Source of the DNA: Todiramphus chloris collaris
Lineage: Eukaryota > Chordata > Aves > Coraciiformes > Alcedinidae
NCBI GenBank assembly: GCA_025345505.1
Contig: JANVCC010000064.1
Coordinates: 5,131,693 to 5,195,692, forward strand
Direction: 5' to 3'
DNA: 64,000 nucleotides
The notes beneath the pieces are model-generated. The model was not told where the DNA came from. It worked only from the letters and a program-made list of their open reading frames with translations, and did not search any database. Both the position numbers and the translations under genes were made by a program. Of the stretch, positions 1-64,000 are shown one piece after another. The first letter of the stretch is position 1; each line of letters begins with the position of its first letter.

Positions 1-1059
1 CACCCTGCAGCACCAAACCAGCTCCCAGCTGGCCAAAAACAACAGCCCCTTCACACCTTGGGAGAGAAGAGCCAGGCAGCTCCCTGCCAGCACACAGCCT
101 GTCCCCGGGCATCCAGGGCAGGAAGGCTCAGCCAGCAATGTCACCCACACTGCTGCGGGCACCGGCACGGGGAGGAGAAAGCCAGCAGTGCCAGCACACT
201 TCCCGCTGCCCTCACCCGCCCTGAGCGCCCGGGAAAGTCCCCTGCCCGGCTGGGGTTACTGGGAGCAGGACCCACCGCGGTCAGCACCGCTCTGCCCTCG
301 CAGCCAGCATGGCACCAGCATTGCCACGGAGCCCCTGCTCAGGGCACCCAGCCCAGCCGGCTCCCGCGCTGCCCGCTGCTGCAAGCTGGCTGCGGGGCAC
401 CCGGGCTGCCCGCTCACAGGACCGCCCCGCTGCTCGCCGGCTGACCCTGTCCCTTGGACGCACCCGGCGCTGGAACGAGTTTAAGGCAAGCTGGGAGTGC
501 CTTCGAAAGCTTCGCCTCGTGCTCCTCATCCCGCAGGGCTAGCCCTGCTTCCTGGCATGGCCACAGCACTGCTCTGCCCGGGCTCCCACCTGCCTGCTGC
601 TGCCTGGCATGTCCTTGCCCACCTAGCGTGGGTGTGCTGCCCCCCCGGCTCCTTCACCGGCACCCTGCGGCTGGCTCCTGGCACCCCCCACGGGTGCTCT
701 TGGCGCTGGCACTGCCACCCTGTGAGGACCCTGCTGTCCCCTTCGCCTCAAGCCTGCTGCCAGGAGTACCCCCGGGGCTGCCAGTCAGGGCATCCTCGTG
801 CCCCAAGGGCTCCCTCTTCCTTTCGCCACTCCACCCCTGCCTGCCTTTGCTGGGTTTCCCCCCTTGGCCTTCCTCTTGTTCCACTTTTCCTCTGCCGCCT
901 GTTTTCTCCTCTTCCCTTTCCCTCCGTCCCGCTGCCCAGACGTGGTCAGCTGAGGTGCCTTGCAGCCGATGCCAGGCTGCTTGTCTCGCTCTCCCTTCCC
1001 CCCGCTTACAGCACTTCTGACACCACGGGATTATTTTTCTTTTTCCCCTTGTCTTGTAG
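1..1059. other. 5' flank without a recognisable gene
   Basis: This is GC-rich sequence with no reading frame that looks like a conserved protein. In mammals MFRP lies directly upstream of C1QTNF5. I see neither its CUB nor its Frizzled cysteine pattern here, on either strand. MFRP may start to the left of the window. Confidence 0.5.
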
Positions 1060-1243
1060 CTTTTGGCTCCCAAGGCCCTTGATTTCCTTTGGAGTTTGGG
1101 AGGAGAGATGTGAGGAGGAGGGGGGTGGGGGTGGAGAGGCTGCCTTTCCTAGGGCCTTCGTCAGAGAGAAGCGGTCGGGAAGAGCCGCAGCCCGTTCACG
1201 CTGGAGAGCAGCGAGGCAGCGGGGCAGCACCCGCGGGATCGCA
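1060..1243 (+). other. C1QTNF5: Candidate 5' untranslated exon of C1QTNF5
   Basis: A T-rich tract ending in CTTGTAG at 1059 could be a splice acceptor. A good donor (GCA|GTGAGT) lies at 1243/1244. A matching acceptor (CTCCACAG) ends at 1798, eight bases before the C1QTNF5 start codon. A non-coding exon spliced close to the ATG fits the usual structure of this gene. The left edge could equally be a transcription start in the CpG-containing sequence around 1160-1240. This is inferred from splice motifs only. Confidence 0.35.
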
Positions 1244-1723
1244 GTGAGTGGGGCTGTCTGGGAGCTGGGACTCGCTGGGGTCCTGGCTCCAGCGCCTGGG
1301 CGGAGGAGAGGCACTTTTCTCCTCCTTTTCCTCTTTGTTGCAGCCGTCACGTCCAGGAGGGGGAAGAGAGTCGCTTTCCCTGGGTAAAGCCATGGGGAAG
1401 GGGCCAGCACGGGCCACCGCCTTGATGTGGGAAGGGCTGGGGGCATCTCGGGTAGCAGGGTGGTCCCCAGCAGCGGGGTGGTCCAGCCCCAGCTGGGATG
1501 CTGCACCCCCAGACAGCCGTGCCCCAGGGAGCCGGGCGGGCGTGGAGCTGAGCTGCCGGCAGCAGGGATGCTGCCAAGGGCTGGGCCTCGACGTAGCCCC
1601 GCGCGCCCCGAGCCGCTGCCTCGCCACACATCGCCCTGGTGCAACAACCCCACCCCGCGCACAGCTCGCAGCTCACCCGCTGCCCTCCAGCTGACCCCCC
1701 AACAGTGCCCTGCCAGCAGCACA

Positions 1724-1738
1724 CCCCCCCCCCCCCCC
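1724..1738 (+). repeat. Poly(C) tract
   Basis: Fifteen consecutive C residues lie in the putative leader intron of C1QTNF5. Similar long C runs occur at 11169-11186, in the RNF26 leader, and at 31093-31111, in the MCAM 3' UTR. Confidence 0.9.
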
Positions 1739-1806
1739 ATCTTCACTGAGCTCCCCAGAGCTGTTATCCTTCTCTGCCCCCTTCCAGCCCCTCCACAGCA
1801 GACGAG

Positions 1807-3110
1807 ATGAAGCAGCTCTTCCTCCTCTTCCTCCTTGGGCTCATCACCAGCTCCCTGCAGATCGATGACAACAAGATCCCCGGGCTGTGCTCAGGGCAGC
1901 CGGGTATCCCGGGGAACCCCGGCCTGCATGGGGGCCAGGGTCTGCCAGGCAGAGACGGACGAGACGGCCGGGACGGGGTGATGGGGATGCCGGGGGAGAA
2001 GGGCGAGATGGGCCCTCCTGGTAAGAAAAGAGACATCCTGGCCAGGGATGGGGGACTTGATCTGCCCTGCCTCTGGGGAATGCCCTCATGCCAGGGGCTG
2101 AGCCCTGGATGGTGGCACAGCCCCACATTGACAAACCAAGAACCAATCCTGCAAAAATTCCCCTTTCATGCCACCACCACACCTCGTGTCCTGCCTGTGA
2201 TGACTCTGTGCCCCTGCAACAGCCAGCAGCTCCCTGACACTGGCAAAGCTGCTTCTCTCCCCATCCCCATTGCCATCCCTCTCTTCCACCCCCTGCTTCT
2301 GGAGGGCCCACCAAGTTGTCCCCAGAATATGGCTGCATCATCCCCACCCTGGCTCCTGGACTAGGGTTTCTCCCAGCCTGGGGAGGTTTCTCCAGCTCCA
2401 TGTTGCCACTGTACCTACTTCTCACTCCCAGTCAGCCCTCCCCACTCCTGCTGTTCCCCCAGGCAGAGAACCGGCCATGGTGGGTGTTCGCCACCCGCGT
2501 CCTGCGGGAGCTCGTAACACCGGTGGGAGTAGGGCTGGGGGCCGTGCTGGTGGTGATTTCGAGGTAACTCTATCCCCTCCTGCCCGTCCCAGGAGCACCT
2601 GGCCCCCGCGGGGAGGTGGGCAGCCCCGGCATGGACGGCGTGCATGGCGAGAAGGGGGCACAGGGCGAGTGTGCAGTGGCTCCCCGCTCGGCCTTCAGCG
2701 CCAAGCGCTCCGAGTCGCGCAGCCCGCCGCTGGCTGACCAGCCCATCCGCTTCGACGTGGTGCTCATCAACGAGCAGGGCCACTACGACCCCACCACGGG
2801 CAAGTTCACCTGCGAGGTGCCTGGGCTCTACTACTTCGCTGTCCATGCCACCGTCTACCGTGCCAGCCTCCAGTTCGACATCATGAAGAACGGCCAGTCC
2901 ATCGCCTCCTTCTTCCAGTACTACGGGAACTGGCCCAAGCCCACCTCGCTCTCGGGGGGAGCCCTGGTCCGCCTGGAGCCCGAGGATGAGGTGTGGGTGC
3001 AGGTGGGCGTGGGGGACTACATCGGCTTCTACGCCAGCGTCAAGACGGACAGCACCTTCACTGGCTTCCTTGTCTACTCCTACTGGCAAAACTCCGCCGT
3101 CTTTGCCTGA
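1807..3110 (+). CDS. C1QTNF5: C1q and TNF related protein 5 (CTRP5)
   Basis: The gene has two coding exons, 1807-2020 and 2593-3110. They are joined inside a glycine codon (CCTG|GTAAGA donor, CCCAG acceptor) and give 243 residues, the same length as human C1QTNF5. Residues 1-18 are a hydrophobic signal peptide ([18 protein letters not shown]). Residues 30-98 are 23 uninterrupted Gly-X-Y triplets forming a short collagen stalk. The rest is a globular C1q domain ending in YWQNSAVFA. From family knowledge, the protein is secreted, trimerises through the C1q head, and is made in retinal pigment epithelium and ciliary body. Ser163, the residue changed to Arg in human late-onset retinal degeneration, is serine here in the context RAS163LQF. 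The product is intact. The gene converges with RNF26. Confidence 0.97.
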
Positions 3111-3657
3111 GCCTGCCCACGGCTGCGGCCAGGGCCAGGACACGTGCCCCTTCCCACTCACTGGTGCCCCGGGGAGGGCAGTGCTGGGGTCTGGCCGCGT
3201 GGGAGCTGGGACACTGGGCCCCCTGCCCTGCTTTGCTGCTGTTGGACAGCACAGGGCAGGAATACGGCCCCTCTGCCACCCCAGGGGTGGTGGGGAGCAT
3301 CCCTTCAGCAGCGTTGTATAAGAGCTAAGTATTACCTTGGGCACCCAGCTCTCGGGCAAGACACCCGCACCAGGGAGCCGCAATAACCTGATTGTTGTAT
3401 GTTACTCGCCATAGCCACCTCGACACGCAGCCTAGCCCTGCCAACACGGGCACGGTGCCTCGGCCCGTGCTGCCAGCTTCCCCCCCATGTGCAGATCGAG
3501 CCCGACTGCCCAGCTGCGGGCATGGCAGGGGTTCGTGTACTGGCATGGCCCAGGGCTAGCAGCTGCCTTTCTCCTCACCCCCGCTCCCTGCCCGCCGGCC
3601 GCCCCGCCGCATCCCCCTCCTCTTCACCCTCAGTAAAGGGTCCTCGACCATATCCTC

Positions 3658-3663
3658 AATAAA
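3658..3663 (+). terminator. C1QTNF5: Poly(A) signal of C1QTNF5
   Basis: A canonical AATAAA lies 548 bases after the stop codon. A G/T-rich stretch containing TGTTCC and TGCGTGTG follows at about 3680-3700, as expected of a cleavage site. This implies a 3' UTR of roughly 0.57 kb. Confidence 0.75.
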
Positions 3664-3849
3664 GGGCTCCTCGGCCACCCGTGTTCCTGCTGCGTGTGCG
3701 CCCGTGCCAACGCGATGGTTCCTTGGGTGCCAGCGGGTCCGCACCGGGCTCGCCGGGGTGCTGGCACCCCTCGGGGGAGGCTGCTGCCTGGGTGCTGGCG
3801 GGGCCAGGGACCAACAGGGCTGCGCTGTCCTGCCGAGGGATCGCGGGCC

Positions 3850-3998
3850 AGGGGATGGATGGGGACGGATGGGGACGGGAAAGGATGGGAAGGGACGGGA
3901 AGGGACGGGAAGGGATGGGAAGGGATGGAAAGGGATGGGAAGGGACGGGAAGGGATGGAAAGGGACGGGAAGGGATGGGAAGGGATGGGAAGGGACGG
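3850..3998 (+). repeat. 10-bp minisatellite (GGGAYGGGAA)n
   Basis: About 12-14 units with a 10-base period alternate GGGACGGGAA with GGGATGGGAA and GGGATGGAAA. The G-rich strand could form G-quadruplexes. The array lies about 190 bp past the C1QTNF5 poly(A) signal, and long open frames across it on both strands are repeat artefacts. Confidence 0.9.
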
Positions 3999-4384
3999 TC
4001 CCGGGCTGCCGGTCGCGGCAGCAGCCACTAGATGGTGGCATCGGCGTCCCGTAGCGAGGGCCGCTCCGCTGCGAGTGCCCCCCCGTGCACCCGCCCGCAG
4101 CTCGGGAAGGGAGCGGGGCCGGGGCAGCCCCAGCTCCCCCTCGGGGGTCCCGGCTCCCTGCGGCTTGACGGCGAGGACCGGCACTTGCTGGGCGTGAGGG
4201 TCCCGTTGCCGCGGGGGCCACCCCGCCGGGAGTGGGGTTGCCCGGGGCGAGGCAGGGGGATGCCTGGGGGGGCTCCGACCCCACGGTGCCGGGATGGGGA
4301 TGGGGGGGCCCCCGTCCCGCCAGCCCCCCCCTGCCAGCCCCGCGCTCCAGCGCGAACGCGGTGACCCGCCGCTGAGAAAGGGCC

Positions 4385-4434
4385 CTATTTTTAGCCGGGG
4401 AATGAAGAGTTTCCTCATTCCTGCCTAAAATAGG
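4385..4434 (+). promoter_or_regulatory. MEF2/TEAD-like motif cluster
   Basis: A perfect MEF2 consensus CTATTTTTAG is at 4385-4394. GGAATG (4399-4404) and CATTCC (4416-4421) are two TEAD/M-CAT half sites in inverted orientation. The 11-mer CCTAAAATAGG at 4424-4434 resembles both a CArG box and a MEF2 site one base short. Four such A/T-rich motifs within 50 bp stand out against GC-rich flanks. A muscle- or mesenchyme-type enhancer is an inference. Confidence 0.4.
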
Positions 4435-5629
4435 TCCCTGCGGGGACCAACCAGGGAGGGGGGCTTTTGGCCGGGGGCCGAACTCCTTAACGGGCTCTGC
4501 TGCCGGAGCGGAGCGGGCTGGGGACGGCTGCTCTGCCCGGCTGGGGGGCGGCAGCTGGGCTGGGCTCTTCTCCTGGCCGTGCCAGCAAGACCTCGGGGGC
4601 GCTCACCATCCCAGGACCCCCCTTCCACGGCCAGGCAGCCACCGCTCCCCTGGCCCAGCTCCCCGGCTACCCCCCAAGCCGTGCAGCCCCCGGGTCTATG
4701 GCCGTGCCCATCTGGGACGAACAAACCCCGCAGCCCCGTGCAGCTGCCCTGGCTGGGAGCTGGGGCTGGCCTGCGTTCCCCCCCTGGAGAGCCAGCACAG
4801 TCCCACAGCTCGCCACCCTGGGACTGGGGACCGTGCAGGGACCTGGGGACAAGGGCATGTCACTCTGCAACCTGCCCAGCTGGGTGGGACCGGGCGGGGG
4901 GATGCAAAGTCCAGCGGTACCCAGGGTCACCCCCATCCCATAGGGGCCTGTGGAGGTGCTGGGGCCAGGGGTGAAGCTTTGCTCCCCATGGGTGCTGAGG
5001 GGCTCTGGTAGGCATCTTGCTGGCTCCTTCCTCTTCCCAGCATCAGCCACGGGGTTGGGTTACAAAGGGAGCGTCTGTTTGGGTTGACGATGGCCTTTTC
5101 TGTAAGCAGAGCTGCCCAGGGGCAAACAACACCGCAGAGCAGATCGATGGCCAGTGCTGTCTATTCTGGGAGGAGGAAAATGACTTCTCTTGAGACAAGG
5201 ACAGGGGAGGTGTGTGGGGGCTGGGAGCATCCCCTGGTCCCTGTTACAATACCGGGGAGTGGGACACACGCAGCTAACAGGGGCAGACACAGACACAGCA
5301 CTTGGCCCAGCACTTTCTGGGCTCTGTTTTCTTTGAGGTGCTCTTGGTCTTCAGGGCACTTTGTCTGGGATCAAGGGACTTCTGGAAACCCCCTAAGGAA
5401 CATGGGTGTGCCTGCTGCTGCCTGGAAAGGATGAGGAAGAGGATAAGGAAAGGATAAGGGAAGAGAAGCCACAGGAGACCTTCACCTCTGGCAAGTTTCT
5501 AGTAAGATCCATCCACTTCTGATGAGCTCTGACAGCTGTCCCTGAGGAAGGAGGCCTTGAAGCCCCTCTTCCAGCTGAGCTCAGGTTAGGGAGGAGCCAG
5601 CACCCACTAGCCAGTGCAAGGGAGAAGCC
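4435..5629. other. Intergenic, nothing recognised
   Basis: I see no conserved coding pattern, paired splice signals or long repeat here. Confidence 0.5.
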
Positions 5630-5637
5630 TATATAAG
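5630..5637 (+). promoter_or_regulatory. Isolated TATA-box motif
   Basis: TATATAAG, in the context GCCTATATAAGAGCC, lies about 30 bp upstream of a plausible start region near 5660. No recognisable open frame follows. It could serve an unannotated non-coding RNA, belong to a degraded LTR, or be chance. Confidence 0.3.
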
Positions 5638-5699
5638 AGCCAGGCTCAGCCCAGAGGTACTGTCACGCAGCTGACAGAGGTGGCAGTTTGTGCAGAAGG

Positions 5700-7690
5700 G
5701 TGGAGGTTTTGGGGGTTTTGTGGTGGTGGTTTTTTTGTTTGTTTTTAAAAAGCACTTCTGAGCAGCACACACATCCTTGGCACACCAAGGGTGCGGTTCC
5801 TAGCAGCCTTTGGTGCATCAGGTTGGCAGGCTGTGTGGTATCAGAGACGTTATGAAGGAGACCAACTGCATCATCTCCAAGACCCTACAGCTACAAGAGC
5901 TCAAACCTTCAGCTACGGTTGCAGAGTGTGCACCTGCTAGAATCAAACGTCTAAATGCACTCAGTGGTGAAGGTTGTCCTGGTGACTCCCGGCAGCAGAA
6001 GGATGGCTCCTGCTCCACCCAAAAGCTTGCAGCTATGGCACAGGTTCAGCAGCCTCACTGCTGACGACATGCAGGGAGCACTGTCCAGTCATCTCAGGTG
6101 ACCTCTGCCAGTGGGCCAGCTGACCTGGTAAGGAGAGCTTTAAACTGGGAATGGCAGGGAAGGGGACAATGCTCACTCAGGTGGGGATGCAGCGACCGGG
6201 GTGGGTAAGTGAAGGGCTCAGGGGTTGTGAACAGCGGGGACTTTATCACCAACGAAAGAGGACTGAAGTGGGGGTACTTCAGCACAGGGGCACAGACAGG
6301 GCAGTGTTGTGGGCAGGCTCTTGTGGCCTGCTGGGAAGTGGGCAAGTGTGGGGCCACTAAGTCCCCCAGGATGGGGTGCAGACAGGAGGAACGAGTGGCC
6401 TGTGAGCGCTTCCCAGCATGTGGTGGTGGTTAACTGTCTGGAAAACTGCTCCCCAGAGAAGGTCCTGGGGATCCCAGCAGGCAACAAGTCCGCTACAAGC
6501 CAGCAGCGTGCCCTTGTGACAAGGAAGGTCATCAGCCTTCTGTGCTGCATGATGGGGAGCATGGCCAGCAGCTTGAGGGAAGCGATCCTTCCCCTCTGCT
6601 CAGTGCTGGTCAGACACAGCTGCAGTGCTAGGTCCACTGCTGGGCTGCCCAGCACGAGACATTGATATACTGGAGAGAGTCCAGTCAAGGGCTGTCCATC
6701 TTCCACACTGACAGTGGTCAAACTACGGCACAAGCCGCTCAGAGAGGCAGTAGAGTCTTCATCTGTGGAGAGACTCAGAACTCAGGCAGCCACAGTACCG
6801 GGATTGCCTCTGTGTTCGAGGAGCCCGTGTGGCTCCCCACGCCAAGCGGCTAACGAAGGAGCAAAGCTGGTGTGCAGGAGCAGCTCAAAGGCCCCCCGCG
6901 GGTCTGCTGCTGAGCATCACCTGCTCCCTCCCCACAGCCCGCCGGCGTGCCCCGCTCACGCTGCTGCGCATCTGCAGCGAGCGGCCGGGCTGCCAGCTCC
7001 CTGCTGCCAGCTCCCTGCTGCCAGCTCCCTGCCGCCAGGCAGGCGGTGGCTGTTGGCCCCAGGCTGGGACTAGCGGCTCACTCGGGCTGGGATGTTGCAG
7101 CTGGGCTGACAAAGGGATCCCGGGGATTTTCCCAGGGCCTGGGGGGCCCTGCTTTCAGCAAGCTGCCACCCCAGTGCTTTTTAAACTGGAATAACCCAGC
7201 AGCCTCATGCTCCTCCCTCCTTGGGGAACTGAGAAGAGCCTTGGCATCGTGATGGGCTGAAGCCAGACCACTCGCCTTCCATGAGAGGCTTCCAAGCAAG
7301 CTCTGGATCAGGGACACTCCAGATCCATGTGCCCTGGACTGGTCTGTGAGCATTGCTGCTGGACGCTCTTCCTGGGAATGCATCCCTGCACCAAAAGCCA
7401 CAGTGCCAGAGAGCAGGCAGGCCTGCTGTGGCCAACCATCAGCCTTGGGCACCCTGTGTGCCACCCCTGGGACGTGGTTGTGCTTCCCCCCCATAGTTGT
7501 ATCTCCCAGCGCTGCCCTTCTGGGTGCAAGCCTGCCCAGACAAGTACCCCCGAGCTTGCTGGTGGTGCTGGTCGTCCAGCTCTGACGCTTGGTGGGGAGT
7601 GATGGGCTGCTTCTGGAGCTCAGGGGTGAGCAGAGAGGAGACCCCATGCCCCGGAGAAAACCCTTCCCAAGAAAAAGGCAGCGGGCAACT
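5700..7690. other. Intergenic, nothing coding recognised
   Basis: The open frames here do not resemble a protein family and lack splice support. A 14-bp unit (CTGCCAGCTCCCTG) is repeated three times at 6990-7031. Confidence 0.5.
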
Positions 7691-7705
7691 TTTGGTAAAG
7701 GAGAC

Positions 7706-7711
7706 TTTAAT
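7706..7711 (-). terminator. RNF26: Candidate poly(A) signal for RNF26
   Basis: TTTAAT on the plus strand is ATTAAA on the minus strand. It is the first canonical or near-canonical minus-strand poly(A) hexamer that I noticed below the RNF26 stop codon. It would imply a 3' UTR of about 2 kb, and a non-canonical nearer site cannot be excluded. Plus-strand AATAAA motifs at 7806 and 8511 have no gene I can attach them to. Confidence 0.35.
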
Positions 7712-9685
7712 CTGCTCAGTAGCTGGTCCATAGTGCAAAGAGTTCAACTTAAGGCAAAGCTTTCTCTTCTTTATAAACAAGCAACAAACAAACGGGCCCT
7801 AAAACAATAAAGTGTGACTGCTGTAATAGAAAAAGGGTTTGAGGGGGGGGAAACTGCACTCCTGGGGAGGTGTCCTTCCCCCTGTAATTCGTGCAGGAAA
7901 CATCACACCCCAAGATCCAAGAGCTGGTCCCAACCAAACACCTGCAGCCAGAAGTGTGGCCACATTCCCACTCCTGGGTGTCTCTAGAGGCACACCCGAG
8001 GAAGGGTCCAGCTCCTGGTCTCCTCTGGCGGGGGGATCTCTGCAAGTGCCTGTGACAAGCTGGGGAATGCAGCTTGGGGGGCTGTGCTCGCTGCTCTGGC
8101 AAGGGTTTGGCTACTCAACTGCAAGTGCCGCTGACTGCAGTCACAGGAGAGCCCAGGTTTGCAGTCCAGGGGTGCCTCCCTGCATGACCTGGCCTCTCTG
8201 CTGCCTCTGTTTTTGCTTAAATCACTTGATCAAGGAGAACAGAGAAGTCAGACTATGCCAGCCACCCTCGGGCTCTTGGCTTGCAGTCCAGGAGTCAAGA
8301 CTCTTTCCAGTCTGGCTCCAGCCAAAATTGGCTGTGGCACGTGGCTGACCTCAGGCAAGCAGCTGGAAAAAGAAAAGCTTTTTAGCACAAGGCCCTCTCA
8401 CAGCCCAGCAACTTCTTGGAATGGTGCTGGTTGACCAAGCTGGGATGAGCTGTCTCAGGTCTCCCCAGCCAGGATGGGATGCTCTCATTAGAATTCAGGG
8501 GACACTTTTAAATAAAACTAGCTATACTTCTGACAGACAGTAAGACAGAATGACAGTGTAACCCTGCCCTAATCAAAGACAGCCATGGCCCTGCTACTGC
8601 TCCGTGCACACGACTGCAGATCCACAGCACAGATATGCAGAAACCGTGCCTGGAGCTGGAATGTCTCAGTGGGCTCCCAGGAGCTTTGGGGTGTCCCCTC
8701 TCCTCCCAGTTATTCCCTCAAGCCAGCTCAGCCTGGGAAGCAGCAAGCAAGGAGTGGTGTGAACCACCCAGTTCCACGGCACTCTTGAGCGTGAAGACAA
8801 CGTGGATTATCTAGAGGGGACTCTCCAGCCTTGCCAGGGCTGTAAGCACTGACCAGCCAACCACCCCTCAGGCTCCCCAGGCAGCGTGTAACTCCCTCCC
8901 ACCTCCCCATGTGAGTGTGCTTGCTGGTCTTGCATAGGTGATGCACAGAAGCGGCAGCAGCGCTGAGCTCTTCCCACACGGAGCAGGGAACCCACCTTCA
9001 TCAGCGCTCCTTCTTGTCCTGGCAAAGGGCACAGGAAGCTCAAAATCCAAAGCCACAGATCCTGATGTACCCCAGAAACCCTAGTGTTTTCCAGCTCAGA
9101 GCCAGGCTCAGTCCTCTGGTAGCAAAGCCCCAAAAAGCTTGAGTGTGTTCATTGCCCTCTGAGGGCCTTGAAAAAAGGGGATGCTTCTCCCTTCCCTGGG
9201 AACCCCCTGACTTAGGTGGTGGGAGGAGGAGCCAGAGGCCTGACTGCAGCCTCCTGGGTAGGCTTCTGGTCAGTTTTAGGGAAAAACCTGCCCTTGCCTT
9301 GTCCCAGCCCCTGTGATTCCCAGGAGGGTGCAGACTTTAAAGTTTCCATCAGCTTTGGCTAGGAGGGACCTGAGCACCTTTCTGCGCTCTGCTTTGGACC
9401 TCAGGCTGCTGCACGCCCTGACAGGGCAAACCTTGTCAACAACAACAAAGCAACTCTCTTATCTGCAGAGATCAATTATTGTGCTTGCTAGCAAGAGCTA
9501 CAATCTAGTTAGGTAGCGAGTGTGGCTAGCAGACACCCCCAACAGCCTTTTGCCTTTTCAGCACCATCCGTAGTTCTTTGGAAGCTGCTCAAGGCAGCCC
9601 TGGGAAGTTCTGTTTCCTGGCAAGAGGCAGCCAGGGGTGCTCTTGACCTCCTGGGGAAACGACCCAAGCCACCCAGCCCTTGGGT

Positions 9686-11134
9686 TCACAAGTACACATT
9701 GAGCGTCTGGAGGATCATCTGGCGGCACAGCGGGCAGTTGCGCTGGTAGATGGCCTGCTGCAGGAGGACTTCTGTGCACTCCTGGCACAGGCACAGGTGC
9801 CTGCAGGGCAGAAGCAGGACCGTCTTGGTTTGGTCTTGACAGATGACACATTTCTTACGTTCCTCTTGCTCTTTCAGGAGCATCCAGGGGTCATTGTCCA
9901 GAGGGCCCTCGGCATCTCCAGCTGCTGCGTTCAGCTGCTGTCTCCTTGGAGCTTTCCCCCGGGAGGTGCTCGGTTCCTCCCTGGGCAGCTGGAGACGCTG
10001 TCCTGCCATGGCACTTCGACTCAGAGCGGGACGCGCTTGCGGTACCTGCTCCGCGTCCAGTTGGTCCTCGTGCTCGGCAGGCAGCTGGATGGCCCCTGCC
10101 AGCGTCAACCTGCCAGGGGCTGCAGCTCTTGGGGTGGGCACGGGTGCCCCTTGCTGGTTGCTTTCCCGGTTCATCGTTCTGCCTCCTCGGCTCCAGTTGG
10201 TGACCTGCAGACTCCAGTCGGTCACTTGCAGACTCCAGTCCACCAACCTGCGCCAGGCCTGGGAGGTCATGGCCATACCCAGCGTCAGGACTGCCATCTG
10301 ATAGAGCCGCCACACATCCCGCTGCAGGCGGTGGTAGGAAGGCAGAGTGTTGAAGTAGCCCAGCACATAGCCTGCCAGCGTCCACAGCAGCCCGGGGTTG
10401 AAGACAAAGGCGCTGACAGCAATAATGAGGAGGAGCAAGCCCAGGCCGTAAATATTCACAAAGAAGATGCTGATGAAGAGCTCGACGACGGAGGCCAGGA
10501 TCTCGAAGGCCAGCTGGCAGGGCGACCACAGCAGGATGGACACGGTGATGGCGCCGCTGGAGACGTGCGCGAGGAAAGCGGCCAGCAGGTCCGTGACTCG
10601 GAGGAAGGGGCCGGCGACGGAGTCCCACAGTGCGGCGAGCAGGGTGAAGAGGTTCTGCGTGCCGATGAGGCACACGTTCACCAGGCTGTTGACCAGGTAG
10701 GCCAGCAGGCTGGTGCCGATGGCCAGGCCCTCGCAGACCTGCCTGGCCAGGGCCTGGCAGCAGCCCAGCAGCCCGCAGAGCCCGCGCTGCAGCAGCTCCC
10801 TGCCCCGCAGCGCCAGGTGCGACAGGAGGTGCCCGGCCACCTTCAGCCCCTCCAGGCCGCAGCAGCAGCCGCGCAGCAGGCCGGCCAGCCCCTGCACCGC
10901 GCCCAGCGCCAGGCAGCCGGCCGCCCGCGCCAGGGAGGCGAGCGAGAGGAGCAGCCCGTCCCAGCAGGCCAGCACCCCGGCGGCGGCGGCGGCGGGGAGG
11001 CTGCAGGCCGCGGCGAGAAGCCAGAGCAGCGCCGACACCAGCGAGGACACCAGGAAGAAGTTCAGGTCCAGCACCAGCACCAGCAGGTCCAGGGCCACCC
11101 GCAGCCCGCGGAGCAGCACGAACAGCAGGTCCAT
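9686..11134 (-). CDS. RNF26: RING finger protein 26, ER-membrane E3 ubiquitin ligase
   Basis: A single uninterrupted exon encodes 482 residues, longer than human RNF26 (about 433 aa), which is also intronless in its coding part. Roughly the first 290 residues hold several hydrophobic membrane segments, beginning with MDLLFVLLRGLRVALDLLVL. A polar linker follows. The C-terminal RING has CVIC (C429, C432), PCRH (C444, H446), CQEC (C450, C453) and CPLC (C467, C470), and the protein ends NVYL. From family knowledge, RNF26 sits in the ER membrane, recruits SQSTM1 to hold endosomes in the perinuclear cloud, and modifies STING. An in-frame tandem repeat lies near residues 299-315. The start codon is the first ATG in a CpG-rich leader. 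The gene is divergent from MCAM. Confidence 0.96.
   Translation of the reverse strand: MDLLFVLLRGLRVALDLLVLVLDLNFFLVSSLVSALLWLLAAACSLPAAAAAGVLACWDGLLLSLASLARAAGCLALGAVQGLAGLLRGCCCGLEGLKVAGHLLSHLALRGRELLQRGLCGLLGCCQALARQVCEGLAIGTSLLAYLVNSLVNVCLIGTQNLFTLLAALWDSVAGPFLRVTDLLAAFLAHVSSGAITVSILLWSPCQLAFEILASVVELFISIFFVNIYGLGLLLLIIAVSAFVFNPGLLWTLAGYVLGYFNTLPSYHRLQRDVWRLYQMAVLTLGMAMTSQAWRRLVDWSLQVTDWSLQVTNWSRGGRTMNRESNQQGAPVPTPRAAAPGRLTLAGAIQLPAEHEDQLDAEQVPQARPALSRSAMAGQRLQLPREEPSTSRGKAPRRQQLNAAAGDAEGPLDNDPWMLLKEQEERKKCVICQDQTKTVLLLPCRHLCLCQECTEVLLQQAIYQRNCPLCRQMILQTLNVYL
10190..10240 (-). repeat. RNF26: 21-bp in-frame tandem repeat in RNF26
   Basis: Two near-identical 21-bp units plus a partial third encode DWSLQVT-DWSLQVT-NWS, directly after the last hydrophobic block and before the polar linker. 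The two full units differ at a synonymous position (CAA/CAG) and one other base, which suggests a fairly recent duplication. Confidence 0.85.
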
Positions 11135-11139
11135 GGCGG

Positions 11140-11430
11140 CCGGGCGGGCCCGGGGCTGCGCCCAGGAGCCCCCCCCCCCCCCCCCCGAGCCGGGGCCCGA
11201 TCGGCGCCGTCAGCCGCGGCCCGCTCGGGGCCCCCCGGCGCTGGGCGCCGCCATCTTGGCTCCGGAGGCCGCGCGCAGCTGAGCCAATCGGCGGCGAGGG
11301 CCGCGCCTTTCCCCGCCGCTCATTGGGCGGTTCGGAGGACGCGGCGGGGGCGCGGCCGGTGGGGGGCGTGGCCGGTGGCGGGAGGGAGGCCTCTGGTTGG
11401 CTGTCGCCGCCGGCACTGGCCCCGCCCCCT
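11140..11430 (-). promoter_or_regulatory. RNF26: CpG-island promoter of RNF26
   Basis: The sequence is very rich in CpG. On the minus strand AAGATGGCGGC (plus 11247-11257) is an excellent YY1 site about 115 bp upstream of the ATG. A plus-strand CCAAT occurs at 11283 and a minus-strand one near 11325. No TATA box is apparent. CCAAT boxes in both orientations would suit divergent transcription. Confidence 0.6.
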
Positions 11431-11490
11431 GGTGCACAGTTAAAGGCCCAACGGCGCTGGCTGCACCGGCGCCGGGGAACCGCGGGGGCC

Positions 11491-11527
11491 GGGACACGGG
11501 ACACGGGACACGGGACACGGGACACGG
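11491..11527 (+). repeat. 7-bp tandem repeat (GGGACAC)5
   Basis: Five perfect GGGACAC units lie in the GC-rich flank of the RNF26 promoter. Confidence 0.9.
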
Positions 11528-14500
11528 CACGCACGGTGCACGGGGAGGCCGGGCCGTGAGAGCGGCCCCCTTGGCCCGATTCCGGGCGGGAGGGTGGCAC
11601 CCACCACCCACAAGGTCCCTGGGGCCACACATGTGATGAGTTTGTGACAACCCCAGCGCTGGCGGGGGGAAGGTTTCCGCTCGCTGGCGGGGTCCCTGGG
11701 GTGGGGAGTGTTCGGGACAGGGTCAGCCCAGGGCAGAGCTGCTCTCACCCCTCCAGTTTCCTGCAGGAGGTCCCAGAATAAACTCATGGCCGTGGCCTGG
11801 CCCAAGGTTCCCAAGGTTACAGTCCCAGAGCAGCTCCTGCCGGCTCCTGGTCAGGGCGTGGGGCCGCCAGACTCTACGGCTCTCACTCTGCCGTGCCCCG
11901 GGAGAAGGTCCAGCCCTGCTGCCCTGAGAGTGATGACAAGCTCAGGAAAATCCAGCCCTGGAGCCCAAGGCTTTTTAAGGAAGGGGAGATCAAGCAGAGC
12001 GGATGACCCATGGGAAAGACATCTGCAGCCCAGCTGGCACTGGCCAAGGCTAAGGATGCAATCACTGCACCCCCAGGCAGCAAGGGAGGAGCCCCGAGGG
12101 AGCAGGGCGCTGGGGTCCCCTTCCTGCAGCTGCCTGCCTCTTCCCCTACATATCCCCCCCAGAACACCCTGCGCTGGGGCAGGGCCCACATCCTGGCACA
12201 GTTTGTGCGGGCTGATGCTGCTTTGGTGCCATCCAACTCTCCTTGAGCTGCAGCACCGGCTGGGCTGCTGGGATGGCAGATCTCTCTCTCTCTCTGTCTG
12301 TCTGGCCTGGCCCGGGGTCTGTCCTTCCAGCTGACTCCCTGCCAACCCCATCCCCTCCCTTCGCTGGCCACTTTTGGCTGTGGGCTCCCTCGCAGGGGGT
12401 GCCTGGATCCTGCCGATGGCATGTGCACCGGTGCCCACGTGACAGGGACAGGATGCTTTCAGCATTTATGGTAATGTTTGGATTTCTCATTGCTTTACAA
12501 AACAGGAGAAGGAAAAAAAAAGAGCTGAGCCAAGGGCTGGGCGGGCTCCACTCCTTCCCTGCATCTGGCTGTGCACCTGCCTCCCCACAGTGCCCCAGCA
12601 GGCTCCCACTGCAGGGCTGGGGAGGCACGGGGGCTGCAGGGCTTGGTGGTCACGGCTCTGTACCAGTAGCAGGCCTTCTGTCATTGCTCTGTGGCCGAGG
12701 GGAGCCCATGCCTGCCCTCCCCTGCTGCAGTGTCCAGATCTGCCGGGATGGGGCGAGGAGGGGTGCAGGGAGCTGGGAGCACCCAGGGGATCAGTTCAGG
12801 TTGGAACACCAGTTTGACTGGAGCAGAGTAGGGTGGGGCTACTGGTGAAGGGGCTGCAAGGCTGGGGTGCAGGGATGGAAAGCAGGGCCCTGCAGCAGGG
12901 CAGAGGTCCTTGCCAGGGTGCCTGGCAGCTGGACCATGGCCGGGACTTCTCCTCGTGAGAAGGGTCCCCCCAGCTGTCCCTGCACATGCTGGAGGTCCGG
13001 GCACGATGCCATCACGCTCCCAGCCATGCCCATGGCAGCTGCCAGCAGGAAGACAGGGTGGGTCCCACTTCTGAGTCCCCTCCCCTCGTCAGCCTCTCCC
13101 GTGTTCATTTGGCACAGGGTAGAGAGGGCTCCGCTGCAAACTGGGCTGTGCTGGTGCTAACCAGGGCCACCACAGCCAGCCCTAAGGGCACAGGAGCTGG
13201 GGATGAGTGTGCACCCCTGCTTGGAGACCCAGTGCCATCCAGGGACTGTGCAGTGCCCTGGCTGTGCTGGCACCGAGCCTGGGCACAGGGCTGCTGCTGC
13301 ATCATGCCGCTGAGCTGCCTTCCCGGTGCTGAGCTCACCGCAGCCGGGCAGCTGCCCCATACTTCGGGGAAGCAGAGGAGCCAGAGAAGCTACCAGGCTG
13401 CCTCTGGCCTCCTCTTTGTGGCTTTTAGCTGGAAGCAGAGGGAGGGAGGGAACAACCTTGGAGTTGGGTGTCACAGTGCTTGAGGAGCTCTCTGGAACCA
13501 AACGTGCTTGAGGGGGCATCAGGACCCTGTGCTCCGGGGTCCAGGTTGTGCAGAGCCTGGGGCCAGCTGGGCAGGTCCCAGCAGACTGGCTGGGTACAGC
13601 TGTGGGTGGCAGAGGAATGGGAAAAATGAGGCAGAGGAAGGGCTGGCAGGGTAGCCTGCAGCCGCCCAGCTGGGAGATGGTGCTGGGGACCGGCACAGCT
13701 CCCTCCAGGCCTTCCTCAGCAGTGGAACATGCAGCTTCCCCGGCATCAGCATCTTCCCCTGCCTCCCTAGGCCCTTGTTGCGCGGGCACATCCTGCTTTG
13801 CTGCTGCCCTGAGGGAGGAAGGGTGTTTGTGGGGTGTGGGTCCTGCTGGCATCACACCAGCTCTCCCAGCATGCTCATGGCGGGCCAAGCGGCTGGGATC
13901 ATCCCCGGGGTGTCCTCACCTGCAGACCCCTGGCTGTGCAGCAGCCCCGGTGCCGGGGAGAAGCCAGCCAGCCAAGTCCTCCTGGGTGCTGCCAGCAGCC
14001 TTACCTCAGGTCCCCTCAAGATGCCCTCACCAAGGGCTGGGCAGATGCCTCAGCGTGACAGCGGGCGCCTGCAGCCCCGTGCTCGCAGCCAGGCTGGAAC
14101 AATAGCTTATTCCGCTGCATCCGCTCCAGGAAAGTCCCCTGTCCCCACTCAGGCTCCGCTCCAGGATGGCGTGGGATCTCTCTTCCTCCGGCCTTCGCCT
14201 CTCCTCGGAGGCGCAGGTGATGGTCTCCCCTACCCCACATGTCCTTGCCAGCAGGGAGGACCACCAGCATCCGCCCGGCGTGCCGCGTGGCCAGGGAGAG
14301 CTCGCGGGAAGGCTTGGGAGCTGGCGGGTGCCCGTGTCCCCCGGTGTCCCCGCAGAGGGCATCTTCCCTGCCTTTGTTTGCCCTGCAGGCTGGTGCAAGA
14401 GTGGGAGCACGACGGCTGCCCGACGTGTTTCTGGAGGGCTGTGAGGCTCCCCACGAAGGGATCTGGAATCTCTCTCTCCTCCTGGAGCCTGGCCAGACAG

Positions 14501-15377
14501 CCCTGGGAAAAGCAAGTCCTCTTCCATGGGAAAGTCCTGCAAGGAGAAATCCCTGCTCGGCTTGGCCGGCCCCACGGTTCCCCTGGGCCCTGGTGCTTCG
14601 TCCTGTCCCGATGCTGTGGGGACAAGCAGGGTGTAGGGCCAGTGGTGTGGGGAGGTGGCATGGGAACTGTGCCCTGCTCAGTGCCTTCTCCCAGGCAGCC
14701 CTCGACCGCCCTTGCCCCTGCTCCGCGTGTCCTCCGGCAGCAAGGAGCCTCTCCAAAGGGATCCTCCACAGCCGATGGGTGCGAGAGGGGCTCCCCAAAG
14801 CTGGGGCTGGCCTCGCTGCCTGCCCGCCCGGGGCTAATCTCACATTATCTTTCCTGCAGTTATTCCTAATGAGTTTTCTGGGGTAGCCCCAAGCCCCATT
14901 GACAAAGCCAGGACAAAAACTTCTCTGCCTGGGGCCACAGACAAGCACAGGGTTGTTGCCCGGCCCCCACGCTGGCTTCTCCTGCCCTCCTTGGCATCCA
15001 GGAGCACGCTGCTCAGTGACACCGTGGCACGCTGGGAGAGCCGGGTGACATGGAGCGCAGGGCAGGGGTGTTCCTCCTCCCGGTTCCTCCAGGGAGCTGT
15101 GGAGCCAGAGCTGTGGCCTCGGCAGGGGTGACGGGCTCCCTGCCCGCCTCGCCCTGTGCCCGGCAGCCTGTGCTGCGGGGTTGCCGTGCGGGCGCTGGCG
15201 GCAGCTGCTCCTGCGGGGTGTCCCGCTGCCGGACCCCCACCAGCCAGCCGCATAATCCGCCCCATTGTGCGGGCGAGTGCCCGGCCCCGGCCCATCTGGC
15301 GCTGAGACAATGGGGCCTTTTTCCGGCCAGCTCTGGGGGGAGATAAACTCGGAAGTCTTCCGAAGGAAAAGGGTGGT

Positions 15378-15387
15378 TTATAAATAG
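15378..15387 (+). promoter_or_regulatory. MEF2/TATA-like motif
   Basis: TTATAAATAG matches the MEF2 consensus on the minus strand (CTATTTATAA) and also resembles a TATA box. AGATAA and ACAATGG occur within the preceding 80 bp. No coding exon follows. Confidence 0.25.
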
Positions 15388-16244
15388 CCGTCCCCGGGGT
15401 CCCGGCTTCCCCCCGCTGCCCCGACAGCCCCCATCCCACCCAGCCCCACGGCCTGCCCCTGGCACCGGGGCAGCAGCGCAGTGGGGCTGGGAGAGGAGCC
15501 TGGGGCACACGCTGGCCCGGCCGGGCTGCTCACGTGGGAGTGAGAGGGCAGAGCGAAAGGGCAGAGCAAGAGGGCAGTACGTGGCTGTTTGCACGCTGTC
15601 CCGGGGCTGCACCTGCTCCGGGCCGTGGGGAGCCTGTACCTTCGGGATGCTGGGTGACAGGCCAGCCCTGGGCAGAGGGCTCCTACCCCTGTGCCTTGGC
15701 AGTGGCTGCCGGCTGGCTAAGGTTTCCCCAGGAGCGCTCACTCCTCCAGCTGTCCTTGTCCATCCTCCCCGCACACAGCGAGGGTCGGGCGCGGGGCAGG
15801 GTGCAAGGGGAGGGCTGCGCAGCTCCGCAGCCGCCCTCACCGCCTCTGCCCAGCTCCCCGCGGAGCGTGGCCAAGCCCATGTCTCTCGCATGCCACAAGC
15901 CAGCCTTGGCAGGGGAACTGGAGCTCTGGGGCTGCTGGGTCCCTCCATCTGACAGCGGCACCATCACTGACGCTGGGGGCTGCGCTTTAGATGGCGTGGG
16001 GCTGGCTGACCCTCACCGGCTTGGATGGGGAGCCACAGCCAAGGAGCTTGGCTTCTCGCTGGGGCTTTGCCACTGCTCTGCATCTGCCAAGCCTTCAGCC
16101 ATCTCCGTGTAGCTGCCCCGGGAGATTGAGCTCCTCTGGCACAGAAATCCAGATGTCACCTTCCTTCCCCCCTTCCGCTCACGTCCTTCCTTCCTTCCTC
16201 CTCCTGCTCAGCCCCTCGCCCAGCTCCCCTCCCAGCCCCTCCTA

Positions 16245-16282
16245 AACAAAGGCCCCGTAGCCATGGTTAATAATCCCCACAT
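16245..16282 (+). promoter_or_regulatory. A/T-rich SOX/TCF and HNF1-like island
   Basis: AACAAAGG (SOX/TCF-like, 16245-16252) and GGTTAATAATC (HNF1-like half site plus, 16265-16275) interrupt GC-rich sequence. No gene is attached to them. Confidence 0.2.
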
Positions 16283-18732
16283 AAAGGCCCTGTAGAAGAG
16301 GAGAGGAAGTAGAGGGGAGAGACAAAGAAGCCGCTGGGAGCCCAGCCGAGGAAGGGGGGTGGAAGAAGTCATTTTCCTGAGCTGTAGGTAGAACTGGGGC
16401 GTTGAAGAGAGCTCCTAGAGGTGGACAAAGACAGGGTGGAGGGCCCCCCAAAGTGCCTTACCCTTACGGCACATCTGGTACGCCATCCCTCGCAGTCTTC
16501 CACACAGGGAACGGGGAGCTGGAGGTCAGAACAGCCCAGGTTCTGACCTTGCCATTGCCCCAGAGTGCAGTTCATTGCGTGAGCCCAAAAGCACCCCAAA
16601 ATCCCAGGGGCCAGTGGGAAAGTACCCCGGGGGATTCTGCCCGGAGACAGTGAGCCTCAGCACGGCCGTGTCCCAGCGGCGGGCTGTTCCTGGGCGATGT
16701 GGGAAAGCACGGCACTGGCCCGCATCCCATCCCTTCCCCGGGGAGCAGGGCCCCTCTCGGTCCTGACGGTGTTGTGTGAAGAGGTGCAGGCCCGGGTGAG
16801 CGCAGCAGACGGCTTCCGCCCCGCGCGTCTGCCTTTCATCCTCAGCAGAGCCGCGCAGGCAGCCAGCGCCAGCCGACAGCTCATCGCTCACTGGCACTGC
16901 TGGGGGGCTCGCTGGGAGGCAGCTGGCACACGGAGCACCCCAGGCACCCCACAGACCCCTCCTGAGCCACCCAGGCTGCTTTGGGCCTCATCAGCATGGG
17001 CAGGGGCTGCAGGGGCTGGGGAAGGCACAGGGGTCCTGTCCCCACCAGGCACACGCCAAGCAGCAGGTCAGGGCAAGCACAGCAGGAGAACAGAGTCCTG
17101 TCTGTGGCACAGCCCCCACTGGGCACAGCTCCCTCCAGCAGCATCGGCGGGATGCAGCTGAGCCCTGGGGGTCTCGCTGCAAGGGAAGGTGAAAGAAGCT
17201 GAGGTGTGTGCTGGGATGCAGCCTGTGCTCAGCCCCAGGCCCAATCCCCAGCTGCATCCTGGCCATCACTCCCCTCCGGCTGCAGAGAACCACACTCATC
17301 GGGAGTCAGATGAGAAAGGCAAATGGAATTACACACTTCCAGATCGTGCCTGCACCCTGCGATGCTCAGATATCACCAGGGTAATCAGCCCTGCCTTGGG
17401 CAGGCTGCGCTCGCAAGCTGTCCTGTGGTCCCCAGGCTCCCAGCAGAGAGGACTGGCTGTCCGGCAGTGTTGCCAGGGGCCAGCAAGCCCCACAGCACCC
17501 AGGGGCAGAGCTGCCTGCCCGGGCATGGCCTTTCACCAGAGGGGTGGCAGCAGGGTGGGAGGAGGAGAGTGCGGGGAGCCATGGGGGCCCAGACACTTCT
17601 ATTTCTTCAGGTGCCAGAGAGCAAGGGCTGCTCCTGCCTCAGCTGGGGCCGGACCCCGTGCGCCCTGACCTTCCCACCCTGGCTGTGTGCGTGGGACTGT
17701 GGCACGGGAGCCTAATCCACACTGTTTGTTTGCATAGCGCTGAACGGGGGCCGAAGCCAAATCCATTAAGCAAGCAAATAAATAAGAAGTGGTGAGAAAA
17801 GGCAGCAAAGAGGGAAGATGAAGGTGGCCAGCCTGCTGCACTCCCCACGCAGAGGCCTCAAGCCCAGCGGGTGCCACACAGATTGTGGCAGGGCGATTTC
17901 ATGCCAGCTGTGAGGGCAGAGGGGCCTTGCTTTGAAATCCTGCCCGTCTTCCCCAGAACCATTAGTTTGGTAGGGGTAAAAATAAGGTTCTCTTCAAAGT
18001 TAAACGGTCTGAAAAGCAGAAGCCCAACCAACTGGAGGCACGGCCATTGCAGTAACAGCAGGAGGTTGTTTCAGGGTGGCATGCTCCTGGCCGCAGTAGA
18101 TGGCCAGCCTCTTTTCTCCAGGGAGCAGCATTGCCCTTTCCAGCTGCTGAGAGTTTTCTGCAGAGGTTTTATTAGCAACGGTTTGCTTTATTTTTAACAC
18201 AGAATAAAAGTCATCACCAGAACAAAATGCACCAGCAGCGTGTCATCTCAGTTGTCCCCCTTGTTTGTTTGGCTTGGTGGATGCCTTCCCGCAGGAAAGC
18301 AGGACCCCTCGGGCTCCCTCCCCTTGCAGGGTGGCATTTGTGGGGCTTAAACTGGGGTATTTTGTGCAAAATGGAACATCTCTTTCCCCCCTCCAAGAGG
18401 AGCAGAGCTTTAGGCTCCTCTGGTGCTACACCCTGCCCTTGGGAGGGAAAGTGCAAGCGCATTGTCAGGGGGTCCTTGAGGGCTGTGCACCTGCTCTGGG
18501 GGTGGCAGACAGGTCCTGCCACCATCAGCTGTGAGAACATCCCCACGCTGCAGCCATGGGGATGGAGGGCAGCTCGTGAGCAGCCGGTGAGCGATGGCAC
18601 AGCTCCCTTGCACTTGTTCCTCGCAGTGAACACACCGCCTGGGAGGAGGTCTCTCTGCACCAGCAGTGTGAGGGCTCCAAGCCTTATCACTGCCCAGCAT
18701 TGCCATTTTAAGCATCTAATCTCATTGAGGGG

Positions 18733-18750
18733 AAAAAAAAAAAAAAAAAA
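18733..18750 (+). repeat. Poly(A) tract
   Basis: Eighteen consecutive A residues. No retroposon body or target-site duplication was obvious next to it. Confidence 0.85.
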
Positions 18751-20396
18751 TTAATCATTTCCGATGAATCATCAAGTCTGTTTGGCTGGGAAAATGTGGA
18801 GGGGCTGGCCAGGCATGCATATGAGGCAGGAGGAGGCATGGGAAGGGCTGCTGCATGGCACCGTCAGGGGAGTGGAGCTGGGGGCCAGCACAGGGTTGCC
18901 AGGGCTGGAGGTGACTGGCAGTGTGCGAGGTGCTTGGGGATGCCCAGAAGGAATGCTGTGGCCCACGGGAACCTGCAGCCCACCCCAAAAGCAGCTTGGG
19001 GTGGTTGAAGAGATTCAGCCCATGCAGCCTGGGGTCTGGAATGCAGCTCACTCCGAAGGAAAAGCAAGAGGATATGGAGAGGTTCAAAGTCCTCAGGCCA
19101 GGAGCTGGCTAAGAGTGCTCTCGCTGCTCCTGGGAGGTGCTCAGGTGGGGTGAACATAAGTCAGCAAGCTTTGGGAGTCCTATGTGAGCAGGGAGTGAGA
19201 ATATGGGAGGCAGATGGGCTTTCAAGGAGGGGAAAACCTCAGTGCTTTGTCCTCCAACACAGTCCCTCTGGCTCTCATTGACCTAGGGGAAAACAGGAGC
19301 AGAGCCAGGCAACGATGGGGCAAATAGACTGGATCACACATGCTTGTCTGTGGGCATCTCGTGGCACCTGGGGAGGTTCATTGTGCTTCCCCAGGCCTGG
19401 GCAGGGGACTGTCTGAGAGCCGCAGGAGAGGCAGTGATAACCCCTGGATAATAGCAGCCTTGTGCAGCCCTGAGAGCCCCTCCGCCCCCGGGCAGGCTCC
19501 CGGCCAGACCTGCTGCCCAGGCCACCGCAGATAACGGCTTTTCCACAGCTGCCCTATTCAACAGCTGCCATGGCTGGCTGTGCACCACGGACCCGGGCTG
19601 TGCCCTGGGGGACAACGATGGGGCACTGCAGAGACCCTCCCTGGAGGGCTGGGTGAACCACATGCCCAGAGATTGAGGTGGAACAGGGCCTGGGGTGCAA
19701 GCTCTGCGGACTTATGTGACCTACCCGGGACGTTCCTTCTGCTCCCCAGGTATCTTTCAGAGCCCAGGAAATTTCCAACAGTGCTTTGGTCCTCCTGTTT
19801 TTGAGTCTGCCTGTTCAAAGGCAACCCAGAAGCTGTGGCTGGGCTTTGGGGAACTGCGGAGCTGAGAAGGGGAGCATGTCTATTCTGCCCCGAAGCAGGG
19901 CCAGCTGGCTTCACTGCCCCCTGGAAATGGGACTCTTGGGACTGTCCCCCCTTCCACCATTCCTTAACTCCCCACCGAAACCGTCCCGACCCTACACCGC
20001 GGGCCTCTCCGCTGCATCTGTTGATGATTTCCACCTCCAGCGCCCGACAGTCTGCTCCTCGCAGCCTGTGCAAGCCCGGACGGGCAGGACCTGGCAGGTT
20101 GCAGGTCTGCGAGCAAAGCTGGAACGAGCCCCTCTGACGAAGGTAAAAACACCCGAAACCGGCCCGTGTCGAGGCGGGGGACGGGAGGCATTTTTCTCGG
20201 AGCTCTGCGTTAGGGGCCGTCGGAGAGAGCCGGGAACGAGCGAGCCGCGATGCCCCGCGGCCAGGCGCGGGGTCCGAGCGGGGCCGGGGTCCGCACCCCT
20301 GCGCTGCGGGGCTCGGCGCGGCGGCGCCCGGGCGGCTGCCGCTGGGGGGTGGTAGGGGGCCGCGGGCGGTGGGCAGGCACCGCGCCGTCCTCCACC

Positions 20397-20505
20397 CCCT
20401 CCTCCTCCTCCTCCTCCTCCGCCTCCTCCTCCTCCTCCTCCTCCTCCTGCCTGACGTCAGCCCGCGGCCCCGCTCAGTCGCGGGCGGCCGGCGGCGGCGG
20501 CGGGC
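20397..20505 (+). promoter_or_regulatory. MCAM: MCAM proximal promoter/leader with (TCC)n and a perfect CRE
   Basis: A (TCC)n homopyrimidine tract at about 20397-20449 abuts the palindromic cAMP response element TGACGTCA at 20452-20459, 46 bp before the start codon. The surroundings are CpG-rich. Human MCAM is known to respond to cAMP/CREB, so a full CRE fits. The tract could adopt triplex structure. The transcription start cannot be fixed from sequence alone. Confidence 0.7.
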
Positions 20506-23500
20506 ATGGCTGGGGGGCGGTGGGCGTCCGGGGTCGCCCTGGGCTGGGGCTGCTGCTTCCTGCTCTGCTGCGGTGAGTGGCACCGGGCGCGGAAGGGAGG
20601 GGACGGGACGGGACGGGACGGAGCGGCCGGGGCTGGTCCGTACCGGGAGGCGGGCGGGAGCACCTGCGGGACGCTCCGGGGCGGCCGGGTGGGTGCAGCC
20701 GTCTGCGGGGCGGGGAGAGGGGGCCCACCGTTCCCGGGGACCCACCGTTCCCGGGGGCCCACCGTTCCCGGGCAGGGATGCCTCGTCGTCTCGTGCTGCC
20801 GCTGGCCCCGCTCTCGTCGCTGCCCGGGGAGCGCCGCTCGGCCCCTTCCCAGCACCACGCTGCGCGCTCCGAGGGGTCGAGAAGCGGCAGCCGGCGAGGT
20901 CTTCCCCGCAGAGCCGCTCCCGGGCCAGCCAGCAGAACAGACGCCCCTTCGGACGCTGCCTGGCTTGCGACCAGGAATGCTAAAATTATGGTGCCGGGCG
21001 AGCTTAGGTGGGAGCTGCCCCATGTCCTCTCCCGCACGTCCCCCTGGGCTGCGCGGCGGGGATGGGTCTGGGTGCTGGGGGGGGTGCCGGGAGCGCCCCA
21101 TTCCACTCTCGGAGTCCGAAAGCAGGGCAGGGTGAGGGGTGAGGTACAGGGTGCCCCCACGTGTGTTCAGTGTGCAGCAGGGTGAATTGGTCGAGTTGTT
21201 AGGAAGCATCCACCCCTTTCCTTCTAAGGAGTTTTTCCCCGCGCACTGTGTTTCTCTTGGCTTTTTTTCATGCTTTCTTTTTTTATCCTCTTTCCAGTCC
21301 ATTTTCACCCTCGGGGGGGCTGTTCTGCATTTCCTGCCCTGCCCTGCCCAGCTCCCCGCAGCATGCCCTCCCCTCGCTGGGGACCGGGGAGTGGTCCCGG
21401 TGCGCCGGCCGCTCCCTGCCGCCTTCTCGCCCTCTCCCTGCCCAGCCGTGGAGGTGGCCCCCGGCGCTGGGGAAGCCTGATCCGGCCAAGGCGCTGGAGC
21501 CTCAGGAGCTCTGAAGGCCCGAGCCAGAGGCTGCTTCCACCCCCGGCCCGTGCTGGGATCCCCTTCCTCACAGCACATGTGCTGAGCGAGGCGCTTATTG
21601 GTTGGCGGCATCAGTGTGTTTGCAAGCCCAGCCACGGTGAAAGTCTTGATGCTTCCCAGAAGCACGAGGGGTGATGGCCAAGCCATTCCCAGTTTGGCGA
21701 GGGGCTCACCGTGCTGCTGGGGTGGGGGGTTCAGTCCAAACTGGGGCGGCCAGTGCCACCAGCACTGCAATCTCCCAGCGTTAGAGAGGTCTCTGTGGAT
21801 GGTGTCACCTGGCTGCCGGGCTGGGGTTGTGAGCCTTTCTTTTCTGGAGTGCGTGGCTGGGTCTTGACAGGGTGGTTGGGTTTATTTGGGGGTGCAAGGT
21901 GCCAGCGCCCACTGCAGCAGAGCCTTTACTCCCCTCCCTGCCCATCCCCAGCACGGCAAGGGCTGGGCTGGGGCGGAGGCTGCTGGGCGCTGGCAGTGGT
22001 GCTGGTCTCTGGGTCTCTGCACCCTGTTTCTCCTCTCCGTGAGGAAGAAGGGGTGCAGGTGATCCCGCTCGGTGGGAGCTGGGGCACCCCAGCACAGGGA
22101 TCTGTGCGGGAAGGGCGGACTTGCCAGGGCGGAGGAGGGTAGCATGTGTGCCTGTGCCGGGAGCAGGCGGGATGTGGTCGCAGCTGCTTCCCCCGAGAGG
22201 GGAGCAGAACCCCACGGAAACCTCAGGCATCCCATGTGCGGCTCCAGACCCCAGTGGTGCCCCCTCCTCTCGCTGCTCCGTGATGGGGGCTCTGTGCTGG
22301 GGGCCCTGTGCCGCCAGCAGCCGCTCTCCTGCCCGGCTCCCCACACACCTCGGCTCCACAGGAGGCTGTCGGAGGGGCTGTGCTGCTCCCCACCCCCTTC
22401 CTCGGCTCTAAAAGCAAATCTTTGTTCTTGTGGAGCTTTGGCTGCCGGCCGGCTGTCCGCCAGCCAGATGGAAAGGCACGGGGGCTCTCCTCCCTTCCCT
22501 GCTTGCTTGCTGCAGACGTCCTCTCCAGATCTCTAGGTCTCCTGCTGGAGCTGTGCCAGGCACTCGGGGTGCACGGCGCAGGCTGGAGCTCAGCTCTGCA
22601 GCTGGGCTGCTCCACGCAGGGCCGATGGGTCTCCAGCCTTGCCCAGGTTCCCTCACTGGTGCCTGCAGCCATGCTGGGCACGCAGGAGATCGGATCGCCA
22701 TGTGCCCAGAGTCTGCTATGCCAGGGTGCCTGTGCCCGGTGCCTCTCTAGCCTGCCCACGCACCTGGCAAGCTCTGGGGTCTCAGCTGCCTGAGGAAGCC
22801 TCAGGGGTTGTGGGGAGCTTTCTGTCCCATAGCTACTGCACTTGTGGGGTCCCTGGGTGCCCCTTCCAGCTCCCCAGAGGAGGTGGGGAGCAGTGAGCCC
22901 TTGTTCCAGGCGTGGAGGGGGCTGCAGCGTCCATATCCACCTCCTCAAGGGCAGCGGATGGGTGGGAGGGATGTGTCCCTCATGCCATTCCCAGATGCCA
23001 GCCATTCTCCAGCTCTGAGCTCATGGTTTCGGCTGCTTCGCTGCCCGGGTGAGGGCTCTCATGCCGAGCGGGTCAGGGGGCCGGGCCAGCAGCTCTCCAG
23101 GGGCCGCCTCTGCCCGGGGCTCATGATAAAGGTCTAAAAATGATGGGGGGGGGCAAAGCCAGGCCGGGCTGCCTGCAGCCCAGAAGAGTCAGGGCTCAGG
23201 GGGGAGTGTAGGGGGCAGCTGGGGCTCATCTCTGCCCCAAGTTGCCCGAGTCTGCCAGTGCCTGGCTACACCAGGCAGCCAACTCATGGCCGTGCAGATG
23301 GGCAGGTGCCTCTGGTGCCAAGTTGTCTTTTCCTCCGTGTGCTCAGTCCAGTTTCCTGACCCCACTGCATGCTTCTTCCTGGGGCTTCCACCTGTTTTTC
23401 TAGCACCTCCTTTCCTGTGCAGTGCTTTGATCATCCCCTTTTCTTCGGTGCCAACTGTTCTGTGCCGATGGGATGGGTGAGGGACAAAAGCTGGCTGTTG

Positions 23501-26500
23501 GAGTGTCTCCTGAGGTGTCTAGTCCTGTGAGCTGGGGCCTTTGCTGTGGCAGAAGGGCTCCTGGCTGCGTTTTGGGGCTCTGCTACCACAAACCCACTTC
23601 AGACAAAGAGCAATTTGTGGGCACGGCATCGCCCTTTGAAGTCGCCTCACTTGGGAGTCTCCATGGCTGTTACCGAGCAGCACTATCAAGGGAGCTGTTG
23701 ACACAGCTGGTTTCCTCCAGCCTCTTGTCCCCTGCTCCCGTACCTGGGCTGGCCCGTGGGTGTTGTTGGGCTGTTCGGACCCAGTTGCTGGGGCACAGAG
23801 TGCTGTCCCTTCCTGCGGGGCTGCCTGCCACCCCAGGGCGTGCGGACCTCCCTTGCTTTGGCACCTGCAGGGCTGGCAGCGCTGGCAGTCCCAGCCTTGC
23901 TGTGATGCAGCCCTTGTCTCTGCCGTGCCCCCGGCCCCTCAGGAAGCTGCTCCTTTCCCTGTCCTGGATCGATAGCCATTACCCTCCCCTGCCTCTCTGG
24001 AGCATGGCCAGCAGCTCCATTACTACTGCAGGCAAGCGGGTGGCTGGACTGGGAGGAAGGTGGGGTGCTGGGGTGGGCAGGCTGTACTCACCAGGGTGCA
24101 GGTCCCTGGTGCCACCCGTGCTATGGGTGGGCAGTGCTGGATTTACTTTCAGGGCAGTGAGCAGAGGAGCAGTGAGGGGCTCGCCTTGGCTGTGCTGCGG
24201 GGGTGGATGCTCCATCTGCTGGGTTCTGGGTTCCTGCTCGAGTGGCAGGGTCAGAGCTTGGGGAGGGACCTGGGAGTCCTGTCTGTGCCAAGGCCATGGT
24301 GGCTGGGGTCATGCTGCCTCTTTTCCACCCTTTGAGGGGGAAAGGGAGCAGCAGGCAGCTACAGCTGGCTGGGGCACCCCTTTCTGAGATGCTGCCCTGT
24401 GTGCCTCGTCCCGCTGTGGAGGAACACAGCATCTCATTCATGCTCCAGCTCCTGGGGCTGCTGCGGGGGCCGTGCAGGCTGACGTCAGGGTCTGGTCCTG
24501 GGCTGCGGGAAGGTGCAGCCTTTGTGCTGCCAGCTTCAGTCTCCAGCCCCCGGCCCCTTCCCCTGCCTCTCCTAACCTCCTGACACATCTTTGCGTGGCC
24601 CTTGTGGCCAGTAAGGCATAGTGGGTGCTGCTCCGGGATGCTGGCTCGGACCAAGGAAGCGGATGCATGCTCTGGGGCACGAGGGGGATCAGCACTGCCC
24701 TGGGTGCAGGTTAAGGCAGCCAGCAGCCAGCCTCGGTGGTGTGTGGGGACACTGGGGGCTCCGAGGTCCCTCACCCATTCCAACAAGGCTGGAATGCTGT
24801 GGGGAGAGCAGGTCTGGTGGGGACTGCAGCAGCAGTGGGGGGAGTGGTTGTCTCCAGGGGTCCTGGGGAGACTGGTGGGGTGAGTACGGTGTGCCTCGTC
24901 CCCTCTCTGGGAACAGGGTTGGTGGCCAGAGCCCAGGGGCTCTCTGGATGCAGGAGGCCAGCAGGGCTGTGCTGCTGGGTGGCACTCCCACTGGGCTGGG
25001 ACATGGTGCCTGGGCGATGCTGGCACAAGACTTGGCTCTGCTCCCTGGCTGGCTCAGACCTGGGGGCTTCCCAGTGCTTCCCACCCTGACGGGCTCTGTC
25101 CCACAGCTGCAGCCAGCAAGCTGGAGGTCTCCATGCCGGCAGTGGTCGAAGTGGAGAGTGGGGGCACGGCCAGGATCGAGTGCAACTTCTACATCCCTGG
25201 AAATGGTTCCTACACCCACATCAACTGGTTCATTGTGAGTGCTGGCGTGGGGCCGGGGCAGTGGGCGGTGGGCTGGGGTCACAGCTAGCCTGGGGCTTTC
25301 TCCCAGTCTCCCCATCAGCCCGGCCTCAGCCCCTCATCTTGCAGATTGACCGCAACAACCGCATGAGGCTGTACCACATCACAGGCAACGAGATCCTGGA
25401 GGAGAACACGGACTACAGGGGGCGGCTGTCGGTGGGGGAGGACAAGGCCCTCTCCATCAGCAGGGTGACGATGCAGGACGCCAAGACCTTTGTGTGCCAG
25501 GTCAGGGAGGGCAGCCACAGCATGGGCGAGAACCGCACCGAGCTCCGTGTCTACAGTGAGTGGTGGGGCAGGGGGGCAGCGTGGGTGTGCATCTGCCCTG
25601 CGGGGCCGGTGGGGGGATCCCATCCCATCCCATCCCATCCCATCCCATCCCATCCCATCCCATCCCNNNNNNNNNNCCATCCCATCCCATCCCATCCCAT
25701 CCCATCCCATCCCATCCCATCCCTGTAATACGTGTGTGATGGCTTCTCCTTCAGAGGTCCCCGAGGCCCCGGAGATCACGGCCAAATCAGGAGGCATCTC
25801 TGTGCAAAGCAGTGAGGTCCCACAGGTGAGGAGAAGCCCCACGCCGGGGAGGGGAGGCTTTCAGCCGTGCCAGGCTCCCCGCTCCCCTCTCCCGTGGGGC
25901 ACTTCATGCTCAAGGCTGGCTCTGCCTCTGCAGATCGCCCAGTGCGTGAGCAGGAATGCCTTCCCAGCCCCCAACATCACGTGGCACAAGAATGATGAGC
26001 AGCTGGAGGAGAACGGTAAGTTGGACGGGGATCTGCACCTTCCTGCTCGGGAGAGGGGCCGGGGCACTCGCGCTATCCAGGGCATCACCGGCTGGGAACT
26101 GGCATCCTGTGGCTGGCCAAAGGAGCCCTGTGTTCCCACGGGAGCCCTCCTCTCCCCATGGGCTGGGAACAGCAGCCGCCCCCCTTGTCCCTGCAGGGGA
26201 AGTGAAGATCATGTTCACGCGGACCCGTGAGTCGAGCGGGCTGTACACGGTCACCAGCACCCTCTACGCCCCCGTCACCCGGGAGGACCGCAGCTCTTTC
26301 TACCACTGCACCGTGCACTACTGGCTGCGGGGACAGAGGCGGGCCCTGGAGTCTCAGCGGGTCAACGTCACCATCTTCTGTGAGTCGGGGGGCCGGGGGC
26401 TGTGCCCGCTGCCGCCCGCCCGGGCTCCACATCAACCTTCCCTGCTGCCTCCTCCCCCAGACCCTGCGGAGCACGTGGAGCTGCAGGTTGTGCCATCCTC

Positions 26501-29500
26501 AGCACTGGTGAAGGAAGGGGATGACGTGAAGCTGGTCTGCGAGGCTGACGGCAACCCAGCGCCCGTCTTTAGCTTCTATAAGAGAGAGGTGAGGTCGGAG
26601 GGCACCTGGGCACCTCTCCCTTGGCAGACGTCTTGCGTCCTGGCCGTTCCTCGGCCCCTGCCCAGAGGGTCCTTGGGATGCAGTGGCTGGGGTGGAAGGT
26701 GCCTGTGTGGGGCTAAGGGCTCTGCTTTGTCCCCACTGCCCGCAGCTGGAGGACAACTGGCAGGACCTGTCGCCGCTGGCAGACACATACAGCGGGGTGC
26801 TGCACCTGCACGATGTGAATAAGAGCAGCAGTGGCTTATACAGATGTCAGACCCTGGACTTGGATGATATGAGACAGCTAGAGAAGGACGTGGAGCTTGT
26901 TGTGAACTGTAAGGCAGGGGGACAGGACCCTGTGGACCTTGCGATGGGTTTCTCATCCCTCCTGCTCACCCTGCCTTGGTCTCCATCCCTCTCCTAGATA
27001 TCGAAGGGGTCAGTGTGACGATGGAGCCGTCCTCACCCCTTCAGGAAGGGGATAGCGTGAGGCTGAGCTGCGATGCCTACAGCCCTGTGGCCCTGGATTA
27101 CCAGTGGAGGGATGCGAAGGTGAGCAGGCGTTCAGGCACTGTTGCGCTCAGGCTTGGTGAACCTGGGCTTTGCAGCAAACTGGGCAGAGCCAGGAGCTTG
27201 CTCCACCTCTCCCGAGAGGGGCCAGGGGAAGGATTCCCCCTTCCATGGACCTGCATCGTCCATCTCTACTTCTCCACCTCCTGACCAGCACTGCAGGGAG
27301 GCCCCTTGCTTGCAGGCTGCCTTGTTGTGTGCCAGAGGGAGGGCTGAACCCTCTGGGGGCAGCTGCAGAGCCTGGGAAGCTTGACACAGAGGGACCTGGT
27401 GCTCAGGGCTGATTGCTGGGGGCCATCCCTTCCCAACAGGGCAAGAAGGTTGCGGAGGGGAACCAGCTCTTCCTGAGTAACCTCACCTTCGAAACCTCCA
27501 GCAACTTCAGCTGCAAGGTGATCGCTCCGAGCGTGCCAGGGCTGGAGCAGAGCAAGCAGGTGGCCGTGGCTGTTCAGGGTAAGAACTGGCGTGTGAGCGA
27601 GCGTGCTGCCCGGTGAGCCCTGTCCCACCCAGCGCTGGCCCTGTTCCCGGAGAGCTGCGGGTGCCTGACGTGCCCTCCTCGCAGGGAAGCCGCGGATCGT
27701 GGCCATCAGCTCCCCGCTGTACGTGCGGCAGGACGAGGTGGTGAATCTGACCTGCAAGGCCATCGCGTTCCCCAGGCCCTCTGTCCACTGGAACGTCAAC
27801 GGGACGGTGAGAGCTGGGGCAGTGGTCTCTCAGAGGGGCTGTGTACCGCCTGGGGCACTCAATCCTCCTCTTTCCCCACCTTGCAGGCTCACGAGTACGT
27901 TGAGAATCAGCACATCTCCAGCAACCTGACGGTGCGTGTCAACCACGACCTGCTGCGGGCAGGAGCCATGTGCAGGGTCTCCAACGAGCTGGGTGTCATC
28001 GAGGAGCACATCCAGCTGCTGGGTGAGTGCTGGGCACTGCCCTCTGCCCCAGGAATCCGCAGAAGTGCCAGTCCCCTCGCTGCACGGGCGCTGGTGCCGT
28101 GGCGCGGCTGAGCCGTCTCTCTCCTTTCCTTTCCTGCTCTGCCAGTGGAGTCCGTCAGAAAAGGTCAGTCTCTGCACCGTGCTGCGTCCCCACATCCATC
28201 AGCCCAGGCTCTGTCAGGAGCTGACAGGAGTCACACTCCTCCCTGGCCCGGGCAGGGAGCCTTGGCTGCCGGATCTTGCTCTGCACCTCTTGCTGCTCCC
28301 CTCTCCCTGCCAAGCTGTGAGGGAAGGGGAGGCTGTGCCTCCAGCCGGTCCCGCAGCGGTGTGCGCGCTGCCTCAGCCTGTAGACCAGCCATGCCGTCGG
28401 GTGCAGCTTCCCGCAGCCCAGGCGAGGAAGCAAAAGGCTGGCCTGATGTCTTGCGGGAGACCCTGTAAGCCATCCTCCCACCGCACGCCGAGGCATGGCA
28501 GCTGGGAGCGGGATGCAAAGTGTGTTCTTCTAGAAACTGCCCTAACTGAGCGTTTTTGTACTGCCGTCTGCATCCTGCAGGGAGCTGGAGAAGAACTGGA
28601 GTCTGCGTGGTGCTTTCCTGGGAGAAGGGGTCCTTTCCTTGCCCCCGAGCGGTGCGTCAAGGTGGGACAGGCATTAACTTTTTCCTCTCCCGTTGCGTTT
28701 AGATCAAAAGACACCAGAGAGCAAAGGGGTGATCATCGTGGCCATCATCGTCTGCATCCTCGTGGTGGCTGTGCTGGGCTCTGTCATCTATTTCCTGCAC
28801 AAGAAAGGCAAGATCCCGTGTGGCCGCACTGGGAAACAGGACATGTAAGCACTGCCACCCACCCTGCCGGGGAGCCCTTGGGGCCAGAGGTGCTTGCCAT
28901 CGCTCATGCTGCTTCCCATCTCATTGCACCAGCCGCTCCCTGCCCGGCGCCGAGCGAGGCAATAGCGCAGCCTCGGGGGCACCGCGCTGGGCTCTCGGCA
29001 GCAGCACTGCCAGCTTCCCACAGCCTGGGGTCCACGCTGCTTGCCCTGTCCACGCAGGGAGGCGGTGAGGAGGACAGCAGAGTGGTAGAGCAGCCAAGGG
29101 ACCCCTCCCCGGGGAGGGGCTGGGCAGCCCAAAGCTTTCTCTGAGCTGGAGCCTCTTTCACCCCTGGTCTTCCTCTGCCCTGGCCCCGCTCCAGGGCACC
29201 CCCTGAGAAGGAGCCCCAGGGCTCATCCGGCCACATGCCCTCTTCGGTACCGCAAACATGTCTCAAAATTGTCACCTCCCTCCCCTAGCACAAAGCCAGA
29301 GGCACGTAAAGACAAGATTGTAGTTGACGTTAAGTCAGATAAACTTTCCGAAGAGGCGGGGCTCCTGCAGGGTGCCAACGGCGAGAAGAGACCTGCCGCT
29401 GACCAGGTAGGACAGAGCGTCGTGCGCTGCCCTTCCCCAGGGCCAGGGCTGCTCCCGGGGCTGGGAGCAGAGGTGAGGAGCGTAGGGGGGTGCACCAAGG

Positions 29501-30289
29501 TAACGCTTTTCTCCTCTCCGCGAGCTCCTCCCCACCCTGCATGGGCCTCCATCATCCATCAGCAGCACTCGAGATGGGCTGTGGGAGGCAGGGGAGGGGA
29601 CAAGGCCACGGCTCTCGGCTCCAAGGACGTAGGAGCAGCCCTGCCCTGCGCATGTGCAGCTCGGCTCCCTGCCAGTCCTTGGCATCTCCTGGGAGCACAC
29701 TGCCCACTGCCTGGCCCGCTTGACACTGCTCCTCCTGTGCTCCCTGGAGCAGGAGCGGGGTTCCCTGGGTGGGCGGCTCCGGGAGAAGGAACTACCTAAA
29801 CATCTCTGGCCAGGAGTCAGAGCCGAGGCTGCAGCAATGGGCTGTGCCCTGGTATCTCTGAGCCAAAGCGCTCGGTGTGGGATGAGATGAGTCTCCCGGG
29901 TCACATGGGTACCTCTCCCCTGGGGCCCAGAGCTGCTGGGGTATTGGTGATGGACCATGCTAAGGCTGGCCTTGCCATGTCTGCGTGTCCTGTGGAGCCA
30001 TAGGATGTGGCACCTGAGCCCGCTGTGGTTTTGTTTGCCTTACGCCAAGAGATGTGTGTGCCCTGGCTCTGCTGCCTGCACAGCTTGTGCCCTGGGATGG
30101 TTACTCAGGCACCTGGCCCGGGCTGGGGGCTCTACCCCACGGCATTGCTGTCTGTCACACAGGCACCTGCAGTAGAGGACCTGAGTTTGTGTTCACCCCT
30201 AACTGACTTTTTTTCTTTTCTTGTCTTCTCCCCCCTCTTTCTGTTCTGCCGGGCTGAAGAGCGAGAAATACATCGATCTGAGAAACTAG
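20506..30289 (+). CDS. MCAM: Melanoma cell adhesion molecule (MCAM/CD146/gicerin)
   Basis: Sixteen coding exons join in frame to 619 residues: 20506-20572, 25107-25234, 25345-25555, 25755-25825, 25934-26015, 26197-26379, 26461-26588, 26746-26908, 26998-27119, 27440-27578, 27685-27806, 27887-28022, 28146-28163, 28703-28844, 29289-29406, 30260-30289. All have GT-AG borders. Order: signal peptide (1-22), two V-type and three C2-type Ig domains with cysteine pairs 48/116, 163/224, 274/324, 369/410 and 455/501, a transmembrane helix (532-555) and a 64-residue tail. The tail has the KKGK juxtamembrane motif, VKSDKLSEE and terminal EKYIDLRN, as in human MCAM (646 aa). Family role: an endothelial and neural adhesion and laminin-binding receptor, known in chicken as gicerin. 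Intron 1 (4.5 kb) is the longest. Several NxS/T sequons are present. Confidence 0.97.
25107..25555 (+). other. MCAM: MCAM exons 2-3: first V-type Ig domain
   Basis: These exons encode residues 23-135. The domain shows E-C48-NFY, the core W of INWF, and the strand-F motif DAKTFVC116. NGS and NRT are potential N-glycosylation sites. The exons are split by a 110-bp intron at a codon boundary. Confidence 0.9.
25616..25723 (+). repeat. MCAM: Pentanucleotide microsatellite (CCATC)n with an N gap, in MCAM intron 3
   Basis: Uninterrupted CCATC units flank a 10-N assembly gap (25667-25676), so the true length is unknown. The array fills about half of a 199-bp intron and ends about 30 bp before the exon 4 acceptor. 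Confidence 0.95.
25755..26379 (+). other. MCAM: MCAM exons 4-6: second V-type Ig domain
   Basis: These exons encode residues about 136-247, with cysteines in QC163VS and YHC224TV and a central W in NITWHKN. NIT and NVT are potential glycosylation sites. The domain ends at RVNVTIF before a split codon. Confidence 0.88.
26461..28022 (+). other. MCAM: MCAM exons 7-12: three C2-type Ig domains
   Basis: Each domain is carried by a pair of exons (7-8, 9-10, 11-12). The first exon of each pair ends in phase 0 and the second in phase 1, so each pair is a symmetrical module. Cysteine pairs are 274/324, 369/410 and 455/501. Strand-F motifs are SSGLYRC, SNFSC and AGAMC. Confidence 0.9.
28146..28163 (+). 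other. MCAM: MCAM 18-nt microexon (exon 13)
   Basis: A strong polypyrimidine acceptor (CTGCTCTGCCAG) and a GTCAGT donor bracket 18 bases. With flanking split codons they encode V-ESVRK between Ig domain 5 and the membrane. The exon is a multiple of three and enters and leaves in phase 1, so the protein reads in frame with or without it. It is probably real but may be optional. Confidence 0.65.
28703..28844 (+). other. MCAM: MCAM exon 14: transmembrane exon
   Basis: The exon encodes the stalk DQKTPESK, the hydrophobic helix from G532 to L555 and the basic KKGK juxtamembrane motif, followed by GRTGKQD. It ends after two bases (AT), so the identity of residue 571 and the tail reading frame depend on the next exon used. 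Confidence 0.92.
29289..29406 (+). other. MCAM: MCAM exon 15: alternative long-tail exon
   Basis: The exon is 118 nt and encodes residues 571-610 (ITKPEARKDK... to ...KRPAADQ). Because 118 is not a multiple of three, skipping it moves the final exon into another frame. That frame reads I-ARNTSI and then TGA, giving a short tail and a protein of 577 residues. Long and short gicerin/MCAM isoforms with different tails are known, and the sequence shows how both can arise. Confidence 0.8.
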
Positions 30290-31710
30290 AGAGGGAATCT
30301 ACTAAGTGCTTTCTTCCTTCAAACCTTTCCTGCTCTTGGATTGCCTTGTCCCACCCCTGCTCCAGTACCTGGGGAGCACGGCCAGAGATGATGACTGCGT
30401 CGCAGCGCTGAGCCCCAACGTGCAGGGGACGCCCCCCTGACTCACCTCTCCAGTACCTCAACCGTGGGCTTGCGGGTTGTCGACTTAGCAGCAGCAAAGC
30501 TGGATTTGCTTACTACCACAGAGAAGCCTACAGCAATATTAGAAAGGAATATCCCATTAAGCTCCCCGGTGGAAGGATTTGAGGCTTTTTCAGGAAATTT
30601 GTTCTGTACGTGCGTGGGAAGGTTTTGATGCGTTTTTTTACCCCAGACTTGCTCGGAAAAGCTGGTGAAATTTCTCTTTTACTTTTGGGATGTCCGAGGC
30701 ACCTTAGACGTAGCGGTGTGCAGGTTAGACGAGCGAGGAGGAATGGGAGCGGTGCGTTAGAGCGGCGTTTGCCAGCTGCTGGGGAGGTGTTAGTGCTTTG
30801 CTTTGCCTTGGAACCCTTCTTGTCTCGGTGGTTTAGCCCGGCGTGTCCTGGTGGTGCTGTGCGGGTCGGGAGCTCTGCGGTGGGGGGGGGGGGGCTGTGG
30901 TTTTAGGGGAGGCAGAGCGAGGACAGGGGTGCGCAGCTCTCGGGCACAGGCCAGACCAAGGGCTTAGGGGTCTCTGGCTTGTAGCACAGCCTTGCTGGTG
31001 TCAGGGGAAGGACTCCTCTCTCCCCACTCCCCAGGAAATGGGATTGCTTTCCGGGAGGCTGCAAAGCTGCTGGCTGCAGCAGGTGATGGAGACCCCCCCC
31101 CCCCCCCCCCCAAAATTTAAAGCTAAGGAATATTAGTCCAGGGCCAGTCAGCGATGTCTCAGGGTTGTATTTTTGTGCTGAACAATTATCCCCAGGTAAA
31201 ATGGATTTCTTTCTGTGCTTTGGTGGCACTGCTGGCCCCAGAGCCGGGCTGGTGCAGCTGAGCGGTGGAGAGGGAGGGGAGATGGGCAAGCAGCCTGCCT
31301 TTAGCTTCTGCTGCCGTGGCCTGTCCCAGCCCAACGCCTGCAGCCAGGGCTGGCTCTCCTGCCTCCTCCGAGAGAGATCAGCCCCATGCAGCCCTCCTGC
31401 CTCTAAGTCACATACTCTCAGTGCTATGCTGTCCACAAATCCGTCTGCACCCAGCCCCTCGGCAAGGGGCTGGGGCTAACCCTGGGGACAGGAGAGAGGT
31501 CCCCCCCCTGCACACCCCAGCATCCTCTGCCAGGAGCAGGGAGCCGTGCAGCAGCCGTCGGCCAGCACCCCAGCAAGCGGTGAGCTATACTCGTGAGCTA
31601 CAAGTGTTGAAGCAAGAGCTTTGGTTTATATATATTTTTGTTGGATTGTGTGTAAATTTCCAGAAGTTTTGTCTGATACTCGCAAGGGGTTTTTTTTTTA
31701 TATATGTGAA

Positions 31711-31716
31711 AATAAA
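31711..31716 (+). terminator. MCAM: Poly(A) signal of MCAM
   Basis: AATAAA follows a T-rich and TATATA stretch 1.42 kb after the stop codon, with a GT-rich tract (GGTTCTGGGTTTGTT) just downstream. Further AATAAA motifs at 32216 and 33449 could be distal alternatives. The 3' UTR contains a 19-base C run at 31093-31111. Confidence 0.75.
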
Positions 31717-31739
31717 GTACCAAGTTCAAAGCCAGGTTC

Positions 31740-34015
31740 TGGGTTTGTTCCTGCTAGCTGTGGCTCCACCAGGATGGTAAGGGCAGCGTGTCCCACCCTG
31801 TCCCCACTCGATTTCAAGGCTCCCTTCCCCAGGAGCAGACTGCCAAGGCCGGGTGGCACCCGGCAGAACGACATTGGCTTAACCTGCCTTTGCGCGGCAG
31901 CTGGGGCAGGAGCGTGTGTTCTGTCCACGGGGAATGGGTGATGCCATTAACGGGTGGCACCAGTACTGCAAGGTGGGTCTCAGCTCCAGAGAGGTGTTGG
32001 CAGGGGCCCAGGCCGTGTCCCTGATGGTACGTTGGGTTTCAGCAGTGCCCAGCCATCTCCGCTGTGTCTTTGTGCTGTGCCCTTGACAGAAGGTGTCTTT
32101 ACAAGAGAGAAGAGGCAGGAGGAAGCAAACTTCCCAAGTGGATTTTTCTAATCCTGTAACGTGTCCAAACAGACTTTATAGACTGTTTAATCCAGTGGTG
32201 AAATATCAGGGCTTCAATAAATCAACAGTTCCCTCATTAATATTCTAGCACTCGGGAGCCAGAGCTGTGAATCTCAGAGGACTTTGAGTAACTGGTCAGG
32301 GGGGAGGATGTGAATCCAGCTGAGACTCTGCTCGAGGAAACCTCTCAGGAAATGAGCCCATGGTGATGCCTGGGCTGAGTCAGCTGGCTTCTGGCACACG
32401 GGAGACCAACATAGCAAGTGGGGTGGCATCCACTGGAGTGGGTGCTGTGAAGGAACTCATCCCAGTGTGAACAGTGAGACACAGCCCCCTCCCCGTGTCC
32501 TCCTGTGCCCCGGGGAGGGAGATCTGGAGCCCAGCTCAGCAGCTGGGTCCCCTTCCTCTCAGCAGGGCTGGGGAGGCAGGCGGGAGCCTCAGTTGCCTTT
32601 GTCAGTGTCTCCTCCAAGCTGACTTTAAATATTTAATACCATAAAAACAGCCGCAGCCCTTGCCGGGCTGTCTGATGGAGGAGTCTGCGTTTGAAGGGAT
32701 CCCATCTGTGAGGAATCCATCTCCAAAGCCGTTCTCCCGTGAGCTGGCTGAGGCAGGGATGCTGGTACCCAGCCGTGCCGTTCGTGTTCCTCTGTGGGGC
32801 TGCTGATGTGCAGCGGGGTGAGGCAGAGAGCCCCTCCTGCTCTGCTGCCCGGGCACCATGTACTGGCACGACTCATGCTGGCAGCATGGCAGCAGACTCT
32901 TTACATGCAAAAATAGATATCTTTTCAGTGAACATCATTTTAAAACTGTGAAAAGTATCTGTATATTTTTTTTGGTCTGATTTTCTTATTTTTTTTTAAT
33001 TACTTGGCCAGCCTTTGTCCTGGGAGTTTGATCCTCTGTCAGGTCTGTGTTCTCCTACCTTCTGCCTGCTAACGAAGTGCAGGGGGGTCCTTCTGCAGGC
33101 ACTGCAGGGGGGGGGCATCCCCGGGGGTCCCTGCTGGGGAAATCCTCAGTGGCTCCCACCGGTGCTGGCTGAGTGGGCAGAGCTCAGATGCCTGCAGGGA
33201 ATGGTGGGTGTCCAGGGCAGTCCTGCTGCAGGAAGGGGTGCAGCAAAACTCAGGTGCCCCATCTACTGTTGGACTGCTGTTTCCTGACTGTTGGTGGAAG
33301 TGAACACTCCTTCCAGGGAGGTATTTTTGGAGGGCCCCTGCAGGGGCAGTGCACAGAGGGTGTCAGCCTGCTGGGTGCTGCGCCCGAAGCTGCGTGCTCA
33401 GGGAAGTGTGTGTTGGCAGTGCAGAGACCTGTCTCTCTTCTTAGCGCTAATAAAAAATCACAAACCACCACCAAACCTTGACCTGCCCCGGTTCTTGCTG
33501 CGCGTGACCTGCCCTTGTGTGTCTCTGCCTCCTGGGGAGCTGCCCTAAGAGCTTGGGGAGGTCTGGGCGCTGCCCAGGTAAGCGCTTCTGGGGACAAATC
33601 CCCCACCCCTCTTCTGAGGCACCTCAGAAGCAGCTCCAGAAAATGCCAAGTCCCAGCTGCACTGTGGCTCCCGGCCCTGGGAGGCTTGGCCGCAACCCCG
33701 CTGAGCAGCGGTCCCGAGCTCGCGGGTTGGAGCCATCGGAGCCGTGGGGCACGGGTCCGTGCACACCGGGCTGCCTGCGTATGTGGGGAAGAGGATTTGC
33801 TGTTTCTGGAGCTCCAGCGCTGTGCAAGTTGGAGAAACTCGGCGATTAGAAGAGCAAAAGGACAGCGTGCGATTACTCTGCCAAGAGCAGCGTGAGCTGT
33901 AAGCTCATTACGGGGCTTGGCCTCTGCCTGCCGGGGAAGGGGCACTGCAGTCCCTGCCTGCCTGGAGCCCCCGGTGCATCACTCCCAGAGCTTTGCCCCC
34001 CGGGACAGCCCAGCC
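31740..34015. other. Interval between MCAM and the IQ-motif gene
   Basis: No recognisable coding exon. It presumably holds the promoter and any leader exon of the downstream gene. The frame of that gene stays open for 33 codons upstream of its proposed ATG, so an upstream coding exon cannot be excluded. Confidence 0.45.
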
Positions 34016-36522
34016 ATGCTGGCTACCCTGATGACAGCGCTGTTCTTCGTGGTGAGAGCGTTTGGGCAGGTGAGCCTGGGCTGGCCGGGCAGCAGGGAGG
34101 ATTTGCTGCTCTGCCTTTCATTTCTAGAGGTGTTTGGGGTTCTCTTACGAGGGGAGGGATTGAGCTGTGGGGGATGCGGGCTGGGGATGCCCCGTCTCCT
34201 GCTCCAGCCGTGGCTGGTGGTCGCTGGTGATGCGTATGGAGGAGCAGCTCTTTCTGCTGCTCTTAACCTTCTCTCCTCTCCTCTTACCTGCTGCAAATCC
34301 CTTCCATGCCCAGCTCGGGACCAACCTGTTCCGTGAGGAGCCCCTGCCCTACCTCGTGTACCAGCCCCTGCCCTGGCAGATCCAGTGTGTGACCCAGAGC
34401 CGCCGCACCAGCCGGGACAGCGAGGTGAGGGCTGGGGAGAGGGCAGGGCCTGGGGCAGAGAGCAGCCCCCGGCAGACCTGGTGTCCCAGGTGCTGTGGTT
34501 TCATGGGGGGGCTGGAGGAGAGGAACGGAACCCGGCGAGTCTGGTTCCACGGTGACTGAAATGCAGACCTAGCGAGGACACAGCCTCTGCCAGGGAATGT
34601 CCTCAGGTGCTGCCAGCGCTCCTCACGGGTCTGCGTTCTGGTACAAAGCTCTTTGCTGCTTCTCCTCAGAGCCTTTTCACAAATGCAGATTAATTATCAG
34701 TGCTCGGCAAGGGAGGAACAGCAGCTTCAGCCTCCCAGAGGGAAGGGAGCCCGGTGAGGCTGCCCCTGGCCCCTTGAGCGCCCCAGCTGCCCTGCAAGGG
34801 ACTGTTCCTGCCACCTAACCAACTCTTGTGTTTCTGTTCTCTGCCTTTCTAGAGAGGCAGGAGCTCTCGGCACAACAGCGTCTACTCGATTTCTGGAGAC
34901 AGAGGTGAGTGGGGAGAGGCAGGGAGGCTGAGGGCACACTCCTGGCTGTGACTGTAGGATGCAGGCGCTGCAGTTCCTGGGCCCTTCTTGGCCTCTTTCT
35001 TCCTCCAAAAATGTCTCTGACACCAGAGGGTATTTTGGAGCCAGCCTGGTGGGAGGGAAGCTCTCTGGCAGCTTTCTCTCCAGGCTGCAGCTCGCTGGCT
35101 GTGCTGGGTTTCCAGTTGTTCCTCCCCGCAGAGGTTGCCCTCCTGGCCACTCCTGGAGGAGGGCACCTGAGTGCGGGCAGGGGTGAGATGTTCCTTGAAA
35201 CCTGTGGCCTCGCCCAGCCAGGGCTCCCGTGTCGCACGGCCGAGCACAGTGCAAATCCCCCCCTTCCCCCGGGACCTGCCCCGCTGAATCGCAGGGGACA
35301 ACGTCCCCCCAAAGTCCCCCCTTCTCCCTTTCCTGGCCGGGCAAGCCCATCCTGCCTCTGCCCCCTCTCCTCCTCCTTGCTCTTGCCCCCACGGCCCTGC
35401 CCCCCTGCTGAAGTCAAGCGCTCAGCAAAGAGGATTTGAGCTGGGCTATTCAGAGCGGGGCTCGGGCAGCAATCGGCTCAAGCGGGTGCAGCGATGCCAG
35501 ACGCTGCCGCCCGCCCACCCTGGCAGAGCGGGCAGGGTGCTGAGCTCTGCCCTGCCCCTCCCCGGGCCAGCAGCCCTGGCCAGCTTGGCCGCTGCTCTGG
35601 GGGGTTTCACTGCCCTGGGCATAGGTGATGGTCCCCAGGGATGCCTGGGCTGCTGGTGGCCTTGTGCTGGGCCAGGATGTCACTGGTGCAGGGTGTGGGG
35701 TTGTTGGCAGTGCTGCGATCATGGAGCAGCCCCTGCCCTGGCTGGATTTGCAGTTGGCCATGTGTGTCTTGTCCAGCAGGGCAGGAGGGAGCTGAGTCCC
35801 AGCGTGGACTCGTTAGCTGGCTTTTTACTCTGCAGCTTCTTTAGGATGTGGGTGACAGTGGTGAGCTCACCCAGCAGCCCCTGGCACCGGGGTCTCCGGT
35901 GGCTGCTCGGGGGGTGCTTGGCAGTGGCACGCGGGCTTAAAGGAGCGCTGCTGAGCGGCTTTGATTCGGTTCCCGTTGAATTCCACAGCGCTTCCCTGAT
36001 GCCACGTTAAGGGGGAGGTGGGGAGGGCTCCCATTTGTCAGCCTGAGAGCTTTATTGCTGTACAGGGCCGGGCTTTTTTTCTAATCTTATTTGTGTGTGT
36101 GAAAGTAAGCGAGCATCGCAGCCGGTGATGAAGTGTGGGGGGGCGGAGGGCTTTGGGGAGCGATGCTGTGTAAATAGAGGGCTTAGTGCTGCCAGGGAGG
36201 CTGGGCTGGGCCTCCTGCTCCCCGCTCTGAGATGCTGGGGAGTTGTGCTGTGCGCTCTCCAGCCTCTTTCACCTCCACAGCCTGGCTGTGGGTGCCCTGG
36301 GAGGGGGTGTGGGGTGATGCCAGAGCCCTGCCCTGCTCAGTGGAGCCTGTCCAGGGCCACCGGCACTGCCCGCGCTCACTGTGGGGCTGGGTTCTCCTCC
36401 CAGGCACCGTGACCCCTGATGCCAGCAGCGAGAGCAAGTTCTGCAGCGACCCGGAGAGGGCGGCCGTCACCATCCAGACCTGCTTCAGGAGATACCAGCA
36501 GCAGAAGCAGGAGAAGAAGTAG
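34016..36522 (+). CDS. Unrecognised small IQ-motif protein, PCP4-like C-terminus
   Basis: Four exons (34016-34069, 34314-34424, 34853-34904, 36404-36522) join in frame with good GT-AG sites to 111 residues. I do not recognise the gene. The ATG has G at -3. Residues 1-18 are hydrophobic (MLATLMTALFFVVRAFGQ) and could be a signal peptide or membrane anchor. Residues 19-72 are polar, with basic/serine motifs (SRRTSRDSE, SRHNSVYSIS) that could be phosphorylated. The C-terminal exon has a serine/acidic lead-in and ERAAVTIQTCFRRYQQQK (residues 90-107), an IQ-type calmodulin-binding motif closest to PCP4 and PCP4L1. The basic residue five after the IQ arginine is Gln here, so the motif is incomplete. 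A poly(A) signal at 37666 supports an expressed gene. A second in-frame donor in exon 1 (34051) would shorten the hydrophobic segment. Calmodulin binding is inferred. Confidence 0.72.
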
Positions 36523-37665
36523 ACACGTCTGCCACCTGTGCCCTGCGCTGTCCCTCCTGTTTGTCTGCCCTCTGCTGTACCCCAAAGATTTGCGGCCGTG
36601 GTGACTGAACCTGCTCCCCAGTAGGTAGCTTCTGGTGCGTTCTCAGCTGTAGATACTCTGCCCTTGGTGTTGGCCACCACTCAGAGCAAGATCTCTGCTG
36701 GTCAGTCCTTCCCCAGACAGCACTGCCCTGTGTGCCAGGGTACAGCTGGCAAGGGGCTGCTTGGGACCTCGGCTCCCAGGGAGGACACAGCTGACAAGCC
36801 TTTCCTTCTGGCAGCCACCCATTTCTGAGTGCTGGCTTCTGGGGAATGCAGAGTTGTTGAGAAAGAGGGACTAGGGAAGCACTGAGCTCAGGGCCAGCAG
36901 AGGAACAGGAGGAGGTTTACTGAGCAGGGTGGGTGAGATGTGGGTGAGGAGGTGCCATGCGCTGTCTCTGTGGGCAGGAGCAGGGCACAGAGGAGCTGCT
37001 CTGGCTGCTGGAGTGTGGGCTCCACTGCCTCTGAGGCTGGATTTTCTGTGCAGAGCTGCTGAGCTGTGCCCCTAGAACCTGTTCTGTTCTGTCAGCCCTT
37101 GTTAGGAGGGCTCCATCCCCAGCTTTACCTTAAGCTTGTGGGTGCTTATTTGGTGTCTGGCTCGTGCTCAGTTAGTGCTTGTGGCCAGCATCCAGTGCTG
37201 GTGGCTTTTCTCTGGAGCTCTTGGGAGAGCAGGGCTGGTGATGGGTTGCTCTGCGAGCTGCCAGGCTCTGCTGTGGGCAGCCCGAGCTGGCTGGCACCAG
37301 GAGGTGGGTGTTGGGCAGTGTCCGGGGCGTTGGCTGGGGTGCTGTGCCCAGCAGCTGGTAAGGCAGACCTAAAACCAACTCGGCTCTCTGGCTTTCTGAG
37401 CTTGATGGTGTTTTGCTGGTTTCCTGTGAAGGCAGAGCTGGGCCAGGGTGGGTGGCCTGGGCTGTTCTCCTTCCCCTCCTGGGCGGTGGTTGTGCCCAGC
37501 GATGTGGGGTGGGCTGCCTGGCAGCGGGGCGCTGGGCTCTCCTGGTTGGGTGCTGGAAATCTGGGCTGTGTTGAGCGATGTAAGGCCAGGGTTTGGAACT
37601 GATAGAGAAGGGAAGGGGGAGAACTCCTGCTAGAATCTAGAAAGAAACCTGTACTAGCCAACTCC

Positions 37666-37671
37666 AATAAA
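37666..37671 (+). terminator. Poly(A) signal of the IQ-motif gene
   Basis: AATAAA lies 1.14 kb after the stop codon, with a T/GT-rich stretch (GATGTGCTATCCTCTGTTAA) immediately downstream. It supports a real transcript ending near 37690. Confidence 0.65.
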
Positions 37672-37691
37672 GATGTGCTATCCTCTGTTAA

Positions 37692-40144
37692 TTTGTCTTT
37701 CTCTCTTGCTAATCCACTTACTCTCTCATCTGAGAACACTCTGTCTTTGCCTCTATCTCAAGCCTGGGGTTGGTGTTTGGGAGGTGTTCCCTGGCTGGGA
37801 CTCTGCTGTGAGGTGGGCAGTTGGCTCTCTTTAAATCTGTGCCACGTAAAGGTTTGGAAGTCTGTGCATGGAGCTGTTCCTGAAATCCTGAGGAAAATGT
37901 TGGAGAGATGCTGCTCCTCCTGTCAGCACTGCCCACTGATCTCGGGGGCCGATGGAAGGGGCAGGGCTGGTGTTGCTCGGCTGAAGGCAAACACTACCCT
38001 GTGCCAGTGATCTCCAGATGGGGGCTGCGCCGTGGAGCTGCTGCCCTGGGGACCCCAGACTTTAGTCTCCAAAATCCAGTTAAAGTGGAATGAATAGGAA
38101 AAATCATGAATGGAAGCAACCACTGTTCAGAAGAGATCTTGGGGATTCATGTGAAAAACCCTGCAAGGTAAGTGCTGCAGGAGAAGCCAACCCGTATTTC
38201 CTGTGTGGATTTGGAAGCTGGCTGATTGCTCTCGACATGAATTCCTGGATCCTTTCCTGAGCCTACTGGAAACTGCTGGCAGAAGCAGAGCAGCTTGAGC
38301 AGTGGCTCCGGAGGAGGGAATGCACTGTCCTGGAATGGTTTGGTTCACCATAAGCAAAATCTGTCTGTCCCTAAGGGAAGATTTACAGGGAAATAGGGTG
38401 TCGATGGGGGTTTTGGTGCAAAAACACAAGCGGGACGTATGAACTGTGGCTCTTGTCTCATCAGACACGATCCCTGATGCCTTCCCACCAGCCTCTGCAG
38501 CAAAGGTTCTCTTCTCCGTGCAGGATGCCCCTCAGCAGAGGTTGGCTCTGAGTGTTGCCTGAATAAGGGCCAAAACTGATGATAAATGACGAGAAGAAAC
38601 TGTGGTACCAGCTTGTTTCTCGAGCCCTGGGAGAGAACAGCTGCCGGGCTATTGCCAAGGCACTTCCAGCTCTGCTGGACTGGAGGATTTACGCTGTTTA
38701 GAAAGAACCAGATGGCGAAGGATGATCTGCTGAGCAGCGTGAAGGCACGAGCAGGTAAGGGGGCTGGAAGCCAGAAGCTGCAGGTAAGGTCACTGATCAC
38801 GCTAATCGTTTCATTAGTCTATCAGTGTTGGGGCTGTTCATTAAAAAAAACTAGGAGAGGCATGAAAAAGGTTAACTCTGTAGTACTCAATTATAACTGA
38901 TGTGTTTTAAAAAGAAAGCACTTCTGGCAAGGGCAGGGGGGAGACTGGTCAAAGGGTGTGCACACATGTGCCAACTGGTACTTTAAAGTAAACTGGGAAG
39001 AGTATCTGTCCACGGAACCAGTGGGTAGCACGCATGGATGGGGAAGTGATGAAAACACTAGCTTATAAATGACAGGAAAGGTGGAAATGGAAGTACAGGC
39101 AGTTCCTTCGACCACAGAGAGCTGGAACCTCTGGGGACAGTGATGTGGGTGTATCTGACACTGCCTGAGCCTGTTGCCTTCTGTAGGCGTTGCAACGCAA
39201 AGAGGACAATGTAACGTCGATCACTTCCAACTGGCCCTATCCTGTGATCTGCTTGTGCATACGTGTCAGTTATAGAATACCATAGTGCATTATATTCTGT
39301 CTTCCACTATCCCCTGTACTACTCAGGAGATGGTAGAAGTATATTGCCTTGGTTGCAGAAGGTATAATACACTATACTGTATTAATTATATAACATAACA
39401 CACTATACTGTGGATTACAGAATAGACCAAGTAAAGAAATTATTTATTCTCACACCGGTATTTTTTTAACTGGATTTTCTGTGTGTTTTGGAGTTAAAAT
39501 GGATTCTCTGTGTCACAGCCAATGTGTGAACTGCAGTGACTCAGAAGTGTGTAGCTGATTTTGGATTTATTACATGGCCTTTGTAATTCATATATAATTA
39601 TATTCTACAAGGGGGTGACATGTATAATTACTGCATAGCATTTCTATTATTACATCTTTTAGAGTCTCCAGCAATGTCAGTGAGAGGCAGGTGTTGCTGA
39701 ACAGACTCCAGCAGAGTGGGACTGGTGCTTCAGGATCCACCAGAGTCCAGCAGACCCTGTGGAACCCCTCAGACTTGACTGGATTCCTGTGGACTCCCTC
39801 AGATACCATTCGTGAGTAGTAACAAACCTGTTCATGCCCTTCTCACTCCAACAGGTCCTGATGGATTACAGACTTACTAGTGTATGTTAACTCCATCAAT
39901 ACTAGTAGGATAAACTTTGTGTAGAACGTTTCTGTCCCCCCTTTGTTAGCATCCATGATTTGCATTTAACAGATGAGGGTGATGATGGTTAAAACAGAGC
40001 CTGCCAGAGATCCGAGAGGCTAACTGCACATCTTGGACCTGGGCGCCCTGACCCAGAGGACTGAGGTAGGCTTGAGCAGGATCTTCCTCTTCTAGGGCTC
40101 ACAGAACCGACACAACGCAGACCATATGCTACGACAAAGGAAAT
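37692..40144. other. Convergent intergenic interval (IQ gene / CBL 3' ends)
   Basis: No coding exon recognised. Base composition shifts from GC-rich to AT-rich near 39180. TTTATT motifs (AATAAA on the minus strand) at 39443 and 39565 could be more distal CBL poly(A) sites, in which case part of this interval is CBL 3' UTR. Confidence 0.5.
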
Positions 40145-40150
40145 TTTATT
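40145..40150 (-). terminator. CBL: Distal poly(A) signal of CBL
   Basis: TTTATT on the plus strand is AATAAA on the minus strand, within a T/A-rich tract 4.3 kb after the CBL stop. A nearer AATAAA occurs at plus 43937-43942, about 0.5 kb after the stop. Human CBL has a very long 3' UTR, so both could be used. Confidence 0.55.
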
Positions 40151-43100
40151 TAAAAATAAAACTTTGTTTTGTTTTCTTTTTTTACTGACACAGGTGAATG
40201 AAATCCCAAACAAAGAAGCTCTTAGTGGGCAGCATACAAGAATGGAAACAATTAATAAATAACATTAGTATAACCTCTAAACATTAACAATGCATTTGCA
40301 AACAAAATGAGGACTTTAAACCAAGTGAACCTTAAAGCTCAGCTACTCTCTGTAAGAATATTTACCTTCTGTTTTTCCTTATTCTTTACAGATCTGAAAG
40401 GATTAAATACTGCTATTATATTTTTATATTAATGACACTATTATACTTTTTTTTAAAATATTTTGTGAAAATCTCAACATTTTTAACACTGATATTATAC
40501 AAATTGGTATTTGTCATTCAAGAGAAAGAAACAACTGTTCCTCCCCCACCAGGAATTTCAAAAACGATTTCTGTTAGGAACTTTAAAAATAAGTGTCCTT
40601 ATTCCCCACTGATTTTTAAAGCGGCACGTTTAAGAAAGTGCCCTGGGAGCTGCATTCTTTCTCCTTACTGGAAAAAAAAACCAACAAACCAAATAAAACA
40701 AAAAAAACCCAACAAAGAACCCCACATTTACAGTAATGACCCTGCCTCAGGCTTAGCTACAGTAATGTCATCGGTCTAGTGCAGGAAGCAACATGCTGTA
40801 CTGGGCTCCCCCAGGGAAGGGCTGAGTGAAGGGCATGCAGGAAAGCTGTCCCTGGGGAAAGCAAGCCCGCTGGCTCCCGGCAGAGATGGACACCCACGGG
40901 GCAGCAGAGCTGTTTTACCACCCCCCTGGCAGGACGGGTCTCGTTTCAGACTCCCAGCCAGCTCGAGCTGAACGCAGCGCAGCGGCCGGGCTGTGCGGAG
41001 CAGATGCTGCTGGTGGCTGGTGGACCGGCCCCGTGCGTGTCGTGCCCAGCTCCTGCTGGGCAAAGCCTTTTCTGCTTGCTTTGTGTCCTGGCTTGACAGG
41101 TTAGGGGAGAAAACAGCATTTTTTTTCTGAGCAGAACTGGTGTTTTTGTTCCAAGCAAACCCAACCCTGTCCTACCGTTGGACCGTCTTCACACCCAACG
41201 TGGTACAGCGCCAGGCCGGACAAGTCCCTGCTAGTAACAGGTAAAGTAGGAAACCTCCCCAGCTGAAATGCTACGAAACACAGTGGCAGAGTTGAGGTGA
41301 CAATCGCCCATCTTTCTTGCCCCTTCTTTTCACCCCTTTCAAAGCAGCCTCAGTGCTCAAAGGCACCTGTACAGCTTGGCTAGGTGGGGCTCTTCGTTTC
41401 CAGAGGAACGGATGCTCAGATCCAGCCCAGCGATGCCGCATTCCCTTAAGAAAGGCACCAGACATTTGGGTTGTTTTTTGTTTTTTTTTAAAGTCGTATC
41501 ATAAAGTTAACTTCTTAAGAATAAAGATCAAGGAGGTGAAGGGAAAAAAAAAGATCAATCAATCTTAGGCTTACTTTTCTGAAAGAACAACAAGAAAAGA
41601 ATACACTGTACAAGTGCCTGGCTTGACTTTACAGAGCCCAGCCATAAGACACGGCCAGGACTCTGCTGCACTTCAGTGGGACTGGCAAACACCTCAGTGC
41701 CTAAGGAAGAAAAGACTTCAGTTTCTTAAAGCAGTTTGAGACACAGTGCACAGAAAGGACACATGCAGAAAAATTAGCGATACATGCCACGAAGACCACG
41801 CTCTCTCATCCCTGGAACAATACCCCCAGGAACATCTCCCAGCACACAAACCCCACGGACAGGCCTGGAGCAGCTCTGCTCGGCGTGATTTAATGGAACG
41901 TTACGAGCTTGTATGGGACAGGGCATCACTACTCTGGTCACACACACTGCAAGACAGGAGTTAAGGCTTTCCAGCTGGCTGGACTTGGCTCTTACACAGC
42001 CTTGGCAGGGGCAAGAGTCACACACCACACTTGAACACACTTGCACTGAGTTTAAACAGCAAGTCAGAAATAAAGTGGCTCCAAACCCCAACAGAGCTAG
42101 TGGCAGCACTGGAGAGAATATGGAAAAGAGGGAAATAAAGCCTTAGTGCTCCCTCACAAAAGGGTTTTTACCTGTTTCTCCAGGACAGAGCCAGGAAATA
42201 GCTCTCAGAGGCTAGGGCTGGTGGCTCAACACGCAAATCTACGGAGAGAACAACCAGAGCTGCCCCGTGTTCCTGCTTCAGCAGCACCAGTGCTGGGCTT
42301 GCTCCTCTCGACACTCCCCCAAACACACTGCCAAGGCTGCTGTGCATAACTTCACACAGAGGGAGCAGGGCTGGCTCACCATGCTACTGCCTGCTGCACA
42401 CGTGGGCACAGGAAAAAGAACAGCTCTTCCTCCCTGAGCACAATATGCACTGACATTGCCCTCAACACCTTCACCCTGCTCTGGGCTGCACCTGACCTCT
42501 CTGGGCACTGCTGCAGACCCTGTGCCCACTGACAGAGACCTCATCACCCTCTGGGCGCTGCTGCAGAGCACTGTGCCCACTGGCAGAGACCTCATCACCA
42601 TGCTCCATTTACAAGTTTCAGCCCTGGCCCCAAAATAGCAATGGTGGTGATGGCCCTGTAAGCACTGCAGAAGATCTTCTGGTTTCAGAGAACGTTGTCT
42701 CCGCTGAAGAAAGGAGGAGAGGAAAGAGAGACAGTTCATGCTTTTAAACTGCCTGGAACCCAGTGCCTCAGTTTCTGAAGCTGTAGATCTAGAGAGAACC
42801 TGTACTCTCCACAAACCAGAAATCTTTAGTGGAATTCCCTTTGCTAACGCTTGTCAAGTCCTCTCTGACATTTCCCTGACACCTGGGCCCAGCTATGAGA
42901 TTCTTCAAAAGGCTAAACTGCATCCAACTCCCAGAATCACTCCAGCAGCACTTCCAGTCGTAACCCTTTGCCTGGGGCCTGCTGCTGCCCCTCAAGAGAT
43001 GCAAATCCTGCTGGACACACTCCAGGAGGCCCCCAGCCCCTGGCTGCGCGTCCCGGCGTGACTGGAACCCCCTCCAAGGAGCCGCACGCCTCTCCCACAG

Positions 43101-44424
43101 CAAGGGCAGATGATCAGGGTTAGGTAGCTGAGTATGCAAGTCAGGTTTTCTCACCGTCCCAGCTGAGTACTGACTTTTAAAGCCATGTGATTGTTTTCGA
43201 AATACAGAGGTTGCCCAGAGCTGTTTCAACGCAAGCTCCGGCAACGCTTTGGAGTAAGGGGAACGGCAAGAGGCCCCGTGGTGCTGATAGCCATGCAGAG
43301 AATGGCTGCGTTACTTCTACTGCAAAGCAGGTAAGATACCAACAAATGCATCAGCTGCATCTACCAGTTCCACAAAGCAGCCCGGCACACGGGCAGCTGG
43401 CTCCCGCGGAAGCTCTCCGGAGGAGATGAGGGACCCTGCGTGAAGGCCACCAGCCCGTGACAGCCACCATGCAATTAAAATAAATAAAACATCTCATTTA
43501 CCAGGTGCAACATTCCTAGAAAAAGAGAGCAGGGGAGTGTTCGGCGACGGCCGCTCGAGCCCGGCGGGGCCACAATCAACTTTGAGCATCAAAGCACAAA
43601 ACGCTCAAGGCTAAAAAAAGGGAGAAGAAGCAGCAGCCAGTTCTTTGCTCTCGCTCAAATTCTTCCTACCCTCTCCCACCCCTAAAAAACACGCAAAACT
43701 TTCAGCACATCTAGCTGCCTGGAATCTGGTGCTGCCAGTGCTGCCGGCAAGAGGACACATGAAAGAAATCCAGCTCCCAGCTCCGTCGAGATCAAACCGC
43801 CTGACAGAAGGCAGTCACGCTATCTCAGGCAAAGAGGGAGGACGTGAACCATAAACAGTAAATGCTGTTACTACAGGCAAGAGGGAAACACCACGGCAAA
43901 CAGGAAGCAATCGAGAGATTCTTCCAAGGTCTTCTATTTATTCCCAGCAGAAAGTGACCTCCTAAAAAAGCCTGAGCCAGACACACAGCAGCGGACAGAT
44001 CCAAACCTAGTACCATGAACCACAGGACACACCACACCGACCTTGAGACTTTGTTTCTCAGAGCATTCACTTAGAATTCACAGCACAAAACACTCCCCCC
44101 AGCCTCCAGGGCATCAGCTCGGGGATCCCTTTTTTGCGATACCGTTCTCTACCAACGCCCTGGAAAGAAATCTGTTCTCTCAAAGAAGAGGTAGGGGTAA
44201 AGGACTCCAAGACATACACCGTATAAAACACCACTCCGCTCCATTTCATCCCACTGCTTTGAAATCCGGAATCACAAAAAAAACCTGACAACTGATTCTC
44301 TTAAAAGGCAGGACTGACCTCAGCACGAAGTCTCTAAAGGAACCCCCTTCCCCTTTGGTGCGTAGCTGGGCTACGGCTGCCCAGGCAGTTGGTCCAGAGA
44401 AGCTGCAGGTGTGGAGGGGATGTG
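40151..44424 (-). other. CBL: CBL 3' untranslated region
   Basis: About 4.3 kb between the CBL stop codon and the distal poly(A) signal. It contains no conserved open frame. It holds T-rich tracts and a 50-bp duplication at 42499-42599. The extent is inferred from poly(A) motifs. Confidence 0.55.
42499..42599. repeat. CBL: 50-bp tandem duplication in the CBL 3' UTR
   Basis: Two adjacent copies of about 50 and 51 bases each begin CTCTGGGC and end CCTCATCACC, with a few differences between them. Confidence 0.85.

Positions 44425-64000
<19,576 letters not shown>

Follow-up and report, generated by a model that had tools for sequence, protein, structure and literature searches.

The locus described here raises the question whether the interval between MCAM and CBL in a bird holds a protein-coding gene of its own, and what kind of protein such a gene would encode. 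We know of no human gene in this interval. The window analyzed was a stretch of 64,000 nucleotides from Todiramphus chloris collaris (C45:5131693-5195692, in a genome of 1.17 Gb), and the contig is evidently a bird microchromosome, as inferred from its gene content. From position 1 to 64000 the order of genes was C1QTNF5, RNF26 (minus strand), MCAM (plus strand), the reported gene and CBL (minus strand). C1QTNF5, with a C1q domain (Pfam, E 6.2e-38), and RNF26, with a RING domain (Pfam), were named by eye, as was MCAM, whose last coding exon ends with SEKYIDLRN and a stop codon at about 30.27 kb. CBL was recognized by a RING piece matching CBL structures (E 3.7e-15) and by a UBA domain at 44.4-44.8 kb (Pfam). 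In the Pfam scan, four of the seven gene pieces of the window were without a family at E <= 0.01, the CBL RING piece included. The neighbors named in the original prediction were thereby borne out, and the reported gene sits between the tail-to-tail MCAM and CBL.

A chain of four in-frame exons from an ATG to a stop codon, with GT-AG borders, had been proposed, and this structure was confirmed at positions 34016-36522 of the window on the plus strand. Exon 1 (34016..34069) carries the ATG and the hydrophobic N-terminus, residues 1-18, and ends at a phase-0 donor, CAG/GTGAGC. Exon 2 (34314..34424, GC3 0.946) encodes residues 19-55. Exon 3 (34853..34904) encodes the basic, Ser-rich residues 56-72 and the first base of codon 73, and is too short for a coding signal of its own (a weak 1.4 bits). 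Exon 4 (36404..36522, GC3 0.921) runs from the remainder of codon 73 to the stop codon and holds the IQ motif. The exon lengths of 54, 111, 52 and 119 nt give 336 nt, corresponding to 111 codons and TAG, and the three introns, all GT-AG, have phases 0, 0 and 1. A simple matrix of textbook values placed the donors 6th, 7th and 4th among the 525 GTs in 30-39 kb, and put the acceptors 57th, 10th and 14th among the 717 AGs there. The tail of about 1.1 kb followed by AATAAA was also found as proposed. The polyadenylation signal is located at 37666..37671, starting 1144 nt beyond the stop codon, and 36523..37665 is presumed from its position to be the 3' untranslated tail. The gene, which would presumably be transcribed, possesses a multi-exon open frame, consensus splice sites, an ATG and a poly(A) signal. 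An uncertain 5' extension of exon 1 (33989..34015) was seen at an in-frame acceptor, CACTCCCAG/AGC, before the ATG (score 6.33). This acceptor may mark the start of exon 1 after a noncoding leader exon, or a different true N-terminus.

Coding sequences in this GC-rich region are characterized by a marked G+C excess at third positions. The GC contents at codon positions 1, 2 and 3 of the predicted coding sequence were 0.518, 0.482 and 0.866, with an intron GC content of 0.628. In rounded form the values of.52/.48/.87 compare with.68/.45/.85 for RNF26 and.61/.47/.90 for the C1q exon, and exons 2 and 4 resemble both in codon-position composition. GC-rich DNA offers many long open frames, and the window contains 294 stop-to-stop stretches of at least 90 codons, so that the four exons could be a chance chain of open stretches in noncoding DNA, for example in a long 3' region of MCAM or CBL. 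Multi-exon chains were indeed frequent in tiles of real DNA. The codon-position contrast was, however, reached by none of 4899 same-shape templates slid along the region, which overlap and are not independent. Exons 2 and 4 were each above all 15,872 stop-free control frames of 111 nt (by 3.8 and 4.4 SD), the controls being overlapping frames from both strands of presumed noncoding DNA at 11.7-20, 30.4-33.9 and 36.6-44 kb. In addition, none of 300 shuffles matched the gene-finder score, and the IQ motif lies in the same frame. A chance origin is therefore considered very improbable, and the GC contrast in two separate exons is taken to indicate that the amino-acid sequence has long been under selection.

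In a scan of 30.4-44 kb over 90-nt segments, the strongest plus-strand signals were exon 4 (0.55) and exon 2 (0.42), and exon 1 reached 0.35. Three plus-strand stretches outside the exons passed the threshold of 0.33, at 31276 (0.35), at 34182 in intron 1 (0.33) and at 42216 (0.40). Five of the six minus-strand hits mirrored plus-strand hits, and exon 4 antisense gave 0.57. An antisense gene was considered and rejected. Exon 4 was nearly equal on the two strands (14.2 bits antisense vs 16.3 sense) and exon 1 was better antisense (5.8 vs 3.9 bits), but the best antisense values were only -2.5 vs 19.8 for exon 2 and -1.3 vs 1.4 for exon 3, and the IQ motif belongs to the sense strand. In codon-usage scoring, exons 2, 3 and 4 all favored their sense frame.

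Recovery of the gene was followed with a crude, self-made gene finder, of which an earlier version admitting many tiny exons was discarded. At an intron penalty of -16, a value chosen by us and on which exact recovery depends, the region 33300-38000 returned exactly the four exons at 44.1 bits, compared to 17.5 for the minus strand. Dinucleotide shuffles (n=300) had a mean of 1.6 and a maximum of 11.7 bits, which the minus strand of the same region likewise exceeded. At the same penalty, the larger region 30400-39400 gave the four-exon chain with exon 1 starting from 33989 and an added 3-nt exon at 31774 (46.2 vs 26.6 on the minus strand). Lowering the penalty to -13 introduced two extra exons within intron 3 (35084-35182 and 35454-35624) in the region 33300-38000, and resulted in near-equal scores of 65.6 (plus) and 64.3 (minus) in 30400-39400. 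When real DNA was tiled, 39 of 122 strand-tiles scored at least 44 bits, many of them, in no exact count, containing known genes, and high-scoring chains were found at MCAM, RNF26, DSCAML1 and BACE1 as well. Since scores of this size occur readily in real DNA, the case rests on the codon-position composition. The gene is very probably genuine.

The predicted protein had been characterized by a hydrophobic N-terminus, a serine/arginine-rich middle and a C-terminal IQ motif; translation and a Pfam IQ match bear out this arrangement, with the middle described here as basic and Ser-rich. IQ profiles were the only Pfam families found at E <= 10, all at residues 90-109 (ERAAVTIQTCFRRYQQQKQE, 36454..36513). 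PF00612 matched with E 5.1e-4 and 20.0 bits, just under its cut-off of 20.3, and the Nav channel C-terminal IQ profile PF24609 matched weakly over the same residues (E 0.012, 15.6 bits, cut-off 27.7). The IQ consensus pattern is IQxxxRxxxx[RK]. I96, Q97 and R101 fit this pattern, whereas position 11 is Q106 instead of R or K and is followed by K107. A search of PDB yielded two matches at E <= 10. The better of the two, to 'Dynein, putative' over residues 31-105 (E 0.02), was regarded as a chance hit. The other, the IQ of PCP4, aligned to residues 86-108 (phmmer, E 0.55) and is the sole solved relative besides that chance match. The helical moment was 0.41 for the IQ regions of both proteins.

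The hydrophobic stretch comprises residues 2-13 (LATLMTALFFVV, 34019..34054), with a Kyte-Doolittle mean of 2.46 over 12 residues and a best 19-residue hydropathy mean of 1.65. It is short and followed by Arg, which makes it a borderline membrane helix, and a signal peptide fits about as well. The main rival explanation takes up this point. On this view exon 1 of a genuine gene encodes a signal peptide that is cleaved off; the product would be secreted as a small peptide, its helix would resemble an IQ only by accident, and its partner would not be calmodulin. The 12-residue hydrophobic stretch comes directly after the ATG, residues allowed at -3 and -1 under the usual rule occur near the end of exon 1 (AFG/Q) with the intron immediately after, dibasic pairs are present in the translated product, and the Pfam IQ score is slightly under cut-off. 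On the other hand, similarity to the PCP4 IQ extends over 23 residues with a typical core, the number of cysteines is odd (three), and no amidation-type cleavage signature was noticed by eye. A secreted peptide is on balance regarded as unlikely. In the middle of the protein, RRTS51 and RHNS64 were noted, sites which we take to fit the basophilic-kinase consensus.

Neurogranin and GAP43 are small neuronal proteins with a single IQ motif and are similar to the 111-residue protein in size and motif, but unlike it they possess N-terminal palmitoylation cysteines and tails after the IQ. The resemblance to the Nav channel IQ is confined to the weak PF24609 match; the 111-residue protein is not a channel, and no other common part was seen. 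PCP4, or PEP-19, an IQ protein of 62 residues, accelerates Ca2+ exchange on the C-domain of calmodulin, and for its activity it needs the acidic stretch, with a Phe-Ile-Met plug, that precedes the IQ (PMC5122967). The ERAAVxIQxxFR core of the IQ helix is common to PCP4 and the 111-residue protein. Both the gene reported here and PCP4 of the same genome, as read, carry the IQ in their last exon, which follows a phase-1 intron, the PCP4 phase being read from the acceptor GCAG/AT and the known protein frame. The matching phase hints that the two IQ exons have a common origin, though intron phase often agrees by chance. The two proteins differ in length (111 vs 62 residues) and at the N-terminus, which is hydrophobic in the former and disordered and polar in PCP4, and phmmer found similarity only at residues 86-108, with none beyond the IQ region. 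An acidic stretch and hydrophobic plug like FDIDMDAP before the IQ is missing; the corresponding residues 74-90, TVTPDASSESKFCSDPE, have a net charge of -3 and no DxDxD pattern. Since it lacks the PEP-19 acidic and plug stretch, the 111-residue protein should be kept out of the PCP4 family.

The reading we prefer, and hold to be somewhat probable, is that the four-exon gene is genuine and duplicated, and that it encodes a small protein which binds calmodulin, has a hydrophobic N-terminus and resembles PEP-19 in its IQ exon alone. Calmodulin would be bound by the IQ helix at the C-terminus (residues 90-109), in the manner of PEP-19, neurogranin and Nav channel tails, a property judged fairly probable. 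The N-terminal hydrophobic stretch might take the protein to a membrane, although attachment of this kind is a tentative proposal with less than even prospects. At the membrane the protein could hold or release calmodulin, i.e. buffer or present it locally, and phosphorylation of the basic, Ser-rich middle would perhaps tune this handling. If expressed, the gene would add a calmodulin-binding microprotein of unfamiliar build.

A DNA search of the same assembly revealed a second intact copy of the gene at C45:6342551-6345070, on the same contig in inverted orientation and at a distance of 1.18 Mb. While the earlier interpretation as a spliced coding gene with the structure given above stood, this second inverted copy, between DSCAML1 and CEP164, had been missed. 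The duplicated block covers window positions from about 31959 to 38777, with its left part confirmed separately, and corresponds to C45:6340079-6348715 in inverted orientation; the BLAST pieces were 77.5-97.4% identical, with 99% identity in the gene core. On inspection, no exon of a neighboring gene was recognized in the block. The second copy is flanked by a DSCAM-like gene and by CEP164, with BACE1 beyond. The best matches of an Ig piece of the DSCAM-like gene were titin (E 5.1e-25) and DSCAM (E 6.1e-25), and from its exons as read by eye and from gene order we take the gene to be DSCAML1. CEP164 was represented by three N-terminal pieces on the minus strand (6375035-6376007). As a second copy exists, the gene did not necessarily have its ancestral place between MCAM and CBL, and a comparison limited to MCAM-CBL intervals could mislead.

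All four exons, the splice sites and the AATAAA (at C45:6340808) are intact in the second copy. Between the copies, 18 substitutions separate the gene cores (2507 bp), and a single insertion of 13 bp was also present. In the 443 bp preceding the core 20 substitutions were counted, after the core 22 of 1097 columns were mismatched, and at the block ends mismatches rose to 45 of 403 and 54 of 538 columns (10-11%), with insertions of hundreds of bases. The 99% identity of the core is within the range of two alleles, and the second block has an assembly gap of 903 N some 4 kb away, which would suit an assembly artefact and a single gene. However, the two blocks are surrounded by different genes, and their ends differ more than alleles would, making an artefact a rather improbable explanation. 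With two genuine copies, the near-identity of the central 2.5 kb is most likely kept by gene conversion centred on the gene, as the pattern of differences suggests. Two near-identical copies in different neighborhoods would be a compact example of how inverted duplicates evolve in concert.

The coding sequences of the copies differ at two sites, both synonymous, an outcome with a chance of about 0.12 for transitions. Divergence was similar in coding sequence (2/336) and introns (16/2171). As the introns are as similar as the exons, the copy pair says nothing about selection. In another reading, the gene once had a function but is now unimportant and decayed or decaying, and both copies are its recent duplicates, the core being so alike (18 substitutions in 2507 bp) that joint intactness is little evidence of current selection. 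Yet neither copy has acquired a stop, a frameshift or a lost splice site despite the 10-11% divergence at the block ends, and the strong splice sites and codon signature persist; decay is judged improbable.

Some details of the comparison were noted. The tract of low divergence, window 33981-36679, has a rather sharp start some 35 bp ahead of the ATG and tails off about 160 bp past the stop codon, so that the apparent conversion tract and the coding span roughly overlie each other. Among 40 substitutions between window 33573-36821 and C45:6342253-6345540, 23 paired A/T in the window with G/C in the second copy, 13 were the reverse and 4 were neither. Many of the substitutions between the copies, counted by hand, were at CpG. 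The bias could arise if CpGs decay in one of the copies, or if conversion in the other is GC-biased.

A search for further relatives was performed with the 111-residue product against its own genome by tblastn. Of 20 candidates scored, 15 were matches at E <= 10; eight of these were exons of the two copies, and the other seven were weak (E 0.079 or worse), five of them with stops. Prokaryote genomes gave 64 pattern matches and viral contigs 10, of which none was confirmed in either set, both being uninformative on vertebrates. When human PCP4L1 was used as the query in the bird genome, only a PCP4 exon was matched (C6:7583698-7583805). PCP4L1 may be absent from Todiramphus chloris collaris or from its assembly.

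The syntenic region of chicken chromosome 24 has been covered in an association study that reports 14 genes there, nine named (NECTIN1, THY1, gga-mir-1466, USP2, C1QTNF5, RNF26, MCAM, CBL and CCDC153) and five anonymous, with SNP positions of 4,209,809 for MCAM and 4,235,437 for CBL (PMC8120320). Judging from the distances in the table of that study, the five anonymous genes would all be placed below the MCAM SNP, towards NECTIN1, and none between MCAM and CBL, in a gene list that represents one older annotation only, Gallus_gallus-5.0. No description of the gene was found in the open-licence papers searched, and it is possible that the gene is already annotated under a LOC name. GC-rich genes of bird microchromosomes are reported to be often missing from assemblies and annotation. 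It is a speculative and rather doubtful suggestion that vertebrates, or perhaps sauropsids only, have a so far undescribed gene family for PEP-19-like microproteins that attach to membranes and bind calmodulin, which gene conversion centred on the gene has maintained as two intact inverted copies on a bird microchromosome and which mammals have lost or in which it was overlooked. If kept by birds alone, it would be a candidate for a calcium-signaling gene lost in mammals.

Two further features of the window were observed. A stop-free stretch of 598 codons on the plus strand (9647-11440) runs antisense to the RNF26 coding exon and is presumably a by-product of high third-position GC. Gaps of 10 Ns were present at 25667-25676 and 50246-50255, inside stretches that translate as short tandem repeats (IPSHP...). 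Both are probably collapsed minisatellites, presumably located in introns of MCAM and CBL.
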